From IMG/VR virus record IMGVR_UViG_3300036046_000003, positions 1 through 64,000 of that record: a DNA stretch of 64,000 nt. The stretch is one strand, 5' to 3'. Origin of the DNA: a virus. A program made the translations under genes and the position numbers. The first letter of the stretch is position 1. Every line of letters starts with the position of its first letter. Below the pieces are notes generated by a model. That model was given only the letters and a program-made list of their open reading frames with translations, ran no database searches and was not told where the DNA came from. This document shows positions 1-64,000 of the stretch, in pieces.

Positions 1-137
1 CACAATCCAAATAGTTGAACAGAGAGGATCTTTAGGAGAGAGTTCTCGGAAGAGCGGGAGCTGGAATAGCCTACACAAGCCCGATAGGGCGAGTGGGGAT
101 CTTGTCCTCTTGTTCTTCGGGCTTGTGGCGGGTAAAC
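1..137 (+). repeat. Partial copy (R1) of the 0.6 kb intergenic element
   Basis: Bases 1-137 match 31830-31966 with only two differences that I can see, at 128-129. Similarity then stops at about 137. The window opens inside the element, so its left part lies outside. It includes the hairpin whose two arms carry ACACAAGCCCGA and TCGGGCTTGTG. There is no coding potential. Confidence 0.9.
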
Positions 138-548
138 ATAACGTTTTAACGAATTTTTAACCAGACAAAGGAGATCCTTAGAAGAAGTCTCTTTATCTGA
201 TACTCTCTTACCTGGGGGTTGCACCCCCAGACCCCCGCAAGTTTGGTTTACGCCGCTTCACTTCGTTTCGCGGCGAACCAAACTTAATTTTAGAACAGAG
301 TTCCAACTGCCTACAACGCCCACTTCTAAGAGACCCACTACTGTATAGACCCTATACTATTGGCCCTAGATTTTGAAACGGAACGACCGCGTTTTCCCGC
401 GTATTAAAGCCGTATACCCTCATCTAAGGCTAGCCTAAAAACGGTGAACAGTCGTAAACGGCGCGGGAAAACCGCGCTGGGAAGGGAAACGATAAACAGA
501 AAATTGGTCAAAACTCTAATCTTTTTCTTCGCGTTTGCGGCGTATTCG
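138..548. other. Gene-free stretch with hairpins
   Basis: I see no convincing gene here. A strong hairpin at 239-285 has arms AAGTTTGGTT and AACCAAACTT with an inner GCCGC/GCGGC stem. Another small hairpin (GGGGGT/ACCCCC) lies just before it, at about 214-228. A long-range inverted pair, CGCGTTTTCCCGCG near 388-401 and CGCGGGAAAACCGCG near 461-476, brackets the rest. A TATACT hexamer lies near 354-359, but I could not pair it with a -35 box. Confidence 0.5.
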
Positions 549-577
549 TAGACAGAGGGGCGGTCTTAAGGTAAGGT
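549..577 (+). promoter_or_regulatory. Promoter TAGACA-17-TAAGGT
   Basis: TAGACA (549-554), a 17-bp spacer and TAAGGT (572-577) match the -35/-10 pattern found at eight other sites in this window. A CCGCCT/AGGCGG hairpin follows between the promoter and the GTG start at 616. The -10 box is the weakest of the set. Confidence 0.55.
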
Positions 578-615
578 GGCCGCCTGTGGGGTTCTTTTAA
601 CGAGGGAGGCGGGCA

Positions 616-1098
616 GTGGTAGGGCAGGAACCGAGTAGAGGTTTTGTGGCGACGGCACCGAGCGGGGGGGACTTATTCGTATGGGACTTGGAGAAGTTTG
701 CATTGTTGGCGGAGTTAACGCGGGCGCAGATTTACAACGTTTTGCACGGGCGACAGAAAACGGCGCGGGGTTGGCTTTTGCGAGAGGCGACAACCGAGGA
801 GTATTTGGAGCACTCTTGCCGGTGGCTGGAAGCAAAGTGGGCGTTGGAAGAGGCGGAAGGTTTTGTGGAGCCGACACCAGAGCCGGATTATTGGTATGTG
901 TGTATCTCCCCGGCGGATAAAGAGTATCTGGTACGCGACCTGGGCGACTTTTGCGAGGAGCACGGATTGTCTGAGAGGTCGCTTCGCAAAGTAATGTACG
1001 GGTCGCGGCAGCAGGTACGAGGTTGGCGAGTGGGGCGGTTCAACGCAAACGAGGTTTCTTGCGGGGGTGTATTGCAGGGGCGTGCTGTATTGGTCTAG
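616..1098 (+). CDS. Tandem NUMOD-like DNA-binding module protein
   Basis: The protein has 160 residues and a GTG start after a GAGGGAGG Shine-Dalgarno. It holds two copies of a module of about 65 residues. The first has FALLAELTRAQIYNVLHG then ARGW (about residues 27-54); the second has FCEEHGLSERSLRKVMYG then VRGW (about residues 112-139). Helix-turn-helix followed by a short basic stretch and GW is typical of NUMOD-type modules attached to homing endonucleases. Here the modules stand alone without a nuclease domain, which suggests a small DNA-binding or regulatory protein. It has its own promoter. The target is unknown. Confidence 0.75.
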   Translation: MVGQEPSRGFVATAPSGGDLFVWDLEKFALLAELTRAQIYNVLHGRQKTARGWLLREATTEEYLEHSCRWLEAKWALEEAEGFVEPTPEPDYWYVCISPADKEYLVRDLGDFCEEHGLSERSLRKVMYGSRQQVRGWRVGRFNANEVSCGGVLQGRAVLV

Positions 1099-1126
1099 AA
1101 AGCGCTTTGCGCGGGGCTATTCCAAA

Positions 1127-1159
1127 GCGTTCCGCCTGGGCAAGCGCTGTTGTTAGAAT
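1127..1159 (+). promoter_or_regulatory. Second-class promoter GCGTTCCGC-N18-TAGAAT
   Basis: GCGTTCCGC (1127-1135) and TAGAATA (from 1154) are arranged exactly as at 17226-17259, with an 18-bp spacer after TTCCGC. Both are followed by a hairpin and then a gene. Shared sequence and spacing at two unrelated loci argue for a real promoter class. Confidence 0.5.
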
Positions 1160-1187
1160 AATTTGGAATAGCGGAGTATTGCCGCTT

Positions 1188-1222
1188 GCGCCGCGTCTCT
1201 TCGGAGGCGGGGCGCTTTCTCT
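1188..1222 (+). terminator. Leader hairpin/terminator before 1264
   Basis: GCGCC pairs with GGCGC, with an inner CTC-TTCG-GAG stem-loop; TTTCTCTTGT follows. It lies between the promoter at 1127-1159 and the gene at 1264, so it would act as a leader attenuator rather than as the end of an upstream gene. Confidence 0.45.
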
Positions 1223-1263
1223 TGTATGCCGCGTCAGGGGCGTGGTTCCCAAAGGAGGGCTTT

Positions 1264-1503
1264 GTGATCGTCCGAACTCTTACGTTCCCCAACGACCGGG
1301 CTGTGCTTGCTGAGATTGCCGACTACTCCGTAGACACGCTGTTGGTGGCGGGTGTTTCTTTTACCGAGCTGGTGGCTGACCCGGCCCTGGGTTACGAGCT
1401 AGTGAAGAAGCTGACGTTGCGGGGGGGTCAAATTGGTATCGGCCCCGACTTTGCGACCGCTTTACTGACGCTGACCCCGCAGAAAGAACCTGCAAGTGAA
1501 TAA
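1264..1503 (+). CDS. Unknown small protein
   Basis: The protein has 79 residues. I chose the GTG at 1264 because AAAGGAGG lies just upstream; the longer open frame back to 1186 has no ribosome binding site and runs through the leader hairpin. I recognise no domain. It overlaps the next gene by 8 bases, so the two are probably translationally coupled, which may hint at partnership with the PD-(D/E)XK-like product. Confidence 0.6.
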   Translation: MIVRTLTFPNDRAVLAEIADYSVDTLLVAGVSFTELVADPALGYELVKKLTLRGGQIGIGPDFATALLTLTPQKEPASE

Positions 1504-1981
1504 TTTTCGGCGCGATTATCAATTTGGCGCAATTTATGAACAGGTAGTGGCCGAGGTCGTTTGTGAGGCGCTTTGGCCGGGGGCAACGTTGGCGCAGGCC
1601 CCCACCTACGGCGATTTGGATTGGGTAGCCATTCAGCCGTCCCCGCTGGGTGAAGGAGTTGCGAAGCTGCTAGGGGCTTTGGAAGTGAAGGCGCGTCGTA
1701 TTTCGGGGTCTCGCTTTCCGTCCACTATCGTGGCGAGCCGCAAATCGGACGCCGCCAAAGCGTTTCGCGCTTTTTTTAAATGCCCCTCCTGGGCGGCTAT
1801 TCAGTTTACCGACAATCTAGCGCTGCTGAACCTCTTACTGCCGCCAGACAGCGAAGAGCTTATTAGTCGAAACGACCGGGACAAAGCGGTGCCCCATAGT
1901 ATTTACAGCCACGAGCGGCTAGATTGGCGGCCTGACCTATTTTTGGAGGTTCAGCGCCGCGTAGCGGTCTTAAACGACTAA
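1496..1981 (+). CDS. PD-(D/E)XK nuclease-like protein
   Basis: The protein has 161 residues and a GTG start inside the previous gene. GDLDW (about residue 39) and LEVKARR (about residue 62) have the spacing of the D...(D/E)xK catalytic core of PD-(D/E)XK nucleases, with an N-terminal helix carrying a conserved-looking Glu (YEQVVAEVV). The family includes restriction enzymes and Holliday-junction resolvases. The actual substrate cannot be read from the sequence. Its 3' end meets the convergent zinc protein gene. Confidence 0.5.
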   Translation: MNNFRRDYQFGAIYEQVVAEVVCEALWPGATLAQAPTYGDLDWVAIQPSPLGEGVAKLLGALEVKARRISGSRFPSTIVASRKSDAAKAFRAFFKCPSWAAIQFTDNLALLNLLLPPDSEELISRNDRDKAVPHSIYSHERLDWRPDLFLEVQRRVAVLND

Positions 1982-2343
1982 AATTGAACGGCTGAACGTA
2001 GTCGCATACCGCAGTGCTCGCACCCTCCAAGAAAATAGTCTCCCTGGCGGGTTAGCCTTACGGTAAAGACCGGAAAAGGGTCTTCTTCTGCTTCTAGCGC
2101 GGGGCAGTGGTGTTCAATGGCGCGTATATTCGGAGGAAGGTCGATAACGGCGGTCAATAGGTCGTTGACTTCGCTTTCGTTTAGGGGTTCGCGCAAGCCG
2201 CAACAGTCGGGACAAAGTAAGACGTTTGCTCCGCCGATAAGAACGAAGCGCAGCGCCTCGTCCGGGGGTACGTTATCTTCGTTGACTATTTCTGCGGCAC
2301 TGCGTTCGCAGTACGCGCAGCAGGGCAGTTGACGGAAGCGCAT
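1978..2343 (-). CDS. Zinc-ribbon protein, unknown role
   Basis: The protein has 121 residues. The start is the ATG at 2343 after AAAAGGAG; a longer frame to 2448 lacks a binding site. Cysteines come in pairs: CCAYC near the N-terminus, CPDCC in the middle and CEHC near the C-terminus. That suggests one or two structural zinc sites. It is transcribed divergently from 2545 and converges on 1496-1981. I do not recognise a family. Confidence 0.6.
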   Translation of the reverse strand: MRFRQLPCCAYCERSAAEIVNEDNVPPDEALRFVLIGGANVLLCPDCCGLREPLNESEVNDLLTAVIDLPPNIRAIEHHCPALEAEEDPFPVFTVRLTRQGDYFLGGCEHCGMRLRSAVQF

Positions 2344-2544
2344 AAAACTCCTTTTGCAACGACAGTCGGGGTACGCCGCGTCTCTAGTATACGGGATACA
2401 GGTACTAGGGTGGGACGGTACAAAAGTCAGGTGGCTTAATGACAGCATCTTAACCGATTAGCCCTACGAACAAAGGTACACTCTCTTGTGCCGTCGCACA
2501 GGCAGGGTTGGCTTTGTACTCGTATCTAGTCCAGGAGATTTACT
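2344..2544. promoter_or_regulatory. Divergent intergenic region
   Basis: It separates the leftward zinc protein from the rightward gene at 2545. A leftward TATACT lies at about 2386-2391, but I see no good -35 box 17 bp away. No terminator or operator palindrome is visible. Confidence 0.3.
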
Positions 2545-2772
2545 GTGGCGACACAGCAAGAGCACTGCTGTCCGTTTGGGCGGCTACATTCGCTGATAGA
2601 ACCCGTACAGATTGGTTCTTTCACTGTACTTACTTTTTGCGCGGCGCTTCGCGAAGCCGAGGGCGTTGACGCGGAAACATTTGAGCGTATTGCGGGCCGC
2701 ATACGCAGTGTAAACGAGCTAGAGGCAGCGATAGCGGCGTATTTAATCGGGACAACGCTAGAAGGAGGTTAG
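2545..2772 (+). CDS. Unknown small protein
   Basis: The protein has 75 residues and a GTG start after CAGGAGATTT. The N-terminus contains HCC and later single cysteines, but no clear zinc pattern. The second half is helical (ETFERIAGRIRSVNELEAAIAAYL). It is followed after three bases by the next gene, whose GGAGG lies at this gene's end, so the two form an operon. Function is unknown. Confidence 0.55.
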   Translation: MATQQEHCCPFGRLHSLIEPVQIGSFTVLTFCAALREAEGVDAETFERIAGRIRSVNELEAAIAAYLIGTTLEGG

Positions 2773-2775
2773 GTA

Positions 2776-3048
2776 ATGGGGGTACTGGAAGTTCGATTTG
2801 TTGCCGCCTTTAACGAGGCGGGTATCGCCACCCCGACTGAGCTGGAAGTATTAGTTGACGGACAGGCACTTGAAAACGCCGCGCTGGCAATTGTTATGGC
2901 TGGGAGCGTCGTCGGTGTCATTACCGCCGGGGACAAGTCCCCGGATACGTCGCTTGCTCTGGCGCGTCAGGCGGCGGGATTTGCTGCGGATACGCACACC
3001 GCTTGCTTGTCGGCGCTGCTTAGGGCGGCCTCGGCTCCGCAAGCGTAG
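2776..3048 (+). CDS. Unknown small protein
   Basis: The protein has 90 residues and an ATG start with GGAGG upstream. The N-terminal half looks like beta strands (VRFVAAFNEAG, ELEVLVDG) and the C-terminal half is Ala-rich helix. No family is recognised. The last codons overlap the -35 box (TAGACA) of the DNA polymerase promoter. Confidence 0.55.
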   Translation: MGVLEVRFVAAFNEAGIATPTELEVLVDGQALENAALAIVMAGSVVGVITAGDKSPDTSLALARQAAGFAADTHTACLSALLRAASAPQA

Positions 3049-3073
3049 ACAGCGCAACGCGGTCGCGTATACT
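3046..3073 (+). promoter_or_regulatory. DNA polymerase leader promoter
   Basis: TAGACA (3046-3051), 16 bp, then TATACT (3068-3073). It reads towards the DNA polymerase gene through an operator-like palindrome and an intrinsic terminator. Confidence 0.65.
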
Positions 3074-3102
3074 TGTGTCAATAGGGCGTTTTAGCCAAGT
3101 TC

Positions 3103-3115
3103 TGCATTAACTGCA
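3103..3115. promoter_or_regulatory. Operator palindrome, site 1
   Basis: TGCATTAACTGCA lies 30 bp downstream of the -10 box at 3068 and is flanked by TTC and CAAGG, as at the repeat-element sites. It is one of 14 genome-wide copies or near-copies. Confidence 0.7.
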
Positions 3116-3136
3116 CAAGGCCAACCCCTTCGGATA

Positions 3137-3190
3137 ACCCCTCGTTACCGACGCCTTCACCGGCTTTCGGCTTCGAGGGGTCTTTTTTTA
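3137..3190 (+). terminator. Intrinsic terminator in DNA polymerase leader
   Basis: ACCCCTCG (3137-3144) pairs with CGAGGGGT (3174-3181); TCTTTTTTTATTT follows. It lies after the leader promoter and before the ribosome binding site at about 3194, so transcripts must read through it to express the polymerase. Confidence 0.8.
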
Positions 3191-3208
3191 TTTGAGGAGA
3201 CCACGAGT

Positions 3209-6103
3209 ATGCCCGTCACAAGCTACTATAACGAAACAGAGAGCGCTAAAGCAGCGGTTTCGGAGATAGTGCAGCTGTTGGCATCGGGACAGGTGGAGCT
3301 TTCTGTAGGTTTTGACCTCGAAACCAGCCCAATTGCGGGTTTGACGGACTACCCCTCCAACCGTTTTGACGAGGCGGGCGAGCGGGTTACACCAAACAAG
3401 CGAGATTACCTTGGGTACACGCAGGCCCTTTGGCGTTCCGCCTTTAACGGGGAGGCACTGGCTCGGATAGGGCTGTTTGTGCCGCGCAAGTTGACAAGCG
3501 GGAACGAAACAAAGGGCGTTCCGGTGCGGCTGGCCTGGGAATTGTTTCTTTCGAGACTAAACGAACTGGAAGCGACCGGAAACCTGATTAACCTTCTGGA
3601 TAGTTGTCGTTGGACGGAGGCGGAGCTTTTGCGCCAAACGCGGGTCTGTGCGGGCCAGTTGAAAGCGGCACAGGCGCAAATAGCGCAGACGGAAGCGGCG
3701 ATTGCGGCGCGCCCGTTGAAGGGGTTGCGCAAGCTAGAGCGCGCGCTGAAAGCGGATCAAGCGGAACTGGCGGAGCACAAGCAACAGCTATCTTGGCTGG
3801 CGCAAGCGGCAGTGGCTCCGCAGGTAGACACTCGTTTACTGGTTCACATCGCCCGTTGTGGTGCTGAGCCAAAGCGAATTAAGATAGACCCGATAAAACC
3901 AGGACTTGACCCGTATACCGCTGATATTTTCCTTCTTCAAATGACGCTGGTGCGAAAAGGCGCGTACACCGGCTGTACCAACCCCACCGAGTACGGCAAT
4001 CGACTTCGTCAATTGCTGGCGGAGGATAGCGACACGATCCAGACGTGGCTATTTAACGTACAGAAGATAGATAAAGAGGCACTTCGCCCGCTTCTACGTC
4101 TGCCGGGGGCGCGTTATTTGGGGGCAAACATTAAGTTTGACCTGAAACATACGCTTCATTATTGGAGTGAGGCTCCAAAGAACGTATTTTGTACGAGGGT
4201 CGCCAATCGAATGCTGTTCCTGGGCTTGCGGAACGTTTCACACTCACTGGCCGCCACAACCGAGCGCCACCTGGGGTTAAAACTTTCTAAGGAGGAGCGG
4301 AACCTATTCGTTGGTCGGCGCTATGAGGAGCCTACAGAGGATATGCTTCGTTACGCGGCACGCGACACTGAGGTTCTGTTGGCGCTGGCGGGGGCGCAGG
4401 AAGCGATTGCCGCCACCCGAGGTCAGGTTGACCTGCTGGATACGTTCAGTCGGTTGTCGTACCCGACCGCGATTAGCGAGCTGGTGGGTTTTCGGCTGGA
4501 TACTGCCAAATGGCTTTCCAATACGGCGTTTGCCGTACAAGAGCGCGATCAAGCCGCTGCACAGCTAGAGCAGATGCTACTTCCTGTGGGCTATGCGGAT
4601 TTATTGGGCGGGACAGCGGTTAACCAACCAACGGAAGACGGCGAAGAAGACGAGGGAGACCCGCGCCCAAGCGCACTCATTCGGATCAGCCAGGGCGCGT
4701 TGGTGTTGGAACGTCTGGTAGACGTTTTGGGGAGGCCCGTATTTCAACAAACGTTTGAAGCTAACCGCGAAAAGCCGTCCCTGGATAAAGACGCCCGTGA
4801 GCTGCTAGAGACAAACTATATCAAGCTCTACGGAAAGTCTCACCCATTTTTTAGCCTTTACACGCGCTGGGTAAAAATGGCGAAGGCCGTAAGTACCTAC
4901 GGCGTATCATTCCTGCACAACGTACACCCTTTAACGGGGCGTATTCACGCGAGCCTGCACATAGCGGGAACCGACACGGGACGTTTTTCATCGACTGAGC
5001 CGAACGCGCTAAACATTCCACGCGGCGAAGACGGAATTGACTTTCGTGGCGCTTTTTTGGCTCCCGAAGGCTATTTGTTTGGCGGCGCTGATTACGCCTC
5101 TATGGAACAACGCATTGCGGCAGCCCTTACCGGCGACCCGGTGTTGACGGCTCTTTTTGAGGCGAACGGCGACAGTCATAGCGTTTCCGCTGCGATGATG
5201 TATCACGTTCGACGGGGCGCGGTGTCAGCCCCCGTAGGGTCGGTCGAAGACTGGCGGGAAGGCTCGCTTACCGATAGTATTCCGAAGGTGCTTCTACCCG
5301 CGAGCTGGACGCCGCTGCAAGTGGTGGAGTGGCTAGTAAAAGAACGCTGTTTTGAGATTATTGGAAAGGACGGGCAAGTAAAGGCGGTCTCTCTAATGGA
5401 ATTGATTGAGGCCAAACACAAGAAAACTACCCGGCAAAGTGCGAAAACCGTAGGGCTGGGGAAGCAGTTCGGTATGTCGAAGTTTGGCATTGCCCGTAAA
5501 AAGAATATCCCGTTGGCGCAGGCTGAGGAAATAGAAAACCTGTACGACGGAACCTACGCGGTAATGAAGGCAGGTCAGGACGCGGCGGCCAGGAAACCGT
5601 TTGAGAACTACACCGAAACGGAAGACGGTGAGCGTTTCGGGTACGGCGAGGCGTATAACAATCTACGCCGTTGGTTTCTTTTGCCGCACAATCCTAGCCG
5701 CAGGGAGTATCAGCCGGGTTCGGCGGGCGATACTCAGTTTCAGGCGGCGCAGCGGGAATATAAAAAGCGTTGCGGGGCTATTGAGCGGGAAGCTAAGAAC
5801 GTAGGTACGCAGGGCGGAAACGCGGTGATTACGGCAGAGGCTACTTTGCTACTCCTGCAAATGGGAGGCGCACATAGGCCCGCGTACCGAGAGGATACCC
5901 CCGAGGGTCGCCTTCGCCTGGGTATTTTTCCGTTCCTTTCGATCTATGACGAATTGTTGTGTTTGGTGCCGACCGGGGTAAGCGAAAAAGACGCGAACGC
6001 GGTAATTACCGGAGCGATGCTAGAGCCGTCTGAAAAGTATATCGTTGGGGTTCCGAGCAAGGCGGAAGGCAACCCACTTGACCCTTGCTGGGTGAAACAC
6101 TAA
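3209..6103 (+). CDS. polA: Family A DNA polymerase with proofreading domain
   Basis: The protein has 964 residues. It copies phage DNA. The 3'-5' exonuclease motifs are intact: FDLET (D36, E38), NIKFD (about 307-311) and YAARD (D385). Polymerase motif A is DYASMEQR (D628), motif B runs from R742 (R...K...GLGK.FG) and motif C is YDEL (D914). The position matching E. coli F762 is Leu; published surveys link Leu here to temperate phages. Two insertions are unusual: about 200 residues between exonuclease motifs I and II, including a coiled coil at about 125-200, and about 60 extra residues between motifs A and B. There is no 5'-3' nuclease domain. Confidence 0.97.
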   Translation: MPVTSYYNETESAKAAVSEIVQLLASGQVELSVGFDLETSPIAGLTDYPSNRFDEAGERVTPNKRDYLGYTQALWRSAFNGEALARIGLFVPRKLTSGNETKGVPVRLAWELFLSRLNELEATGNLINLLDSCRWTEAELLRQTRVCAGQLKAAQAQIAQTEAAIAARPLKGLRKLERALKADQAELAEHKQQLSWLAQAAVAPQVDTRLLVHIARCGAEPKRIKIDPIKPGLDPYTADIFLLQMTLVRKGAYTGCTNPTEYGNRLRQLLAEDSDTIQTWLFNVQKIDKEALRPLLRLPGARYLGANIKFDLKHTLHYWSEAPKNVFCTRVANRMLFLGLRNVSHSLAATTERHLGLKLSKEERNLFVGRRYEEPTEDMLRYAARDTEVLLALAGAQEAIAATRGQVDLLDTFSRLSYPTAISELVGFRLDTAKWLSNTAFAVQERDQAAAQLEQMLLPVGYADLLGGTAVNQPTEDGEEDEGDPRPSALIRISQGALVLERLVDVLGRPVFQQTFEANREKPSLDKDARELLETNYIKLYGKSHPFFSLYTRWVKMAKAVSTYGVSFLHNVHPLTGRIHASLHIAGTDTGRFSSTEPNALNIPRGEDGIDFRGAFLAPEGYLFGGADYASMEQRIAAALTGDPVLTALFEANGDSHSVSAAMMYHVRRGAVSAPVGSVEDWREGSLTDSIPKVLLPASWTPLQVVEWLVKERCFEIIGKDGQVKAVSLMELIEAKHKKTTRQSAKTVGLGKQFGMSKFGIARKKNIPLAQAEEIENLYDGTYAVMKAGQDAAARKPFENYTETEDGERFGYGEAYNNLRRWFLLPHNPSRREYQPGSAGDTQFQAAQREYKKRCGAIEREAKNVGTQGGNAVITAEATLLLLQMGGAHRPAYREDTPEGRLRLGIFPFLSIYDELLCLVPTGVSEKDANAVITGAMLEPSEKYIVGVPSKAEGNPLDPCWVKH

Positions 6104-6108
6104 TAGAA

Positions 6109-6139
6109 AGCGGGCGCTTCGCAAAAAAAAGCGCCCGCT
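6109..6139. terminator. Hairpin after DNA polymerase
   Basis: AGCGGGCGC (6109-6117) pairs with GCGCCCGCT (6131-6139). An A8 run lies in the loop and no T-run follows on the + strand. It could be a processing hairpin, or a weak terminator. The next gene's GGAG is 8 bases beyond it. Confidence 0.5.
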
Positions 6140-6154
6140 ATAACGGAGATTGTT

Positions 6155-7150
6155 GTGCCAATTACGTCTCTTACCTATACGCCCCCTGTAACGAGCACCG
6201 CCGCATTGGCGGTCAACCTGGGCGTCTCCGAGCAAATTACCCGCTACGCCCTGGACGTTCTTGGCGTGACCCTGCTGGAAGCGGCTGACGCCGCCGTAAG
6301 GGCATTGCTGCGGGGGTGGTTGCCCGAGGGAGAGCGCGAGACCGTACAGATAGTGGTGGTCTCACGGGCGCTTTTCGACCGAGCCGTTGTGCCGAGCGGC
6401 GACTTGCTGGTGTGTCGGGACAGTGGGCGCTTGCGCGACCTGGGAGATAGGCCATTGGCTGTGCGCCTGTACGAGGTGGCGCGCTCTTTGCGGGGCAACC
6501 GAGAGCAGACGCGCATTTACGCAAGCGGCGTTACCGAGTGCCGCCGCAAGAATGCGTACAGTCTTATGGGTACGCTAAAAGCCCCCGTAGGGGCTAATAA
6601 TCCCGAGTGGGCGGTAGTGGCGGAGTTTGGAACCGCTCTTCACGCACTATTTGAGGGTTGGTTGGTGGCGATTGGACTTTCGGAGAAGGCGGAGTTTCGG
6701 CTAGGAAACGAGTACTGGTCAGGCCGAGCAGACCACCGAGTCGCCGTAGACGGCGTTTCGTATATCCTCGATTTGAAGACGGTTAGTCGTCGGGACTTTG
6801 CAAAAGGGCCTACAAGCGAGAAGTTTGCAAAATACCGGGCACAAATGGCGCTGTACTGCGCCGAGGAGGGACTAGAAACGGCGCTCGTGTTGTTGTACTG
6901 CCGAGATAGCGGAAGGTTGGCTGAATACACTATCTCGGTGGGCGACGGCGGGGAGGCGCGTCGTTGGAGCGCTCGCGCCGCTGAGATTGTATTGGCGGTA
7001 CGCCGAGGGGAGTTGCCGGTTGCGGACGACTTTCGCAACGGCGAACCTACGTTTGGTTGTCGTAACTTTTGCCCGTTTCTAGCTGACTGTACCGCCGTGG
7101 AGCTTTCCCGACAGGCGGCGAGACACAACGCAGAGGTAGACAGTCACTAA
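6155..7150 (+). CDS. RecB/Cas4-like nuclease with Fe-S cysteine cluster
   Basis: The protein has 331 residues and a GTG start after CGGAG. The PD-(D/E)XK core is visible as GRADH, then LDLKT (D and K at about 208-210), then QMALY, which is the QxxxY motif of RecB-type nucleases. A cysteine at about 129 (TECRR) and a C-terminal C-x3-C-x5-C (residues near 310-321) match the four-cysteine iron-sulfur cluster of Cas4, AddB and similar exonucleases. It probably processes DNA ends during replication or recombination, consistent with its place beside the polymerase. The first about 110 residues are not recognised. Confidence 0.85.
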   Translation: MPITSLTYTPPVTSTAALAVNLGVSEQITRYALDVLGVTLLEAADAAVRALLRGWLPEGERETVQIVVVSRALFDRAVVPSGDLLVCRDSGRLRDLGDRPLAVRLYEVARSLRGNREQTRIYASGVTECRRKNAYSLMGTLKAPVGANNPEWAVVAEFGTALHALFEGWLVAIGLSEKAEFRLGNEYWSGRADHRVAVDGVSYILDLKTVSRRDFAKGPTSEKFAKYRAQMALYCAEEGLETALVLLYCRDSGRLAEYTISVGDGGEARRWSARAAEIVLAVRRGELPVADDFRNGEPTFGCRNFCPFLADCTAVELSRQAARHNAEVDSH

Positions 7151-7165
7151 ACGGGTGCGTATACT
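7137..7165 (+). promoter_or_regulatory. Promoter TAGACA-17-TATACT before dNMP kinase
   Basis: TAGACA (7137-7142) lies in the last codons of the nuclease gene. A 17-bp spacer and a perfect TATACT (7160-7165) follow. The TTG start at 7204 is 39 bp downstream. No terminator intervenes here. Confidence 0.7.
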
Positions 7166-7203
7166 CATCAGGGCCGACACCCCCGAACAAAAGGAAGGTT
7201 CTC

Positions 7204-7791
7204 TTGTTTGACCTACTGCCAAATGACCTGTTTTTGACGGGATACATTGCGTCCGGTAAGGACTTTGTAGCAAACCAACTGGTTGCGCAAGCGGGTTACA
7301 CGCGCCTTAGCTTTGCCGACGCGCTCAAACAGGAAGTCGCCTCGTTTGCGGGCATTACAGTAGGCGAGCTGAACCAACGCAAGGCCGACTTTCGAGCGGT
7401 ACTGCAAACGGTGGGTGTTTCCCGCCGTAAAGCTGACGAAAACTACTGGATTGGGCGTTGGGAGGCCGCCCGAGCCTTTATTTCGGGGCCGGTGGTCTGC
7501 GCCGACGTTCGTTTTCCTAACGAGGCGCAGTTTGCCCGCCTAACGCGAGGGCTGTTGCTGCGCGTGTCAGTACCGGAGGAGGAGCGCAGACGGCGGGTAA
7601 TCGCCCGCGACGGGGTTTACAACCCCGATTGGGCGCAGCACGAGAGCGAACGCTACGTAAGTACGCTTCCGGTCGATGGTGAGCTTTCGGGACTGCTGGC
7701 CCCGGCTGAAATTGTTCCGGCGATACGTATGCAGTTCGCCACAAAGTTGCGATCAAACGCGGTACACGAGTATTTGACGTGGAGAACGTAA
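7204..7791 (+). CDS. Deoxynucleoside monophosphate kinase
   Basis: The protein has 195 residues and a TTG start after AAGGAAGG. The P-loop GYIASGKD lies at about residues 13-20, and the conserved ADVRFPNE block is at about 98-105. Both are typical of phage dNMP kinases of the T4 gene 1 type, which phosphorylate dNMPs to dNDPs for DNA synthesis. The C-terminal half has the Arg-rich lid (PEEERRRR). It has its own promoter and overlaps the next gene by 13 bases. Confidence 0.85.
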   Translation: MFDLLPNDLFLTGYIASGKDFVANQLVAQAGYTRLSFADALKQEVASFAGITVGELNQRKADFRAVLQTVGVSRRKADENYWIGRWEAARAFISGPVVCADVRFPNEAQFARLTRGLLLRVSVPEEERRRRVIARDGVYNPDWAQHESERYVSTLPVDGELSGLLAPAEIVPAIRMQFATKLRSNAVHEYLTWRT

Positions 7792-7991
7792 GATTGTCTA
7801 AGTGGAAGCCATACACCGGGCCGCGCAAAGAACTGCTGCCCACTGACCTTGATTACAGCAACCCGGAAATACGCGCCTGTTTACGCCGCCTGTATGATTA
7901 TCTGCTGGCCGAAGCGCGAACAGAGGAACCAACAGACGCGCCGCTACTTGCCGTAAATCCACACGAGGCCACAACACCACGCGCCGCTTAG
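7779..7991 (+). CDS. Unknown small protein
   Basis: The protein has 70 residues with a GTG start inside the kinase gene; a TTG at 7794 is an alternative. It is charged and Pro/Tyr-rich at the start, and helical in the middle (RACLRRLYDYLLAEA). No family is recognised. A strong terminator follows immediately. Confidence 0.45.
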   Translation: MENVRLSKWKPYTGPRKELLPTDLDYSNPEIRACLRRLYDYLLAEARTEEPTDAPLLAVNPHEATTPRAA

Positions 7992-7994
7992 TTT

Positions 7995-8030
7995 ATCCGC
8001 CTTGCCTACCTGGGCGAGGCGGATTTTCTT
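7995..8030 (+). terminator. Intrinsic terminator
   Basis: ATCCGCCTTGCC pairs with GGCGAGGCGGAT (one small internal loop), then TTTTCTTG. It ends the replication gene cluster just before the recombinase start. Confidence 0.85.
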
Positions 8031-8043
8031 GTTTGGAGCTTGT

Positions 8044-9675
8044 ATGTATTTAGGAACAGCCGGACAGGCGGTAGTAGCGGCTACGTACAGCCGTGTTTCG
8101 ACAAACAAACAACTGGACGGGATTTCGCTTGCAGACCAAGAGATTACGATCCTGGCTTACGCGGAACGGAACGAAATCACCGTTCCCGAGGGATACCGTT
8201 TCCGCGAGGCAGTTAGTGGTTTGAAGGACGAGCGCGAAGAGTACGAAAAAATTCGACAGCTTATTCGACAACGCAAGATAAACGCGCTGTTGGTATACGC
8301 TTCCGACCGACACACCCGCGACCCTATTCACGGAAAGATTTTTCGGGCGGAACTGCGCAATTCCCGCTGTACGCTGCACATCGTTAGTGAGGGCGGCGAG
8401 GTAGACATATACACTGCGCAGGGCGAACTAATGGCGACGATTAAAGACGCCTTTAATCGTTACTGGCTAGATAAGATCCTAGAGACAACGTATCATAAAA
8501 AGCAGGCGTACTTGCGCCAAGGCGTTCCGTTCTTGCAGGGCGTTCCGCGTTACGGGTATGTGCGCCAGGGGAAGCGGGGCGCGGCGATTGCGGCGATAGA
8601 CGAGGAAGTACGGCCTGTTATACAGCGCATTTACGATCTAGCAGACGCAGGATTTAGTGGGCACGCCATAGCAAGGCAATTGAGTGACGCGCCAACCCCA
8701 CAGCAGCGCCGGTCGAAAACGTCCCGCAAAGGCAAATGGGGACTTACCGCCGTAATGAGTATTCTACGGGACGAGATTTATGCGGGAGTATTTTACGGAA
8801 ACCGCACAAGTACCGTTACCGTTGACGGTAAGCGTATCCGTAGTTGGAGACCCAAAGAGGAGTGGATACGGGTAGAAGTACCCGCAATTATTTCAAGGGA
8901 ACAGTGGGAGCGCGTCCAACAAAAACTAGACGCGGCTAATTCGGACAAGCCAAAATGGCACGCGAAGCACGAGTATCTGCTGGGTCGGCGCGTTCGCTGT
9001 GGGCGATGCGGGCGGCGAATGACTTCCTATCCAGGTAGACACGACGGAAAAGGACGGCTGTACTACCGCTGCGTCAACGCGGCCAACCCACGGGTCGCCG
9101 TAACCGCTTGTGACCTTACCACGGTCTTTCGTGCTGATCTCGTAGACGCGGCGGTTTGGGAGCGTCTATGCGGCTTTGTACGCCAACCGGAGGCGTTTCT
9201 TATCCGGTTGGAGGACGCACAAGAGGGCCGCCGCGAGAGTACGGAGCGGGCGCAAGCTCAGCTAGACGAAACGGCGGCCCTCCTGGCCGAAAACGAGACA
9301 CAGGTTGCCACTCTCGTACGTGAACTCGCTAAGTATGCGGGTAGGTTGCCGGTGGTGGCCGCCGCTATCGAACAACAACTAGAGCAGCTAGGAGCTACCG
9401 AAGCCGCCTTAGCAGATCGTAAACGCCAGCTAGAGGCTCGCCTCAAACAGAAAGCGGCAGCCGAAATTGAACTAACGTCACTGGCGGACGTAGCGGCGCG
9501 CATTGCACCCCTGCTAGACCGCGCTGACTTTCAAACAAAACGAACCGCTGTAGAGCTTTTACAGTGGCAATTTGAACTGGACGTGGTGGAAGGGCGGCGC
9601 TCTGTCGCGGTGCTCTGGTTCGACGTTCGTAGCGAGTTTTTTGTGGAGCACGCAAAAAAGCCAAAACAGCCGTAG
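8044..9675 (+). CDS. Large serine recombinase (integrase family)
   Basis: The protein has 543 residues; ATG 8044 is chosen because GGAG precedes it. The resolvase domain carries SRVST, whose second Ser (S19) is the catalytic nucleophile, and the DRHTRD block. A recombinase domain follows, then a zinc ribbon CGRCGRR with later RC and AC cysteines, then a coiled coil (about 400-480). This is the phiC31-type architecture used for integration into attB or for excision. It lies between a terminator and a leader hairpin, apart from the tyrosine integrase at 60.2 kb. Two integrases in one genome is unusual; one may serve as an invertase or be a relic. Confidence 0.92.
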   Translation: MYLGTAGQAVVAATYSRVSTNKQLDGISLADQEITILAYAERNEITVPEGYRFREAVSGLKDEREEYEKIRQLIRQRKINALLVYASDRHTRDPIHGKIFRAELRNSRCTLHIVSEGGEVDIYTAQGELMATIKDAFNRYWLDKILETTYHKKQAYLRQGVPFLQGVPRYGYVRQGKRGAAIAAIDEEVRPVIQRIYDLADAGFSGHAIARQLSDAPTPQQRRSKTSRKGKWGLTAVMSILRDEIYAGVFYGNRTSTVTVDGKRIRSWRPKEEWIRVEVPAIISREQWERVQQKLDAANSDKPKWHAKHEYLLGRRVRCGRCGRRMTSYPGRHDGKGRLYYRCVNAANPRVAVTACDLTTVFRADLVDAAVWERLCGFVRQPEAFLIRLEDAQEGRRESTERAQAQLDETAALLAENETQVATLVRELAKYAGRLPVVAAAIEQQLEQLGATEAALADRKRQLEARLKQKAAAEIELTSLADVAARIAPLLDRADFQTKRTAVELLQWQFELDVVEGRRSVAVLWFDVRSEFFVEHAKKPKQP

Positions 9676-9797
9676 GTGAGGACTTTGGTGCTTGGTGAAG
9701 TAACAAAGCGCCCACCTACGCTGTCTTAGCTTTTCTTTGTTTGGGGCTATCCGAGGCTGAACCCGGTGACGCCGCCCGCAAGGGTGGTTTTTTTGTT
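9672..9797 (+). terminator. Hairpin pair after serine recombinase
   Basis: A first hairpin pairs CGTAGGTG (9672-9679) with CACCTACG (about 9713-9720). A second pairs CCGCCC (9772-9777) with GGGTGG (9782-9787) around GCAA and is followed by T7, a clear terminator. The gene at 9816 starts shortly after. Confidence 0.75.
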
Positions 9798-9815
9798 GTG
9801 TACCAGGAGGGTGCC

Positions 9816-10061
9816 TTGCTGACCGAACACGACAACGCCTGTGCCGTTTGTGGTCGCCCGGTTCGCCTGCGTCTCGGAGGGATACCAACGTACTACTGCA
9901 CGCCCTGCTTTAACCAGCACGAGCGGGAAATTATGGCGGGAGCGCCCTGGTGTAGGTATGTAATGAACGCAGAGCGCCAGCGACGTAAACGACGCAATAG
10001 GCTCATCAAAGCGGGAGTTTCGTTTTATTCGGTCAGTTTAGATAGGCGTCCGCCGCAGTAA
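9816..10061 (+). CDS. Small zinc-finger protein
   Basis: The protein has 81 residues and a TTG start after CCAGGAGG. CAVC and CTPC form a CxxC-x17-CxxC zinc ribbon; a very basic patch RQRRKRRNR follows. The layout resembles small phage DNA-binding or HNH-like proteins, but no HNH histidines are convincing. It is the first gene of the packaging cluster. Confidence 0.65.
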   Translation: MLTEHDNACAVCGRPVRLRLGGIPTYYCTPCFNQHEREIMAGAPWCRYVMNAERQRRKRRNRLIKAGVSFYSVSLDRRPPQ

Positions 10062-10069
10062 AGGTTGTT

Positions 10070-10702
10070 ATGGCAAAACGCCGCATTGTAGGCTCTCCGC
10101 GCTTTGTGCCGGACGGGGGTTGTCGTATTTGCAAGGCACCCCTCGAAATTAAAACAGCGGTGGAAGATCGCATACGCACTACTCCGTACCGTCTGATTAT
10201 AGAAGAGTACAACAATCACTCCGCCTTTGAAGGCAAGCTTACAAAGGTAATGATCTCTCGGCATAAAATCTATTGTCTTCGAGGGTCGCAAAAGATACAC
10301 GTACCAGAAGTGCGTGTATTAGATCCGGTCAATAAAGCGGCGCTTACAAAGAGTGTGACCGCAATTGCAGGTTCCGCTATTCCAATTCCAGACGCCTTAA
10401 TGGCGATGATCTCTGTAGGGTTGCACAACCTTAAAGAGAACCCGCAACTAATGACCCCCTCCGTTACGCTACAGGCGATTGATATTCTACGTAAACTAGG
10501 TCTTGCGTCGGGAGCAAAAGACGCATTCGCGGACGCCTGGGGCGCGTTAGCAGAGGCACAGGCGGGTAAAACAAAGCGTAAGCGCCGAATAACCGTCGAA
10601 GAGGAAGTAACTTCGGAAGCGGACGCAATTGTAATTAACCCGGTTCCTGACGAATGGGACGCGGACGAACTGGCCGGTATTGACAGCGAAGAAGAGGAAT
10701 AA
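10070..10702 (+). CDS. Possible terminase small subunit
   Basis: The protein has 210 residues. An N-terminal CRIC is followed by a helical region (IRTTPYRLIIEEYNNHS...GKLTKVMISRHK) that could be a helix-turn-helix. The middle is helical and the C-terminus is strongly acidic (DSEEEE). Position two genes ahead of the large terminase and size fit a small terminase, but I see no diagnostic motif. This rests mainly on position. Confidence 0.4.
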   Translation: MAKRRIVGSPRFVPDGGCRICKAPLEIKTAVEDRIRTTPYRLIIEEYNNHSAFEGKLTKVMISRHKIYCLRGSQKIHVPEVRVLDPVNKAALTKSVTAIAGSAIPIPDALMAMISVGLHNLKENPQLMTPSVTLQAIDILRKLGLASGAKDAFADAWGALAEAQAGKTKRKRRITVEEEVTSEADAIVINPVPDEWDADELAGIDSEEEE

Positions 10703-10705
10703 ATT

Positions 10706-11392
10706 TTGGCAGTGGTAAACCTCCCCCCCGGCGGCGAGATTTATGACGGTGCGGATTATTGGGTGCGGCCTGGGCGCGACGGTGCGCTGTACGTTGTGTA
10801 CTGCGGCGTTCGCCCGAAGACGTTTTCAAACCCTGAGTTTGGCCCGCAGGCGTATCGCCTGCTGCCTGACGGGCGGGTAGAGTGGATTAACTTTGCAAAG
10901 CCGCCCCGTGAGGGCATTCGTCCTTCGGTTATCGAGTACCCCGACCGTGCCGAAGTTACGTGGCCGCTCAAAGGCGGAAGAGCCTTTGACCGCGTTCCTT
11001 TGCCGGGGTACGTTCCCGCTACGTTTGGGGGCACAGTAGTCGCTCCGGTTCCGGTACAGCCACTCCCGCAGCCTACACCAGGCGGCCCCGCAGTGGACGA
11101 GGAAGCCCGCCAGTACACCACGGCGGTCAAAAAGGAATTGAAGGCCGACGTAGCCGCCCTGGATAAGCGCCTGGGCGCGCTAGAGGCTCGCCCAACGACT
11201 TCTGTGGCTGGGATTAGCCGAGACGAGAGCTGGCAGTTGGCCCGCGATAGTGTGTACTTCGACGTACAGCGGCCAGATAGCGGCATTCGTGCGGAGATTG
11301 CGAAGCTTATTGACGCTCGCCCAGCGCCGACCGACCGAAACGGTTTGAAGGCCCTCGTGCGCGAGGTGTTGCTAGAACTGCTGGCCGATTAA
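10706..11392 (+). CDS. Unknown protein with Pro-rich linker
   Basis: The protein has 228 residues. TTG 10706 or GTG 10712 could start it; neither has a strong binding site. The N-terminal part looks like a small beta domain, a Pro-rich linker follows (PVPVQPLPQPTPGG), then a coiled coil (KKELKADVAALDKRLGALEA). No family is recognised. It sits between the candidate small terminase and the structured terminase leader. Confidence 0.55.
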   Translation: MAVVNLPPGGEIYDGADYWVRPGRDGALYVVYCGVRPKTFSNPEFGPQAYRLLPDGRVEWINFAKPPREGIRPSVIEYPDRAEVTWPLKGGRAFDRVPLPGYVPATFGGTVVAPVPVQPLPQPTPGGPAVDEEARQYTTAVKKELKADVAALDKRLGALEARPTTSVAGISRDESWQLARDSVYFDVQRPDSGIRAEIAKLIDARPAPTDRNGLKALVREVLLELLAD

Positions 11393-11571
11393 GGCGGCAT
11401 TTCAGACAAGTTCCCCTCGTTAGGGGACTTTGGTTCGGCGGCCACTAATGCCGCCGCCTGCGCAGCGACACGCGCTAGAGTGTCGCAAGACCGCCCCGCG
11501 CTCGCCGATATTGTGGACGTGATCACCCCTTATCGGCGGAGCTTCGCGGGGCGGTCTTTGCATTAAATGCA
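11393..11571 (+). ncRNA. Structured leader of the large terminase gene
   Basis: This gene-free stretch is almost fully self-complementary. GGCGGCAT (11393-11400) pairs with ATGCCGCC (11448-11455), enclosing a small CCCC/GGGG hairpin. GCGACAC (11465-11471) pairs with GTGTCGC (11480-11486). AAGACCGCCCCGCG (11487-11500) pairs with CGCGGGGCGGTCTT (11545-11558), enclosing a CGCCGATA/TATCGGCG stem. An operator palindrome follows directly. It may be a regulatory RNA, a terminator with readthrough control, or a packaging site. Confidence 0.55.
11559..11571. promoter_or_regulatory. Operator palindrome, site 2
   Basis: TGCATTAAATGCA abuts the 14-bp hairpin stem ending at 11558 and lies 20 bp before the terminase start. 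Confidence 0.65.
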
Positions 11572-11591
11572 GAGGCTAGAGGAGGCTTCGC

Positions 11592-13172
11592 GTGGCCCGC
11601 AACAATACACGGGCGCGTAAAGAGGGGGCCGGACGGGTCGCCGCCTCTGGCGACGCGCAGGCTCCTAGCGCAATTATTAAAAAGACCTTGGCGGAAGCGC
11701 TGGTAGCGGGCTACGAAAATCCGGCACAGTTTTGCAGGGACTTTCTCGATTTTAGTCCCTACCCCGAGCAAGAGAAGTTTTTGCTGGCGTCACGCGACTG
11801 CGTGGAAAGCAATCTGGCGGGCGGCAACCGCGTTGGGAAGTCAGCCCTGGCCGGGGCGATTTTGTTGTGGCGGGCGTTCTACCGCTATATCTCTACGGTG
11901 ACGCGCCCCGATTTGGTTAGCCCTCACGTTACCTACAAAGCGGTAGCAACTTCACTAACGGCAGACCAAGCAAAATTGAGTTGGAATTACGCATACACCT
12001 ACGCGAATAACAGCCCCCGGTTTAAGCCCTTTATCGCGGACGTTGTGCATAGTCCGTTCCCGACAATGCGCCTGTCTGTGCCGCAAGTTTCTGGGGGCTA
12101 CGCGACGAGCGAGATTTGGGCACGGTCGCTCGCAAAGAACGGCCTGTATCTTCTCGGTCACTCCCTGAGTTTCGTTCTTATGGACGAATACGCTTTTATT
12201 AAGGGAGCTGACGTAATCGAAGATGAGGTTGTGCGTATGCGGTTGGCCGACCAGGGCGGCAATCTAATGCGGCTGTCGTCGCCCAACGGCAAAAACCACT
12301 TCTACGCCAAGTTTCAGAGCGGCATCGGCAACGCGCACACCTACTCACAGGCAATTCCTACGACGGCTAACCCCTACGTCAGCAAGGCGTATATTGAGGA
12401 GATGAAGCGGCTGATGCTGCCGGAGTATTACCGGCAAAACGTTCTGTGTGAATGGGTTTCGTTAAGCGACTTCTTCAAAACAGAACACATTCAAGCGCTT
12501 TACGCCGAGCAAGAGTACGAACTTCCGATGCCGCCCGTCACAAAAGGCGAATACGTATTAGGGGCCGACCTGGGCGCAATGCGCGACCCTACGGTTGTGT
12601 TTGTGCTTCGAGTAGACGTAACCCCGGCGCAGCTCGTCTACGTAATGACTGTTAAGAACGGCTCCTGGGCATCAAGTCGTGAAGCGGTACGCGCCGCGTA
12701 CCAACGCTACGGGCCGGTCTCCTCGGTAATCGACGCTACGGGTGTTGGTGCCCCGGTAGCGCAACAGCTTATTGAAGAGGACGGCTTTCAAAACACAGAG
12801 GCGTTTGTATTTAGTTCTGCATCAAAGCCCGAGGTATTGACGGCGTTGCAGGACGCAGTGCAGCGCCGGTCGCTCGTTTTTCCCTTCACCACCGATACCC
12901 GAGAACTTGTCAACCAAATGGGCTTCTACCGACTGGACGACAAGAGAATTGCGCAGGACTTTGTAATAGCACTCGCGCTGGTAAATCGCGCCCGAGAGCG
13001 TGCTAAAAAACAGAATGCTATGGAGACGATGATCCCCGACGATTTGCAGATTGTACCTGTTTGGGGAACAAACAAAGTGCCCCTCGATTTGCTGTTGCCG
13101 GAGGACGAAGCGTTTAGTGGTGGTATTCGTTTTCGTCACGAAGCAGACGGCACATTTACCCTGGCAGAGTAG
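11592..13172 (+). CDS. terL: Terminase large subunit
   Basis: The protein has 526 residues and a GTG start after GAGGAGG. It is the ATPase-nuclease motor that packages DNA into proheads. Walker A is GGNRVGKS (77-84), Walker B is VLMDE (D198, E199). The RNase H-like nuclease domain shows ADLGAMRDPT, VIDATGVG and a late Asp (IAQDF). It precedes the portal gene by 8 bases, the usual order. I cannot infer the packaging mode from sequence alone. Confidence 0.95.
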   Translation: MARNNTRARKEGAGRVAASGDAQAPSAIIKKTLAEALVAGYENPAQFCRDFLDFSPYPEQEKFLLASRDCVESNLAGGNRVGKSALAGAILLWRAFYRYISTVTRPDLVSPHVTYKAVATSLTADQAKLSWNYAYTYANNSPRFKPFIADVVHSPFPTMRLSVPQVSGGYATSEIWARSLAKNGLYLLGHSLSFVLMDEYAFIKGADVIEDEVVRMRLADQGGNLMRLSSPNGKNHFYAKFQSGIGNAHTYSQAIPTTANPYVSKAYIEEMKRLMLPEYYRQNVLCEWVSLSDFFKTEHIQALYAEQEYELPMPPVTKGEYVLGADLGAMRDPTVVFVLRVDVTPAQLVYVMTVKNGSWASSREAVRAAYQRYGPVSSVIDATGVGAPVAQQLIEEDGFQNTEAFVFSSASKPEVLTALQDAVQRRSLVFPFTTDTRELVNQMGFYRLDDKRIAQDFVIALALVNRARERAKKQNAMETMIPDDLQIVPVWGTNKVPLDLLLPEDEAFSGGIRFRHEADGTFTLAE

Positions 13173-13180
13173 GAGCTACA

Positions 13181-14821
13181 ATGGGTTTTTTGGACGGGCT
13201 TTTTGGAAGAACGATGACGGAGGCCAACAGCCCAAAACCCGAGCTGCCCGAAACGAAAACAGACGCGACCGGCTACGGGAACCAAATTGACCCGCTTAGT
13301 CAAAGCGACCGTAAAGACGTAGCGGCGGTAGTACAGGCAGCGCAGCAAACCTTGCAAGCGCGGGGGCGAGCGGCCAGGTATACGGTCTTCGATGAAATGG
13401 ACGTTGAAGACGTAGCGGCTATGCTGGACGCCGTGGTAGACGCCGCCGTTACGTTTGAAGACGTTTCGACCGGGCGCGGCTTTAAGGTAGAGGCTGACGA
13501 CGCGACAATTCAAACGCTGCTGGACGAGGCCGTCAAGCGAGCCAGATTAAAGCCGCTGGTAGACGAGATTGCAAGAGACGTACTGAAATATGGGGACGCT
13601 TTTGTAGAGCCGGTGTTTGACCGGGGACTGCTGGTGTGGGCACAAACATACCGCCCCTCCGAGATTTTTGTGACCCGCGACGACAAAGGCCGCCTTACTG
13701 TCGGGAAAGACGCGGACGGCTTTTTTGCAGCGTATCAGCAGAAGCGCCAAGGGTCTGTTGTCGCCGGTTGGCAGCCTTGGGAAATGGTTCACTTCAAACT
13801 AGTACCGTCTCGTAAGTTGATCTACAGCGCTAAGAGCTTGCTTGACCCCGTAGTACCCGCGTGGCGCAAGCTACAGCTCGTAGAACAGGGTATGGTGGTG
13901 GCGCGTGTAACGCGAGCCTACCCGAGAAAAACGCACTACGTTGATATGACCGGCAAAGACAGGAACGAGCAGGAAACTACGCTTCGGGCCTATATCAATC
14001 GGCTTACCAACCGGGTTATGGGCCGCCGCCCCACCGACACAAATACAAACCTGCCCACGGTAGACGTTTCGGAGGACTTGTACGTTGCGACCGGCTACAC
14101 GACTGGCCCGGACGGAAAGCCGTACCCGAAGCTGAACAAAGTCGAAGTAGACGATCCCGCGATTGCCGGTTTGGCTGAGTTGGGCGACGTACACTACCTT
14201 CGGGCGAAAGTGTTTTCCACCGTTCCTTCGGATACGGTGGGGATTAAGCGAAATACCACCGCCGATGCAGACAGTCAGGATCTTGCGTATACGCGAATGC
14301 TGCGGCGGCTGCAAATTCAGCTCGAAGAAGGGCTTCGCGGTATTCTGGATCAAGTTCTTTTGTCCGCCGGAAAACTACCTTCAAAGACACCGTATCGAAT
14401 TGTGCTACCGGCAGTAGATATTAAAGCAAGCTGGCGGTTCGCAGACGCTCGCTTTCGCGCCTCCCTTACGCTGCGCAACTACCTGGAAACCGGGGCTATT
14501 TCTCGGCGCTGGGCGGTAAAGCAGGCATTTAACATCAGCGACCGCGAAGTAGACGCTATTTGGGATCAGGTAGCCGAAGAGGCAGCCAATCCTATTTTCC
14601 AGGTTGTGTTGGCCCCCGCAAGAAACGGCCAAGGGTCAGTAATGCCTACAACAGACGACCCTGACGGGGACGGGGAGACAGATACCGTACCTAGTGCGGC
14701 TGCGGTTATTCCGGCCACCGGGGCCGACCCGACAAAGCCGGGGACTACGAAAAACGGTATAAGTCGCGGTACTGACCTGGGTAAGACACTCAGAGGCAGT
14801 AACAGCGGCGGAGCGGGCTAA
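13181..14821 (+). CDS. Portal protein, T4 gp20-like
   Basis: The protein has 546 residues. It forms the ring at the capsid vertex through which DNA passes. The block YTVFDEMDVEDVAAMLDAVV and the later RRLQIQLEEGLRGILDQVL region resemble T4 gp20-type portals. The C-terminal about 60 residues are Gly/Pro/Thr-rich and probably disordered. Its neighbours (terminase before; protease-scaffold and gp23-like capsid after) agree with this. Confidence 0.88.
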   Translation: MGFLDGLFGRTMTEANSPKPELPETKTDATGYGNQIDPLSQSDRKDVAAVVQAAQQTLQARGRAARYTVFDEMDVEDVAAMLDAVVDAAVTFEDVSTGRGFKVEADDATIQTLLDEAVKRARLKPLVDEIARDVLKYGDAFVEPVFDRGLLVWAQTYRPSEIFVTRDDKGRLTVGKDADGFFAAYQQKRQGSVVAGWQPWEMVHFKLVPSRKLIYSAKSLLDPVVPAWRKLQLVEQGMVVARVTRAYPRKTHYVDMTGKDRNEQETTLRAYINRLTNRVMGRRPTDTNTNLPTVDVSEDLYVATGYTTGPDGKPYPKLNKVEVDDPAIAGLAELGDVHYLRAKVFSTVPSDTVGIKRNTTADADSQDLAYTRMLRRLQIQLEEGLRGILDQVLLSAGKLPSKTPYRIVLPAVDIKASWRFADARFRASLTLRNYLETGAISRRWAVKQAFNISDREVDAIWDQVAEEAANPIFQVVLAPARNGQGSVMPTTDDPDGDGETDTVPSAAAVIPATGADPTKPGTTKNGISRGTDLGKTLRGSNSGGAG

Positions 14822-14919
14822 AAAGTCTCACACAAACCAACGCAAGGGCTATTCCTGCGTATACGGCCCGCGTCCCTGAGTTCTGCATTAAACGCAGTTC
14901 TCAAACGCGGGCCTTTCTA
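14822..14919 (+). terminator. Leader hairpin with an operator in its loop
   Basis: GGCCCGCGT (about 14864-14872) pairs with ACGCGGGCC (about 14905-14913), then TTTCT. The loop contains a near-palindrome, TGCATTAAACGCA (14884-14896; one mismatch). GTATAC lies just upstream. The hairpin separates the portal gene from the protease gene and looks like a terminator whose folding could compete with a protein bound at the loop sequence. Confidence 0.65.
14884..14896. promoter_or_regulatory. Operator-like palindrome, site 3 (imperfect)
   Basis: TGCATTAAACGCA, one mismatch to the consensus. It lies inside the loop of the leader hairpin. Confidence 0.5.
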
Positions 14920-14931
14920 TTGGAGCTGACT

Positions 14932-15990
14932 ATGACGAAGCTACGGGCAGGCCGGTCTGATTTGCCTGCCCCTTTTATTGAGCAGCGCGTTAGCCTTGCC
15001 AAAGTAGTTGAACAGCAAGACGACGGTACTCTTGTCTTTGAAGCCGTTGTATCCGAGACGGATTACGTCAACGAAAACAGGCGGATATACCCGTTGGAAG
15101 TTCTTTGGCCCGCCTTTGAACGGCTGAAACTGCGGCTGGAAAACCACCCCGGCGCGGTAGACCACCCGGATTATGTTGCCCCGGTAAGTGTGGACGACCT
15201 GGGTATTTTCTGGCTGGACTTCTGGCGCGAGGGTAACTTGATTGTCGGTCGGGGGCGCATTATCCCAACGGTGAAGGGAAACAACCTTCGAGCCGTTATC
15301 GAGGCGGGCGTCTCAGTGGGCTTTTCAACCCGTGGCTACGGCGAAGCCGAGGAAGAAACCCGAAACGGGCGCACCGTTTCGGTTATGCGCAAGTTTGATT
15401 TTGAGCCGGACGGGTCGATTGACGCGGTTGTGCGCCCCTCAGTGCGCCACGCGAGAACCCGTACCTACCGTAAGGAGAGCGAAGACTTGGACATTGAGAC
15501 GCTGACCGCTGAGCGCGACGAACTGCGTCAGAAGCTCGAAGCTGCCGAGGCCGCCGCACAGGCCGCCCACGAGAAGGCAACCGCAGCGGAGGGCCGCGCA
15601 GCCCAGGCAGAAAGCAAGCTGACGGAAGCCGACGAGCGCCTGACCGCCCTAGAGAATGAGGCTTTGACGCTTCGACTGGAGGCGGCAAAGGTTGCCCTGG
15701 AAAACAAGATTACTGGCCTGATTGGCGAGCACCGCTTTGCGGCCACTATTCGCGGTGAGCTTGCGGAGCTGCGCACTGCCGGGGTGGTAGTTACTGCGGA
15801 GAACGCCGAGGCAATTGTGGGTCGCCTGAAAAATCTGGTGGAAAGTTCGGCTACAGCGTCCGCCGAGGGCGCGCCGCGTGGCGTGTTGGCAAACGACGAG
15901 GACAGCCCCGCCGAAACCCCCAACTCGCAGCCGGGTAGCGGCTTTTTGACGGAAGAGCAGCAGGCCGACCTGCGGGCAATGGGTCTGTAA
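14932..15990 (+). CDS. Prohead protease fused to a scaffold-like coiled coil
   Basis: The protein has 352 residues; ATG 14932 follows GGAG. The N-terminal about 180 residues match T4 gp21-type prohead proteases: NENRRIYP, DHPD (catalytic His) and GVSVGFSTRG (catalytic Ser). The remainder is a long Ala/Glu-rich coiled coil (about 185-300), as expected of a capsid scaffold. T4 encodes protease (gp21) and scaffold (gp22) separately, so this is a fusion. It would shape the prohead, then process itself and other head proteins. Confidence 0.85.
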   Translation: MTKLRAGRSDLPAPFIEQRVSLAKVVEQQDDGTLVFEAVVSETDYVNENRRIYPLEVLWPAFERLKLRLENHPGAVDHPDYVAPVSVDDLGIFWLDFWREGNLIVGRGRIIPTVKGNNLRAVIEAGVSVGFSTRGYGEAEEETRNGRTVSVMRKFDFEPDGSIDAVVRPSVRHARTRTYRKESEDLDIETLTAERDELRQKLEAAEAAAQAAHEKATAAEGRAAQAESKLTEADERLTALENEALTLRLEAAKVALENKITGLIGEHRFAATIRGELAELRTAGVVVTAENAEAIVGRLKNLVESSATASAEGAPRGVLANDEDSPAETPNSQPGSGFLTEEQQADLRAMGL

Positions 15991-16005
15991 TTTTTGAAAC
16001 AGTTC

Positions 16006-16025
16006 GGGCCGAGCGCGGCCCTTTA
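16006..16025 (+). terminator. Short hairpin before the capsid gene
   Basis: GGGCC pairs with GGCCC around GAGCGC, then TTT. It is short and AAGGAG follows, so it is at most a weak attenuator or an mRNA-stabilising hairpin. Confidence 0.4.
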
Positions 16026-16042
16026 AGGAGTGTTGGTTACTA

Positions 16043-17218
16043 ATGGAAGAGCAGTTTCGGCCCGCCGCTGTAGAAGCATTTGAGCGTTCGCTGGTTGAAC
16101 AGAACGCACCCCTCATTGAGAGCTGGAAGCACGTACTCGATAGCGACAAAGCACCTGTTGTTAAGGGCGCGTATAGTCGATACGCCCTGGCGCGTCTGCT
16201 GGAAAGCACAAACAGGGTACTGGCCCGCGAGGCGACGCAGACGACAACCGTTTTTGGTACGAACTACCAGAAGACGATGCTGGGTATGACCCGCCAGATT
16301 TGGCCCCGTATGTTTGGTCAGCAGCTTGTGTCGGTTCAGCCGATGGATCGTCCCACCGGCCAGATTTTCCACCTGGCACTGACCCGCGATGACGGTTCGA
16401 CCGAGGGAGTGCGGCCCACGGACGACGCTTCTACGTGGAACGCCAGCCGATACGGCGTTTCACGCACCTACAGCGACCACACGACCGGCGAGGGGGGCGA
16501 AATTCAGAAGGGTATGGCCCTTTCGATCACTAGCTCCTCGGTTGAGGTTACGAAGGTTAAGAAGCTAAAGGTGGCGGCCAGCTGGGAGCTTGAAACCGAC
16601 CTGGCGGCCTACCACAACCTGAACGCACTGGATCTGTTGCAGGGCGCGGCTACTGACCAGATCGCCTACGAGATTGACGCGGATATTGTGCGCGCCGTTC
16701 GCAACGCGGCCATTGCGCACCGGACGGTTACGTTCGGCCCCGCGCCTTCCGGCTATCCGGTTGAGAAGTGGCCCACCCGTTTGCAGCGGGCCATTCTTAT
16801 GGCTGACCGCGCCGTTAACAAGGCCAGCCTGCGTCAGCCGAACGTTATGGTGGTCGGCTACGACGCAATGACCGAGCTAATGGATTTAAACACCTTTATC
16901 TTCGCACCTGCCCCGGGTTGGGATCAGGGTAGCTACGGCCTTGTGCCGGTGGGTTCGTTTAACGGCGTTTACAACGTCTTCCTGAGCCGGACGATCCCCG
17001 ACAACGAGATTTTGCTGGGCCGGAAGGGTAGCGGCTTTTTGGACGCGGGTATTGTCTACGCGCCGTATGTGGCGCTGTTCATTACAGACCGCTTCTTTGA
17101 CGTAGAGACGCAGAAGACGACGCAGAGCTTCGCCAGTCGTTATGACCTGTTTACTATGAGCAACACGAGCTACGCTCGCGTGGTACTTGACCCGAATGCC
17201 CCTGCTGGAATTGCCTAA
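16043..17218 (+). CDS. Major capsid protein, T4 gp23-like
   Basis: The protein has 391 residues; the ATG has AAGGAG upstream. The block RQIWPRMFGQQLVSVQPMD followed by RPTGQIF is the hallmark of the T4 gp23 capsid family. The chain is shorter than T4 gp23 (about 520 residues), as in simpler members. It forms the icosahedral shell and is expected to be matured by the protease encoded just upstream. The long gene-free end is followed by a promoter and a terminator. Confidence 0.93.
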   Translation: MEEQFRPAAVEAFERSLVEQNAPLIESWKHVLDSDKAPVVKGAYSRYALARLLESTNRVLAREATQTTTVFGTNYQKTMLGMTRQIWPRMFGQQLVSVQPMDRPTGQIFHLALTRDDGSTEGVRPTDDASTWNASRYGVSRTYSDHTTGEGGEIQKGMALSITSSSVEVTKVKKLKVAASWELETDLAAYHNLNALDLLQGAATDQIAYEIDADIVRAVRNAAIAHRTVTFGPAPSGYPVEKWPTRLQRAILMADRAVNKASLRQPNVMVVGYDAMTELMDLNTFIFAPAPGWDQGSYGLVPVGSFNGVYNVFLSRTIPDNEILLGRKGSGFLDAGIVYAPYVALFITDRFFDVETQKTTQSFASRYDLFTMSNTSYARVVLDPNAPAGIA

Positions 17219-17225
17219 ATCATAG

Positions 17226-17258
17226 GCGTTCCGCTCCCGAGAGACCCTTTGCTAGAAT
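17226..17258 (+). promoter_or_regulatory. Second-class promoter GCGTTCCGC-N18-TAGAAT
   Basis: GCGTTCCGC (17226-17234) and TAGAATA (from 17253) repeat the arrangement at 1127-1160 exactly. A terminator follows within 10 bp, and then the GIY-YIG gene. Confidence 0.5.
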
Positions 17259-17266
17259 ACAAACAG

Positions 17267-17309
17267 AAGGAGCCGATACCTACCTGGGTGTCGGCTCCTT
17301 TTGTTTTTC
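17267..17309 (+). terminator. Intrinsic terminator after the capsid gene
   Basis: AAGGAGCCGA (17267-17276) pairs with TCGGCTCCTT (17291-17300); TTGTTTTT follows. It ends capsid mRNA, but also lies just downstream of the promoter at 17226. Confidence 0.85.
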
Positions 17310-17328
17310 TCGTGTAAAGGAGCCAGCT

Positions 17329-17664
17329 ATGCGCGGTGTGTATCAAATCACAGTCAAACGACCGGACAAAGAAGAATTAGTGTACGTAGGCCAAGCAAAG
17401 AACGTCCGTTCGCGATTTAACGCCCACCGGCGCGGCCTTGTGGCGGGCAGGCACGCGAACAAACACCTTCAAAACGCCTACGACAAATACGGGGCGCGTG
17501 CCTTTTCTTTCACTTTGCTGGAGCTACTGGACGCCGTAGAAGATATGACGCTGTACGAGGCGGAATGGTTCGATACGTTAGTGACGCGCTATGGACGACA
17601 AAACGTAGCCAATCACTACCGACCGGGCGCGCTGCCTGTCGGCAAAGTAAAAGAGGCCGCCTAA
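17329..17664 (+). CDS. GIY-YIG endonuclease
   Basis: The protein has 111 residues; ATG follows AAAGGAG. GVYQI and YVGQA match the GIY and YIG strands; NVRSRFNAHRR supplies the catalytic Arg and the following helix; YEAEW supplies the metal-binding Glu. There is no separate DNA-binding module, so it resembles short free-standing homing-type nucleases that sit in phage structural clusters. Its stop overlaps the next start (TAATG). It may be a mobile intruder behind the capsid gene. Confidence 0.85.
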   Translation: MRGVYQITVKRPDKEELVYVGQAKNVRSRFNAHRRGLVAGRHANKHLQNAYDKYGARAFSFTLLELLDAVEDMTLYEAEWFDTLVTRYGRQNVANHYRPGALPVGKVKEAA

Positions 17665-18455
17665 TGGCTAGCATTCCTTTTGGGCCGGTGACGACCCGCG
17701 TACCTTCTGTTGATTGGCTATTGGAGTACAATCGCGCAGGTCGCTTTTCCGCCGCGCTGGTACGTACCGCCCACGGAGTTGACGGCGGGTGGAACGAGAA
17801 AAACCGGCGCGCCCTTTTGCGCGGCGTTGAAACCGTAGTAGTCGGCTCCACCAACGGCGACCCCTCGTATGGTGGTATCGCTAAAAAGTTCTGGTATCCC
17901 GAACCTGCTGCAACCCTGGCAGAGCTTCGCCCGTGGCTGCGTTTGCGGCCTACGCTTACCGTGAAAATTGGTAACGAGCCGGACGTAATTTGGGAGCAAT
18001 TGGGCCAGGACGAAAAACATTGTTGGGTTTATCACTACTTTCTTGATCAAACGATTACTGATATTCGCGCTGAGTTCCCGCAAGCTAAAATCATCGCCCC
18101 CGGCCCCCGCATCGGTACGCCGAACTGGCATCGCTGGCTCGAAATTAGGGCCGACGTTTACCGGCGATGCGACTTTGTAGGTCTACACGTATACGGGTGG
18201 TGGCAGATTGTAGGCGACGGAAAGCGCGAGCTAGAGACGGCGCTGCCGGTATACAATCGTTTGTTCCCCGACAAGCCTATCTGGATTACGGAGCTAGGCA
18301 TTAACGCGGGCGCGCTGTCGGCTCGTGAAAAGCTGGCACGCTATCGAGCTACCTTACCTTTGCTGCCGTCCCGCGTAGCGGGGGTGGCTTTCTATAATGT
18401 ACATACGCCTGCGGAGTTTCACACGGAATACGCCATTCCGCGAGAGGCATTGTAA
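17664..18455 (+). CDS. Glycoside hydrolase-like (clan A barrel) protein
   Basis: The protein has 263 residues. GNEPD (about residues 108-112) matches the acid/base Asn-Glu of clan GH-A enzymes, and WITELGIN (about 206-213) carries a likely nucleophile Glu at the end of a strand. HVYGWW fits an intermediate strand. Such enzymes cleave beta-glycosidic links. Placed between the capsid gene and two glycosyltransferases, it may act on host surface polysaccharide or on virion glycans. It has no signal peptide. The exact GH family cannot be assigned by eye. Confidence 0.7.
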   Translation: MASIPFGPVTTRVPSVDWLLEYNRAGRFSAALVRTAHGVDGGWNEKNRRALLRGVETVVVGSTNGDPSYGGIAKKFWYPEPAATLAELRPWLRLRPTLTVKIGNEPDVIWEQLGQDEKHCWVYHYFLDQTITDIRAEFPQAKIIAPGPRIGTPNWHRWLEIRADVYRRCDFVGLHVYGWWQIVGDGKRELETALPVYNRLFPDKPIWITELGINAGALSAREKLARYRATLPLLPSRVAGVAFYNVHTPAEFHTEYAIPREAL

Positions 18456-18470
18456 AAGAAAGGAAACCTA

Positions 18471-18575
18471 ATGGACGGCTGGCTACTCGTGGTCACATTG
18501 GTGTACGTGGGTATTTTGGTGGTCGGTATTTTCGCATTGGCCGACACCAAAGACGTAGATACGCGAGACGAGTAA
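18471..18575 (+). CDS. Tiny single-pass membrane protein
   Basis: The protein has 34 residues; ATG follows AAAGGAAA. After MDGW comes a hydrophobic span of about 22 residues, then a charged tail KDVDTRDE. The clear binding site and the fit into a 120-base gap between genes support it as real. The role is unknown; holin-like or membrane-anchor functions are possible. Confidence 0.6.
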   Translation: MDGWLLVVTLVYVGILVVGIFALADTKDVDTRDE

Positions 18576-18600
18576 TACCCGGGGCGGTGTAATTCGCAGA

Positions 18601-18629
18601 AAAGCAGCCCTTCGCGGGGCTGCTTTTTC
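18601..18629 (+). terminator. Intrinsic terminator before the glycosyltransferase
   Basis: AAAGCAGCCC pairs with GGGCTGCTTT around a TTCGCG loop, then T-run. The next gene's AGGAGG is about 12 bases later. Confidence 0.85.
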
Positions 18630-18650
18630 GTGCGCAATAAAGGAGGGCGC

Positions 18651-19877
18651 TTGTTTACAGTAACCTACACCGGGCCGGGGGTTTACGGTATTCCTGGGAT
18701 TGGAGAAGTGCTTCCAGGTCAGCAGTTTGCGGCTGCCCCAAATTTGCTACCTTGGCTAACCTCGAAACCCGATATTTTCTCTGTGGAAACCGACACCTAC
18801 GCCACGTTAGCTGAAAAGCGCCTGGGCTACTTTGGCCCGGTTTCGGCGGCCTTTGGGTACGGTGGGGCGGGTATTACGATTTTGCGGGCACTTTCGTTGC
18901 TGGACTACGAAGCCCGCGTAGCGCCGCACTACGCCGATAGCGCGCAATGGGGGGTTGTCAATACAACCGATCTACCTGCGGACGCGGCTATACAAATCGC
19001 ACACCGGGATTGGCTGCCTGAACTTGATATAGTTCATTGTTTGCCGGACGATCTGCCCCGCGCTAAGGCAAAGCGCCGCGTTATGTGGACGATGTTTGAA
19101 AGCGACCGCGTACCTGACGGCACTATTTCCGGCTTTGGCAACTGGCCGGAGCTTATTAACCGGGGTGCGGAGCGGCTAATCGTCCCCTGTCGGCACAACG
19201 CAGAGGCTTTTGCAAACGGCGGGGTCGAAGTCCCAATTACAGTAGTTCCTTACGGACTTGATACGGACGTATGGCCGTATATGGAGCGCCCCGAACGCGA
19301 TACGTTTACGGTGGTGCTATTCGGAGACCTGACCAATCGAAAAGGGCCGTTTGAGGCAGTAGAAGCGTTTCAATTGGCCTTTCCGAACGAGCGTAACGTC
19401 CGGCTTGTCTTGAAAACGCAGCACGGCGTACTTGGAAACCGTATGCGCGTAATCCCCACTTTCGCCGACACCCGCATTTCTGTGGTGTCTGAGACCTGGA
19501 CGCGGGCACAGTTAAAAGCTTGGCTGTACGACGCGGACTGCTTTATCTGGCCGAGCCGGGGGGAGGGTTGGGGGCTTTGCCCGCTCCAAGCAGCGCTTAC
19601 CGGGCTTCCCCTAGTAACAACTACGCATACGGGTATGGCCGAGTGGTACAACCCCCTTTACTTCTACGGGATTAAGGACTCCGGCACAAGCGAAAGTCCA
19701 CTCGGCGGTCTTTGGTTTGAGCCGGACGTAGAAGACGCAGCCTTTCAGTTGCGGTCGGTTTATGAAAATCGCAAGAAAGCGCTATCCAAAGCAAAACGCG
19801 GAGCCGCTTACGTCAGGAAAAACTTTAGCCTGGAAGCGTTCGCGAGGCGTTTAGGTTCGCTCCTCACAGAACTTTAA
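18651..19877 (+). CDS. Glycosyltransferase (GT-B, family 4-like)
   Basis: The protein has 408 residues; TTG 18651 is chosen because AGGAGG precedes it. VVPYGLDTDVW, then FGDLTNRKGP (start of the C-terminal Rossmann domain), then WPSRGEGWGLCPLQA match GT4-type enzymes, which transfer sugars from nucleotide-sugar donors. The first about 60 residues look like a small beta domain resembling phage neck or tail proteins (YTGPGVYGIPG). In the virion gene cluster it probably glycosylates a structural protein. Confidence 0.85.
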   Translation: MFTVTYTGPGVYGIPGIGEVLPGQQFAAAPNLLPWLTSKPDIFSVETDTYATLAEKRLGYFGPVSAAFGYGGAGITILRALSLLDYEARVAPHYADSAQWGVVNTTDLPADAAIQIAHRDWLPELDIVHCLPDDLPRAKAKRRVMWTMFESDRVPDGTISGFGNWPELINRGAERLIVPCRHNAEAFANGGVEVPITVVPYGLDTDVWPYMERPERDTFTVVLFGDLTNRKGPFEAVEAFQLAFPNERNVRLVLKTQHGVLGNRMRVIPTFADTRISVVSETWTRAQLKAWLYDADCFIWPSRGEGWGLCPLQAALTGLPLVTTTHTGMAEWYNPLYFYGIKDSGTSESPLGGLWFEPDVEDAAFQLRSVYENRKKALSKAKRGAAYVRKNFSLEAFARRLGSLLTEL

Positions 19878-19902
19878 AAGACGCTCTTTTGCTGGGGAAC
19901 GT

Positions 19903-20511
19903 ATGAACGACCGGCTATCACTTCTTATTGTCGCCCACAACGAAGAGGCGCTTCTAGCCGAAGCTATTCTGGCAGGGCGCGTGTACGCAAATGAAGTTGT
20001 AGTAGTAGTGCAACAGTCCAATGACCTTACCCTCAAAATCGCCTGCGAGCTGGCCGACACCGTGCTGGAACAGCCGAAAATGGGGGGCTGCGAGTTTAGC
20101 CGCAAAGCCGGAATTGAAGCCTGCCAGGGGGCCTGGGTATTGCAGCTAGACGCAGACGAGCGGCTAACCGACTACGGTCAGTCGCAGTTGCGAACCCTCC
20201 TGCGCGCCCCCAACACCGCTTATGCCCTGCGCCGCGTAACGACCGTAGACGGCCAGCTTATCGAGGACGCCTACCATCTGCGGCTACTTCGACCCGACCA
20301 ATGGGACGGGGACTACTTGACGGTACATCGCGCTCTTGGGGTAAACCACACCATTGAGGTAGGCACGGTGGGCGCTTTGCCAGTGATTGACCACCACAAA
20401 AGCGGCACGCGCCAGGCCGAGGCCGACGAACGTTACCGCCGCTACGGCTATACACGAAGCGAGGCTCGCCCCGAGTGGGCAAATATCGCCTGGACGGTGC
20501 GGCATAAATAA
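19903..20511 (+). CDS. Glycosyltransferase family 2 protein
   Basis: The protein has 202 residues. LLIVAHNEE at the start, then QLDADE (the DxD metal site), match GT-A family 2 enzymes. It is short, keeping the catalytic core. With the GT4-like gene upstream and the GH-like gene it forms a carbohydrate module inside the head cluster. Virion decoration is the likely purpose; the acceptor is unknown. Confidence 0.85.
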   Translation: MNDRLSLLIVAHNEEALLAEAILAGRVYANEVVVVVQQSNDLTLKIACELADTVLEQPKMGGCEFSRKAGIEACQGAWVLQLDADERLTDYGQSQLRTLLRAPNTAYALRRVTTVDGQLIEDAYHLRLLRPDQWDGDYLTVHRALGVNHTIEVGTVGALPVIDHHKSGTRQAEADERYRRYGYTRSEARPEWANIAWTVRHK

Positions 20512-20521
20512 GGAGGCTACT

Positions 20522-20770
20522 ATGGAGTTTGAAGGCATTACGGAGTATACCTACACCGAAGCAGACGTTCGCCGTCTGGACGCGACCTTTACCTATCACG
20601 AACCAAAGGGAGACCAGGCCCGCCGTTACGCCTTACTTCGGGCCAGCGCTCGCGCCTTTGCAGAAGCGATGCTGACGTATTGTCCGCCCTCTAGGGAGCG
20701 TTCCCTTGCGCTTACCGAGTTGGAGATTGCGCTGATGCAGGCAAACGCCGCCATTGCCCGAAACGAGTAA
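20522..20770 (+). CDS. Acb2-like cyclic-nucleotide sponge (anti-CBASS)
   Basis: The protein has 82 residues; ATG 20522 follows AAGGAGG. The C-terminal half (RRYALLRASARAFAE, CPPSRERSLALTELE, then MQANAAIARNE) closely resembles the helical Acb2 family as I remember it. Acb2 forms hexamers that sequester cyclic di- and trinucleotides and so blunt CBASS. If right, this gene is a defence antagonist carried in the structural operon. The assignment is from memory of the family pattern, without alignment. Confidence 0.75.
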   Translation: MEFEGITEYTYTEADVRRLDATFTYHEPKGDQARRYALLRASARAFAEAMLTYCPPSRERSLALTELEIALMQANAAIARNE

Positions 20771-20773
20771 TGT

Positions 20774-21151
20774 ATGGCCGAGGTGAACCTTACAATTCAA
20801 ACAAACGCAACGTTTGACCGGCTCTTCGTATGGACGAATACGGACGGGTCACGACGTTCGTTGGCGGGCTACAAAGCGCAAATGCAAGTGCGCAAAGCGC
20901 CCGGAAAAGCGCTGCTGCTTAACCTTACTAGCGCAGGGGGCGCAATTAGGCTAGAGCAGGACGACCACCAAAATAGCGTGGTGGGTGTGTTTCGCGTCGT
21001 AATACCCGCTGCGCTGACTGCAAATATACTTTCCACCGGGCCTTTTCCGTACGACCTGCGTATATGGGCTGACAATTCGCTACAAGAGCCTGCGTACCGT
21101 TTGCTGGAAGGGCTAGTCACCTTCGACGTAGGAGTGTCGATCAATGAGTGA
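20774..21151 (+). CDS. Virion-associated beta-sandwich protein, unknown
   Basis: The protein has 125 residues. It begins with alternating strands ([17 protein letters not shown]) and reads as all-beta throughout ([22 protein letters not shown]). This pattern is common in small phage neck, baseplate or decoration proteins. It overlaps the collagen-like gene start, so the two may assemble together. Confidence 0.55.
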
Positions 21152-22037
21152 CCCGGTTATTGTAGTGGCCCCCCCGGCAACCGTTTTAGCTGTGTCCGGG
21201 CCAACAGGAGCACAAGGCCCTGCGGGGCCTGCTGGGGCCGTAGGGCCTGCCGGGGCTGTAGGGCCTGCTGGTGCCGTAGGGCCAACAGGAGCACAAGGCC
21301 CACAGGGAGAACCCGGCCCTGCGGGGCCTGCTGGGGCCGTAGGGCCAACAGGAGCACAAGGCCCACAGGGAGAACCCGGCCCTGCGGGGCCTGCTGGGGC
21401 TGTGGGGCCACAGGGAGAACCCGGCCCTGCGGGGCCTGCTGGGGCTGTGGGGCCACAGGGAGAACCCGGCCCTGCGGGGCCTGCCGGTCAAACAGTAGCT
21501 GCGGGTCGGGCGCGGGTGTCAGGAGAAAACGCGCACTTAGGTTTGCCCGGTATTTTGTTTACTGGCGTAGGGACGGTCACGCTGGCCGCCAACCGGCTTT
21601 TGTACGCCCCGCTTGTGTTGCAGCATTCGCTGACCATAGACCTGCTTAGCGTAGAGGTTACTACAGCCGGGGCTGCGGGGGCGCTCATTCGTCTAGGTTT
21701 GTACCAGGCGGATATAGACAACCAACCAACAGACCTTGTGCTGGACGCGGGGGAAGTGGACGGCGCAAGTGTCGGCGTAAAGACGATCAGCGTAAACATC
21801 TCTCTTTCTGTGGGGCGCTATTTATTGGTGCTTAACACCAACGCAACCCCTACGTTGCGCACTTTTCGTTCTGGTTCGCCCTTTGTGAATAGCGTGCTTG
21901 GCGCGACCCCGTTTTTCTCGGCGCTACGTAGGTCGGGCACCACCTACGCGGTTTTTCCAGCTACCGGGGTCGGCTGGAACAACACGAGCGCGAGTAGCGT
22001 AGGTTTTGAACACTATATTCTTTTGCGGAGCCAATAA
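21144..22037 (+). CDS. Collagen-like virion protein
   Basis: The protein has 297 residues. About residues 18-115 are Gly-X-Y triplets ([19 protein letters not shown] pattern), built of DNA repeats that are near-identical at base level. The C-terminal about 180 residues form a globular beta domain, likely a trimeric head. Such proteins make fibres on phage virions. Repeat number should vary easily by slippage. Its stop overlaps the next start (TAATG). Confidence 0.88.
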
Positions 22038-22573
22038 TGTATACCTGGGAACAGTACAAACGCGCCGCGCTCGAATACGCCAAATTGCGCCCGCTGCTCG
22101 TTCCAACAACGTTCAGCCCCGCGCCAAACGTCGTTTCGCCGCATTCATACCCGGCGGGAGTAATTGGGGTCGAATACCTTGATTATGGCTCCGAGTTTAC
22201 GCTAATTGAGCTAATGGGCGCGCCGAGCGGCGAACAGGGCTGGGCGCGTCTTTCGGCGGGGCTGTACTTGACCCCGGCCCCAAGTACAACTACTCCAATT
22301 CGCGTAGTCTGGCAAAAGGCTCACGAGGCCGACGAGGTTCAAGAAACTTTTCCAACAATCCCTGACGTAGACCGCCCGTTGGTAGCCGACCTGGCGACAG
22401 CGCTGCAACTAGACGCCGAGGCAGACGAGATCGCCACAGGCCCGTTAACCTACAGCTTTGGGCAATCGGAAGTAGACCGCTCTAAGGCGCTGGCCGACCT
22501 ACGAAGCCGAGCGGCGGCGTTGCGAGAGCGCGTACATCAAAAGCTTGGCGGCCCACTTGCTGTTTGGAGCTGA
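22037..22573 (+). CDS. Head-tail connector (adaptor) candidate
   Basis: The protein has 178 residues. The long C-terminal helix (SKALADLRSRAAALRERVHQK) and the position, first of four short genes before the tail tube, fit an adaptor of the HK97 gp6 type. There is no diagnostic motif. The assignment is positional. Confidence 0.5.
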   Translation: MYTWEQYKRAALEYAKLRPLLVPTTFSPAPNVVSPHSYPAGVIGVEYLDYGSEFTLIELMGAPSGEQGWARLSAGLYLTPAPSTTTPIRVVWQKAHEADEVQETFPTIPDVDRPLVADLATALQLDAEADEIATGPLTYSFGQSEVDRSKALADLRSRAAALRERVHQKLGGPLAVWS

Positions 22574-22575
22574 GA

Positions 22576-22980
22576 ATGCCCCCGTATCAAAATCAAGCAC
22601 AATCAAGGCGCGCTTCGGATATGCGCCGTATTGTGGCCGACAATCCCGCGACGCTTACGCGCTACCGCAAGCACAGCCCCGACCAGTTTCGAGACGCAAT
22701 TACGCTGGTGTACGGCCCGCTGACAGTAGCACTAGCCCCTTTTCGTGCCACTCGTATTCCGGGTGCGTTTGACGAAAAAGGCACGGGGGCCACCTCCGCC
22801 TTTGTGCTAGGCGGCGTAGATATTCCGCGTATCGTTAGAGACCCACAACTTAACGTAGACGTACCTACGTTGCAACTAGCAGACAGACTAACTGACGCGG
22901 ACGGAAATACGTTTGAAGTTACATCGCCGCCTTTTTGGAGCGGCGGAGTGGTAGAGGCCAACCTAGAGCTTCGAGGCTGA
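22576..22980 (+). CDS. Head closure protein candidate
   Basis: The protein has 134 residues; ATG 22576 follows GGAG. A helical, basic N-terminus (MRRIVADNPATLTRYRK) precedes a beta-rich domain that ends in PPFWSGGVVEANLELR, typical of phage stopper proteins that follow the adaptor gene. The assignment combines fold impression and gene order. Confidence 0.55.
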   Translation: MPPYQNQAQSRRASDMRRIVADNPATLTRYRKHSPDQFRDAITLVYGPLTVALAPFRATRIPGAFDEKGTGATSAFVLGGVDIPRIVRDPQLNVDVPTLQLADRLTDADGNTFEVTSPPFWSGGVVEANLELRG

Positions 22981-22982
22981 TT

Positions 22983-23534
22983 ATGAAGTTTGCGGTCAGT
23001 TCGCGCTTTCAACAGCGTATCGCCGCCGCGAAGCTTGCTGTAGAAGCCGCCGCCGAAAAGGGAATGCAGACCGTGATTGAGCTGGCCGAGGAAGACGCAC
23101 AAGCCCTAGCCGGTTGGAACGCGGCAGGGCCAGCTAGCGGCACCTATGGGGACGTTCAGTGGGAATGGGAAGTAACCGATACGGCGAGACGCAGTATTAG
23201 TGGCTATGTTGTGCCTAGACGGCGCTTAAACAGTATTTCGTCCAAAATAACGTATTCTACGCGCACCAATGTAAAAACGGGCTACAGCCGCCGCTTAGAA
23301 CACCGTCACGAACTTGATACAGGGCTTGCAAAACCGCACAGTCAGGTACCTGGAAAGGTTATTGGCGTCCTAACGATGCCCGTCGCGTATGGCCCACACC
23401 TACAGAAGTGGGAGCGACAAGGGGGCGGTACCCCGGTGACGCTTGCCGTCTTTCGCGCTAATTGGGCCGCGCTGTACTTTCGCCTAATTGCGCTAGAGCT
23501 AGAACGCGCCTGCAAGCGCGCCTTGTCCTCATAG
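22983..23534 (+). CDS. HK97 gp10-like tail completion protein
   Basis: The protein has 183 residues. The N-terminal helix (RFQQRIAAAKLAVEAAAEKG), a tyrosine-containing VAYGPHLQKW block and a C-terminal helix resemble HK97 gp10-type neck proteins. Gene order agrees. It is basic overall. Confidence 0.6.
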   Translation: MKFAVSSRFQQRIAAAKLAVEAAAEKGMQTVIELAEEDAQALAGWNAAGPASGTYGDVQWEWEVTDTARRSISGYVVPRRRLNSISSKITYSTRTNVKTGYSRRLEHRHELDTGLAKPHSQVPGKVIGVLTMPVAYGPHLQKWERQGGGTPVTLAVFRANWAALYFRLIALELERACKRALSS

Positions 23535-23571
23535 CGCGCAAAAAGGGCAATTCGGATACTAGGAGGGACGA

Positions 23572-24045
23572 ATGTATACCCCACAGCCCGGAGACGAGGG
23601 GCTGGGATTATTGTTAGTGGCGCTCCGCGACTACCTGGCCGCCGACGAGGCCATTCTTGAACTGTTGCCCGCACGCGAAAAGGGTATCGTAGCGGAGGGC
23701 TTTCTGACCAACGATACGCCCACGCCCTTTATTATGCCCACGGTTATTGGGGACGGTGAAAGCGCGTGGGGCGTAGACGCGCAATTGGTGCGTCTGCTCA
23801 TTTACGCGGGCGACCGGGGGCGTGGCTACAGTCGAATTGAGCGGCTGCTAAACCGAATACGGCGGCGTATCAATAACTCCCCCGCTGCGCAGGTCTTTTT
23901 TACGTTCCCTTCAACAGAGCCAATGCATCTGCTTTCAATTGAAGTCAGCGGCTCTTCGGCCAGCGCCACACTGCCCGCGTGGCGCGCCGAGCTGCGTGGC
24001 CTCTTTGTATTTGCTCATCTGGCCGGTATGCGTCATTCAGATTAA
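23572..24045 (+). CDS. Tail terminator candidate
   Basis: The protein has 157 residues; ATG follows AGGAGGG. Size, the N-terminal helix (LLLVALRDYLAADEAIL) and the place just before the tail tube gene fit a tail terminator, which caps the tube and joins it to the head. No diagnostic motif is visible. Confidence 0.55.
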   Translation: MYTPQPGDEGLGLLLVALRDYLAADEAILELLPAREKGIVAEGFLTNDTPTPFIMPTVIGDGESAWGVDAQLVRLLIYAGDRGRGYSRIERLLNRIRRRINNSPAAQVFFTFPSTEPMHLLSIEVSGSSASATLPAWRAELRGLFVFAHLAGMRHSD

Positions 24046-24089
24046 GCGGCGTAAACGTCGCTACTTAGTGTACAGAGGAGTTAGCTTCA

Positions 24090-24644
24090 ATGCCTTCGAC
24101 CCGACAGCCGTATACTGGCTTTGGCATCCGCCGCGTAGAAATTGCGCTTGCGCCCACCGCGCCCAACACAACCCCGGATTGGGTTCACGTACCTTCCGTG
24201 GAAAGCGCCGCGTTTAAAATGGACGTGGAAAAGGTCGATCAGTACGGCGACGATAAGCGCCAGGGGTCTTTCAATCACTCGCCCAAGGGTATGATCAATA
24301 TCAAGGGCAATAAGCAGAGTATGCGCGTCTTCGAGCTGGTGAGCGGTAACGCCGTATCCAGCAGCGCAGGTAAAGAGATTATCGAGATTGGCACCGACGA
24401 TGAGCTGATCCCGCCCCGGCTGATCGCCCGCACCTATACCCCTATCCGTAATGACGACGGAACGTCGGGTATGCAGATCGCGTATTTCTATAGCTGTGAC
24501 GCAAAGACCACTTGGGACGGCGTTCCCGGCTCGGAGCGGGCAAAGCTGGCCGAGGTCTCTATTCAGCTTGATTGCTATCAGTCGGAAAAGGACGAGCGCG
24601 GGAACGCGCTCACAAGGCCCGCCTTTGGCCGCCTTGAAGTCTAG
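24090..24644 (+). CDS. Major tail tube protein
   Basis: The protein has 184 residues; ATG follows AGAGGAG. It is beta-rich with KMDVEKVDQYGDD near the start and long strands after, as in tail tube proteins. It precedes the chaperone pair and the tape measure, the fixed order of siphoviruses. Repeat element R2 begins at the stop codon. Confidence 0.75.
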   Translation: MPSTRQPYTGFGIRRVEIALAPTAPNTTPDWVHVPSVESAAFKMDVEKVDQYGDDKRQGSFNHSPKGMINIKGNKQSMRVFELVSGNAVSSSAGKEIIEIGTDDELIPPRLIARTYTPIRNDDGTSGMQIAYFYSCDAKTTWDGVPGSERAKLAEVSIQLDCYQSEKDERGNALTRPAFGRLEV

Positions 24645-24647
24645 TTC

Positions 24648-24660
24648 TGCACTAATTGCA
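24648..24660. promoter_or_regulatory. Operator palindrome, site 4
   Basis: TGCACTAATTGCA with perfect flanking arms GTTC and GAAC, giving 8-bp arms. It is one of the best copies and starts repeat R2. Confidence 0.75.
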
Positions 24661-24920
24661 GAACCTCACTGCGCGACACGCCCCTTCGCAAGTGCGAAGT
24701 AGAAGTACCCTACTCAGGTATACCCTTCTGGTTCTATCGCCGCTCCTGGGGCTTCCCAGGCCCCTTGTGGGGTCGCCTCGCCGGAACCCTTTACTTCCCG
24801 AAGTGGGCGTTGGAGGGAAAGAAGGTTCGGAATAAAGGGAACTGTACTAGCCTACACAACCCGAAGGGTCAGAGCGTGTCTTTGTGTTCTTCGGGCTTGT
24901 GTTGGGTAAACGAGGAGGGT

Positions 24921-24936
24921 TGTGAAAAGTATCACA
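24921..24936. promoter_or_regulatory. TGTGA-N6-TCACA palindrome in R2
   Basis: TGTGAAAAGTATCACA, extended to GGGTTGTGA/TCACAACCC. It matches the CRP-type half-site pattern, but followed by TATATATTTT it could equally be a terminator hairpin. Confidence 0.45.
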
Positions 24937-25305
24937 ACCCTATATATTTTCCGAGTTTCCCGCTTTGGGCCGCACAGGCCGACACTAGGCAGGGTAGGGG
25001 CAACACGTACAACTACGCGGGGCGCTAGCCGCGCCCCTGCACCCCCAGGCCCGTCTCGCTCCGCTCGACGGAAACGCTAACGCGTTTTCTAGAGGAGACA
25101 TACTCCTACAACCCCACCTCCCTAAAGGCCCTCTTAGTATACCAGTTAAAAACAAGTTAGTGGGACAAAAAGAGGGGTGAAAGAGGGCAGTTTGGGGTAC
25201 TTGTTTCGGTTTTGCCGCGTTCCAAAGCCAAACACACATTACAAAACTGTAATCGATTTTCTCATAAATCTCTTGACAAGGTTTTGGCGGAACGGGGCAA
25301 CGTTC

Positions 25306-25318
25306 TGCATTTACTGCA
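25306..25318. promoter_or_regulatory. Operator palindrome, site 5
   Basis: TGCATTTACTGCA closes repeat R2, 22 bp before the tail chaperone start. Confidence 0.7.
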
Positions 25319-25340
25319 CATCTCTTGAAAGGAGACAGTG

Positions 25341-25811
25341 ATGAGCGACGCTACGCCAGGTCAGTCGGCTACGTTGGTGCCTTTGTTTGACCGAGTAACG
25401 ATTGGCGATGAGACGTATACAATCGGAACGTTCAGTCTGGCTCGTACCATTCGAGCCTTCGCGCTTTTGACGCAGCTGGCCGAAATTGCCGGACTAGGCA
25501 AAGAGCGGGACGAGCAGCAGCCGTCGTCCGTTTTCGGGGGAATTATTTCCGCGCTACCGACGCTGGTAAAGACGGGCACACCGGCCCTGTACAGTCTCCT
25601 GGGTCTGATTATCACACCAAACGTGCGCCTCCGAAAAATGGAGGAGGACGGGGAGGACGTAGACGAGTATTTGCTGCGCCAGGGGCGACGGCTTTCTCAC
25701 GAGGCCAACACGCAGCAGTTCGTTCAGCTCTTGACGGCTGCGGTGAAGGCGATTGGCGTTGACACCGTTTTGGGGGAAGTAAGCGGCCTCCTAGCCGCCG
25801 TGAAGAGCTAG
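25341..25811 (+). CDS. Tail assembly chaperone (gpG-like)
   Basis: The protein has 156 residues; ATG 25341 follows AAAGGAG. It lies between the tube and tape measure genes, as lambda gpG does. Near its 3' end the slippery heptamer T-TTG-GGG (25769-25775) sits in the correct frame for a -1 shift. The -1 frame then runs without a stop into the next open frame, to 26101. This is the classic way tailed phages make a short and an extended chaperone. Confidence 0.82.
   Translation: MSDATPGQSATLVPLFDRVTIGDETYTIGTFSLARTIRAFALLTQLAEIAGLGKERDEQQPSSVFGGIISALPTLVKTGTPALYSLLGLIITPNVRLRKMEEDGEDVDEYLLRQGRRLSHEANTQQFVQLLTAAVKAIGVDTVLGEVSGLLAAVKS
25769..25775 (+). other. Programmed -1 frameshift site
   Basis: TTTGGGG reads T TTG GGG in the frame of the upstream chaperone, fitting X XXY YYZ. 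After slippage the reading frame GGG GGA AGT AAG is open through to the stop at 26101. Confidence 0.8.
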
Positions 25812-25828
25812 GAAGCGGCGGCCCGCTC

Positions 25829-26101
25829 GTGTGGTATCGCCTGATAGAGGTTTTAGCCGACGCATATGGGTGGACGTTTGATTATTGTCTCCACCGTTTG
25901 TCGTTTGCACAGGCAATTACCATACTGGACGCTCGCCACGAGCGGTTACGGCGCGCAAATGAGGCCGCCGAGCAAAGACAGCGCGAAAGCCAGCTAGACG
26001 GCTGGGAAGACCCGGCGAAGTACGCGGTTGACGAAGACGACGTGGAGAGCCTACCAACGCGGGACGATATACGCGCTACGTTGGCCGGACTGTTTGGCTA
26101 G
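25829..26101 (+). CDS. Tail chaperone extension (gpT-like part)
   Basis: The frame is open from the slippery site at 25769 and contains about 90 residues after a GTG at 25829. It has no good ribosome binding site of its own, supporting expression as a G-T fusion. It has an aromatic start (WYRLIEVLADAYGWTFDYCLHRLSF) and a long charged helix, as in gpT-type extensions, which bind the tape measure. Confidence 0.75.
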   Translation: MWYRLIEVLADAYGWTFDYCLHRLSFAQAITILDARHERLRRANEAAEQRQRESQLDGWEDPAKYAVDEDDVESLPTRDDIRATLAGLFG

Positions 26102-26104
26102 AAC

Positions 26105-26150
26105 AAAAAAAGCCCCTGCCCTGAAAAGGGGCGGGGGCTTCTTTTTATTT
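26105..26150 (+). terminator. Intrinsic terminator before the tape measure
   Basis: AAAAAGCCCCTGCCC pairs with GGGCGGGGGCTT in a GC-rich stem around TGAAAA, followed by CTTTTTATTT. The tape measure's GGGAGG lies about 5 bases later. Confidence 0.85.
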
Positions 26151-26163
26151 TCGGGAGGCGCAG

Positions 26164-29100
26164 GTGGCGGAAGAGCTTTTTGAGGGCCGGGCGGAAGTTA
26201 ATATTGCCCCGTTTGTGGCAAACCTTGAACAAATGGAGCGTCGGGCGCAGGCCGCAGCCGCCGCGATTAAGGCGCAGTTTGACGGGCTTGCGGCGGATAT
26301 AAGGAAGTCATTTCAGTCCGTCGCCGCTGGCGGCGTTCCTATTCAGCTGACAACGAACCAGGTGGCCGCGCAGGTACGAACGGTGCGTCAGGGAGTGCAG
26401 GATCAGGTAAAAGCACTCCAACAGTTGTCCGCCATTGAAAAGGCAACTCGACAGAAAGCCGCGCAGGACGCGCTTACTATTGAGCGGGGCCGTTCCCGCG
26501 ACCTGCTGGCCCAACTGCGCTACGCTCAGGGAGAAGAAGTTAAGGTAGTGCAGGCCGCCGCCGCTGCCCGAGCAAACGCACTGCGGGCCGCAGTTGCCGA
26601 GCAGCGGCGCGTAGAAGCGGAGGCCCGCACACAGGCAGCCGCGCAGCTTCGGGCCGCCTCCGGTTTTGAAGGGGCGGGGGAGGGGGCGAATGCTGCCGGG
26701 GCAAGGGCACAGGCGCTTGCGTCTATCCAGGTCGCCGAAGAAAGTGTGCAGAAGCGTTCGTCGCTAGAACGCGAGCTAACGGAGGTAGCCCGTGCTGAGA
26801 ATGCGGCGAGAACAAAGCTTGCGGAAGACGGCGCTCGGCGTATGGCGGAGGCCCAGCAAGGCGCTATCCGCAGTTTTAATTTGTCCGGGCGGGCGGGGCT
26901 GGATCAGTTTGCAACTGCTTTCGAGGAGACCATTCGACAAGTAGAAGATCGTTGGAACAGCGTCTTTCGAGCGGGTACGCAAATTCAGTCGGTCGGTCAG
27001 GGATTTGTGCAGTTTGCGAGCAACGTAAAAAACGCGGGAATGGCGTTGACCGACAACGCGGGTGACTTTGACTTCTGGATTGCCCGTACAAAAGCGGCGA
27101 TGCAATCCGCAGGCAGTAACGAGGCCGTTACGCAAATTGAAGAATTGCAAAGCCGAACGCTAGACCTGGGTCGGGAACTAGGCTCCCTTGATCCAGAAGA
27201 ACTAGCTACGGGTTGGTTTACGTACCAGGCGGCGCTTGGCGAAACGATCAACACTACGGAGGACTTGGAAGAAACGCAAAACGCGCTCCGTGTAATGCTA
27301 CAGGCCGGAATTATTTCCGACAGTACCCCGGAGACCGTTATGCGCGGCGTCGCGGGTGTGTTGGCGTCGTACCGGCTCGAAACGGAGGACAGCGCGTATG
27401 CGACCTCCGTACTGATGAACGTTACGCAGCGGACGCAAGCTGAGTTTATCGACTTGTTGGAAGCGTATAAAATGATCGGCTCGCAGGGGCCGGTTATGAA
27501 CGGGTCTATTGCTGAAACGTCTGCATTGTTGGCAGCAATGGCAACGCAGAACATTAAGGGGTCGCAGGCTGGACGGTCGCTAAATATGGTGTATTCCCGC
27601 CTCAATGATATGACGCGGGAAGGTGCCGAAGTTCTAGACGAAATTCTTGTTTCTTCGCAGGGGCTTCAAGGCTCCTGGGAAGACATTGCGTTTGCGGGCG
27701 GGCCGTTTATTGGACTTTTGGGTGAAATTGACGAACAGGGAAACGTCGTCAAAGAAGGGTTCATCGAAAAATTCGTAGAACCCTTTATGCAGCTTCCCAA
27801 AGAGATCCGAGACGTAGAGCTTGCGCAGGCAATTGGTAAAATTTTCCCCGAGAACGCGGCACGCGGTTTTATTCCGCTGGTTCAATCCTACGCGGACGGG
27901 CTGGACGCGGTACGATCCGGCGCTGACGGGGCGCAAAACGAACTGCTCACACTGTACGCGGAGTTTCAGGACGGCAACGAACAAGCCCGTTTGTTTGACG
28001 CGCAGTGGAAAACAATCTTTGAAAGCCTGCGCCAACAGATAGACCGGGCGACGTATGGGTTTCGACAGGGCTTTACGCGCATCGGTGTGCTGACTGCCGA
28101 AGTTTTTATCCCGGTAATCGGCTGGGTAGGCGGTTTGGTAGAGCGGCTGGCCCTGTTTGCGGAGAACAACCCAACCGTCGCAAAGTCGGTGTTGGCCGTT
28201 GTCGGTACTTTGGCGGCGCTTGCGGCGGTGATTGGGCCGCTGCTTATCGCCGTAGGCTTGATGCTTACGGGTATTTCGGGTTTCTCAGTTGCCGCTGCTT
28301 CGCTGGCCGGGTTAAAAGGGGCATTTGTAGGACTGCTCACTACGCTGGGCGTTACGGCACCGCCGCTGGGGATTTTGCTGGGGTTGCTCGCCGCAGTCGC
28401 GTTGGGCGCGTATCTCCTCACGAACAACGTGAGTGGTCTGCGCGACGCGCTGGGCGGCTTGGGCGGGTCGCTGGGTACGCTGCTGGGCGGCCTGGGCGAG
28501 TTTGGTATCGGTCTGGTGGAGGCGCTGGAAGGCGCGTTAACCGGGTCTGAGGAGAAGTTCCAAGAGGGTATGCGCCGCGCAGCAGAAGGCGGTATTGCTG
28601 TTCTTGTGCTTTTCCCCCAGCGCGTAGGGGAGGTATTTGCACAGTTTCAGCAGGACTTCTACGTTTGGGGATTTAACTTAATGATCAGCCTGCGGGACGG
28701 CATTTACGCCGCCGGGGAATATTTGTTGCAGGCGGCGTCCGATATTGCCGCCGGTATTGCGCAGTATTTCGAGAGTTTTTCACCCCCGAAAGTTGGCCCC
28801 CTGCGCGGGATCTATGTTTGGGGGCGCAATCTTATTCGTACCTTTATCGAGGGTATGAGCGCCGCTGATATTACGGCAGTGTCGGATATTGCGGGTCGTA
28901 TCGGGGACGCGCTTCAACTGACCAAAGATTTTGGCGGCGGCGAAGAAGGATTGGACGTACTAGGCCTTTCCAACGAAGCCAATGAACTGGCGGCGCAAAT
29001 GGTAGGTATCCTACAGCGTGGCGGGCGCGTAAGCGATACGTTCTTTGAAGGACTTCGCAGCGGCCTAGGCGCGTGGTACGAGGATATACAGAATATCCTG

Positions 29101-31641
29101 TTTGCGTACCAAGATATGTACCTGGCGGAGCGGGCGCTTACCGCCGAGCAGAAGAAGCTTGACCTGCTAAAGAAGCAGAGGGAGGAGCTTGAAAAGCAAT
29201 ACGGGCTGCGAGAAGCCGCCTTTAGCGCCGAGCTGGGTAATTCTAACGACTTTAGCCTAGAAGCTAATCGTGACGCAATGGTAGACCCCACCACCGAAGC
29301 GGGGAAAGCCAAAATCGCGCAAATGCGTGCGTCATTGTCTACGGAAGACTTTCAGGCGTGGATTGCGTTTCAACAGCAACTTTGGAACGCGCAGAAGGAA
29401 GCAGACGACCGCAGTTTGGCCGTTCAGGAAGAAGCGGCAGACGCAGCGGTTGCGGCGCTACAGCAGCAACTCGACTTGGTGAGGGCACAGTACGAGTATT
29501 ACGTCAAGATTTACGAGTACGCAAAGGGGCTGCTGTCGGCCAACAAAGAGGAAGAAAAAGCCGGGGGCGGCGGCGGAGGTGGCGGAGCAAAGAAAGACGT
29601 ACTTGGCGACCCTGCCGCGCTAGAGGAAGCTCGCAGGCGGGTTAGAGAAATTGTCGGCGCTGACGGCGCTATCTATGACGAAGCGCAACTAGCTGACAAC
29701 CTGGGGGGCGACCTTCCCGCGCTGGGTGGAGCCGACCGTCAGGAAGAGACAGAACAGGACAGAATTGACCGACTTGACGCGGAGAACCGTCGCCGCCGCG
29801 CCAAGTACGAAACAGACCTCATTAACGCCACGTCGGAAGAGGAGCGCGACGCGCTAAAGAAGCAACAGGACGCCTGGGACGCTGCCTACAAAGAGGAGAA
29901 GGCGCGATTGCAAGAGCGCCTTGGGCTAACCTCGGATATTACGGAAGCGGCTGACCAACAGGCTGAGCTATCCAGTAGCGAACGTATTCAGGCGGCCCGT
30001 GCCGAAGCGGAGAAGGTAATCCGCGAAGAAATGGGAGGCCAGCTCGAAACGGCGGGCGACCTAAAGAGCGAGGAGCGCGAGCTTCAAGACCTTCGCAATA
30101 TCGGCGACCGGAAGCGGTTAGAGTTTGAGAAGCGCCTGCGCGAGGCAAAGGGCGACGAAGAAGCTACGCGACGTATTAAGGAGGAGCAGCAAGCCTGGGA
30201 AGAGGCGTATAAAGCGGCGCTACAACTGCAAGAGGAGCGCGTAGAAGCCCTGCGCCGAGTAGAGCAGGAGAAGAAAGAGGCGGCAGCAGAAGCGGCAAAA
30301 GCTTCCAAGGGCGGCGGCTACGGTATCCCCGACCGCGACGACTTCCCCGGATATGTGCCTCCAACGCAGCGCGATCCAGATACAGACGATACAGACGGTC
30401 TGTATGGCCCGCCCACAGCCGAACAAGCGGGGTATCGTCCGCCAAACGAAGCCACTAAACTACTGGACGACTTTAACCGCGCACTTGACTTCTTAGGAAG
30501 CACAAGCGTAACCAGCAAAGAGAAAGTAGAAGAATTAGATCGGGCGGTAGCTGAGTTCTTTGGCTGGGCGGATACGAAGGGCGATTTTGATTGGAAAAAG
30601 GTACTTGGGCTTATTGAACTAGAAAACGCAGCAATCGGGCTAGGCGGCAAACTACGCGGGCTGTGGCAATCTATTTCAGAAGGTATTGGGGGCGCGCTAC
30701 TTGCGCTCGACAACTTCAATGTTGAGACCTGGGCAATGGCGCGAACCTGGGCGCAGGGCGTGTGGGAGAGGCTACAGTCCGGCTGGACGGAGTTTGTTAA
30801 CAACCCCGCTCCGACGCTATGGGCGGCTTTCTGGACGGCGCTTGGGCTTGGCTGGGTCGCCAGTGTGGTCGGCCCCGCGCCCGAACTGTGGGGAACCTTC
30901 TGGACGGCGGTACAGGAGGGCTGGACGCGGCTGGTAGCAACCCCCGCCCCCGAACTATGGGCAACGTTCTGGACGGCGCTTGGCCTCGGCTGGGTCGCCA
31001 ATGTGGTTACGCCGACACCCGACCTTTGGACGACCTTCTGGACGGCGCTTGGGCTTGGCTGGGTAACAAACGTCATTACACCGACACCCGAACTTTGGTC
31101 GAACTTTTGGCCCAACCTGAAAAAAGGATGGGACGAATTCGTAGCCAAACCAGGCGAGACGCTAGCAAAAGCGTTTGCCCCGCTAGTATCCGCGTTTGAC
31201 GGGCTGCGCACTAAAATCGACGGCTTTGTCGGCTGGCTCAAAAGCCTCAGCTTTGGCGGCAATAAAAAGGAGGACGGCGGTCGCGTCGGTGGCTCCTACA
31301 AAACGGGGCTTGCGTCCGTCCCCTACGACGGCTTCATCGCAGAACTGCATCAAGCGGAGCGCGTCCTAACCGCCGAGGAGGCGGTTAGGTATAACCAACT
31401 CGAAAGCGCCGGACTACTCGGCGCGCTCCCTCAGATCGGGGCTGCCGTATCTGCCGCCGTACAGGGTGCCCAATCCCTAATGGGAGAAGTCCTAGCGCGG
31501 GCCGCCAACGCGGGTTCCTCTATGTACTCCAACACTACCAATAGTTCCCGCGTAACCAACCTGTCTATCGCCAGAGTAGACGCGAACGATCCTACCGCCG
31601 GGCGCGCCTTGCTGGAAAAGCTGGCGTTCCACGGGCAATAG
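26164..31641 (+). CDS. Tape measure protein
   Basis: The protein has 1825 residues and a GTG start after GGGAGG. It sets tail length. The N-terminal about 220 residues are Ala/Gln-rich coiled coil. A phage-minor-tail domain follows (about 330-560: SAYATSVLMN, AMATQNIKGSQAGRSLN). Hydrophobic segments lie at about 640-760. Two charged coiled-coil blocks come next, then five tandem Trp-rich repeats (about residues 1540-1660, PxPxLWxxFWTALGLGW) and a Gly-rich C-terminus. Repeat elements bracket the chaperone-tape measure block on both sides. Confidence 0.93.
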   Translation: MAEELFEGRAEVNIAPFVANLEQMERRAQAAAAAIKAQFDGLAADIRKSFQSVAAGGVPIQLTTNQVAAQVRTVRQGVQDQVKALQQLSAIEKATRQKAAQDALTIERGRSRDLLAQLRYAQGEEVKVVQAAAAARANALRAAVAEQRRVEAEARTQAAAQLRAASGFEGAGEGANAAGARAQALASIQVAEESVQKRSSLERELTEVARAENAARTKLAEDGARRMAEAQQGAIRSFNLSGRAGLDQFATAFEETIRQVEDRWNSVFRAGTQIQSVGQGFVQFASNVKNAGMALTDNAGDFDFWIARTKAAMQSAGSNEAVTQIEELQSRTLDLGRELGSLDPEELATGWFTYQAALGETINTTEDLEETQNALRVMLQAGIISDSTPETVMRGVAGVLASYRLETEDSAYATSVLMNVTQRTQAEFIDLLEAYKMIGSQGPVMNGSIAETSALLAAMATQNIKGSQAGRSLNMVYSRLNDMTREGAEVLDEILVSSQGLQGSWEDIAFAGGPFIGLLGEIDEQGNVVKEGFIEKFVEPFMQLPKEIRDVELAQAIGKIFPENAARGFIPLVQSYADGLDAVRSGADGAQNELLTLYAEFQDGNEQARLFDAQWKTIFESLRQQIDRATYGFRQGFTRIGVLTAEVFIPVIGWVGGLVERLALFAENNPTVAKSVLAVVGTLAALAAVIGPLLIAVGLMLTGISGFSVAAASLAGLKGAFVGLLTTLGVTAPPLGILLGLLAAVALGAYLLTNNVSGLRDALGGLGGSLGTLLGGLGEFGIGLVEALEGALTGSEEKFQEGMRRAAEGGIAVLVLFPQRVGEVFAQFQQDFYVWGFNLMISLRDGIYAAGEYLLQAASDIAAGIAQYFESFSPPKVGPLRGIYVWGRNLIRTFIEGMSAADITAVSDIAGRIGDALQLTKDFGGGEEGLDVLGLSNEANELAAQMVGILQRGGRVSDTFFEGLRSGLGAWYEDIQNILFAYQDMYLAERALTAEQKKLDLLKKQREELEKQYGLREAAFSAELGNSNDFSLEANRDAMVDPTTEAGKAKIAQMRASLSTEDFQAWIAFQQQLWNAQKEADDRSLAVQEEAADAAVAALQQQLDLVRAQYEYYVKIYEYAKGLLSANKEEEKAGGGGGGGGAKKDVLGDPAALEEARRRVREIVGADGAIYDEAQLADNLGGDLPALGGADRQEETEQDRIDRLDAENRRRRAKYETDLINATSEEERDALKKQQDAWDAAYKEEKARLQERLGLTSDITEAADQQAELSSSERIQAARAEAEKVIREEMGGQLETAGDLKSEERELQDLRNIGDRKRLEFEKRLREAKGDEEATRRIKEEQQAWEEAYKAALQLQEERVEALRRVEQEKKEAAAEAAKASKGGGYGIPDRDDFPGYVPPTQRDPDTDDTDGLYGPPTAEQAGYRPPNEATKLLDDFNRALDFLGSTSVTSKEKVEELDRAVAEFFGWADTKGDFDWKKVLGLIELENAAIGLGGKLRGLWQSISEGIGGALLALDNFNVETWAMARTWAQGVWERLQSGWTEFVNNPAPTLWAAFWTALGLGWVASVVGPAPELWGTFWTAVQEGWTRLVATPAPELWATFWTALGLGWVANVVTPTPDLWTTFWTALGLGWVTNVITPTPELWSNFWPNLKKGWDEFVAKPGETLAKAFAPLVSAFDGLRTKIDGFVGWLKSLSFGGNKKEDGGRVGGSYKTGLASVPYDGFIAELHQAERVLTAEEAVRYNQLESAGLLGALPQIGAAVSAAVQGAQSLMGEVLARAANAGSSMYSNTTNSSRVTNLSIARVDANDPTAGRALLEKLAFHGQ
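30780..31145 (+). repeat. Trp-rich tandem repeats inside the tape measure gene
   Basis: Five copies of about 26-29 codons encode PAP-x-LW-x-x-FWTALGLGW-V-x-x-V. The DNA of successive copies is nearly the same (CTTCTGGACGGCGCTTGG recurs). They lie near the C-terminus of the tape measure protein. Confidence 0.85.
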
Positions 31642-31646
31642 AAACA

Positions 31647-31680
31647 GGGCCGTTTTCTTTTGAGAACGGCCCTTCTCCTA
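31647..31680 (+). terminator. Hairpin after the tape measure
   Basis: GGGCCGTT (31647-31654) pairs with AACGGCCC (31665-31672), then TTCTCC. The T-tract is weak. Confidence 0.55.
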
Positions 31681-31798
31681 GAATGACCTACAAGGGGGCT
31701 GGGAAGCTCCAGGAGCGACGATAGAACCAAAAGGGTACTCTGAGTAGGGTACGTCTACTTCGCAACTGCGGAAAGACGCGCCGCTTCTTCCAGAGTTC

Positions 31799-31811
31799 TG
31801 CATTAACTGCA
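31799..31811. promoter_or_regulatory. Operator palindrome, site 6
   Basis: TGCATTAACTGCA, 6 bp before a TGTGA-N6-TCACA palindrome inside repeat R3. Confidence 0.7.
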
Positions 31812-31817
31812 CAAGGC

Positions 31818-31833
31818 TGTGAAAAGTTTCACA
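31818..31833. promoter_or_regulatory. TGTGA-N6-TCACA palindromes in R3
   Basis: TGTGAAAAGTTTCACA; a second copy, TGTGAAAAGTATCACA, lies at 31976-31991. Both match a CRP/FNR-type binding pattern or short RNA hairpins. Confidence 0.45.
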
Positions 31834-32346
31834 ATCCAAATAGTTGAACAGAGAGGATCTTTAGGAGAGAGTTCTCGGAAGAGCGGGAGCTGGAATAGCC
31901 TACACAAGCCCGATAGGGCGAGTGGGGATCTTGTCCTCTTGTTCTTCGGGCTTGTGTTGGGTAAACGAGGAGGGTTGTGAAAAGTATCACAACCCTATAT
32001 ATTTTCCGAGTTTCCCGCTTTGGGCCGCACAGGCCGACACTAGGCAGGGTAGGGGCAACACGTACAACTACGCGGGGCGCTAGCCGCGCCCCTGCACCCC
32101 CAGGCCCGTCTCGCTCCGCTCGACGGAAACGCTAACGCGTTTTCTAGAGGAGACATACTCCTACAACCCCACCTCCCTAAAGGCCCTCTTAGTATACCAG
32201 TTAAAAACAAGTTAGTGGGACAAAAAGAGGGGTGAAAGAGGGCAGTTTGGGGTACTTGTTTCGGTTTTACCGCGTTCCAAAGCCAAACACACATTACAAA
32301 ACTGTAATCGATTTTCTCATAAATCTCTTGACAAGGCGAGGAGCCA

Positions 32347-34359
32347 ATGGCATTTTTAACGAGTTTTCGCTTTAAGGGGGTGGAGTTCAACGACGGAACT
32401 AACTTCCTTTTAGATACTCGCGGGTCGAACTTTGACGATCAGAACCCGGTGGAGGCGACGTATGCGCCACGCAAAGGGAATACCCCACAAGTAGTGGGGG
32501 CGACGCAGCGGGAAACCACCGTACAGCTAAGTATCAATTTGGTGGCGCGAACCGCAGCCGATCTGGACGCGAGAATTGCGACGCTTCGGCGCGTCTTTGA
32601 CCCAACCGACACACGCGAGTTTCTGTTAGAGCGGAAGCGCCCTACTGAGGCCGCTTATCGGACGCTGCGCGTAGCGGTACGCGGGCTGAACATTGACCGT
32701 ACCGGGCGGAAGGCTACAGCGACGCTACAGACGGCGGATATGCGCTGGGAAGAGCCGACAACCGCCAGCGCGTTGCGTACCGCGTTCAGTTCCGGCTTCG
32801 TTGAAGAGTGGTTCCTTACGTATAACGGCAATCAGCCGGTAGAGCCGGTGCTTGAAGTCACGCCGCTTACGGTGGGTAGTGACGGGCCGTTACCTCTGTA
32901 CTATCGGGAAATAAATGTGTGGGCCTGGGAACCGGCGCGGGTGCTCGGCTATCCTATACGGCTTGCAACCGATTGGGACGTAAACGCAGAAATTGCCGCC
33001 GGAAAAATACGAACTGATTTAGCTGATATGTCGATTACGGTGGGTGGTCAGCCGCAGCCGCATCGGATTAGTCGGCGGGGAACTACTAGCCGTATCGATA
33101 TTTGGATACGTCCGGTCAATTGGCCGGATTATGGCAAACCAATGGTGGGGCGGCGCGTAGACGGAGCGCCCATTTCTACAATAGGCGCAGGCGACCCTAC
33201 CCCGTTTACGTTATTGGTGCGTCTGAACCAGGGTAATTATTTCCCGCTACCTTCGACTAGTACAATTAAAATTGGGGACGAGTTCTTTGTTTACGACAGT
33301 CCAGTGCGTATTGATGAGTTTTATTATAGCGTGCGCATTACACAGCGCGGCGTCTATGGCTCGCCGGTACAAACTCACGATTTTGGCGCGCCTGTTCTAT
33401 TGCCGACTGTTGTGCGGGTCAACTACGGCTACGCACCCGGATTTGCGCGCACCTTCCCGTGGTTAATGGGTGACAACTGGCCGGATATTAATTACGAAAC
33501 CTCGTCTAACGCGGAATGGCACTTTGACCGGGGCACTACCCGGCAGCAGCTTAACGCCTGGGGTGAAGTTCGCAACGGACTGAATTGGCGAATTGAACGC
33601 ACACCCGGAACGCCCACTACACGATTACGGGCGCAGGCAATTTCTACGGCTGACCCGCTCCACGGAATTAGAGCGGGCTTTGAGACGTGGTATCCCTCCG
33701 CTGCGGGTAGCGATACGTTGCGCCGCCTCGTGCTCGACCACGCAGGTGGAAACTCCCTGCGCGTAATTAACCAGATACGGCTTTGGTATCAAGCCCCGGC
33801 GGGCACCACTACGCAGTTGCGCCGGATTAGAAGTGGCTATGGAACCGCGTTTGAGACCGGCAATCAGCTTTGGAGCGGTTTTTCTATTAACGGCAACTCA
33901 ACTCTAGACACGGGCTGGGTGGTTACTGACGCTTGGGGCACCGTCCCAACGCACTTCGTTTTTGAGAACCTGGCCCCTGTTACCGGACAGGCGGTTAGGG
34001 CACTGCTTGTGACGAGCTTTTCCCTGCGATGGGACGCGGGATTTGCGCCGACACCCAGCGGGATTGGCGGCGAGCAGGGAATAGGCACCGGGGAGTTTCC
34101 TGTTTCCTTTTCCCTCGAAAACGTAGCGGACGGCCTACGCAGCGGCCCGTTTCACATTACCGCTCGAATGAGCGTCAATCAGACGGGGCGCATTGATTGC
34201 GCCACGCGAGCCGTTACCGGGGATCTCCAGACGAAAGAAGTGTCGTATCAACTGTCCTCCTGGCTGCGGCTTGTTCCGGGCGAGAATAGAATTGTGTGTC
34301 GCACAAGCGCGGGTAGCGGGCAGGTGAGGCTGCTGCTTACCTGGCAGGCACGCCACTAG
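32347..34359 (+). CDS. Distal tail protein (Dit-like, extended)
   Basis: The protein has 670 residues; ATG follows GAGGAG. The start (FKGVEFNDG, then ATQRETTVQLSINLVA and LDARIATLRRVFDP) resembles siphovirus Dit proteins, with a tube-like ring domain. The C-terminal about 400 residues are beta-rich, ending in a galectin/carbohydrate-binding-like fold (SLRWDAGF, LVPGENRIV). It probably joins the tube to the fibres. Length exceeds simple Dit proteins (about 250). Confidence 0.7.
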   Translation: MAFLTSFRFKGVEFNDGTNFLLDTRGSNFDDQNPVEATYAPRKGNTPQVVGATQRETTVQLSINLVARTAADLDARIATLRRVFDPTDTREFLLERKRPTEAAYRTLRVAVRGLNIDRTGRKATATLQTADMRWEEPTTASALRTAFSSGFVEEWFLTYNGNQPVEPVLEVTPLTVGSDGPLPLYYREINVWAWEPARVLGYPIRLATDWDVNAEIAAGKIRTDLADMSITVGGQPQPHRISRRGTTSRIDIWIRPVNWPDYGKPMVGRRVDGAPISTIGAGDPTPFTLLVRLNQGNYFPLPSTSTIKIGDEFFVYDSPVRIDEFYYSVRITQRGVYGSPVQTHDFGAPVLLPTVVRVNYGYAPGFARTFPWLMGDNWPDINYETSSNAEWHFDRGTTRQQLNAWGEVRNGLNWRIERTPGTPTTRLRAQAISTADPLHGIRAGFETWYPSAAGSDTLRRLVLDHAGGNSLRVINQIRLWYQAPAGTTTQLRRIRSGYGTAFETGNQLWSGFSINGNSTLDTGWVVTDAWGTVPTHFVFENLAPVTGQAVRALLVTSFSLRWDAGFAPTPSGIGGEQGIGTGEFPVSFSLENVADGLRSGPFHITARMSVNQTGRIDCATRAVTGDLQTKEVSYQLSSWLRLVPGENRIVCRTSAGSGQVRLLLTWQARH

Positions 34360-34367
34360 GAGGTCGA

Positions 34368-35399
34368 ATGCCACAAACGGTGCTTGCGTACACGCTCCCT
34401 GACGGCAGCGACCTTCGCGTTAGCCCTTTTGCCACGAACGTCAGCCGCGCCTGGGTTCTTAATGACGTAGGAACCGCAACCTTCGACCTTCCCGCAGAAA
34501 CGCCTGATTTAGCCCGCGTCTGTCAGTTCGGCGCACTACACTGGCTCTACGAAGACGGTGTTCCTCCGTTTGTTGGCGAAGTAGAACAGGTTTCCTTTAG
34601 CGATACCGGAACCGTGAGCGTCGGCCTCCGTAGCGCCGAATACCTCTTGCGCGGCCAGATTACGCGACAGTCCGTTCTGTTCGGGGAAAGTAGCCCGGTC
34701 TCTGCGGGGGCCGTAGCTGCGGGGGTCTTTGAGAGCGCGGTTACGCGCAACGGGCGCTCCCCGTTGCGCCCTGGTGTATTTGACGCAGAAAACGCTACGT
34801 TTCTCAAAGCGACGTATGCGGATTGCTTCGACGTTTTCTCCAAACTGACGGAGGATCACAAAGCCGCTTTTTGGGTAGACGACCATCTGCGCGTCCACTT
34901 TCGGGGGCGGCGCGGGTCAGATAAGCGGGACAGCGTATTGCTCTTCCAGGGGCGCAATCTGCTGTCGGCGACTGTTACCGGGTCGGTAGCCGACACGATC
35001 AACGCGGCGGTGGTGGTGGCTGACAGCAACAATCCGGCTGACGGACGCACAGCCGCCCTGCGCTACGATACAACAGGTCAATTTAGAGCGGCGGTACTGA
35101 CCCTAAGCGGTGCAAAAGACCAGGCACAAGCACGACAGTTTGGTGTTGATACCCTGCGGGAACGTCGTTGGCCGACAATGACCCTGGAAGGCTACGTTCC
35201 CCGAACGGCGGCTGAGTGGGGTAGTTTCTTTCTCGGAGATATTGTGCGCGTAGTGACGCCGCTTGTGCCCTGGAAAAACGAGCACATCTGCCGCGTTATC
35301 GCAGCTGAGCTAGGCCCGCAAGAGGATCAAATGCGGTTTGTCTTTTCGATTATTAATGAGACAGCCGCAGAGACCCCAGCAACCTGGGTGCTTACGTAA
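34368..35399 (+). CDS. Tail tip protein, gp37-like hub
   Basis: The protein has 343 residues; ATG follows AGGAGG. It reads like tail-tip hub proteins of the ReqiPepy6 gp37 type: VSRAWVLNDVGTATFDLP, then LHWLYEDGVPPFVGEV, with the C-terminal strand-rich HICRVIAAELG. It lies between Dit and the fibre, the usual place for a Tal-like protein. No lytic domain is visible. Confidence 0.65.
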   Translation: MPQTVLAYTLPDGSDLRVSPFATNVSRAWVLNDVGTATFDLPAETPDLARVCQFGALHWLYEDGVPPFVGEVEQVSFSDTGTVSVGLRSAEYLLRGQITRQSVLFGESSPVSAGAVAAGVFESAVTRNGRSPLRPGVFDAENATFLKATYADCFDVFSKLTEDHKAAFWVDDHLRVHFRGRRGSDKRDSVLLFQGRNLLSATVTGSVADTINAAVVVADSNNPADGRTAALRYDTTGQFRAAVLTLSGAKDQAQARQFGVDTLRERRWPTMTLEGYVPRTAAEWGSFFLGDIVRVVTPLVPWKNEHICRVIAAELGPQEDQMRFVFSIINETAAETPATWVLT

Positions 35400-35405
35400 T
35401 AGCAG

Positions 35406-35418
35406 TGCGTTTAGTGCA
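35406..35418. promoter_or_regulatory. Operator-like palindrome, site 7
   Basis: TGCGTTTAGTGCA, identical to site 13 in the FtsK-like gene. It lies after the stop at 35399 and before a terminator. Confidence 0.55.
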
Positions 35419-35421
35419 GAA

Positions 35422-35453
35422 GGCCCACTCCGTTCGGGGTGGGCTTTTTCTTT
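35422..35453 (+). terminator. Intrinsic terminator before the tail fibre
   Basis: GCCCACTCC pairs with GGGGTGGGC around GTTC, followed by TTTTTCTTT. The fibre start is at 35463. Confidence 0.85.
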
Positions 35454-35462
35454 GGAATACTT

Positions 35463-38072
35463 ATGAGTTCTATTTCGCAGCTAGACCTTGTACTTTTAGG
35501 CCGACGAGGACTAACGGCTCGCCTGGGTGGGGTTGAACGCGCCATTCGTGACCTTTCGTTGGGCGTCGCACAAGAGGCAGTAGGCGCGGTTACGGGGGTG
35601 CGCCCTAATCTCCTTTCAAACGGCTCCTTCGAGTTCTACAATCGAGGCGAAACGAAACCAAACGAGTGGGCCGCGAGTGGTACGGTGTCTGTAGCGTCGG
35701 GGACGCTGGGCGCTGACGGTAGCGTGGTAGTGTTGCTTTCAGCGGGGGCCTCTATTAGTCAGTCTGTAGACGGGGGTCAACCGCAGAACGTTGGCGCGGG
35801 TACGCTGTCCCTGGCGGTTCGGGCCACCGCACCTGCGACAATTACGTTGGCGGTTAACCACAGCGCCGCCACAAGCGGGCCAATCATTCGGTTGGGGCTT
35901 GACGGGGTAGAGGTCGAAACAAACGAACATCCGGGCGACGGTACTTGGTATCGTTTCTTTCGGCAGTATCTCTTAACCGCCGCTGGTGCGGCTTCTGTGT
36001 CGGTGGGCTGCTCTGCCGGTTCTGTTGAAGCTGATGCCGTTAAATATGAGCGAGAAGACGGTACGGGTACGTTTATCGAACCCACGGCGTTTGTGGGAGG
36101 CGATTGGGGGGCTGCCGTCCAGCTACGCACCCTCAAAGCTGAGAATATTATTTCAGGCCAACTCACGGTTGGCGGGGCGGACAGTAACAACCCACGAATT
36201 AGCGTCCTTAACGGGGACAACGCCGAGATTGTGACGATAGGAGACCCTGCAAGTGGGTTTCTTGGTATTGAGGTTAAGGACGCGGGGGGTATGCGGGTGA
36301 GTGGCAGCGGAGACGTGGCCGTTGTCGGCGGGGGGCGTATTTACGCGGGTATGCCCGCCGGGGGGCGGACTGAGCTGGCCGCCGCCGGGTTGGCGGGCTA
36401 CAACGCGGCGAACGAGAAACAGGCGGAGCTGCAAAGCGCTACTGGTAAACTGCGCATTCTTGGGGTCGGCGGTCTGTCGGTAGAGAATGGGGCGTCCGTC
36501 GAAATTAAAGGCGGCGGCCATTTGCTTGTGGGTACGCCCGACGCGCAGCGTACCGAGGTTCGTAATTACGGGGTTGTTGGATACAACAACGACAACGAAG
36601 TTATTTTTGCGCTGAATGAGGCCGGTGTCGTCAATGGGGTCAACGTAGACGACGGCGATGTATTGATCGGCAACGCAGGCAACAATTACGCGCTTTGGGA
36701 TAATTCTGCGGGCGAGCTTACTATTGTCGGAACAGTAATCGCGGGCGAAGGTAACGTCGAAATAGGTACGGCGGGTGTTACCTTGCTGAGTAGCGGCGTT
36801 AACTACAACGCACGAAACGCCGTGACCTGGGTAACTGACCTTTCCGAACCAAATACGGACTTTCCCGTAGCTGTGGTTTTTGGTGGAAGGCAAGAGGTTA
36901 GCCAGACAAATCCACGGGTACGCAAAATTCTTGACCTGTACAGCGGGTCAATAAACGACGTGTTCTTCTCCCGCCCCGCCGGTAGCCCACAGGAAGACGG
37001 AAAGCTTACCTGTATCGCCATTGGCACAAAAGACGGCGGACAAGCCAGTGCGTTTTACGGCGCGTTTGCTGGTACTGCCGCAGAAATGATATTCCATTCA
37101 GTTGCGCGGCGTATTGAAATTGGCGGATCGGGCCTTTGTCGGAAAAACTCGACAAACACAAACCCGGCTTTTTTGCAGTGGGAAGCCGGGTTCGTAGAGT
37201 TGGGCGGAGAGGGCCATTCGGCGGGGGTGCGTACCCGTGGAACCCTCGACGTAAGAAAGCTGAACGCTGCGGGTGGTAGTAACGTTCAACTCGAAGGGCG
37301 CACCGCTCTCACCGACATAAACGACGGCTTTTTGCGGGTCAATCACGGCGAGCAGTACAGTGAAGGTGTTGCGGTGTCGGGCCGCTTACGCGCATTCGGC
37401 TGGCTCAGTGTCGGCAATGACGCGCTCAACTTCACACCCACCGGGTCTACCTGGGCTACAGGTGGGGCTACCTTACTCCTGAACGGCCTGGATACTACCT
37501 CGATTGTTTTCCACGACGCCAATAACCGCGTAGACGCGATTGTGGCGGGCGGGGGACTTCTGCGTATTGGGCCGGACATTGGCTTTGGCCCTGCGAATGT
37601 GGAGTTCTCAGGAACTACGGCATTCGGACGCGCCCCTGTTTCAAACGTCCGGGCGGTTATGTTTGCGACAACGAATGACAGTAACGGACATAGCCTGTTT
37701 TGCGCGAACAACGGCTGGACGCAAAACCACTTGTATATTCGCGGAGACGGCTTGCCCTGGGTCAATCAAGCCTGGGTTGTCGGTTCCGACGAACGCCTGA
37801 AAGAAGACATAGCCGACGTACCAAACGCCCTAGACCGTCTTCAAGGCGTTCGGCCCCGCTCCTACTACCTTCGAGCCGACGAGGCCCGTCAACGAAGGCG
37901 TCATTACGGCGTAGTCGCTCAGGAGTTGGTAGAGGTACTACCTGAACTGGTGTCAGAAGGGCAGGACGGCACACTGGCGGTGGCGTATGAAGAGCTGATC
38001 CCCCTGCTTGTGGGGGCCGTAAAAGAGTTGTCAGCGCGGGTTACAGCCCTTGAAGCGCGCCTGCGCTCGTAA
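35463..38072 (+). CDS. Tail fibre with S74 intramolecular chaperone
   Basis: The protein has 869 residues. ATG 35463 is preferred over the upstream frame start inside the terminator. The long shaft is built of repeated beta segments (VGGGRIYAG, VEIKGGGHLLVG). The C-terminus is a peptidase S74 domain: VGSDERLKEDI, then RHYGVVAQEL and a final coiled coil. S74 domains guide trimer folding and cut themselves off at the Ser of GSD. About 55 residues before it are shared almost exactly with the second fibre at 61487-63022. Confidence 0.9.
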   Translation: MSSISQLDLVLLGRRGLTARLGGVERAIRDLSLGVAQEAVGAVTGVRPNLLSNGSFEFYNRGETKPNEWAASGTVSVASGTLGADGSVVVLLSAGASISQSVDGGQPQNVGAGTLSLAVRATAPATITLAVNHSAATSGPIIRLGLDGVEVETNEHPGDGTWYRFFRQYLLTAAGAASVSVGCSAGSVEADAVKYEREDGTGTFIEPTAFVGGDWGAAVQLRTLKAENIISGQLTVGGADSNNPRISVLNGDNAEIVTIGDPASGFLGIEVKDAGGMRVSGSGDVAVVGGGRIYAGMPAGGRTELAAAGLAGYNAANEKQAELQSATGKLRILGVGGLSVENGASVEIKGGGHLLVGTPDAQRTEVRNYGVVGYNNDNEVIFALNEAGVVNGVNVDDGDVLIGNAGNNYALWDNSAGELTIVGTVIAGEGNVEIGTAGVTLLSSGVNYNARNAVTWVTDLSEPNTDFPVAVVFGGRQEVSQTNPRVRKILDLYSGSINDVFFSRPAGSPQEDGKLTCIAIGTKDGGQASAFYGAFAGTAAEMIFHSVARRIEIGGSGLCRKNSTNTNPAFLQWEAGFVELGGEGHSAGVRTRGTLDVRKLNAAGGSNVQLEGRTALTDINDGFLRVNHGEQYSEGVAVSGRLRAFGWLSVGNDALNFTPTGSTWATGGATLLLNGLDTTSIVFHDANNRVDAIVAGGGLLRIGPDIGFGPANVEFSGTTAFGRAPVSNVRAVMFATTNDSNGHSLFCANNGWTQNHLYIRGDGLPWVNQAWVVGSDERLKEDIADVPNALDRLQGVRPRSYYLRADEARQRRRHYGVVAQELVEVLPELVSEGQDGTLAVAYEELIPLLVGAVKELSARVTALEARLRS

Positions 38073-38082
38073 GGAAAACCAA

Positions 38083-38883
38083 ATGAAGGATACTCTTCCC
38101 GAAGCGGGAGCAATTGATATTCGCTCCCGGCTTTCTGTGCGCCCACGCGAGGCGGGTACGCCCTACAGTCGGGTACGTCGGCGGGGCAGCCCACTTGGAG
38201 GCGCGCTGCACTATAACGGCCCTAAGCTGCTTGTGTATGGCAACCCGGAAAAAGAACTGCGGTTTGTCGAAACGGTAGTTTTACGGGAACACCAGAACCG
38301 GCTTGGAGCCGACAGTGTGCAGTATCACTACGTAGTGCTTTCTAACGGACAGCGCTATCAGACGCGGGGTCTAACCCTAACCGCGTGGCACTGCGGTAAC
38401 GGCTATGGTAATGACCGCCACCTGGCCGTACACTTGACGCTGGGTAAGGGCCAAACACCCACGGCGGAACAGTGGGCCTCCACTGTCGAACTGTTTGATA
38501 TTCTCGGCGCGGCTTTCGGCTGGGGGCGGCGCTCGGTGTTCGGCCACAATGAGTATCCACGTTCGTCGGGGTTTCCGCGAGCGCAGGAACGCTACGCGCT
38601 TTTGCCGAAGCAATCCGAATGCCCCGGCCCTATTCTGCATCAGTTGCTTGTGGAGTGCCGTACCGCTGAAACGCAACTACAGCGCGTGCGCGTAACCGCC
38701 GCAGCGGGACTGACCATTCGGCAAGGGCCAGGACGCGAATACCCCCGTGTGGCCGCACTTCCGGCGGGAACGATTGTGGAGACGCGGCGGCAGCCAAAGA
38801 CGGAAAATGACGGCCCCTGGCTGTGGTTGACGGACGGGCGTGGTTTTATCGCACGCTGGTTTACCGAGCCAGTGGCAGAATAG
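38083..38883 (+). CDS. Endolysin: N-acetylmuramoyl-L-alanine amidase with SH3 domain
   Basis: The protein has 266 residues. The amidase_2/PGRP domain spans about residues 38-185, with likely zinc ligands H43 (ALHYNG), H155 (FGHNEY) and C180 (SECPG). It cuts the bond between muramic acid and peptide. A C-terminal SH3b domain (VTAAAGLTIRQGPG to ARWF) binds the wall. It is the first gene of the lysis cassette. No signal peptide is visible, so export depends on a holin. Confidence 0.92.
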   Translation: MKDTLPEAGAIDIRSRLSVRPREAGTPYSRVRRRGSPLGGALHYNGPKLLVYGNPEKELRFVETVVLREHQNRLGADSVQYHYVVLSNGQRYQTRGLTLTAWHCGNGYGNDRHLAVHLTLGKGQTPTAEQWASTVELFDILGAAFGWGRRSVFGHNEYPRSSGFPRAQERYALLPKQSECPGPILHQLLVECRTAETQLQRVRVTAAAGLTIRQGPGREYPRVAALPAGTIVETRRQPKTENDGPWLWLTDGRGFIARWFTEPVAE

Positions 38884-38892
38884 AGGGCCATT

Positions 38893-39300
38893 ATGCGGCG
38901 AGCGCTAATGCTTACCGACTTTCGAGCGTTTGAACTATTTACCGTTTGCCTCGAAATTGGCTGGGGTTTGCTTTTGCTCAACCCCTGGGTAGGAATTTTT
39001 AGTACCAGCCCCTCTTTCGCCGGTATGCGGCAGCTCGTGCCGTATGAGTGGGCCTGGGGGTTGTTCTTCCTCTTGTTTGGCCTTTTCCACGGGGCTTTAT
39101 TTTTATCTGCTAGCGGGAGGTTTGCGCTGCTACCCGTTTTTCTGTGGGTATTTATCGTAATCCTTCTGCTGGAAGCCAATCCCTTTACGACGGGCGCGGT
39201 AGTGTACAGCCTGGTGGCGGTTTTTAATTGCTGTGCGTTTCTGCGCTCGTATCTCTGGCGGCGGCAAACAGCCCGCATTAAAGGAGACCTGCGCGAATGA
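38893..39300 (+). CDS. Four-helix membrane protein, holin candidate A
   Basis: The protein has 135 residues with about four hydrophobic helices (ELFTVCLEIGWGLLLL, WAWGLFFLLFGLFHGALF, LLPVFLWVFIVILLL, AVVYSLVAVFNCCAFL). It shares layout and several motifs (FELFT, GWG, F-x-x-G...LVALFN) with the next gene, so the two are paralogues. Position after the endolysin suggests holin or regulator of lysis. Confidence 0.7.
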   Translation: MRRALMLTDFRAFELFTVCLEIGWGLLLLNPWVGIFSTSPSFAGMRQLVPYEWAWGLFFLLFGLFHGALFLSASGRFALLPVFLWVFIVILLLEANPFTTGAVVYSLVAVFNCCAFLRSYLWRRQTARIKGDLRE

Positions 39301-39701
39301 GAAACGCAGCGATACGCTTTCTTGCCGGTAACTCCTTTTGGGTCTTCGAGCTTTTTACCTCGCTGCTTGCCCTCGGCTGGGGTTTTGTGTTTGCCTTTAT
39401 TGACCGCGTTTCGTACACCTCCGCCTTTCGCGTTCTCGACCAGGCCGTTGCGGGTAAAGAGTTCGTATGGGGTATGTTCTTTTTGGCCCTTGGGAGCTGC
39501 CAACTCGCCAGCGTCCTTAGCAACAATCACCACTGGCGCGAAACCGTTTCTTTCTTTGCCGGGGTAGCCTGGACGTTTGTAGCCCTCGCGTTGTTTGGTG
39601 CGACGGGGTTTTCCACTGGCGTCTACTGTTACGGGTTAGTAGCACTCTTTAACGGCCTCGCCTCGTTACGGCAGCGCCTTGCACAGAAAGCGGGGCTGTA
39701 A
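39297..39701 (+). CDS. Four-helix membrane protein, holin candidate B
   Basis: The protein has 134 residues and is a paralogue of the gene at 38893. It starts within that gene's stop (ATGA overlap), so the pair is translationally coupled. Helices include FWVFELFTSLLALGWGFVFAF and VAWTFVALALFGATGF. Paired similar membrane proteins could form a mixed holin, or a holin and its inhibitor. Confidence 0.7.
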   Translation: MRNAAIRFLAGNSFWVFELFTSLLALGWGFVFAFIDRVSYTSAFRVLDQAVAGKEFVWGMFFLALGSCQLASVLSNNHHWRETVSFFAGVAWTFVALALFGATGFSTGVYCYGLVALFNGLASLRQRLAQKAGL

Positions 39702-40081
39702 TGAATGATGTGCTGTGGGCCGCAATCGGGGCGGGTCTTGCAGCGCTGCTCACCCGGTTGGCGGGCAAATTCATTGACCGCGACAGCGACGTTATTTCTC
39801 AGGGTAAGTCGCTTAGGGACGAGTTACGCGAAGACATTGATCGCCAGGAACTACGCCTAAAAGAACTAGGCGACCGCGTAGTTCGCCTGGAAGAAGAAGT
39901 AGAAACCTGGAAAGCTCGCGTGGACGATTGGCGTACAAAGTATTATGTACTCTACGAGGAAAATCAGTCGTTACGCCTACAGCTAACCGTACATACGCAG
40001 AAGATCCAGCAACTCGAAAGCGAGTTGGCTGTGTTTGAGCGGAAAGTGTTTTTTGTTCCGCCGACCGAGAAGAAGGACTAA
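39701..40081 (+). CDS. Membrane-anchored coiled-coil protein, spanin-like
   Basis: The protein has 126 residues. A short N-terminal hydrophobic helix (DVLWAAIGAGLAALLTRLAG) is followed by a long charged coiled coil (about 40-115). The form resembles i-spanins or small phage membrane-tethered coiled coils. It starts at the base where the previous stop ends (TAATG). Confidence 0.6.
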   Translation: MNDVLWAAIGAGLAALLTRLAGKFIDRDSDVISQGKSLRDELREDIDRQELRLKELGDRVVRLEEEVETWKARVDDWRTKYYVLYEENQSLRLQLTVHTQKIQQLESELAVFERKVFFVPPTEKKD

Positions 40082-40084
40082 TCA

Positions 40085-40468
40085 ATGGAGCGGCTTATCC
40101 CGTATGTCCCCTACCTGGCCGGAACCGCCCTGGTGTCGGGGGTGGTGCTTGTTCTCTTGGCAAGTGCCACCGTCCGACGTTTTGCCCACCAGACGGTGGC
40201 AGCTGTGTATCGCGCCGCCCTTGTGACCGCCGCTGAGTACGGCGACGAGGCTCTAGAATGGTTGCGCTCCCCTGCCGGTATTCGCTACAGAAAAGCGCTG
40301 GCAGAACGCGCATATGACGTTTTGCCCGCCACAGTCGGCCCGGTGCCTGTCGGCGTCGTGAAACTTTGGCTGTCGCGGGAACGCTGGTGCGTTCTTGTCG
40401 AAACTGCATTTAATGCAGTTGTCTCTCTGGCCGACGATATTCGAGAACCTTCGACTATCGCCCAATAA
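40085..40468 (+). CDS. Membrane protein of the lysis cassette
   Basis: The protein has 127 residues. One strong hydrophobic helix lies near the N-terminus (LAGTALVSGVVLVLLASATV). The rest is amphipathic. It may be another holin-like or accessory lysis protein. Its coding sequence contains operator palindrome site 8. Confidence 0.55.
   Translation: MERLIPYVPYLAGTALVSGVVLVLLASATVRRFAHQTVAAVYRAALVTAAEYGDEALEWLRSPAGIRYRKALAERAYDVLPATVGPVPVGVVKLWLSRERWCVLVETAFNAVVSLADDIREPSTIAQ
40405..40417. promoter_or_regulatory. Operator palindrome, site 8 (within a gene)
   Basis: TGCATTTAATGCA, extended to AACTGCAT...ATGCAGTT. It lies in the 3' part of the last rightward lysis gene, 60 bp before the bidirectional terminator. 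Confidence 0.6.
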
Positions 40469-40469
40469 A

Positions 40470-40515
40470 AAAAAGACCGCTTTACCAGAAAAACAACTGG
40501 TAAAGCGGTCTTTTT
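40470..40515. terminator. Bidirectional terminator between convergent halves
   Basis: AAAAAAAGACCGCTTTACCAG pairs with the mirrored CTGGTAAAGCGGTCTTTTTTTT around AAAAACAA, with A- and T-tracts on both sides. It ends the rightward virion-lysis transcripts and the leftward early transcripts. Confidence 0.95.
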
Positions 40516-40520
40516 TTTAT

Positions 40521-40709
40521 TTATCGAAACAGGGCGAGTACGACTTGATAGCTGACCATCAATACAGCCGTCGCCCCAAAGAAAAAAGCCTGTTCGTGGC
40601 GATACATAAACTGAAACGTAGCGCTAAGGCTGGCGAGAAACCAAATAAGCCAAACCCACAGCGCGAAAAGTATCACCCCAAACCAGGCGGCCAGCAGTGC
40701 TTCTTTCAT
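40521..40709 (-). CDS. Small two-helix membrane protein
   Basis: The protein has 62 residues; ATG 40709 follows GGAAGGG. Two hydrophobic helices: LAAWFGVILFALWVWLIWFLA and AFFFGATAVLMVSYQVVLALF. It overlaps the stop of the upstream zinc-ribbon gene (ATGA). Last gene of the leftward operon. The role is unknown. Confidence 0.65.
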   Translation of the reverse strand: MKEALLAAWFGVILFALWVWLIWFLASLSATFQFMYRHEQAFFFGATAVLMVSYQVVLALFR

Positions 40710-40879
40710 TTGCTTTGTCCCTTCCAATCCAAACGAAGGGATTTGAGTGCCGCCTTTTTATCCAAGATAGGCGGCACTATTGGTTTTCGTTCTCCACACA
40801 CCAAACACGGCGTATCGGCCCATTCATTCTTTCGACGGGCACCGCAGGAGCACAGATACCAATCCAAATAGCGCTTCAA
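40706..40879 (-). CDS. Small zinc-ribbon protein
   Basis: The protein has 57 residues and is easily missed. TTG 40879 follows TTGGAGG at 7 bases and overlaps the upstream stop (TTGA); its own stop overlaps the next ATG. Four cysteines, CSC and CLVC, about 13 residues apart, form a plausible zinc ribbon; a basic C-terminus follows. Coupling on both sides argues strongly for a real gene. It may bind nucleic acid. Confidence 0.7.
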   Translation of the reverse strand: MKRYLDWYLCSCGARRKNEWADTPCLVCGERKPIVPPILDKKAALKSLRLDWKGQSK

Positions 40880-41400
40880 TGCGACGCCTCCAATACGCGG
40901 ACGATTGCTGCGGCGACCTGTCGGCAGAGCCGAGAACCGTTTGAACCGAACGCGGTTTCAATCTCTTTGGGCCGATACCCTTTGATCAACGCATAGGCTA
41001 CTTGCCGCTCCTGTTCAAGCAGCCTCGGCAGGGCGTTCGATACGTCCACGTACACCAGTTGCTCGTCACTTCCCAACGGCGCGTTCTTAAACGCAAGGTA
41101 ATGAACTTGCAGTACCGCCCGAACGGTCGCCTGGGTATAGCCGTTCTGGTCTATGTGGGCCAGTAGCGTAGCCGGGTCTCTTAAACGGTCGCTCGCGGCG
41201 CGGCTTACGGCGCGTGCAAGCCCTTCCGTACCTTGACCGTTGCGAATAGCGATACCCGCCGACACAAACGGGTCTTGTACGTCGCCACAACCATTAGCCA
41301 GCGCCTCTAGCAGACGCTCGGCTTCTGGCGGTGCGTCTGCGGAGCTGCGCCGATAAAGCCAAAGCACGAGACGGCCTACTTCTGAAATATCCCGACGCAT
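40876..41400 (-). CDS. Sigma-70 region 4-like regulator
   Basis: The protein has 174 residues; ATG 41400 follows AAGGAG. The C-terminus LPRLLEQERQVAYALIKGYRPKEI followed by FGSNGSRLCRQVAAAIV looks like a region 4 helix-turn-helix, with the family's L-x-x-x-x-ER...GY...EI rhythm. The N-terminal 110 residues are helical and not recognised. It could be a phage sigma factor or an activator, for example of the GCGTTCCGC/TAGAAT promoters. Its own promoter is at 41471-41499. Confidence 0.55.
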   Translation of the reverse strand: MRRDISEVGRLVLWLYRRSSADAPPEAERLLEALANGCGDVQDPFVSAGIAIRNGQGTEGLARAVSRAASDRLRDPATLLAHIDQNGYTQATVRAVLQVHYLAFKNAPLGSDEQLVYVDVSNALPRLLEQERQVAYALIKGYRPKEIETAFGSNGSRLCRQVAAAIVRVLEASH

Positions 41401-41409
41401 TGGATCTCC

Positions 41410-41415
41410 TTACAT
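41410..41415 (-). promoter_or_regulatory. Start-stop element before the sigma-like gene
   Basis: On the minus strand GAGGAGG is followed after 6 bases by ATG-TAA, whose TAA lies within the binding site (AAGGAG) of the sigma-like gene. Such minimal upstream frames can load or stall ribosomes. Confidence 0.35.
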
Positions 41416-41470
41416 AGATACCCTCCTCTCTACCTTGGTTGCCTGACGGCGATTGTTGCGAAGCTCCCGT

Positions 41471-41499
41471 AGTATAGAGGACGTTCTATTAGCTGTCTA
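41471..41499 (-). promoter_or_regulatory. Promoter TAGACA-17-TATACT
   Basis: A perfect member of the promoter set on the minus strand: TAGACA (41494-41499), 17 bp, TATACT (41471-41476). It lies at the frameshifted end of the nucleotidase gene and drives the sigma-like operon. Confidence 0.75.
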
Positions 41500-42056
41500 C
41501 TTCCGCGTTGTATTGCTTCGCAGCTCCCCACCAACGCAGGTGTCGCCCCGCGATCAAGTCAAGCACAAACGGCACTTCCTGCCAGCCGCGCACGCGCCAG
41601 CGGGGGGGCTGTACAGAGCGCGTTATGTGGACGGCTAAAGAGAATGGTTGGCGTATTGTGGGGCGCATCGTCAATGAGCACGTCAAAACGAACAGCGGCC
41701 CATTTCTGCTTTGCCAACACCAGGAACAGTCTGTGTTTTGGAAAGTAACGGTCAAGCCAGCGCTGTTTTGCGGCGGCGTAAGGTTGTGTATCACTTGACA
41801 CGACAACGACCCGGTGGCCCTGCGCCAAAATAGAAGCCACACCTTCCTGTGCGCCTGGAAGCGGTAACACGGCGTCGTAAAGCTGCGGCGTTCTTACGGA
41901 GAAGAAAGCGTCCCGTTCCGCGTCAGGTAAACAACTAAAGTGCCAGTCTGTTACCTGGGCAGGTGTAACCCGCGAGCCGCCCGCTCCGTAATGAGCGCCC
42001 AGCCAGGCGGGGATCAGCGCCGCTAGTACGTCGTCAAAGTCCACACCAATGAGCAC
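41489..42056 (-). CDS. HAD 5'(3')-deoxyribonucleotidase, frameshifted
   Basis: GTG 42056 follows GAAAGGAAG. VDFDDVL holds the HAD motif I Asp pair; VVVVSSD, WAAVRFDVLIDD and LFSRPHN give the later motifs of 5'(3')-nucleotidases. The natural frame stops at 41559. The family's C-terminal GWQEV block appears instead in another frame (ending at 41489), which is reached if one base of the C7 run (minus strand, about 41606-41612) is removed. So the gene is either frameshifted by one base, phase-variable, or affected by a sequencing error. It would remove phosphate from dNMPs. Confidence 0.7.
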
Positions 42057-42126
42057 TTTTAGCTTCCTTTCAACTAAAAGAGGTAGCACTCGGCGACCTC
42101 TTTTGAAGTATTTTCGTGGCAGAGAG

Positions 42127-42474
42127 CTACCCCGTGGTGGATTTAATGTCCTTTATCCCCTTTTGGTACGCGGCGTCAATCTGATGCCTTGCGTTAAGGT
42201 ATGCGTCATAGGCCGCTTTTAACTGCAATTCTTTGTGTTGGTACAGCGCGTCGTATTTTTCGTAGTCGGCTTCTGTTGCGTCAAACAGCAATACACTGTC
42301 TTTAGCGACGTAAAGCCCGCCGCGAGCCTTCGTACCGTGAAGAGACCCCCCCCCCGGCGTGCGCCGTCCCGCTGCGTTCCTGACCGGCTCGACGTAGTAA
42401 CGCGCCTCGGTTTCTCGCAGCACGCGAACAAGTGCCCCGGCGCGATAGCTATCCTCTTTGGTGATAATTAGCAT
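42127..42474 (-). CDS. Unknown protein with a G10 tract
   Basis: The protein has 115 residues; ATG 42474 follows GGAGA and overlaps the upstream stop. The N-terminal half is strand-rich (MLIITKEDSYRAGALVRVLRE, RYYVEPV), like a small SH3-type barrel; the C-terminal half is one long helix. A run of ten C on the + strand (about 42346-42355) encodes TPGGGS and is prone to slippage. Function is unknown. Confidence 0.6.
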   Translation of the reverse strand: MLIITKEDSYRAGALVRVLRETEARYYVEPVRNAAGRRTPGGGSLHGTKARGGLYVAKDSVLLFDATEADYEKYDALYQHKELQLKAAYDAYLNARHQIDAAYQKGIKDIKSTTG

Positions 42475-43277
42475 TAGTGCTTCTCCGTATTACGAACCTT
42501 ATCCTTGCCGCGCAGTTCCTCAAAGTTCGTCTTCTCCATAACCTGCCCGCGCAAAGCGATTGCTTCCAGCAGCCGTTCACCCGAATAAAACTCTAGCGAA
42601 GATAGCACCACTGTCTCGCCGTCATCCCCAATAACCCACAGTCGAGAAGGTACCGCCTTTTCGACCTTACCGCTCAACTGGTCTACAAGCGCTTTTGTAT
42701 CTTCGACTGCGATACCCCCAGCCGGAAGGCGCGGAGGGCGACCGACAACCGCCACGTACAGTTCCGCCTCGTGGTGAAGGCCACGCGCTAAAAGCAGTTC
42801 CCGCGTTTCCTCCGACCCCAGGCCGGTACGCTGCGTTTCTACTGGCGCGTTCACCAGGGCGGTCACTACCTTAACCACAGCCTCAAACTGTACCGCACCC
42901 AGCTTACCCTCTTTCTCGGGGTCGGCCCGAAGTTCCCCTGTCTTTCGGTCGCGGTCGGCCAGCCGCAAAAGCAACTGCAAGTGCGTAACGGCTGCCAGCG
43001 CCTCTTCGCCTTCCAGTTCTAGTCCGTCCAGGTATACTTCCACAAAGGCCAGGTAGCCGCGAATTGTTCTAGCAGACCCCCAACCGACTGCCTCTGTCAT
43101 TCGCAGCAGCTCTGGAAGAAAAGCATTGAACGAGCCAAAATCCAGCTCTCGATAAAGCTCCTGCTGCTTAATCGCCTGCACAATCCTAGCGGCCCGCAGC
43201 TTCCCGCTTTCGGTATTCTCCAACAGCTCGAAAAGCGCTGCGGTGGCCGTCTTTAGATTAGGATACTTCTCTAGCAC
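42474..43277 (-). CDS. Unknown helical protein of the replication operon
   Basis: The protein has 267 residues; GTG overlaps the stop of the nuclease gene. It is mainly helical. RELDFGSFNAFLPELLR followed by GWGSARTIRGYL recalls the short helix-turn-helix segments of phage replication and partition-type proteins, but I do not recognise a family. Co-transcribed with nuclease and helicase genes. Confidence 0.55.
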   Translation of the reverse strand: MLEKYPNLKTATAALFELLENTESGKLRAARIVQAIKQQELYRELDFGSFNAFLPELLRMTEAVGWGSARTIRGYLAFVEVYLDGLELEGEEALAAVTHLQLLLRLADRDRKTGELRADPEKEGKLGAVQFEAVVKVVTALVNAPVETQRTGLGSEETRELLLARGLHHEAELYVAVVGRPPRLPAGGIAVEDTKALVDQLSGKVEKAVPSRLWVIGDDGETVVLSSLEFYSGERLLEAIALRGQVMEKTNFEELRGKDKVRNTEKH

Positions 43278-43798
43278 TCGTCGTCCTCCTCTTCCTCAAC
43301 TGTCTTCCGCTCGGTGTCTACAAAATCCATCAATACGTCCGGGTGGCGCTCCAACAGGTACGCCCGCAATCGAACGTTCTCCCGTTTCGCCTCCAACAAA
43401 GAACAGACATACTCCAACGGAAAGGCTACCCAGGAACGGGGTACGCGACGCTTACCGTCTCGTGTCGGTACCCACTCTGGTGCGTTATCCGCCAGCGCAA
43501 AACAAAAAGCAGGGGCGCGCTTCCATTCGTGACTGATGCGAACCAACTGCAAAAGCGCTTTTAACGCCTCGGCCCCCAGCGTTGTCTTACGTCGTTTACT
43601 CTCCCCCACTAACGCCGTACCCGTTTCCGGGTTGCCGATAAGAAGGTCAAAGCCGAGGGAGGTCAGCTCCCCAACGCGCCCGGTGGAGGTAACGACATTG
43701 CGAAGAACAGGGTCTTCGACCCGTCCGGCGGCGCGTTGAAGGGCTTTTGCGAAGCCCCGTTCAGCGCGAATACCTGCGTCTCTAGCGGCGTTAGGCAT
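43271..43798 (-). CDS. PD-(D/E)XK nuclease, resolvase-like
   Basis: The protein has 175 residues. An N-terminal basic helix precedes LGFDLLIG and VGESKRRK, which give the D...ExK core about 15 residues apart. An acidic C-terminus (EEEEDDE) ends it. Holliday-junction resolvases and phage recombination nucleases look like this. It sits in the replication operon, overlapping genes on both sides. Confidence 0.65.
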   Translation of the reverse strand: MPNAARDAGIRAERGFAKALQRAAGRVEDPVLRNVVTSTGRVGELTSLGFDLLIGNPETGTALVGESKRRKTTLGAEALKALLQLVRISHEWKRAPAFCFALADNAPEWVPTRDGKRRVPRSWVAFPLEYVCSLLEAKRENVRLRAYLLERHPDVLMDFVDTERKTVEEEEDDEC

Positions 43799-44111
43799 TA
43801 CTGCCTCCTAGAAGCGGGCGGCGCTGTAGTGCCCGGTGGATAGACGACCTTCCGAGACCGACCAAAGCGGAGAGCTGGCTGATTGTGTAGGGCTGAGCTG
43901 AGGCGAGGTCAGCGGCAGTTAGATTAATGTCGGCCACTTCTTCGCGCCGTACTGGTTCGTCTAGGCCGAAGTCAGCCGCCATTAACAGTAACGCCTCGGC
44001 CAAGAGTGGACTTACCGACCGCTGCTTCTCTGCGTCCCGACAAGCGGCGGGTTGGCGAGCACCGGCGGCAACGACATAATTCAACAGCCGGTCAAGCGGG
44101 CCTGGGTTCAC
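43791..44111 (-). CDS. Small helix-turn-helix protein
   Basis: The protein has 106 residues; GTG 44111 follows AAAGGAGG and overlaps the helicase stop (GTGA). The C-terminal TISQLSALVGLGRSSIHRALQ is a clear helix-turn-helix. It could be a regulator that binds the genome's palindromes, or a replication accessory. It is small enough to act as a dimer. Confidence 0.65.
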   Translation of the reverse strand: MNPGPLDRLLNYVVAAGARQPAACRDAEKQRSVSPLLAEALLLMAADFGLDEPVRREEVADINLTAADLASAQPYTISQLSALVGLGRSSIHRALQRRPLLGGSNA

Positions 44112-45472
44112 TTGCGCCCTCCTTTCTTCGCTGGTTCTTTTTTAGCGGTAGGCAAGTCTAAATAGTCGCTGGTACCTTTCCAGCACTTCACTTTGCCGGT
44201 GGTCTCATACAGTTCGGCGTATACGGTTTGCCGCGCCGCGTTGCGCGCTTTCTTAACGGCCAACCCTACCTCTTTGTGCCCAATCGACGGGTCGAAAAAT
44301 AGTTCGATGCCGATGTGGGCGGCTGCGCCCCAGGCTCCACTTCCTTTAGCGGCCACCTGGCCGGGGGCTGAACCGAACTTAATGGTGTCATTGGCGAGCT
44401 GCGCAATTTCGATAAGACCAACCTCATTGCGGGCCGCGAAGGCGCGAAGTCCGTAAGCGTGGGCTTCGAGCTGCTGTGTATCCCCCGGCCAAGCCGTCAC
44501 ATAGTCAATAATCGTATGGGTCGTTTTATAAAGTGCTCGGTCTAGCTGCATCAACTCTAGGGCGTCTCGGTAGTCAAAGATATTCAGGTCTGCGTTACCG
44601 TCGTAAATTCGCAAACGCCCTTCCAGCCCCCGCCACCAAGCAAGCCCCCGTTCGCACTTCTCTGTGTCGGCTGCCGCTTCCGCGCCGAGAAATACGCAAG
44701 CGCCCGTAGCGAACTGTTCTATCTTCCAAGGCTCTACGTTCTCTTTGATAGCGATCAAGCGGGTGGCAAACGATACGTCGTCATCTTCCAGGGCGACCAT
44801 TGCCACAGAGGCTCCCTGTTCCAACAACTGCACCACCCAATTATTGACGATACGGGTTTTGCCGCCCCCATACTGCGCGGCCAACACCAGAATTTCACCC
44901 TGCGCCAGGAGACCGTCACCGGGCTGGCCGTCCGGGCCTACCCCGCGAAACGCAAAGTCCAGATCGGCGCAGCCGGACTTCCAACGAATGTGTTTACTCG
45001 TCTGCCCTAGTCGGCCAGCAATGCCGGTAGCCGTGTGGTCGCGCCCAATTCGCGCCCTGGTGTAGGCGTCAATCTCCTGGCGCAGCTTAGCTACCGCCAG
45101 CTCGTCATTGCTCCCCAGCAGGTCTACTGCCGCCGAAGCCCGCCCTTTGAAGCTACGTCCCGCAGCCGCCCGCTCTACCTGCGCCTTTAGCTCGTGTACT
45201 TCCGCAATACGCACCTCGTCAGGGTGAGGTGCGTTCATAATGATCTCTTCAACGCCCTCCAAACTGGCAGTATCCCCGCGCAAGTCTCTTAGAGCGGCTA
45301 TCAAGGGGCCGGGACGCGCTATTGCTGGCCCCTCGGCGGCGAGCACGCGCATAACGGCCCTGGCCGTTTCGTCCTCGATAGCACCAGCCGAGGGGCCGAG
45401 CGTAGATACAAGTTCGGGCTTTGCGTAAAGCAAAGAGACAAGCAAGCGTTCCCTGCGGTGTAGATCGTGCAT
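44108..45472 (-). CDS. dnaB: Replicative helicase, DnaB-type
   Basis: The protein has 454 residues; ATG 45472 follows TTTGGAG. The N-terminal helical domain (RRERLLVSLLYAKPELV, VMRVLAAEG) resembles DnaB-N; the RecA-like core has Walker A QYGGGKT and Walker B HTIIDYV. It unwinds DNA at the fork and should work with the primase at 47330. It is transcribed through a terminator from a promoter at 45574-45602. Confidence 0.88.
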   Translation of the reverse strand: MHDLHRRERLLVSLLYAKPELVSTLGPSAGAIEDETARAVMRVLAAEGPAIARPGPLIAALRDLRGDTASLEGVEEIIMNAPHPDEVRIAEVHELKAQVERAAAGRSFKGRASAAVDLLGSNDELAVAKLRQEIDAYTRARIGRDHTATGIAGRLGQTSKHIRWKSGCADLDFAFRGVGPDGQPGDGLLAQGEILVLAAQYGGGKTRIVNNWVVQLLEQGASVAMVALEDDDVSFATRLIAIKENVEPWKIEQFATGACVFLGAEAAADTEKCERGLAWWRGLEGRLRIYDGNADLNIFDYRDALELMQLDRALYKTTHTIIDYVTAWPGDTQQLEAHAYGLRAFAARNEVGLIEIAQLANDTIKFGSAPGQVAAKGSGAWGAAAHIGIELFFDPSIGHKEVGLAVKKARNAARQTVYAELYETTGKVKCWKGTSDYLDLPTAKKEPAKKGGRK

Positions 45473-45485
45473 AGACGGCTCCAAA

Positions 45486-45534
45486 TAAAAAAAAGTGGGC
45501 AACGGCCCCGCGCAAACTGCGCAAAGCCGTGCCC
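45486..45534 (-). terminator. Terminator in the helicase leader
   Basis: On the minus strand GGGCACGGC pairs with GCCGTTGCCC (one bulge), with an inner GCGCA/TGCGC hairpin, followed by ACTTTTTTTTATTT. The helicase binding site lies directly after it, so this is an attenuator-type terminator. Confidence 0.8.
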
Positions 45535-45573
45535 GTTCCGTATCGTTGGCCGGATAGTGCTTCCTGCAAAGCC

Positions 45574-45602
45574 ACTATACGCACCTGCTAAGCGTACGTC
45601 TA
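45574..45602 (-). promoter_or_regulatory. Helicase leader promoter
   Basis: Minus strand TAGACG (45597-45602), 17 bp, TATAGT (45574-45579). An operator palindrome abuts the -35 box upstream, and a terminator follows downstream. Confidence 0.72.
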
Positions 45603-45606
45603 CTTG

Positions 45607-45619
45607 TGCAGTTAATGCA
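45607..45619. promoter_or_regulatory. Operator palindrome, site 9
   Basis: TTGTGCAGTTAATGCACAA (45604-45622) has perfect 7-bp arms. It lies immediately upstream of the -35 box at 45597, a position suited to activation or steric control. Confidence 0.75.
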
Positions 45620-45622
45620 CAA

Positions 45623-46480
45623 TCAACGAAAGGCCGGGGAACCCGCCTGCCGCCAACGCGCAAAGTCGCTGGCAATCTGGCGGAGGTCTGCGGTAGCCTG
45701 CTCAGGTGTAGGCGCGCCCGCAGCGACCGTACCTGCGGGCGGTTCTCCGCCATACTCGTGAAGCCACCGTCTCATTCGCAGCTCCCAACTAGCGCGGTCA
45801 GCAAACAAACGCTCGTTTTGTTGCGCGTCTTCGTCCGGGGCGTTTTCGGGGCGATACCCTTTACCCCGACCGATTGCGATAGGCAGCAACTCCGCGAGGG
45901 GGTCGCCCTCGAATTGCGCGTGCGCGTATTCCAACAACAGTAGCGCCGCCGCGTCTGTGCCTAACGCCTGTGCAATCTTGCCGAGAACGCCAAAGAACTG
46001 ACCTGCGTTTCGTCGCGGGTGTCCGGCCCCGTACAAAAGCGCGTAGACCTGGGCCAGCCCCGCTGCCGGTGTTTTTTCTGCCCTCGCCATAGACACCACG
46101 CGCTGGCGCATTGGCTTAAAAACGAGCTTCGGCTCCGGCGGCAGCGTCGGCGCTACAAACGCCTCTTCTTCGCTTTCCACCCGAAGAGCTGACAGCGCCG
46201 GTAGGCTAATCGTATCGCCGTCCAGCGCGAGAAGACCTTTAGTCTGTAGGCTTTGCCTAGCGTAAGGCAGCAGGGACGCCTGACAGCCTTGTGCAGCCGC
46301 CAACCGCTCGGCGGAGGCCAACCCCGCTTCTTTTTCAATAAGGCAGGCAGCAAAAAGCCGCACTTCGGGTGGCGTCAGTCCGTATTCGGCTAAAACACTA
46401 TCGTCTAGCAGTTGAAGAAGGTCGCGGCGCGAGGTAAACAATTCTCGCGCCCGCTCCAACAGATAGGTGTTGTTGCGCAT
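45623..46480 (-). CDS. Replication initiator/helicase loader-like protein
   Basis: The protein has 285 residues; ATG follows GGAGGAG. The N-terminal third reads as a winged helix (VRLFAACLIEKEAGLASAERLAAAQG...LQTKGLLAL). The C-terminal part is helical with a DUF-like GYRPENAPDEDAQQNERL segment. Position between coiled-coil/primase and helicase genes suggests an initiator or loader. No ATPase motif is seen. Confidence 0.45.
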   Translation of the reverse strand: MRNNTYLLERARELFTSRRDLLQLLDDSVLAEYGLTPPEVRLFAACLIEKEAGLASAERLAAAQGCQASLLPYARQSLQTKGLLALDGDTISLPALSALRVESEEEAFVAPTLPPEPKLVFKPMRQRVVSMARAEKTPAAGLAQVYALLYGAGHPRRNAGQFFGVLGKIAQALGTDAAALLLLEYAHAQFEGDPLAELLPIAIGRGKGYRPENAPDEDAQQNERLFADRASWELRMRRWLHEYGGEPPAGTVAAGAPTPEQATADLRQIASDFARWRQAGSPAFR

Positions 46481-46486
46481 AGGCGC

Positions 46487-47008
46487 TTACTCCTCCGCGT
46501 CCTCACTCAGTAAAGCCGCCGTCGTCAACTTCCCGATACGCTCTAACGCCCCGTACAGATAATCCGCATACGCATCGGCTTCGGTTACGCGCCGCTCTAG
46601 CTCGGCTATTGTGCGCGCTTGCTCTCGATTTGCCGACACAAGCGCGGTGTTCCGGCGCAGTACGTCCGCGTCCAGAAGCGTAACCACTGACAGCAGTTCG
46701 CGTGCGCGGGCCGCTCCGATCTCACGCGCAGCTTCAAGGTCACTCCGCATCTGCGCGCCCGCCTGCTCCGCTGCTCGAAGCGCGTCCCTGGCCGCCTGCG
46801 CAGCCGTACCCGCCTCCATACAGAGCCGCTTATGATGCTCGGTCTGGTGGCGGCTCGCCACGAGCGCCTTGCCCAGCGCGTAGACCGCTGCTGAAAGCGC
46901 CTGTTCCAACGAAAGCGCCCCCGCTGCGTACTCTTTCAACGGGCCTTGCAGTTCGCTTACTTCACGGGACAATTCGGCTAATGCCCCTAGCGGAGGAACG
47001 GTCATCAT
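46487..47008 (-). CDS. Coiled-coil protein, unknown
   Basis: The protein has 173 residues; the ATGATG start overlaps the upstream stop. Nearly all helix with heptads (about residues 60-160, AAQAARDALRAAEQAGAQMRS). It could be a recombination or segregation accessory. No family assignment. Confidence 0.6.
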   Translation of the reverse strand: MMTVPPLGALAELSREVSELQGPLKEYAAGALSLEQALSAAVYALGKALVASRHQTEHHKRLCMEAGTAAQAARDALRAAEQAGAQMRSDLEAAREIGAARARELLSVVTLLDADVLRRNTALVSANREQARTIAELERRVTEADAYADYLYGALERIGKLTTAALLSEDAEE

Positions 47009-47265
47009 TCGGCATTCTCCTCGTAAACGAGTAACCATTCGGGAATATCTCGAATAGCTTGACTTAGTACGTCCGTACTCACCGAAGCAGCCTCCTCGTA
47101 AGGAAGCAAGCTCGCGGTTTCAATTACTGTTTGCAGACCCGCCAGAAAACGAACCCGTTCCGTCGCCGTCAGAACGCCCCTGCTTTGCCTCGCCGACAGT
47201 AGCCGGTCGAATTGCGCCACCAAACCAGCGGCCTCTACTCGTAGTCTGCGCTGCGGCCAACGCAT
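47005..47265 (-). CDS. Unknown small helical protein
   Basis: The protein has 86 residues. The ATG overlaps an imperfect operator palindrome (47261-47273), and its binding site is weak. Arg-rich start, then helices. No recognised domain. Coupled to the next gene by ATGA overlap. Confidence 0.55.
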   Translation of the reverse strand: MRWPQRRLRVEAAGLVAQFDRLLSARQSRGVLTATERVRFLAGLQTVIETASLLPYEEAASVSTDVLSQAIRDIPEWLLVYEENAE

Positions 47266-47273
47266 TTACTGCA
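47261..47273. promoter_or_regulatory. Operator-like palindrome, site 10 (imperfect)
   Basis: CGCATTTACTGCA; one mismatch at the outer base. On the minus strand it overlaps the start codon at 47265, so binding could block translation start or transcription. Confidence 0.4.
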
Positions 47274-47329
47274 AATCTTTCTAGTCCGGGCCAGCCGGAC
47301 AGTTAGGCCACTTCACCGGGTCGAACGCT

Positions 47330-48364
47330 CTACGTACCGCCTGCCGCCTTCCAGGCGCTTCTAATATCCGCCCGCTTTAGCAGACGTTCAAACTCAGGTC
47401 TCCGCCAGCCCGCGTTCCACAAGTCCCGAACGTCGCCCTTGCCACCCAACACCAACGGCAGGCTAACCGGACGCGCCCAGGTAAAACGTTCTGTTAGACG
47501 CGCAACCATTCGTTGCCCTGCTTGATCGGCGTCGCCCAAGACGTACAGTTTGCGCGCAGTAGCTACGTAGTCGTCAAACTCGCCGCGCCAGTGACCCGCG
47601 CCGTTGGTGGAAGTTACAGCAACAATACCCGCCTGCCAGAGACAAACCGCGTCGGCCCACCCCTCCGCAATCACTACGGTGTCGGCCCCAACGGCAGTGT
47701 CAGCTCCAAAAAGCCAACTACCCGCGCCGGTCTCCATTTGTATCTTTGGGCCGCGTTGCTCGGGTAAACTGGCGCGATAGAGTATCTGCCGCAGTTGACC
47801 GCCGACAAAGACGGGTATAGCAAAGCGCTCTTGCTGTTCGTAAACGCCGTCTGCTACCTCCACCCCAACCGTAGCCAGCCCTACGCGCCACTGCCGAATA
47901 GCCGCTTTGGTAAGTCCATATGCGAGCAGCCGCGCTAGGGCGTCTGTATTTTCCACGAGCGCGAAGTGGTATTTGACCGCAAGGCCCTGGTCTAGCCGTC
48001 GAACTTCGGCCCGGCGGTGAGGAGTATCCGCGTCGGTCAGTGCATAGTCCCCGGCCAACAGAGCTTCGCAGGCGGCGCGTACCGAGACGTGTTCGTTAAA
48101 AAGCCGATAAACGTCGATTGCGTCTGCTTTGTACCCGCACGCGGTACATACACACCCGTCAGGGTAGACCATCATTGACGGCGCGCTATCCCGGTGGTCA
48201 GGCGCAATACAGCAGGCACGAATGTAGCGGCCAAATTCACGGGTGTTTTCCAGCCTACCTGCCAGCAGTTTTTGTAGGTCTACCTCCTGTTTTGTTCGGG
48301 CGATAAGATCCGACAACGAACTACGCGCCCCCTCGGCGCGGCCTGCGGACAGGGGTAGCAACAT
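47330..48364 (-). CDS. dnaG: DNA primase, DnaG-type with CHC2 zinc finger
   Basis: The protein has 344 residues. The zinc finger is CCIAPDH...CVCTACG (about residues 51-77). The TOPRIM domain has IAEGWADA (catalytic Glu) and GDADQAG (DxD). It synthesises RNA primers for the DnaB-type helicase encoded downstream. It lacks the long C-terminal helicase-binding part of cellular DnaG. A terminator with 12-bp stem lies directly before its start. Confidence 0.9.
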   Translation of the reverse strand: MLLPLSAGRAEGARSSLSDLIARTKQEVDLQKLLAGRLENTREFGRYIRACCIAPDHRDSAPSMMVYPDGCVCTACGYKADAIDVYRLFNEHVSVRAACEALLAGDYALTDADTPHRRAEVRRLDQGLAVKYHFALVENTDALARLLAYGLTKAAIRQWRVGLATVGVEVADGVYEQQERFAIPVFVGGQLRQILYRASLPEQRGPKIQMETGAGSWLFGADTAVGADTVVIAEGWADAVCLWQAGIVAVTSTNGAGHWRGEFDDYVATARKLYVLGDADQAGQRMVARLTERFTWARPVSLPLVLGGKGDVRDLWNAGWRRPEFERLLKRADIRSAWKAAGGT

Positions 48365-48380
48365 TATTGCTGTCCCGACA

Positions 48381-48425
48381 AATAAAAAGAGCGGCGAACA
48401 AGCCCTTCAAACCGGCTTGTTCGCC
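48381..48425 (-). terminator. Terminator in the primase leader
   Basis: Minus strand GGCGAACAAGCC pairs perfectly with GGCTTGTTCGCC (48393-48404 and 48414-48425), then GCTCTTTTTATTT. The primase ATG is about 15 bases further. It lies downstream of the promoter at 48446-48474. Confidence 0.9.
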
Positions 48426-48445
48426 GTACCCGTTTGTTTACTGGT

Positions 48446-48474
48446 ACTCTACCGTTGCGAAGCGTCTTTGTCTA
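48446..48474 (-). promoter_or_regulatory. Primase leader promoter
   Basis: Minus strand TAGACA (48469-48474), 17 bp, TAGAGT (48446-48451). It overlaps the end of the gene at 48449-48664. The 12-bp terminator begins about 20 bases after the -10 box. Confidence 0.65.
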
Positions 48475-48664
48475 CCGAGCCGCCTAGTTCCCGCTCTCGC
48501 GCAGCCTGCTTATCGCCGAGGATCTTCCAAAGCGCCCGCTCGGCCTGTACGCGGTCGGTGGTGTAGGCAATCGGTCGATTGTTAATCAGCAAAACATAGA
48601 TGGTAGGCTCACCGGGGCGGTTCGGCGGCTCGGTAGTAATGTATCCGTACAGCAGTTCCGCCAT
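48449..48664 (-). CDS. Unknown small protein
   Basis: The protein has 71 residues; ATG 48664 follows GGAGGG. Strand-rich start with repeated Y/T (LLYGYITTEPP, IYVLLINNRPIAYTT), then a helix. It resembles the neighbouring gene at 48732 in style: a short display/loop protein with 'predicted value' strands. No family recognised. Confidence 0.55.
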   Translation of the reverse strand: MAELLYGYITTEPPNRPGEPTIYVLLINNRPIAYTTDRVQAERALWKILGDKQAARERELGGSVDKDASQR

Positions 48665-48684
48665 ACAGCCCTCCAAAGAGACGT

Positions 48685-48722
48685 AAAAGCCGCCCCTCTT
48701 TGGAAGGGGCGGCTTTGAAAAG
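48685..48722 (-). terminator. Intrinsic terminator
   Basis: AAAGCCGCCCCTTCC pairs with its mirror GGGGCGGCTTTT around AAAG; A- and T-rich on both sides. It lies between 48732 and the next gene's binding site. Confidence 0.8.
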
Positions 48723-48731
48723 GCGGTCAGG

Positions 48732-48923
48732 TTATGCGGCTTCGCGGAAATACTCCCCGTTCATCAGCTCGTATACAAGCTCGTCCAGGGCAATCTCCGC
48801 TTCCCGAAACGTGCGCGTAAAGCCGACCAACTCACCGTCCAAGTACATAGCAAAGTCACGGGTCTCAGGATCGTACACAATCGACTTCTCGTACAGAGGC
48901 GTCCAGGTTTTTGTAGGCTCCAA
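48732..48923 (-). CDS. Unknown small acidic protein
   Basis: The protein has 63 residues with a probable TTG start after AGGGGGT. YDPETRDFAMYLDGELVGFTRTFREAEIALDELV is a small alpha/beta unit found in many mobile elements as a hypothetical gene. No function can be given. Confidence 0.5.
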   Translation of the reverse strand: MEPTKTWTPLYEKSIVYDPETRDFAMYLDGELVGFTRTFREAEIALDELVYELMNGEYFREAA

Positions 48924-48935
48924 AAAGACCCCCTT

Positions 48936-49127
48936 CTATACTTCCCAACCCCAATTTAGGATACTAGACAACGCCTCTTCTGCAATAATGTCTCGGGCTT
49001 CGTCGTCCAGGTCGTTCCATTCAGCCCAGGACAGCCCTGTATCAAACAGCGTTTCAACCCGGCTACCTGTACGGTTAATAATCACGTAAACCGTAATAAA
49101 CACGGTCTCGTTTTCGTCTGGATCCAT
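48936..49127 (-). CDS. Unknown small acidic protein
   Basis: The protein has 63 residues; ATG 49127 shares a base with the upstream stop (TGATG). Strands (VFITVYVIINRTG) then acidic helices (WAEWNDLDDEARDIIAEEAL). Similar in style to the gene before it. Function unknown. Confidence 0.55.
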   Translation of the reverse strand: MDPDENETVFITVYVIINRTGSRVETLFDTGLSWAEWNDLDDEARDIIAEEALSSILNWGWEV

Positions 49128-49465
49128 CAAACCCCCTCCTCGTCTACGCGGCGCAGACTGTCAACGCTCGAAAAGCCGTTAGGGTAGCGGCGGCGCAGCT
49201 TATCAAGGTTGCCTTGCATAACCTCCCCCAACGTTGCACCAAGCGCGGCTGCCGCCAGAGAGCAGTACCACAGAACGTCACCCAACTCTTTATGAAGGGC
49301 CGCTTCGTCAAGCACGTGCCCGTGGAAGCGGCTCTTTTTAAGCGCTTCGATAAATTCTCCGGCCTCACCCGCAAGCCCCATCGCCGCGTTTAACAGTCGC
49401 TCGTCTCGCCCCGAAAGAGTAGCTGCCGTCCGAAGCGCTTGCCGCTGATACTCGTTTGCGTCCAC
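49127..49465 (-). CDS. MazG-like nucleotide pyrophosphohydrolase
   Basis: The protein has 112 residues with a GTG start. GLAGEAGEFIEALKK and ELGDVLWY are the metal-binding Glu/Asp motifs of the all-alpha NTP pyrophosphohydrolases (MazG/dUTPase-2 fold). Phage versions clear abnormal or regulatory nucleotides such as (p)ppGpp or dUTP; the substrate here is unknown. Confidence 0.85.
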   Translation of the reverse strand: MDANEYQRQALRTAATLSGRDERLLNAAMGLAGEAGEFIEALKKSRFHGHVLDEAALHKELGDVLWYCSLAAAALGATLGEVMQGNLDKLRRRYPNGFSSVDSLRRVDEEGV

Positions 49466-49499
49466 TGTAATGTTTCCTTCACTATTGAGGATTGCCCCG

Positions 49500-49613
49500 C
49501 TACCCCTTCTTCTTAGCCTGCTCCTGTACCCGGCGCGTGGCCTCAGCTGCGCTAATCCCTTCCCGTTTTGCCAGGGCCGCGATCTTAGCGGCCAGTTCTT
49601 TTAGTGCGCTCAC
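49500..49613 (-). CDS. Very small basic helical protein
   Basis: The protein has 37 residues (MSALKELAAKIAALAKREG...). The GTG overlaps the stop of the upstream gene (GTGA), a coupling signal used throughout this operon. It is helical and ends in KKKG. Likely real but of unknown role. Confidence 0.5.
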   Translation of the reverse strand: MSALKELAAKIAALAKREGISAAEATRRVQEQAKKKG

Positions 49614-49822
49614 TTAGGTTCCTTCTCAATTGACTTACGTAAACGGCGAATCTGGCTTTGAAGTTGTTTTTTACAGCCGCCAAAACAGACGTACTCCGCC
49701 GCGCCCACTCGATTACTGACGCTTCGCATAAGGGTTACTTCCCCGGCACGGCTACCGCAGAGGGAGCATTGCTGCTTCCGTTTTTCTACGCTAACGAGGT
49801 CTCGTACTGTTCGTCCTCGCAT
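49610..49822 (-). CDS. Small zinc-finger protein
   Basis: The protein has 70 residues; ATG 49822 follows AAGGTGG and lies within the end of the methyltransferase gene. CSLCG and CFGGC supply four cysteines for a zinc site; a basic helix follows (QSQIRRLRKSIEKE). Probably a DNA- or RNA-binding protein. Confidence 0.65.
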   Translation of the reverse strand: MRGRTVRDLVSVEKRKQQCSLCGSRAGEVTLMRSVSNRVGAAEYVCFGGCKKQLQSQIRRLRKSIEKEPK

Positions 49823-50454
49823 TGAACCACCTTCTTTCGGCTCGGGCGCGACCAATGAAGCGTCGTAAGTACGGCTGGCCCCGCGTAACCGTTCTCAAAT
49901 ACAAACAAGCCGTAATCGGTACTGTCGGTATTGCCGTTCTCGGTAAAACTAGGCCTCGGCGTAATTACGGCCAGCTCGCGGAGCGGAGCCATACTCCAAA
50001 GACCGCCGTCCGGTTTGTTTCGCTCTTGCGAGGCACGAAAGCCAAGAGGCAGCAGAAAAGCGGCCCGCCCACCGGGGGTCAGTAGACGCAGCGCCAATCG
50101 TACAAAGGCCTCGGCGGAGCTGTAGGGTGGGTTAGCAAGGATAAGTCCGTAGCGCGTTGTAAAGTCGGCGGCAAGTACGTCCTCTGTCCACCAGCCGTCA
50201 TAATGCGTTGGTTTTGGCGAAGGCCGAAGTTCGTACCCGTCTAACCAGGCGCTCCAATAAATTGCCCTCGCCGCCCTTCCCCAAACCCCGTTGCCTGCGC
50301 CCAGGTCAAGTACGTTTCGCGCCCGAAGGCCTGACAGCGGCGCGGCTTCCCCGGTCAGGGTCGCTGCTCTGCCTACACAAGCCAGCGCTAACGCAAACGG
50401 AGTAGGATAGTGGTCACGCTCTTTGCGCGGTTCTTTGTTGGCTGGCTTATTCAT
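49786..50454 (-). CDS. N6-adenine DNA methyltransferase
   Basis: The protein has 222 residues. VLDLGAGNGVWG binds S-adenosylmethionine and ANPPYSS is the catalytic NPPY motif. Without a partner nuclease gene nearby it is probably an orphan enzyme, protecting phage DNA from restriction or marking it. Overlaps genes on both sides. Confidence 0.88.
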   Translation of the reverse strand: MNKPANKEPRKERDHYPTPFALALACVGRAATLTGEAAPLSGLRARNVLDLGAGNGVWGRAARAIYWSAWLDGYELRPSPKPTHYDGWWTEDVLAADFTTRYGLILANPPYSSAEAFVRLALRLLTPGGRAAFLLPLGFRASQERNKPDGGLWSMAPLRELAVITPRPSFTENGNTDSTDYGLFVFENGYAGPAVLTTLHWSRPSRKKVVQCEDEQYETSLA

Positions 50455-50687
50455 TCAGTCTCTTTCCCACTGCCAAAAACAACCCAAAAGAACGCCAGCA
50501 ACGGAAGGGACAGACCCCAGGCGGGGTGTACTACCCCGGCAATCGATAGCGCCGCCACTACTAGCAAAACCGACAAAAGCGTAGGAAAACTAAGAGCGCG
50601 CCACAGCGGCGGTTCCTCGGCGCTGTGTTTTGTTTCTAGCTCTCGATAGCGCTGAAATAGTTCCCGTTCGTGCTCAGTCAGTTTCAT
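50451..50687 (-). CDS. Small two-helix membrane protein
   Basis: The protein has 78 residues. An N-terminal charged helix (HERELFQRYRELETKH) precedes two adjacent hydrophobic helices (LSFPTLLSVLLVVAALSIAG and AWGLSLPLLAFFWVVFG). ATGA overlap with the methyltransferase. Unknown role. Confidence 0.6.
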   Translation of the reverse strand: MKLTEHERELFQRYRELETKHSAEEPPLWRALSFPTLLSVLLVVAALSIAGVVHPAWGLSLPLLAFFWVVFGSGKETE

Positions 50688-50693
50688 TTACCC

Positions 50694-51188
50694 TCACTTT
50701 CGATTGGCCTTCAATTGAAGTGCTAACGCACCCGCGTACTCGCGCTTAGAATATGCGGGCCGTGTGTAGTCGAAACCGAACAAGCGCCGTACTGCTTCCC
50801 GCTCGTATTGGCGTGCGTCCCGTTCGTCGGGGGCGTTTTCGTAGCCCCAACGCCGCACCGGCCCCCGCTTCTCAGGAACGTACACTGACCCGTTCCAATA
50901 CCAACCCCAGCGCCGATGCGACGCGCAGTACCGATAGTCGAGTACCCCCGTCACTTTTTGCCACAAGTGACGGCACTCGTGAGCAAGTGTCGAAAGTAGT
51001 TCGTCCTCCGAATAAGCGGTCGCCAGCCGGATCGTGTAGTCGCCTCCCCTCCAAGAAAACTCACCGCAACTATTTCTAGACCCGGGAACAGTTCGCCCCG
51101 GATAGAACTCCCAAGAAAGCGAAACCCCGGATAAACCAAGGTCTGCCAATACTTTATTGCGGTTGTCCTCTCCTAAAATGCCGTGCAT
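50694..51188 (-). CDS. Zinc metallopeptidase-like protein
   Basis: The protein has 164 residues. LAHECRHLWQ is an HExxH site (H-E-C-R-H) like SprT-type and related metallopeptidases; a downstream acidic stretch (DERDARQYERE) could give the third ligand. The WYWNGSVYV segment is aromatic. It may cleave a host or phage protein early in infection. Target unknown. Confidence 0.75.
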   Translation of the reverse strand: MHGILGEDNRNKVLADLGLSGVSLSWEFYPGRTVPGSRNSCGEFSWRGGDYTIRLATAYSEDELLSTLAHECRHLWQKVTGVLDYRYCASHRRWGWYWNGSVYVPEKRGPVRRWGYENAPDERDARQYEREAVRRLFGFDYTRPAYSKREYAGALALQLKANRK

Positions 51189-51351
51189 TGCTCGCCTCGC
51201 TAAATAAAATTGCCGCAGAGTTCCGTTTTATACAAACCTGTGCGCCCACGAGCTTGTTACGGTAACGATCCGCTCTCTGCGGGATTTACCGACTGTTCAC
51301 CAGACACGCGCCTCGCGTAAAGCGCTTCCGTGTCGAACGGCTGGCCGGTAG
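51189..51351. other. Short gene-free stretch before the tRNA-like gene
   Basis: The upstream side of 51188 has a TATAAA at about 51228-51233 (minus strand) as a possible -10 box. GTTACGGTAAC (about 51257-51267) is a small perfect palindrome. No gene is seen. Confidence 0.4.
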
Positions 51352-51465
51352 TGGTCGGAAGACTAGGATTTGAACCTAGACGACGCTCACCCATATACGC
51401 CCCTGGGCTGTTGGCGTCACCCCTTCCAAGCGTGGGGCGCGGCTGCCAGATTTCGCCACCTTCCG
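51352..51465 (-). tRNA. tRNA-like gene with an oversized variable arm
   Basis: The 7-bp acceptor stem CGGAAGG/TCTTCCG is complete, followed by A and an encoded CCA (51352-51354). The T arm CTAGG-TTCAAAT-CCTAG is perfect, and the D region (TGGCGAAATCTGGCAGCCGC) is Leu-like. The long variable arm pairs GACGC with GCGTC around 27 bases, giving 114 nt overall, well beyond normal class II tRNAs. The anticodon arm is ambiguous: a Ser-type reading gives loop TTGGAAG (anticodon GGA) with one mismatch in the stem; a Leu-type reading needs an enlarged loop. Confidence 0.65.
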
Positions 51466-51501
51466 TAGCCAGGGGCCGGTCAAAACGGCCCCCGTAGCGC
51501 G

Positions 51502-52053
51502 TTACTGGCCTTGCAGCTCCGCCAAACGGCTCTGCGCTTCGGCCAGCTCCCGTTCTCGGCGCGCCACTACTTGCCGCGCCGCGATTACTTCCCGCGTTTC
51601 ATTACCCATTGCCCGGTCGTAATCCCGCAGCGCCGCTTCAACTTCGCCAGCGGTCAATCCTACCTCGCGACGCACTTCCGAAATTGCGGCTGCGATAGAC
51701 ACAACTTCGTTTCGCAAAAAGGCGCGACAAACCTCCTCTTGCTCCAAAAGCGCCCCAACAAACTCTTGGGCCGCAGCGTAGGAAAGTCCCCGGCAGCGCC
51801 GCGCCGCCGCGATTACCGGACTTTCAGCCGCCGTAACGCCGCTCGTCTTTTGCAACCAGTCGTAGGCCGTTACAATGGCGGCACCCTCCAACACTGAAAG
51901 ATACCTGTCTTCCAGCGCCGTTTGCAATTTTGACCTATCCGCCCCGGACTTCACCGCCAGAAGGTCGGTAAGCTCGCGGACGGCCCCCTCGTCCTCGTAA
52001 CTACTCGTATCGACACCCCCGGCAATCCAACGCCGTACCGCGTCTATACCCAT
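51502..52053 (-). CDS. Unknown helical protein
   Basis: The protein has 183 residues; ATG follows AGGAAA. Mostly helix with a C-terminal coiled coil (RQVVARRERELAEAQSRLAELQ). Follows the gene at 52112 in the same leftward operon. No domain recognised. Confidence 0.55.
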   Translation of the reverse strand: MGIDAVRRWIAGGVDTSSYEDEGAVRELTDLLAVKSGADRSKLQTALEDRYLSVLEGAAIVTAYDWLQKTSGVTAAESPVIAAARRCRGLSYAAAQEFVGALLEQEEVCRAFLRNEVVSIAAAISEVRREVGLTAGEVEAALRDYDRAMGNETREVIAARQVVARRERELAEAQSRLAELQGQ

Positions 52054-52072
52054 TGGAGTTTCCTGTGTCTGA

Positions 52073-52094
52073 GGGGCCGCTGTTACGCGGCCCC
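52073..52094 (-). terminator. GC-rich hairpin between 52112 and 52053
   Basis: GGGGCCGC pairs with GCGGCCCC around a 6-base loop. No T-tract follows, so it may stabilise or process the mRNA rather than end it. Confidence 0.45.
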
Positions 52095-52111
52095 GCTATT
52101 CTTCGTCGGCG

Positions 52112-52903
52112 CTACGCCTTCGGGGCTGCCTCTGCCTGCGCCTTCGCCTGTAGATAGAACTTGCGGCCAAACGGCGGGGCAAAGAACTGGCCGGGGAACT
52201 CGGAGAACACATACACCGCCGCCGTCCCCAGCTTGTCGGCCTGCATAGTCGCCCACTTCTCGTTCGACACCCACTCCTCGTCAGCCTGCCCCCGGTTCCG
52301 CGCCCAACCGTTAATCTGCTCACCAGTTACCGAACACAACACCAGCGGGTTGTCGGTGGCCTCGCGGGGGTCTGCTGCGCGCTCGGCAGGAACCCACTTT
52401 GGAAGCAGTTCGTCCTCGGGAACGCGGCTGATTACCTTATCAAGCCAGTTCTTCGTTCCGTTTCCGTCCAGAAGGGCGTAATACTGCGGCTGGTCTACTT
52501 CAAGCTGATTGACAATATTCACGAGGTCGTTCAGTTGCGCGTCCGTCAGGTCAGCGCCGTCATTCAGCAGCCGACAGAGAAGCAAATAGGCATTAGATAC
52601 CTTCTGACCCTCCTTCGGGCGACCCAGGTACTTTGGTCGGTTCACGTCAATCCAGAAGAAGCGACCGTGACCCTTATCCTCGTTCTTATCGGGCCGCACA
52701 TACGCGAACTTAAACGAAAACTTAGGAACCCACACAACGTCCGGGTCGCTATCGACCAGGGTACGGGTCTCGTAGGACTTTTCCGTCTTCTCCGTCACTG
52801 ACAAAAACTGATAGACCCCCTGCCCCAGACGCAGATAAGGCCGCTGAATACGAGGCCGCGTCTGAGTAGCCTGTGTGTTGATTGCGTCTCCTGCGAGTGC
52901 CAT
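52112..52903 (-). CDS. First gene of a leftward operon; possible ssDNA-binding protein
   Basis: The protein has 263 residues; ATG 52903 follows AAAGGAG. It has a beta-rich first half (YLRLGQGVYQFLSVTEKTEK, WVPKFSFKFAYVRP, GRFFWIDVNRP) and an acidic/Ala-rich tail. It is the gene placed right after repeat R4, an operator and a strong promoter, which suggests an abundant early protein such as a single-stranded DNA-binding protein. That is inference from place and style; no motif proves it. Confidence 0.4.
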   Translation of the reverse strand: MALAGDAINTQATQTRPRIQRPYLRLGQGVYQFLSVTEKTEKSYETRTLVDSDPDVVWVPKFSFKFAYVRPDKNEDKGHGRFFWIDVNRPKYLGRPKEGQKVSNAYLLLCRLLNDGADLTDAQLNDLVNIVNQLEVDQPQYYALLDGNGTKNWLDKVISRVPEDELLPKWVPAERAADPREATDNPLVLCSVTGEQINGWARNRGQADEEWVSNEKWATMQADKLGTAAVYVFSEFPGQFFAPPFGRKFYLQAKAQAEAAPKA

Positions 52904-52964
52904 TCGTTCAATCTCCTTTTGTTGGCTTTCTTGCCGCGTCGCCCTCACTTGTGGCGACCGCCGC

Positions 52965-52993
52965 AGTGTAGCGCGCCCCTCCGCAAGCGTCTA
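52965..52993 (-). promoter_or_regulatory. Promoter TAGACG-17-TACACT
   Basis: Minus strand -35 at 52988-52993, 17 bp, -10 at 52965-52970. Operator site 11 lies 18 bp upstream of the -35 box and adjoins repeat R4. Confidence 0.7.
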
Positions 52994-53010
52994 CTAGTAC
53001 GCCGCACTCG

Positions 53011-53023
53011 TGCAGTAAATGCA
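53011..53023. promoter_or_regulatory. Operator palindrome, site 11
   Basis: TGCAGTAAATGCA at the operon-proximal edge of repeat R4; the equivalent position in R2 holds site 5. Confidence 0.72.
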
Positions 53024-53392
53024 GAACTTTTCTCCGTTCCGCCAAAACCTTGTCAAGAGATTTATGAGAAAATAGATTACAGTTTTGTAATGTGTATTTG
53101 GCTTTGGAACGCGGTAAAACCGAAATAGGTACCCCGAACTACCTGCTTCTACCCCTCTTTTTGTCCCATTAACTTGTTTTTAACTGGTATACTAAGAGGG
53201 CCTTTAGGGAGGTGGGGTTGTAGGAGTGCGTCTCCTCTAGAAAACGCGTTAGCGTTTCCGTCGAGCGGAGCGAGACGGGCCTGGGGGTGCAGGGGCGCGG
53301 CTAGCGCCCCGCGTAGTTGTACGTGTTGCCCCTACCCTGCCTAGTGTCGGCCTGTGCGGCCCAAAGCGGGAACTTCGGAAAATATATAGGGT

Positions 53393-53408
53393 TGTGAAAA
53401 GTATCACA
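53393..53408. promoter_or_regulatory. TGTGA-N6-TCACA palindromes in R4
   Basis: TGTGAAAAGTATCACA here and TGTGAAACTTTTCACA at 53547-53562, the counterparts of the two copies in R3. The second differs in the centre but keeps both half-sites. Confidence 0.45.
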
Positions 53409-53568
53409 ACCCTCCTCGTGTACCCAACACAAGCCCGAAGAACACAAAGACCGCTCTAACCCTACGGGTTGTGTAGGCTATTCCAGTTCCCTCTTCTTCC
53501 TATAGCTCTCTCTCTTAAAGAACCTTCTCTGTTCAAGTATATGGATTGTGAAACTTTTCACAGCCTTG

Positions 53569-53581
53569 TGCAGTTAATGCA
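53569..53581. promoter_or_regulatory. Operator palindrome, site 12
   Basis: TGCAGTTAATGCA, the R4 counterpart of site 6 in R3. Confidence 0.7.
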
Positions 53582-53744
53582 GAACTCGGGAAGAAGCGGC
53601 GCAGTTTTTCGCAGTTGCGAAGTAGAAGTACCCTACTCAGGTATACCCTTCTGGTTCTATCGTCGCACCTGGAGCTTCCCAGGCCCCTTGTAGGTCATTC
53701 TAGGAGAGAGCGGCGACAGAGAGTAAACGCACGAGGAGGGGCAC

Positions 53745-53787
53745 AAAAAAGAGACCCCCCTGAGAAAGGGGGGGGGTCTCTTTTTTA
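53745..53787. terminator. Bidirectional terminator
   Basis: AAAAAAGAGACCCCCC pairs with GGGGGGTCTCTTTTTT. It ends the leftward membrane/GIY-YIG operon just before repeat R4. Confidence 0.92.
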
Positions 53788-53794
53788 TTTGCTT

Positions 53795-54631
53795 TTAGAC
53801 GTTGCGATTGCGGCAGCTCGCGCAACGTAGCTTTCCGTCAGCGCCCGCTTTGCGTGCTTGTTTGATCGCCGCTCCTTTCGCGCCGGGGTTCAACGCGACG
53901 CCACAGTCCGCGCAGACCTCGTTCGGAATTACTTCAACGGGGGCCGGGAAGCTTTCAGCTTCGCGTGGAAGCGTCAACACGGACGGGGGCGCAGCGTCTA
54001 CCGGGCCGAAAGGTACGGCTGGTGCTGGCAACTGTGAAAGAAGTTTCGCCGCGAACGCACGGCGCTGCTCTACCAGGGCTTCCATTTTTCGGTCAAGTTC
54101 CTGCTGAAAGGCCAGTTCCGCCGTAATCGGCGCGAGACGCCGCTCTACAGCGGAAGTGGGAGTTTGTTCTAGCTCTAACTCTCGATGTCGCTTTACCCAG
54201 CCGGACAGACTTAGGTATACCCCAAACGGAGGAAGCGCCGCCCATACACCTACCAACAACGCCGCGCCTGCGGGCACTCCCCACAGAGAAAAATCGCGTA
54301 CCGCTGCCCAGGCCGAAGCTACCTCGGTTGCTCGGTACAGCGCCGACCAGCCCTCCACAAAGTTGGGCAGTACCGCAGCCGTCAACAGGCCGCGAGCCAA
54401 CCAATCTAAGGGCTTATCCCATAGCAGGTAGAACCGCGTAAGGATTTTTGCGCCAAAGGCCATACCCTCGAAGATAAGTACCACGAGTGCTGCGCCGAGG
54501 GCGGAGCTGTGCGTAAGCGCGGCGACGCCGTATGTGGCCGGTACACTGACGGCCAAGCAGATAAGCGCGAAGATAAGCAGGAAACTAGAAAGCGCGTCCA
54601 GCGAACGTTTTTTGTGGGCAGGGGGCTGCAT
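53795..54631 (-). CDS. Multi-pass membrane protein with C-terminal zinc ribbon
   Basis: The protein has 278 residues; ATG 54631 follows GGAGAAG. Four hydrophobic helices occupy about residues 13-145, a coiled coil follows (about 155-200), then a Pro-rich linker and a zinc ribbon CADC...CASC at the end. The plan (four helices plus cytoplasmic tail) recalls Spd/DUF2637-type proteins beside TraB-like translocases on actinobacterial plasmids, but I cannot show homology. Confidence 0.6.
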   Translation of the reverse strand: MQPPAHKKRSLDALSSFLLIFALICLAVSVPATYGVAALTHSSALGAALVVLIFEGMAFGAKILTRFYLLWDKPLDWLARGLLTAAVLPNFVEGWSALYRATEVASAWAAVRDFSLWGVPAGAALLVGVWAALPPFGVYLSLSGWVKRHRELELEQTPTSAVERRLAPITAELAFQQELDRKMEALVEQRRAFAAKLLSQLPAPAVPFGPVDAAPPSVLTLPREAESFPAPVEVIPNEVCADCGVALNPGAKGAAIKQARKAGADGKLRCASCRNRNV

Positions 54632-54639
54632 TGCTTCTC

Positions 54640-55059
54640 CTAGTGAATAGGGACTAGCGCGGCGGGCTGCGCAGCGAACCACAGCCAAAGTAGCGCCAAC
54701 GCGCAGAGGATTACAAGAAACAGTTTGAACCCTACTTTAAGCCGTCGCAAAAGCTTGCGAAGTCGCCGCTCTAACGGGTGCTGCGCTTGATTGATCGCGT
54801 CGTCCAGGGCGGCTACTGCGAACGCGGGGTCTACATTGAACCATTCTCCAGCAAGCCGCCATTTGGCAAGGCGTCTGTGTGTAGCTGCTTCGATTTCAAA
54901 CGGCTTTGCGACAGGACGCCAGCCGCGTAAGTAGAGCCGCTGGCTATTCCCCGTTTGCAGTTGGCTCCGCCGACCGCCCTTGCTTTCCGGGTGTCGGTTC
55001 GCTTTGCCGACCTTTACCGGGCCGTTATTACCTTCCTGGTAGACGTAAATACCTGCCAT
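54640..55059 (-). CDS. GIY-YIG (T5orf172-like) protein with a membrane anchor
   Basis: The protein has 139 residues. GIYVY and VKVGKA are the GIY and YIG strands; RRSQLQTGN, an H and GEWFNV complete a T5orf172-type domain (to about residue 85). A basic stretch and one hydrophobic helix (FLVILCALALLWLWFAA) follow. A membrane-tethered GIY-YIG nuclease domain is unusual. It is next to the membrane protein at 53795. Confidence 0.75.
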   Translation of the reverse strand: MAGIYVYQEGNNGPVKVGKANRHPESKGGRRSQLQTGNSQRLYLRGWRPVAKPFEIEAATHRRLAKWRLAGEWFNVDPAFAVAALDDAINQAQHPLERRLRKLLRRLKVGFKLFLVILCALALLWLWFAAQPAALVPIH

Positions 55060-55064
55060 TGCCT

Positions 55065-55361
55065 TTACAAACCCCCTATCCAGTCAGAAATACGCCCGTT
55101 GTGGTGTGCGTCCCATAGTGCGTGTACAAAGCGCTCCACTTCGTCCCGCCAAGACCACCACTTGTCTACAATCCTTACCCAACCCTCGGGCAGCTCCGCC
55201 TCGTCGTCGAAAGAACCGTACTCCCCGGTAGCGGGGTTATACCCGGCGGTGTAGCCCCCAGGTTCTCTTCCGGTCAGAAGCTCGTCCAGAGTAAACAACT
55301 CACGAATAACGGGCTTTCCTAGCTCCGCCGCTTGTGCCGCGAACTCCGATTGAAAACTCAT
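55065..55361 (-). CDS. Unknown small acidic protein
   Basis: The protein has 98 residues. A helix, then a G/Y-rich loop (GGYTAGYNPATGEYGSFD), then a W-rich segment (KWWSWRDEVERFVHALW). Not recognised. Same operon as the GIY-YIG gene. Confidence 0.55.
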   Translation of the reverse strand: MSFQSEFAAQAAELGKPVIRELFTLDELLTGREPGGYTAGYNPATGEYGSFDDEAELPEGWVRIVDKWWSWRDEVERFVHALWDAHHNGRISDWIGGL

Positions 55362-55444
55362 TGTTTACGCCTTTCTATTGGCTTAGAACCCGCTTATTTG
55401 TTACGCTTGTCGTTCTTCTCAGCGAAATACGCCAACACAACGGC

Positions 55445-55651
55445 CTAGAAGGACGTAGCGACGAAGGTGTACACAAGGTAACAATTCAGGCAGAGCAGCG
55501 CCCATAGAACGGGAACCCAGGCGGGCACCAACGCGGCCAGGACGAACAAGAGCGTGGCGCACAGCCCGAAGGTCGCCACCAGCGCGAAGGGCAGCTCCGC
55601 GTTTGTCAGTTCGTTTAGAACGGTACTCATAAAACGATTAGCCTTCGGCAT
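55445..55651 (-). CDS. Small two-helix membrane protein
   Basis: The protein has 68 residues; the ATG overlaps the upstream stop (TAATG). Hydrophobic helices FALVATFGLCATLLFVLAAL and WVPVLWALLCLNCYLVYTFV. Unknown role within the FtsK-linked operon. Confidence 0.6.
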   Translation of the reverse strand: MPKANRFMSTVLNELTNAELPFALVATFGLCATLLFVLAALVPAWVPVLWALLCLNCYLVYTFVATSF

Positions 55652-55896
55652 TAACTACCCTTCTTATCCAGTGCCGCGTTTTCCGCTTCGATATACCTGA
55701 TATACGCCGTCTCTAGGTCACGCGCCGCCTGCGCTGCTTTTAGCAGAGCCGCCGACAGTTGCTCGGCTTCCTCGAAGGAAAGTCCGCAGTATACGATCTC
55801 GCCAGTTTCAGCCCTTCCCTGTAGGCATACGTCGGTGGGGCCGAGACCCCACTCGCAGGCGACGACAAACACGGGAACTGAGAGTAAGCGCGCCAT
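55651..55896 (-). CDS. Unknown small protein
   Basis: The protein has 81 residues. Strands first (SVPVFVVACEWGLG, GEIVYCGLSF), then one long helix (EEAEQLSAALLKAAQAARDLE). No family recognised. Confidence 0.5.
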   Translation of the reverse strand: MARLLSVPVFVVACEWGLGPTDVCLQGRAETGEIVYCGLSFEEAEQLSAALLKAAQAARDLETAYIRYIEAENAALDKKGS

Positions 55897-55919
55897 TGGA
55901 CAAATCGCTTTCTGTGCTA

Positions 55920-56456
55920 TTAGGGAGTTTCGGAAATCTTTTTAACTAATGTACAGACTTTACGGTAGCGGTCGCCCCCGGTGGCCCCAAACACAAGGCG
56001 TATAGCCTCTGTTTTACTAGCCCCGCGACCTATTAGCGTGCGGACTTCCCTTGCCCCCGCTTCGTCCAAGGGCCGTGACGCCGCCGCTTCACTTACCAGT
56101 TTTCTTTCGCGGTCAACCCGCCCCCTTGCTTTAGCGGTACGAAACGGTGGTTCAGTCGCCGTGCGTGTTCCTAACTCCGCGTCCAGGCGCGCCATTGCGT
56201 TCCCCAAATGAAACAACTGCTCTACGCGGTCTTTAGGCCCGCTAAACCACTCATTGCGAAATCTATAATCCTGCAAAAGTTCGTGAACTTCCCGCTCCAC
56301 TCGGTACGGATTGGGCTGTTCGTAAGTGGCAACGACAGACTGCACGAGCGGGCAACCCGTTTGAAGGGTTTTCGTCCTTTGAAGCGCGTCGCTGTCTGTG
56401 ACCCCAATCTTAAAATAGTCCGTATCGCCCATTTGAATTAAATAAACAAGCCCCAT
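55920..56456 (-). CDS. GIY-YIG (T5orf172-like) protein
   Basis: The protein has 178 residues; ATG 56456 lies 4 bases after the FtsK stop. GLVYLIQMG and FKIGVT are GIY/YIG strands; RTKTLQTG, REVHELL and NEWFSG follow as in T5orf172 domains. The C-terminal half has a helix-turn-helix-like stretch (VRTLIGRGASKTEAIRLVFG). Coupled to the translocase, it may nick or cut DNA for it. Confidence 0.78.
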   Translation of the reverse strand: MGLVYLIQMGDTDYFKIGVTDSDALQRTKTLQTGCPLVQSVVATYEQPNPYRVEREVHELLQDYRFRNEWFSGPKDRVEQLFHLGNAMARLDAELGTRTATEPPFRTAKARGRVDRERKLVSEAAASRPLDEAGAREVRTLIGRGASKTEAIRLVFGATGGDRYRKVCTLVKKISETP

Positions 56457-56460
56457 TAGC

Positions 56461-58281
56461 TTATTCCTGACTTTTGTGTTGCTGCGCGGTTTCCACAACA
56501 ATTTTTACCGCCTCAAACTCGTATCGAAGCCGCTGGTACGCACGTCCGCCGGTAACGCCTGTAGTCTTTTTTAGCGCCGTTGCTACCTCATTTCCGTTTG
56601 TTTTGTAGACCTGCAAAGTTTTGACTAGTACCTTCCGGTTTTCCGCAGATAGCCTTCGAAACACCAAAAGCGCCTCCTTAAAGCTAGTTGGTACAAACTG
56701 ACCTTCCCCCCTGAAAGGGCCGGAAGGCGCATTGTTACGCCTTGGAAGGTCATCGGAAGAGGAAGGCGACCCAGCTACCGCCAAGTTACCCACAGGTCTA
56801 CCTTCCGCCTTGCCTTCCGTGTTATTTACCGACCCTTCCAACAGTTCCGCCAGAAGGCATAGGCTATCCTCCGAAACCTCCCTGTTTGGCGCTTCGTTCG
56901 CTTGTACCCCCGCGAAGCCTGGATACGCAGGTGCCGCTATACTTTTCCGTGGAAGTCCCTCTACAATTTCGTCAAATCGGTCTTCGTTTGCTTCGGGGTC
57001 GCCGCGAAATATCGGCGTTCGCAGCAGCGTAAACTCCCCGCGAACTTTTGCCACAAAAACCCCCCGCTCCTGTGGCGGCGGTGGAATTTTGCTCGGTCGA
57101 AACGGCAGTGCGGTAGTGTCGCGTACTCCTAATGCTGGGCCGTCCTGAGAGCCGTCCACTAGCGCCCCAGCAAGCACCGTAGAGAGGTTCATTCGCCAAT
57201 CCAGACCCTTTCCTGTTGGCGTTTGCATAGATACCAACACCCGGATACCCAACGACCTCGCTTTGCTGACCAGGGCCGCCAAAAGCGCTTCCACTTCCCC
57301 TGTTATCGCGTCCATTACGTCCGTGACCACCACCACAAGCAGCGGCAGCTCAGCGACCCCGCCTTGCGCCGCCCGTTTGTTGTACTGTTCTCGCGTTCGG
57401 CAGCCCGCCGAAACAAGCAACTCCTGGCGGCGCTCGGCCTCGGCGTCAATGACCTTGCAAGCCATTAGAATAGCTTCGCGGCCCTTTTTACCGTAGCCCC
57501 CCGCAGGCGGAAAGAACATATGAGACAGCCCCGACAGGGCGGGCACTAACCAATCTGATTTACCGTCCAGGAACGCAAACTGTAGCGTTTCCGGCCCGTT
57601 TCGGCTCGCCAAAAGCGCGAACCAACAGCGCAAGAGTGCGTCTTTTCCCGCCCCGCTCGTACCGTAAATACCTATATGAAGCAAATCCAGGGCAAGATCG
57701 CCCCACACCTGCTTTCCGAGATAATCTGTGCCCAACGGCACTGCGGTTGTGCTGGCAGGAAACGGCTGAAACTCACCCAAAAGCACGCGCTTTGGAAGTG
57801 CGTTTAGTGCAGAAGCCATTGACGCCGAGGGGCTTTGCAAGCCAGCAGGACGGCTTGCCGCGCCTTTTAGACCGTCGTCATCTTCCCGGCCACGCCCCTT
57901 CGACCTCTCCGGGGGCACAGCCGAGGTTTGAGCCGTTGCTACGGCTTGCGAAGTCGTAGCGCTGGGCGGCGTTTTTGCCGCTAGTTCTTTTCGAGCGGGG
58001 GCGGACAAGCGCGCCGGTGTAGTCTCTACCAGCCGCACCAATCCCGGCCAGGAACCTTGCGCGTACGTATTCCGGGCCACCTGACGTGGGTCAATGGCTA
58101 AGGCTTTGCAAACGGCGGCGGCGACGGAGGGCGAACGGCGAAGAAAGTATTGACCGAGCGGCAGCAGGAAAAGAGGAGCTGCCCCAGCGGCTCCCCCTGC
58201 CACACCGATAGCCGCAAGCAAAATATCGGTCGCGTCGAATGGAGGTGGGTTTTTTGGCTTGTTCTCTATCGAAGTTTCCAT
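56461..58281 (-). CDS. FtsK/TraB-like DNA translocase
   Basis: The protein has 606 residues. A hydrophobic segment (about 18-47) is followed by a disordered linker, then the motor with Walker A GTSGAGKD (207-214) and Walker B VVVVTD (D321), and SMQTPTGKG as a sensor-like loop. A Ser/Pro linker leads to a C-terminal helical domain (about 525-600) in the place of FtsK gamma or TraB DNA-recognition domains. It probably moves double-stranded DNA at a membrane. The gene lies directly beside the palindrome array at 58407-58881, a likely recognition site. Confidence 0.85.
   Translation of the reverse strand: METSIENKPKNPPPFDATDILLAAIGVAGGAAGAAPLFLLPLGQYFLRRSPSVAAAVCKALAIDPRQVARNTYAQGSWPGLVRLVETTPARLSAPARKELAAKTPPSATTSQAVATAQTSAVPPERSKGRGREDDDGLKGAASRPAGLQSPSASMASALNALPKRVLLGEFQPFPASTTAVPLGTDYLGKQVWGDLALDLLHIGIYGTSGAGKDALLRCWFALLASRNGPETLQFAFLDGKSDWLVPALSGLSHMFFPPAGGYGKKGREAILMACKVIDAEAERRQELLVSAGCRTREQYNKRAAQGGVAELPLLVVVVTDVMDAITGEVEALLAALVSKARSLGIRVLVSMQTPTGKGLDWRMNLSTVLAGALVDGSQDGPALGVRDTTALPFRPSKIPPPPQERGVFVAKVRGEFTLLRTPIFRGDPEANEDRFDEIVEGLPRKSIAAPAYPGFAGVQANEAPNREVSEDSLCLLAELLEGSVNNTEGKAEGRPVGNLAVAGSPSSSDDLPRRNNAPSGPFRGEGQFVPTSFKEALLVFRRLSAENRKVLVKTLQVYKTNGNEVATALKKTTGVTGGRAYQRLRYEFEAVKIVVETAQQHKSQE
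57799..57811. promoter_or_regulatory. Operator-like palindrome, site 13 (within the FtsK-like gene)
   Basis: TGCGTTTAGTGCA, identical to site 7. It is inside the coding sequence, 470 bp from the start, where a bound protein could block elongation. Confidence 0.45.
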
Positions 58282-58309
58282 TTGCGCGTTTCCTTATGCG
58301 GCTGCTTGC

Positions 58310-58330
58310 AAGTCACTCTAGTGGCTTGCG
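58310..58330. repeat. Degenerate palindrome copy at the translocase leader
   Basis: AAGTCACTCTAGTGGCTT differs by one base from the array palindrome and is flanked by GC on both sides. It lies between the promoter at 58351 and the translocase start at 58281, as an operator would. Confidence 0.7.
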
Positions 58331-58350
58331 CGCCTCGTCTTGGTGGGTGC

Positions 58351-58379
58351 ATTGTATCCTTTCGCGCCGCAGCTGTCTA
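58351..58379 (-). promoter_or_regulatory. Translocase promoter TAGACA-17-TACAAT
   Basis: Minus strand -35 at 58374-58379 and -10 at 58351-58356. It lies between the array and the degenerate palindrome. Confidence 0.7.
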
Positions 58380-58406
58380 CTATATCTCCGCAACCCGTCG
58401 CGTTTT

Positions 58407-58887
58407 AAGCCACTCTAGTGGCTTGCAAGCCGTTTTACCCCGGTAGTGCGCTCAAATCGGGGTTTAAGCCACTCTAGTGGCTTGCAAGGTCGCTTGCAGC
58501 CGTCGATTTTCACCGCCACCAGGCCCCAAAACGGGCTTTTCGTGCGTTTCCCTGGTGGTAGGCCCACAAAGAACGCCTCTCGGGGGCTGTCCCAAGAGGC
58601 GTTTTAAGCCACTCTAGTGGCTTGCAAGCCGTTTTACCCCGGTAGTGCGCTCAAATCGGGGTTTAAGCCACTCTAGTGGCTTGCAAGGTCGCTTGCAGCC
58701 GTCGATTTTCACCGCCACCAGGCCCCAAAACGGGCTTTTCGTGCGTTTCCCTGGTGGTAGGCCCACAAAGAACGCCTCTCGGGGGCTGTCCCAAGAGGCG
58801 TTTTAAGCCACTCTAGTGGCTTGCAAGCCGTTTTACCCCGGTAGTGCGCTCAAATCGGGGTTTAAGCCACTCTAGTGGCTTGCAAGG
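58407..58887. repeat. Perfect 199-bp tandem repeats with six palindromes
   Basis: Two full 199-bp units (58407-58605, 58606-58804) and a partial third (58805-58887). Every unit has two copies of AAGCCACTCTAGTGGCTT 59 bp apart: starts at 58407, 58466, 58606, 58665, 58805 and 58864. Between them lie hairpins ACCCC/GGGGT, CCACCAGG/CCTGGTGG and CGCCTCT/AGAGGCG. The units look identical base for base. The stretch is gene-free, flanked by the translocase and a membrane protein gene. Candidate centromere, transfer site or origin. Confidence 0.95.
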
Positions 58888-58891
58888 ACTC

Positions 58892-59587
58892 TTAGGCCCG
58901 CCCGGCGGTGCGTGCGTCGCCTCGCCCGGTTTCTGGCGCGCCTTTCATTGCGTTCAGAATAAGCACAATACCGGCGGCAAGAAACAAAATAAAGGCCATT
59001 TCCATAACCAGGGACGCGATTAACGTCATTACGAGCTTGGCGGCAATACCAAGACCGCCAGCAAACGGCCCCGCCCACAAGAGCGCGCCCCGGTCAATGT
59101 ACGTCTGGACGAAGAGCGCCGAACGCTCTAAGTCGGTGATAAAATCAAACACGATAAAGGCGTACACGAGCCATTCAATAAAGGTAATCCCCGCCCGCGC
59201 CAACCGCGCCCCGAACAATTCCAACAGCGTTGGAAACAACGAAACGAGGGTGCCCACCATAACGGCCCACTGTGGCGAAACCAAACCGTAGCTGCTTTCC
59301 ACCGCCCGGCGGGCTTCGGCCAGCCAATCGTAGGTACTCTCCAAGTCAAAGTAGTAGGCAAGGCCACCACAGATACTAGCGATAGCGAGAAACGCGATAC
59401 CGCTAATCATCGCCGAACGCCCTGTAGTACCGCGTACCGCCTTGAACGCTCGTTCAAGATTTTCGCTCAGGTCAAGCCAGCCGAGAAAGTCCCCGTTTCT
59501 GCCAAAAGCCGCATAGAGCAAACCCGCAATCGCCAAAAAAACAAGCCAATCGAAGGGGCCGTAACCGTTAAAAGGATTGTACAGCAC
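58892..59587 (-). CDS. Multi-pass membrane protein beside the repeat array
   Basis: The protein has 231 residues; GTG 59587 follows GAGGAG. About five hydrophobic helices: WLVFLAIAGLLYAAF, ISGIAFLAIASICGGLAYYF, VMVGTLVSLFPTLLEL, FIEWLVYAFIVFDF and LVMTLIASLVMEMAFILFLAAGIVLIL. Not recognised. Its placement directly across the array from the FtsK/TraB-like gene suggests a membrane partner of the translocase. Confidence 0.65.
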   Translation of the reverse strand: MLYNPFNGYGPFDWLVFLAIAGLLYAAFGRNGDFLGWLDLSENLERAFKAVRGTTGRSAMISGIAFLAIASICGGLAYYFDLESTYDWLAEARRAVESSYGLVSPQWAVMVGTLVSLFPTLLELFGARLARAGITFIEWLVYAFIVFDFITDLERSALFVQTYIDRGALLWAGPFAGGLGIAAKLVMTLIASLVMEMAFILFLAAGIVLILNAMKGAPETGRGDARTAGRA

Positions 59588-59619
59588 TGAGTTCTCCTCT
59601 GGTTTTGCGAAGTATTACT

Positions 59620-59656
59620 CCGCAGGTACGATAAGTAAAGAGCGCCCCTTTCGGAG
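59620..59656 (-). terminator. Terminator between regulator and membrane protein genes
   Basis: Minus strand GCGCTCC pairs with GGGGCGC around GAAA, then TCTTTACTT. It lies after the regulator's stop (59673) and before the start at 59587. Confidence 0.7.
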
Positions 59657-59672
59657 CGCCGGAAGGTTTAGC

Positions 59673-60188
59673 TTACTTTTGTAGGTCTGCCTTCGCCAAC
59701 TGAACGATAGCGAGCATAAGCGCCACCACCTTGCGGCGCTCGCCAATCGGAATATCGTCCAGTTCTCGGGCTACTGGACTAAAATCCCCGGCGCTAGGTA
59801 GCTTGTAATTGCGTATGTCAACCTCATCAAACCACCCATCAGCTAAGCCAAACTCTAGTGGATTACAGCCAATAACCTCCGCAATCCTGCGGAACGTTTG
59901 CGGTTTTGCTTTAGAGCGGCCACTAAGAATGGCCGACAAAAAGCCCCGCGAAAGCGGTTCCTCCACCACGGTCGCGGCTTCCCCCTCTACCCGGGTATCA
60001 ACAGGCCGCTTTGCCCTGGCGGCCACGTCCGATACGTTCAACCCCAGCGTTCTGTCGGCGTATAAGAGCCAATAGCCCAGGCAGAGGGTTAAGTCCTCTA
60101 GCCGATGTTCGTGAAGGTACGCGAACAGCGCGTCGGTATTGCGCCCATAGGTCGCCTCTGCGGCGCGATATTTACTTTCTACTGCCAC
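59673..60188 (-). CDS. Cro/C1-type regulator, phage repressor candidate
   Basis: The protein has 171 residues with a GTG start. LSRGFLSAILSGRSKAKPQTF followed by IAEVIGCNPLEF is an XRE-type helix-turn-helix. The Tyr/Leu-rich N-terminus and helical C-terminus may dimerise. Beside the integrase, it is the first candidate for the lysogeny repressor and for the protein that binds the TGCA palindromes. No LexA-like cleavage motif is visible. Confidence 0.7.
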   Translation of the reverse strand: MAVESKYRAAEATYGRNTDALFAYLHEHRLEDLTLCLGYWLLYADRTLGLNVSDVAARAKRPVDTRVEGEAATVVEEPLSRGFLSAILSGRSKAKPQTFRRIAEVIGCNPLEFGLADGWFDEVDIRNYKLPSAGDFSPVARELDDIPIGERRKVVALMLAIVQLAKADLQK

Positions 60189-60201
60189 CTCCTCCTACTT
60201 T

Positions 60202-61086
60202 CTACACCGGAACAGAAACCGCAGCGGGTCGCGTCGCCGGTTTCTCGCCGCGCCGCCGCAAATACAAACCCTCTAACCGCGCCGTTGCCTGCGCCGTATA
60301 GCGCTGCGTCGTCTCACAACGCTTATGCCCTGCTATACGCCGTACCGCGTCAATATCCCCCCCGTTGGGGTCGTCCAGCAACTCGGTAAGCAGTTGGTGG
60401 CGGAACAAATGAGGGTGAACGTCCGGGCGACCTACAACCGCGCCCAGCTCTGTAACAAGCTGCCGTACCCGTTGGTCGCTCAACTCAAACAAGCGCCCCG
60501 TTTTCGGAAAGCCGCGCAGCGCAAGATAATGCCGAAGCGCCCCGGCTGTCTGGTGATCGAAATAGACTAGTCGCTCGTCTCCGCCTTTCCCCATTACCGT
60601 CGCCTTGCCCGCTTCGTCCGCGTGGCGGGGAAACTGCACGTTTTCGATACACAAACCCACGACTTCGCTTACGCGCCCGCCTGTGGCCCGCAACACCAGC
60701 AAAAGTGCCAGGTTACGCGCCCCCGCTACCGTAGTGGTGTCGCAAGCACAGCACATTCCCTCAAACTCTTCCGGCGAAAGCAACTGCGGAAGTACCAGCG
60801 GTACTTTAACCCCGCGAACGGCAAGCGCCGCCAATACGTCGCCGCTTAGTAGCTCCTCCGCCACCGCCCAGGTCAAAAACGCACGTGCTGCCGACAGTCG
60901 CCGGTTCACCGTCGCCGGTGCGTAACCCTGCTGTAGTGCTTGCCGGTACGCGGCTAGTTGCTTTGGTCGCAACTCCTCTACGCTGTATCCGTTATCGGAT
61001 AACCACTGAGAGAAGGCGCGGAGGTCAGCGGCGTAGGCGCGGCGGGTCTGCGGGGACTGTAGGGTATCGAGAAACCGGGGGAGCAT
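60202..61086 (-). CDS. int: Tyrosine recombinase (integrase)
   Basis: The protein has 294 residues. The catalytic set is complete: R138 (GGRVSE), H226 and R229 (HLFR), H254 (GHK) and Y263 (RYTA). The N-terminal SAM-like core-binding domain is present. It lacks an arm-binding extension, so it is XerC/D-sized. Promoter TTGCGC-17-TATACT and an operator palindrome lie just upstream, so it is likely under phage repressor control. Second integrase of the genome after the serine enzyme at 8044. Confidence 0.93.
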   Translation of the reverse strand: MLPRFLDTLQSPQTRRAYAADLRAFSQWLSDNGYSVEELRPKQLAAYRQALQQGYAPATVNRRLSAARAFLTWAVAEELLSGDVLAALAVRGVKVPLVLPQLLSPEEFEGMCCACDTTTVAGARNLALLLVLRATGGRVSEVVGLCIENVQFPRHADEAGKATVMGKGGDERLVYFDHQTAGALRHYLALRGFPKTGRLFELSDQRVRQLVTELGAVVGRPDVHPHLFRHQLLTELLDDPNGGDIDAVRRIAGHKRCETTQRYTAQATARLEGLYLRRRGEKPATRPAAVSVPV

Positions 61087-61098
61087 AAAAGGAGCCTT

Positions 61099-61111
61099 TG
61101 CACTAACTGCA
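61099..61111. promoter_or_regulatory. Operator palindrome, site 14, at the integrase promoter
   Basis: TGCACTAACTGCA lies between the -10 box TATACT (61117-61122, minus strand) and the integrase start, over the expected transcription start. A bound protein would block the promoter. The -35 box would be TTGCGC at 61140-61145. Confidence 0.72.
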
Positions 61112-61116
61112 CAAGT

Positions 61117-61145
61117 AGTATACGCGGTCTGTCAACTCTGCGCAA
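61117..61145 (-). promoter_or_regulatory. Integrase promoter TTGCGC-17-TATACT
   Basis: Minus strand -35 TTGCGC (61140-61145), 17-bp spacer and TATACT (61117-61122). The -35 differs from the TAGAC set. It overlaps the end of the small gene 61132-61302. Confidence 0.6.
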
Positions 61146-61302
61146 CTGCGGCGTACTTTAGTCGGCGGGCGGCGGCGCGATCCCGTTCCTGGGCGCGGCG
61201 TTCTTTTGAGCGGGACGCCTCTACCGGCGGGTCTTCGTCCACGTACTCTTCTGCGGGGTTGTTTCGTTCACGCAGGCGGGGTTGCCGTTCTTTGCGAAGC
61301 AC
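61132..61302 (-). CDS. Small Arg-rich protein beside the integrase
   Basis: The protein has 56 residues; GTG 61302 follows AAAGGAGAC. It is very rich in Arg and Glu (RKERQPRLRERNN, SRSKERRAQERDRAAARR), likely a DNA- or RNA-binding helix. It precedes the integrase and has a TAGACG/TATACT promoter. A recombination directionality factor or an N-like antiterminator (Arg-rich motif) are both possible. The second would fit the promoter-terminator leaders of this genome. Confidence 0.6.
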   Translation of the reverse strand: MLRKERQPRLRERNNPAEEYVDEDPPVEASRSKERRAQERDRAAARRLKYAAVAQS

Positions 61303-61348
61303 CAGTGTCTCCTTTCCTACCGCCGCGTACGGGGCGGCTAGCTCGAAA

Positions 61349-61377
61349 AGTATACAGTTGCTTCGCAGCGGCGTCTA
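61349..61377 (-). promoter_or_regulatory. Promoter TAGACG-17-TATACT
   Basis: Minus strand -35 TAGACG (61372-61377), 17 bp, TATACT (61349-61354). It drives the small basic gene and probably the integrase. Confidence 0.75.
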
Positions 61378-61486
61378 TCGAACGGGTCGGAATTGAACCT
61401 ATTGCTAGTCGTTATCTCCGTAGACCGCCGAGGGGCTATTCCCTCTTGTGGGCAACCTAATGCGGGTTGCGTATACGGAGGGACGA
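61378..61486. other. Gene-free stretch with a tRNA T-arm-like segment
   Basis: On the minus strand AATAGGTTCAATTCCGACC (about 61385-61403) looks like a tRNA T arm, but only three of five stem pairs form and no acceptor partner or D arm is found. A hairpin GAGGG/CCCTC lies at about 61431-61446. It could be an attachment-site relic near the integrase; I see nothing firmer. Confidence 0.25.
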
Positions 61487-63022
61487 ATGCCAGACGAGAC
61501 AGTCAACGGGAACCTTACGGTGACGGGGACGGTGTACGCCGATAACTTTAGAACAGCGGCGTCTGGTTTGCTTTCTATCGAAAAAGATAACGCTAAACTA
61601 AACCTGTCACGCAGCTCTAATGTTACAACGGCAAGCCTTAGTGTGGCTACTTCGGGCAGTATCGCGCTTGTCGCGGATAATGGAGAGACTATTGCTTCGT
61701 ATCGTGCTTTGGCACACCGCTTCTATTTGGGCGGCTCTGCGCAACCCTTTTTCATCGCGGATAACAACCGACTAGAGTATGTCACCTCCTATTACGACAA
61801 GTATAGCGTTACCGGCGATAATGAAGCCGGTCAGATTGAAGTAAACGCCGTAACAAGCGGAGGGGCAGAGGCGGTACTCCAATCATACGCTGCGCGCCAC
61901 GATTTTTTTGTTTTAGGCAACCACCGGGCTGCCTTTACCTCCGGATTAGAGCTTTATGGCGGGCAGGGAGCGGCCAGTGTCTCGGCGCGTAGTAATTCGG
62001 GTGGGGCCGCAATCCCGCTGGTGCTAAACGGCAGTGACGTTGCTGTTACTGCCCCTTTTAGTGCCCCGTCCGTGTTGGTTTTCGGCCAGGTCAGCGCTGG
62101 TAATCTAAGTACGGTTGGTTCGATTGCTGCGCCGGGTGTGCTTATCCAGAACCAAAATATCCAGGCAAACGGTTGGCTGGCCTCTCAGTCTTTGTCGGCA
62201 GACCAGCGGATTGAACTGCGATCTATTGACGGCGGTGGCGTTCGCGTTCGCGCCAGTAACTTTGCAAACAACGCGCTCCGTCCGCTAGACCTGGAAGCTA
62301 GTGTAGTGAGAACGCCAGGGTGGGTCTCTGTCGGAAGTGGCACACAGAACTATACGCCAACTGGCTCCACCTGGGCTACCGGCGGCGCTACCTTGCTGCT
62401 GAATGGCCTGGATACGACTTCGATTGCTTTTCACGACGCCAATAACCGCGTGGACGCAATTGTAGCGGGCGGCGGTCTGATGCGCGTTGGGCCGGATACC
62501 GGCTTTGGCCCTGCGAACGTTCAAACCTACGGCTTTACCGGCGCGGGCGGCGTTCCTCTTGCGAACCAGCGTATGCGCGTCTATTCTAGCGGCGATAACA
62601 GCGGTCACTTCCCTCTCGCCGTTGTGAATAGCGCAGGCAGCGCGGCGCTGATGTACGTTCGCGGCGATGGTTACGCCTGGACGAGCCAGCCGTGGGCTGT
62701 TGGCTCCGACGAACGCCTGAAAGACAAGGTTGAGCCGCTTGACGCTACCGCGCTAGAGAAGTTGGCCCAGGTTACGTTCCACCGCTACCAGCTTCGCGCA
62801 AACGGCCTCCCGCAAGTCGGGGTCATAGCGCAGGAGCTACAGCAGGTGTTCCCTGAACTGGTGAGCGAACACCACGACCCGGCCAACCCGAACGAGGCAC
62901 CGCTGCTGGCGGTCAACTATCAGGGTCTCGCGGTCTACCAGGGAGCCGCAATCCAGCAACTCGCCGCAAAGGTTGCGGGCTTGGAAGAGCGTCTGGCCGC
63001 ACTCGAAAAGCGCTTTGCCTAG
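61487..63022 (+). CDS. Second tail fibre with S74 chaperone
   Basis: The protein has 511 residues; ATG 61487 follows GGAGGG (an earlier GTG at 61448 has no binding site). Beta-rich shaft, then a block of about 55 residues (YTPTGSTWATGG...GFGPANV) almost identical to the main fibre at about 37430-37605, then VGSDERLKDKV, VGVIAQEL and a C-terminal coiled coil, i.e. an S74 domain. It is a lone rightward gene among leftward genes, between the integrase and a strong terminator: a moron-like or alternative receptor-binding fibre. Confidence 0.88.
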   Translation: MPDETVNGNLTVTGTVYADNFRTAASGLLSIEKDNAKLNLSRSSNVTTASLSVATSGSIALVADNGETIASYRALAHRFYLGGSAQPFFIADNNRLEYVTSYYDKYSVTGDNEAGQIEVNAVTSGGAEAVLQSYAARHDFFVLGNHRAAFTSGLELYGGQGAASVSARSNSGGAAIPLVLNGSDVAVTAPFSAPSVLVFGQVSAGNLSTVGSIAAPGVLIQNQNIQANGWLASQSLSADQRIELRSIDGGGVRVRASNFANNALRPLDLEASVVRTPGWVSVGSGTQNYTPTGSTWATGGATLLLNGLDTTSIAFHDANNRVDAIVAGGGLMRVGPDTGFGPANVQTYGFTGAGGVPLANQRMRVYSSGDNSGHFPLAVVNSAGSAALMYVRGDGYAWTSQPWAVGSDERLKDKVEPLDATALEKLAQVTFHRYQLRANGLPQVGVIAQELQQVFPELVSEHHDPANPNEAPLLAVNYQGLAVYQGAAIQQLAAKVAGLEERLAALEKRFA

Positions 63023-63027
63023 ACCGT

Positions 63028-63088
63028 AAAAAAGAAGCCCCCTTTACAGAGAACGAAACGTTCTGTAAAGGGGGCTTCTTTTTTTTTG
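63028..63088. terminator. Bidirectional terminator after the second fibre
   Basis: AAAAAGAAGCCCCCTTTACAG pairs with CTGTAAAGGGGGCTTCTTTTT, with an inner AGAACG/CGTTCT stem. It separates the rightward fibre from the leftward genes at the window's right end. Confidence 0.95.
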
Positions 63089-63135
63089 TTAGCGGCTCCC
63101 CGCTACAAAGGCTACCGGCGGTTAGGCCGCTCTTT

Positions 63136-63405
63136 CTAAAGGGTCACTCCTATGGCCTGACACAACGATCCCGCCGTCCGCCTAAGAGCTTTTAGGCTTT
63201 CGCCGTTACAGGGGCGCACTTCCGCCGAGTAGAAGTTGACAAGATAACCCGCCATTAGAAATAGCGTTCGACTGTCGTCCGTCTCGATACGCACGCCGTC
63301 AGCGCCGGGGTGGCTCGAATAGCAGCCCCCAAAGCCCAGGGAAAGTATCGCGTTGACCGTGTGTACGTCAAATCCAGGGTAATACCGAACGAAGAAGCTG
63401 TACAT
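63136..63405 (-). CDS. Unknown small protein
   Basis: The protein has 89 residues; ATG follows AAGGAG and shares a base with the upstream stop (TAATG). Aromatic start (YSFFVRYYPGFDVHTV), strands, then a helix. It reads as an alpha/beta two-layer unit. Not recognised. Confidence 0.55.
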   Translation of the reverse strand: MYSFFVRYYPGFDVHTVNAILSLGFGGCYSSHPGADGVRIETDDSRTLFLMAGYLVNFYSAEVRPCNGESLKALRRTAGSLCQAIGVTL

Positions 63406-63773
63406 TAATAGGTCTCCTTAACTTCTACAAAATTCACACCCTCACTGTAGTAGCCGTTACTTTCGCCATACCAACGAAGCGTAACGTACCCCTTAATAGT
63501 GGCGAACTTATAGAACGTCCAAGTATAGCTACCCCAGTCATTTGTTCCGCCCTCGGAGACTTCCTCCGCCTGCAAAATCGGAGCGTCGGTAAGATCGTCC
63601 AAATTACCGATAACGTCCTCTAGGGTAACACTTTCGCAGCAGTCCTGGTCGTGAAACATTTTCCAGCGGCGTCCGTCCTTGCAGATAAACACCAACTCGT
63701 CGCCGTCCGTACTGCGGTGAATGGCCTCTAGCGTTACGCCCACCAATACACTAACGTCCTGATACTGCTGCAC
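63405..63773 (-). CDS. Unknown acidic protein (DUF7448-like in style)
   Basis: The protein has 122 residues; GTG 63773 overlaps the upstream stop (TAGTG). VLVGVTLEAIHRSTDGDELVF, then CCESVTLEDVIGNLDDLTDAPILQAEE and YTWTFYKFATIKGYVTLRWYG. This beta-rich pattern occurs in hypothetical phage proteins sometimes labelled DUF7448; function is unknown. Confidence 0.55.
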   Translation of the reverse strand: MQQYQDVSVLVGVTLEAIHRSTDGDELVFICKDGRRWKMFHDQDCCESVTLEDVIGNLDDLTDAPILQAEEVSEGGTNDWGSYTWTFYKFATIKGYVTLRWYGESNGYYSEGVNFVEVKETY

Positions 63774-63952
63774 TACCCGACCTCCCCTTGGTAAGTAAAT
63801 TCGGCTGCGTCGAAGTCATTTTTCAGCTCGTCCAACGGGCGACGGTAAGGCGGTTCGTCTCCCGAATACGAATAGTCTAGCTCGCTCGGCTCAGTCCTAC
63901 GGCGGCCACTGACAGGGAACTCACAAAAGGTAGTCGCGGGTTGACCTTCCAT
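63773..63952 (-). CDS. Unknown small protein
   Basis: The protein has 59 residues; ATG 63952 follows TTGGAGG. Pro-, Tyr- and acid-rich (SELDYSYSGDEPPYRRPLDELK), probably disordered. Overlap with the next gene (TAGTG) and the clear binding site support it. First of three coupled genes at the right edge. Confidence 0.55.
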   Translation of the reverse strand: MEGQPATTFCEFPVSGRRRTEPSELDYSYSGDEPPYRRPLDELKNDFDAAEFTYQGEVG

Positions 63953-64000
63953 AGCGCCTCCAAGTCCGAAACTTTTTCGCTGCGGCCAATACCCGATAGA

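Follow-up and report, generated by a model that had tools for sequence, protein, structure and literature searches.

In T4 Acb2 (Vs.4), residues Y8 and K23 contact cGAMP and the Y8A substitution weakens binding, and the hexamer interface is formed by L29, A66, A73 and A77 (PMC10097602). The T68M substitution in the same protein also weakens binding (PMC12657230). Acb2 has been annotated in several actinophages, including Xandras gp101, BigBubba gp102 (named cyclic nucleotide sequestering protein, Acb2, where the function is an annotation only; PMC11953737) and Statler gp57 (PMC13348362). We found that an 82-aa phage protein is a member of the Acb2 family, in a widespread subfamily whose hairpin is short and whose pocket is modified. 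The Acb2 kind of protein, this subfamily and this type of genomic location are already known.

The gene lies in a 64,000-nt stretch, hereafter the window, taken from a virus record of 72,427 bp (bases 1-64000). The source is a temperate tailed phage. Its plus strand carries genes for a DNA polymerase, a serine integrase, the large terminase subunit, portal, head protease, major capsid protein, a collagen-like fibre, a tape measure and more tail proteins; primase and helicase genes are on the minus strand. A second contig was identical to the phage over 10.5 kb with no mismatch. Relatives of the terminase were only distant, in Thermus, Mycobacterium and haloarchaeal phages, the capsid protein matched only the identical contig, which is from the same virus, and two remote contigs, and the integrase had no relative in genome_contigs.

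Several repeats were observed elsewhere in the window. Three copies of a roughly 0.65-kb non-coding element, 92-95% identical, lie at 24685-25319 (+), 31674-32336 (+) and 53010-53707 (-), and a 137-nt part of the element is repeated at the window start (1-137). It contains a 26-nt inverted repeat with ATATATTTTCCG after it, ends near CTCTTGACAAGG and matched no Rfam family. At 58400-58887, a 199-bp tandem repeat with short internal repeats lies beside an FtsK/SpoIIIE-like gene. The tail-fibre-like genes at 35439-38072 and 61448-63022, although far apart, contain DNA stretches that are 79-83% identical.

The Acb2-family ORF is intact, with the translation MEFEGITEYTYTEADVRRLDATFTYHEPKGDQARRYALLRASARAFAEAMLTYCPPSRERSLALTELEIALMQANAAIARNE. 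It begins 10 nt after the upstream glycosyltransferase gene, and the next gene begins 3 nt past its end. The earlier note had placed it between glycosyltransferase and virion genes, and this arrangement stands, with the PF00535 protein upstream and the PHROG_1084 protein and collagen-like tail fibre downstream (Table 1). For the GT4-type glycosyltransferase, the TTG at 18651, which follows AAAGGAGG, makes a more convincing start codon than the GTG listed at 18630. Between the capsid and fibre genes, the region 17329-20511 contains a GIY-YIG endonuclease, a glycosyl hydrolase-like gene (PF11790 score just above cut-off) and two glycosyltransferases, and this insertion looks like an accessory-gene slot. 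The window also has a 34-aa ORF at 18471-18575 (+), which is below length cut-offs, lies behind AAAGGAAA and encodes one hydrophobic stretch, MDGWLLVVTLVYVGILVVGIFALADTKDVDTRDE.

Table 1. Features around the Acb2-family gene, in window coordinates.
Feature	Coordinates	Strand	Details
Major capsid protein	16043..17218	+	phrog_138, E 2.7e-41
Strong terminator-like hairpin after capsid gene	17261..17306	+	dG -35.6 kcal/mol, z -8.1
Terminator-like hairpin directly before the stretch with glycosyltransferases and Acb2-family gene	18600..18628	+	perfect 11-nt arms, dG -24.9 kcal/mol
GT4-type glycosyltransferase	18651..19877	+	PF20706/PF13692, phrog_2170
Family-2 glycosyltransferase, upstream neighbour	19903..20511	+	PF00535, E 2.2e-10
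Strong Shine-Dalgarno AAGGAGG, at stop codon of upstream glycosyltransferase gene	20510..20516	+	sequence
Acb2-family gene	20522..20770	+	82 aa, ATG start, TAA stop
Small PHROG_1084 protein, weakly like tail-fibre assembly protein, downstream neighbour	20774..21151	+	PHROG match
Collagen-like tail fibre protein	21144..22037	+	

An Acb2-like identity had been proposed from the signature CPPSRERSLALTELE...MQANAAIARNE, which is present in the translation. This identity was borne out by a significant full-length match to PF24729 (Acb2/Tad1 hairpin), by the Acb2 helix layout and by the retention of key pocket and interface residues. The PF24729 match scored 55.9 bits (E 4.9e-15), twice the curated cut-off of 27 bits, and covered profile positions 1-58 of 58 over residues 24-80; T4 Acb2 itself scores 71.4 bits over Vs.4 residues 7-83. 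The protein also matched PHROG_1454 (E 1.8e-19), whose function is unannotated, and had no matching model in NCBIfam or PADLOC. A single-sequence search of PDB gave no match. A profile of the family matched PDB entry 9ptq, 'Acb2 homolog 43', with E 2.5e-6, and Tad1 hairpins with 0.004. Profile-profile alignment against nine canonical Acb2 proteins (PaP2, AV002, VP882, T4 and others) gave E 4e-6 and 87% probability over a span from Y25 to the C-terminus; single-sequence alignment to T4 Acb2 alone recovered the C-terminal helix only, and not the N-terminal pairing.

Relatives were abundant. A tblastn search with the 82-aa protein found 105 phage records, a second family member as query raised this to at least 351 phage records with relatives, and more than 500 IMG/VR stretches had relatives, as did contigs of many bacterial phyla. 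None of the 14 control genomes was positive in the family search. Among the phage records listed, relatives were mostly labelled 'hypothetical', and several 'phosphomannomutase'; the latter label sits on a 70-aa protein of this subfamily (in H1, H8, H34 and numerous records of Paenibacillus/Brevibacillus phages) and is evidently a propagated misannotation. One relative of 178 aa (L063, 5746-6279) has a 100-residue N-terminal extension, containing GGYYVVYKDGYASFSPAEAFEEGY, fused to the hairpin. The extension had no Pfam domain above cut-off, and a search for the Tad1 N-terminal domain matched the hairpin alone.

The AF2 model, built from an alignment of 38 IMG/VR relatives, had a pLDDT of 87.8 and helices at 13-22, 32-53 and 58-81. 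As modelled, this is the layout of an Acb2 protomer: a short helix and two long antiparallel helices. VIA-align to T4 Vs.4 (7uq2) gave Z 5.5 and rmsd 2.6 over 56 residues, and Acb2 8h2x and Tad1 7uav gave Z 4.6 and 4.4, scores that unrelated helical bundles equal. The range ends of the 7uq2 alignment pair the same residues as the sequence methods. Since a Foldseek search of the model against PDB found nothing significant and many proteins have helical hairpins, structural similarity taken by itself proves little; the predicted fold is consistent with Acb2. The 23 residues before the hairpin have no beta strand in the model. Tad1, which has the hairpin motif in common, was considered as an identity and rejected because there is no beta domain.

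In the profile-profile alignment, Y25 pairs with PaP2 Y11 (T4 Y8), R40 with K26 (K23), R58 with PaP2 R67 and T65 with PaP2 T74 (T4 T68). The exchange of lysine for arginine at R40 is conservative. Among 73 relatives, Y25 was kept in 72, and R40 and T65 in all 73. The peptide patterns by which relatives were collected do not cover these three positions, so selection does not account for their conservation. The T4 interface residues L29, A66, A73 and A77 correspond here to F46, A63, A70 and A74. A63 was conserved in 70/73 relatives and A74 in 69/73, and the conservation of residues 54-63 and 72-79 is partly a selection effect of the fetching patterns.

Other contacts have changed. Where T4 has the cGAMP contacts R79 and F82, this protein has A76 and A79, and T4 H11 and S74 are likewise replaced. 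R79 (R85 in PaP2) is invariant in the nine canonical Acb2 proteins, and the F82 counterpart is also alanine in PaP2 Acb2. Because of that alanine, and because the Acb2-annotated BigBubba gp102 lacks a counterpart of R79, R79 and F82 are not family-defining, and their loss bears on the expected ligand range rather than on membership. Judged by its residues, the pocket would be related to that of T4 but not identical, and since R79 and F82 are not kept, its ligand range may differ.

We consider it probable, at roughly 77%, that the protein is an Acb2-type sponge, likely a hexamer that holds cyclic dinucleotides and lowers a CBASS-like second messenger. Each protomer would consist of the short N-terminal helix and the two-helix hairpin, with the hexamer assembling through small alanine-rich helix faces. 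Pockets between protomers, including Y25, R40 and T65, would hold cyclic dinucleotides and perhaps cyclic trinucleotides too. The free second messenger of CBASS or similar signalling defence would thus be lowered without degradation, and the effector would stay off. The earlier note had described the family as sequestering cyclic oligonucleotides; of its Acb2 reading the family assignment holds, and sequestration and a block of CBASS follow presumptively from membership, with the pocket changed at R79/R85 and F82. An SMODS nucleotidyltransferase was found in 7/50 bacterial genomes with related genes, a count that is uninformative.

It had also been argued that the gene, lying within the structural operon, would be expressed late unless another promoter served it. 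Late expression is plausible. However, the operon argument is too simple, because two terminator-like hairpins intervene between the capsid gene and the Acb2-family gene. A ribosome-binding site and start codon come no more than about 25 nt after each hairpin, a spacing that leaves almost no room for a promoter. A sigma-70 scan for a promoter of the Acb2-family gene found none where 2.2 were expected by chance, a result of little weight because the pattern may not apply in the phage's host. The hairpins may be read through, or a promoter missed by the sigma-70 pattern may serve the stretch from the glycosyltransferases to the Acb2-family gene; we infer that the gene is expressed together with the virion genes or later. 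Reviews report that capsid gene mutations help phages without acb2 to escape CBASS, and that Acb2 is active on prophage induction (PMC10419184, PMC12043709), so late expression would not in principle be a handicap.

The location itself, which the earlier note implied was odd, proved not to be so: elsewhere too, canonical Acb2 genes lie among head, tail or lysis genes. In Pseudomonas phage AV002, the gene of a canonical Acb2 homologue occupies this same slot, flanked by capsid and head-tail adaptor genes. The family gene follows portal in Vibrio phage 252E42.2 and Gordonia phage Schomber, follows the spanin genes in HK639, lies two genes after tail gene D in VP882, and in one of our relatives (L003) is between Mu-like head genes. 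In T4, PaP2 and Heath its neighbours are early or replication genes. Across 40 loci, the 148 flanking proteins repeatedly included DNA methyltransferases, terminases, ParB-like proteins, portals and minor head proteins.

This neighbourhood bears on whether the protein is instead a structural or assembly protein, perhaps a small accessory of the head or tail, and has the hairpin by chance. The gene does lie between capsid and fibre/connector genes, and some relatives are among head genes; a virion part, however, would keep one position, whereas this family is also found beside replication genes, methyltransferases and ParB-like genes, and a related PF24729 protein is an experimentally proven sponge (PMC10097602). 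We regard a structural role as very improbable. That the gene is a degenerate or non-functional relative of Acb2 carried along by hitchhiking is harder still to credit: position 73 has Q in place of the family's W and some pocket residues are unlike those of T4, yet Q73 occurs in other relatives too, the ORF is intact behind a strong ribosome-binding site, and all 10 subfamily-invariant positions are kept.

The choice of ligand leaves more room. A sponge of the same kind might mainly target the Thoeris signal gcADPR or type III CRISPR cyclic oligoadenylates, for example, and CBASS signals only secondarily. The hairpin motif SRExxxALTxxEEAxMWxN is common to Tad1, which binds gcADPR and cyclic nucleotides (PMC12043709), and the arginine of the T4/PaP2 dinucleotide pocket and F82 are missing. 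The N-terminal beta domain of Tad1, part of its gcADPR-binding dimer, is nevertheless absent from the model, and the nearest solved relative by sequence (9ptq) is named an Acb2 homologue; we find this alternative unlikely. Somewhat less doubtful, and still tentative, is the idea that the IARNE subfamily forms a branch of its own among hairpin sponges, intermediate in sequence between Acb2 and the hairpin of Tad1. It would have lost the arginine that contacts phosphate and the phenylalanine that stacks in T4 Acb2, and might use the conserved H26, R58/E59, N75 and R80 for a different signal, possibly one new to Acb2.

On the preferred reading, as an Acb2-type sponge, the gene gives this uncultured temperate phage a candidate counter-defence function. 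More broadly, a very common phage protein that many records label 'hypothetical' or, wrongly, 'phosphomannomutase' falls within the Acb2 family. Should the altered pocket reflect a different ligand, the range of defence signals known to be sponged by phages would grow with this large subfamily; otherwise the case is routine.

Among known systems, Tad1 (7uav, 8kbb-8kbh) has the common hairpin motif SRE...ALT..EEA.MW.N and, unlike the 82-aa protein, an N-terminal four-strand beta domain. The closest solved structure by sequence profile is 9ptq, and its aligned part lacks the FxYHxP start and IARNE end. Mycobacteriophage BigBubba gp102 is a fellow member of the IAR-ending subfamily, scoring 53.8 bits with the subfamily profile; its gene is in a replication and nuclease module, whereas ours is among virion genes. 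T4 Acb2/Vs.4 (7uq2) and PaP2 p26 (8h2j) have the same Pfam domain and a small all-helical protomer of short helix and hairpin, and their Y8/Y11, K23/K26 (as arginine), T68/T74 and interface alanines are kept here. In contrast, R79/R85 and F82 are not kept, the hairpin is about 20 residues shorter than in T4 Acb2, sequence identity to the two proteins is very low, and the subfamily has its own invariant motif, FxYHxPKxxQ...RY..(I/L)R...CPxSRE.SLALT.LE...WANA.IARNE.

Follow-up and report, generated by a model that had tools for sequence, protein, structure and literature searches.

The window analysed here, a stretch of 64,000 nucleotides (positions 1 to 64,000 of the virus record IMGVR_UViG_3300036046_000003), contains an array of identical palindromes, AAGCCACTCTAGTGGCTT, between the gene of a multi-pass membrane protein and the gene of an FtsK/SpoIIIE-family ATPase. 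Our leading explanation, held tentatively and at somewhat less than even confidence, is that the palindromes are locus-specific operator-type or maintenance sites for a dimeric helix-turn-helix (HTH) protein, most likely the one encoded at 59673-60188. As judged from the related loci compared, the array is neither a conserved partner of the translocase nor an essential part of the membrane/FtsK pair. It can be placed among known arrays of the operator or centromere type, as a variant of them, and no earlier description of it was found.

The sequence-only reading had reported six exact copies of the palindrome, a degenerate seventh and perfect 199-bp tandem units, and all three were confirmed. 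Successive exact copies start 59, 140, 59, 140 and 59 bp apart, and the degenerate copy lies 97 bp ahead of the first of them. TRF gave a period of 199 bp, 2.5 copies and 100% matches. The array is better written as A-B-A-B-A: each A (90 bp) contains a pair of palindromes, and each 109-bp spacer B carries two different inverted repeats. The features of the locus, with their strands, are as follows.

56461..58281, minus: FtsK/SpoIIIE-family ATPase, 606 aa; PF01580 at 37.8 bits, above the curated cut-off of 24, with the motor domain; Walker A GTSGAGKD; C-terminal helical, HTH-like segment
58310..58327, plus: degenerate palindrome AAGTCACTCTAGTGGCTT, one mismatch, between the putative FtsK promoter and the start codon
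58351..58379, minus: promoter-like site TAGACA-17-TACAAT, reading into the FtsK-like gene, 10/12 consensus positions
58408-58379, minus: second promoter-like site TTAAAA-18-TATAGT
58400..58887, no strand assigned: tandem array, 2.5 x 199 bp, A-B-A-B-A, units 100% identical
58407..58424, plus: palindrome 1, exact, abutting the second promoter-like site
58466..58483, plus: palindrome 2, exact
58490..58688, no strand assigned: full 199-bp unit, with palindromes and the inverted repeats CCACCAGG/CCTGGTGG and AACGCCTCT/AGAGGCGTT
58606..58623, plus: palindrome 3, exact
58665..58682, plus: palindrome 4, exact
58805..58822, plus: palindrome 5, exact
58864..58881, plus: palindrome 6, exact
58892..59587, minus: multi-pass membrane protein, 231 aa, upstream partner of the FtsK-like gene
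59673..60188, minus: HTH protein, 171 aa, candidate palindrome binder; Pfam HTH_3 at E = 0.0013, below its cut-off
60202..61086, minus: XerC/XerD-like tyrosine recombinase, PF00589

In each palindrome two 8-bp arms enclose a 2-bp centre (CT), and the orientation is the same for all seven. In the degenerate copy, outer GCAAG/CTTGC lengthen the arms and one pair inside is mismatched. When both strands were scanned with up to three mismatches allowed, 15 matches were obtained, against a mean of 0.02 in shuffled sequences. Fourteen of them represent the seven palindromes, which are confined to 58310-58881; the remaining one is a three-mismatch match within the FtsK coding sequence. Exact AAGCCACTCTAGTGGCTT was found only at the array in a search of the whole 72,427-bp record. 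Avoidance of CTAG was rejected as a reason for the palindrome, CTAG not being rare in this genome (210 occurrences vs. 222 expected). GC skew, inspected for an origin or terminus, showed no clear switch at the array and followed gene direction. The contig ends overlap by 127 bp, and identical ends of that length are present here and in contig G001, which suggests an assembly word of 127, below the 199-bp unit. A second contig of the same phage, L008, contains one unit plus 90 bp of the array and breaks off precisely at its border. Because the likely assembly word is shorter than the unit and L008 breaks at this border, the 2.5 copies are a property of the assembly and the number of units is uncertain.

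The minus-strand cluster runs in the order recombinase, HTH protein, membrane protein, array and FtsK-like ATPase, with a terminator-like hairpin at 59660-59641 after the HTH gene. The FtsK/SpoIIIE gene and the multi-pass membrane protein gene on either side of the array were as first described. The membrane protein belonged to no family in the libraries searched, and homologues of the HTH protein were not found outside the same phage. Two promoter-like sites were called in the array region where 0.5 would be expected, and TAGACA-17-TACAAT was the best. The sequence-only reading had placed a palindrome at the promoter of the translocase and suggested autoregulation. The placement held, with the 58310 copy just downstream of this site and upstream of the FtsK start, and the translocase as reader of the array was not supported. 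Control of the FtsK-like gene by this palindrome is likely, because the degenerate copy lies between the best promoter-like site and the FtsK start codon.

The FtsK-like protein itself has an unusual Walker A motif, with GKD instead of GK[S/T] in the family alignment. Its C-terminal 87 residues were predicted to form four helices (pLDDT 78.7), and in a fold comparison that looked for a winged helix of the FtsK gamma type, the best match of this segment (Z 3.8, rmsd 4.1, 68 aligned residues) was at noise level, not above background. The full-length structure prediction was too poor for use (pLDDT 47.7). By eye, most family members have an HTH-like segment at the C-terminus. PADLOC matched the ATPase to mad8 and SspH, which probably reflects the common motor domain. 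Two assignments were rejected: the FtsK-like protein is not a TraB by NCBIfam NF041214 (15 bits vs. a cut-off of 800), and the recombinase is not a XerC/XerD by the curated cut-off but an Xer-like relative only (154.9 bits with the XerC model vs. a cut-off of 335).

The whole record represents a temperate tailed phage of 72.4 kb with terminase, portal, protease, capsid, tail fibre, DNA polymerase, Cas4-like nuclease, helicase and primase. It is likely circular; the 127-bp end overlap hints at a circular map but sits in a dispersed repeat (98.5% identical copy at 31830-31966). The phage carries two recombinases, a large serine integrase (8002-9675) and the XerC/XerD-like enzyme. Dispersed intergenic repeats of 300-660 bp, up to 98% identical, occur in the window at 24827-25319, 31674-32336 and 53010-53707 (inverted) and in the record at 71851-72427. 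They bear the palindromes TGTGAAAAGTATCACA and/or TGTGAAAAGTTTCACA (TGTGA-N6-TCACA, a CRP-like symmetry) and resemble a common regulatory module of this phage. Several other repeats were noted. The stretches 37398-37600 and 62318-62520 of the window are 80% identical and belong to the gene 35439-38072 and to the S74-peptidase-bearing tail-fibre gene 61448-63022. At 21225-21484, tandem repeats of the GGGCCTGCTGGGGCC type, in units of 18, 45 and 63 bp, would encode collagen-like Gly-Pro-Ala in a phage protein. Further along the record, two genes at 64042-66784 share long mutually similar stretches with ADL/ANL every five residues, as in pentapeptide-repeat proteins, and a tandem repeat at 71046-71234 differs by about 100 bp in length between the window's contig and the otherwise nearly identical L008.

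We then examined the relatives of the locus. The array recurred only in L008, which is 99.99% identical to the window's contig, with one base different in 12.5 kb, repeat lengths aside. Single-protein searches with the FtsK-like protein found nothing in IMG/VR and GTDB contigs, and the two loci L020 and L024 were reached by alignment with Herpetosiphon plasmid proteins. The FtsK-like protein of L024, a 29.9-kb phage record, is 54% identical to ours, and that of L020, an integrated element of an Oscillochloris metagenome-assembled genome (MAG), is 46% identical. Both have a homologue of the membrane protein directly upstream (36% identity in L020, 30% in L024), and in both the two genes abut or nearly so, with no repeat between them. 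When a profile of the FtsK-like family was run against 400 sampled Chloroflexota genomes, 15 had a match at E up to 1e-30, all of them among the 82 genomes of Chloroflexales, the order to which the Oscillochloris MAG belongs. By our own count the sample held about 40 Chloroflexales, giving 15 of ~40 in this order and 0 of ~360 among other Chloroflexota. Because the family occurred only in Chloroflexales among the sampled Chloroflexota, the host of the phage likely belongs to these filamentous green non-sulfur bacteria.

About 30 loci were compared. In most, the membrane-protein gene overlaps the ATPase gene or lies within ~30 bp of it; a few have a gap of 330-910 bp, and several, two of them at a contig end, have no recognised membrane gene. 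Palindromic repeats between the two genes were absent from these ~30 loci except in the same phage. Because relatives' loci have no palindromes between the genes, the array splits a normally contiguous pair and does not appear to be a conserved partner of the translocase. This bears on the main proposal of the sequence-only reading, that the palindrome is a recognition site of the translocase. Relatives retain the membrane/FtsK-like pair without such palindromes, and a search for the palindrome beside their FtsK-like genes found none, the 54% identical phage protein and the 46% identical integrated-element protein included. Nor was the palindrome seen in relatives apart from a translocase, an occurrence that would have spoken against the proposal from the other side; the sole further array was that of the same phage. 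An IMG/VR search with the centre left free returned single sites in nine unrelated contigs, which is about what chance would give by our own estimate. The 82 Chloroflexales genomes gave a single near match in 3, compared to 6 for a reversed control, and no further arrays.

Other features were observed in these loci. The conserved membrane/FtsK-like ATPase pair, mostly with Walker A GxxxxGKD, occurs on phages, plasmids and integrated elements of Chloroflexales (L020, L024, L068-L081, L117-L128, L089 and L091). In L071, L075, L076, L077 and L014, iterons of 10-11 bp are followed by a ~400-aa protein with a DxGNGxxK motif, a ~140-aa protein and then the pair; in some Herpetosiphon loci the iterons lie ~2.5 kb upstream, ahead of the 400-aa and 140-aa genes. 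This arrangement looks like parC-ParM-ParR. The iteron-associated 400-aa/140-aa locus was not recognised by Pfam, NCBIfam or PDB profile search, and the 400-aa protein is unconfirmed as ParM. L020 has seven 10-bp direct repeats (AGTGTTATTC type) at 4227-4328 and three tandem, partly palindromic 23-bp repeats with TGACARTATACCGTGA at 4392-4461, both upstream of a Cro/C1-type gene.

An operator-type cluster for a dimeric HTH protein fits these observations better than a conserved translocase loading site. This is because the sites are symmetric and confined to this promoter, and the array carries its own promoter and separates the usual pair. Operators of dimeric HTH proteins typically show this kind of perfect two-fold symmetry, with 8-bp arms about a 2-bp centre. 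The only good promoter pair has sites on either side of it, the imperfect one being nearest the gene. The position of the array between two usually contiguous genes fits an own promoter and operator for the FtsK-like gene. The model is further supported by the HTH gene within the same cluster, and by a parallel in L020, where a different Cro/C1-type HTH gene heads the pair and the three 23-bp repeats lie upstream. In the proposed mechanism, the HTH protein would bind the one-mismatch site in the 5' leader together with the perfect upstream sites and form a nucleoprotein complex across the FtsK promoter. Such a complex would repress or time the FtsK-like gene. The perfect upstream sites would be filled first and the gene freed only once DNA copies outnumber the protein, and the same complex might anchor the DNA for stable maintenance. 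Several points count against this model. The HTH_3 match of the candidate binder is weak, and the palindrome scan found no copy of the site at the promoter regions of the HTH gene and the membrane gene, whereas repressors mostly act on their own promoters as well. For simple repression, six or more upstream sites would be a large number, and the spacings of 59, 140 and 97 bp are not all whole helical turns.

The main rival, unlikely in our view but of some weight, is that the palindromes are a recognition or loading site of the FtsK-like translocase, bound through its C-terminal helical segment and combined with autoregulation, as in TraB/clt or FtsK/KOPS. The sites do occur only around the FtsK-like gene, the family commonly has the C-terminal HTH-like segment, and the close relative L024, which lacks this segment, also lacks a repeated palindrome. 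However, most relatives retain the segment yet show no palindromes by the gene, the segment's fold matches are at noise level, and a symmetric palindrome at wide spacing differs from a run of short polar repeats. In addition, no KOPS-like, strand-polar, over-represented 7- or 8-mer stood out in the genome. A bolder version would make the membrane protein, the FtsK-like motor and the array a TraB/Spd-like pump for double-stranded DNA through the septa that divide neighbouring cells of filamentous Chloroflexales, used by a temperate phage and by related plasmids and elements, with the array as loading site; we give this version very little probability. A centromere proper, with inverted repeats in longer tandem iterons as in F sopC, bound by the HTH protein and driven by the membrane/FtsK pair or by a host factor, appears quite improbable to us. 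Known centromere layouts likewise embed inverted repeats in longer tandem units and have a promoter lying between sites (PMC5016525), and several Herpetosiphon contigs place the pair after the parC-ParM-ParR-like genes and iterons. Against this, no ParA, ParB or ParM was recognised among the phage proteins searched, a profile of the Herpetosiphon 400-aa protein (which may not itself be a ParM) found nothing in 431 ORFs, and the phage has integrases, so its maintenance as a plasmid is a supposition.

Recombination and RNA offer poorer explanations. The XerC-like recombinase, whose gene lies past the HTH gene in this cluster, could use the palindromes as core sites and be activated by the FtsK-like protein, for FtsK/Xer/dif-like multimer resolution or insertion in the phage; the site can be read as 11-6-11, the layout of a 28-bp dif site, with 8/11 arm positions common to both arms. 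Yet active sites in direct repeat whose centres are identical should be lost by deletion between them, whereas 2.5 identical units persist; the perfect 8+2+8 symmetry suits a dimer operator better than dif, and no recombinase was found among the proteins searched in the FtsK-bearing phage L024/G001. We consider this role highly improbable. There is a small chance that the array acts as RNA, its hairpins affecting the read-through that reaches the FtsK-like gene from the membrane gene, or that it is a recently amplified repeat with no function. Each unit folds far better than dinucleotide shuffles on both strands (z = -4.5 on the minus and -5.5 on the plus strand), and recent duplication would account for the identity of the units. 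But the folding strength follows trivially from the palindromes, a search of Rfam with the array gave no match at E up to 1, no terminator-like site was called within it, and the promoter-proximal copy, in unique sequence, still matches 17/18 bases.

Among described systems, SpdA2/sps on TraB plasmids may be the closest functional parallel to the array. On TraB-bearing plasmids of Streptomyces, a distinct small protein, SpdA2, binds the palindrome sps; loss of sps affects segregational stability, not transfer, and the membrane protein SpdB2 interacts with TraB (PMC4170104). That precedent speaks against the inference, made in the sequence-only reading, that a palindrome beside a translocase is read by it. 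Like SpdA2/sps with TraB and SpdB (pIJ101, pSVH1), the phage combines an FtsK-like ATPase, an integral membrane protein, a small HTH protein and a repeated short palindrome on one mobile element; Streptomyces and Chloroflexales also both grow as filaments. Unlike sps, which is CGTCACGTGACG in 2-3 copies, often inside spdA (PMC4170104), the palindrome here is AAGCCACTCTAGTGGCTT and does not qualify as sps. Here the palindromes lie on both sides of the FtsK promoter; SpdA2 has been proven to bind its site (PMC4170104), whereas the phage has a candidate binder; and the phage FtsK-like protein does not belong to TraB by sequence. TraB/clt also has an FtsK-like motor adjoining repeated DNA, but clt consists of contiguous 8-bp direct repeats (TRS), whereas the repeats here are palindromes of 18 bp at alternating distances of 59 and 140 bp. 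Partition loci of types Ib, II and III have their centromere repeats around the par promoter or upstream of it, and the centromere-binding protein represses this promoter (PMC5016525). The array shares the layout of F sopC and partition centromeres, with inverted repeats in longer tandem units and promoter-associated sites (PMC5016525); it differs in that no ParA/ParB pair was recognised, its units are fewer and wider-spaced, and the motor would be FtsK-like or the host's. Lambda-type operator clusters likewise have several symmetric 17-18-bp sites around a promoter with a Cro/C1-like gene nearby, but they have three sites at ~24 bp, compared to six perfect upstream sites at 59/140 bp here, and none of the sites here is at the promoter of the candidate regulator.

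For the palindrome, its spacing and its setting, we know of no matching described site and found none. The array sits in a two-gene module, a membrane protein with a GKD-type FtsK-like ATPase, that is widespread on mobile DNA of Chloroflexales and is unnamed in the libraries searched. This conserved pair on mobile DNA of filamentous Chloroflexales is the most striking by-product of the analysis. If the array is indeed a docking site for maintenance or transfer, it would provide a first handle on how phage and plasmid DNA is kept or moved in these bacteria.
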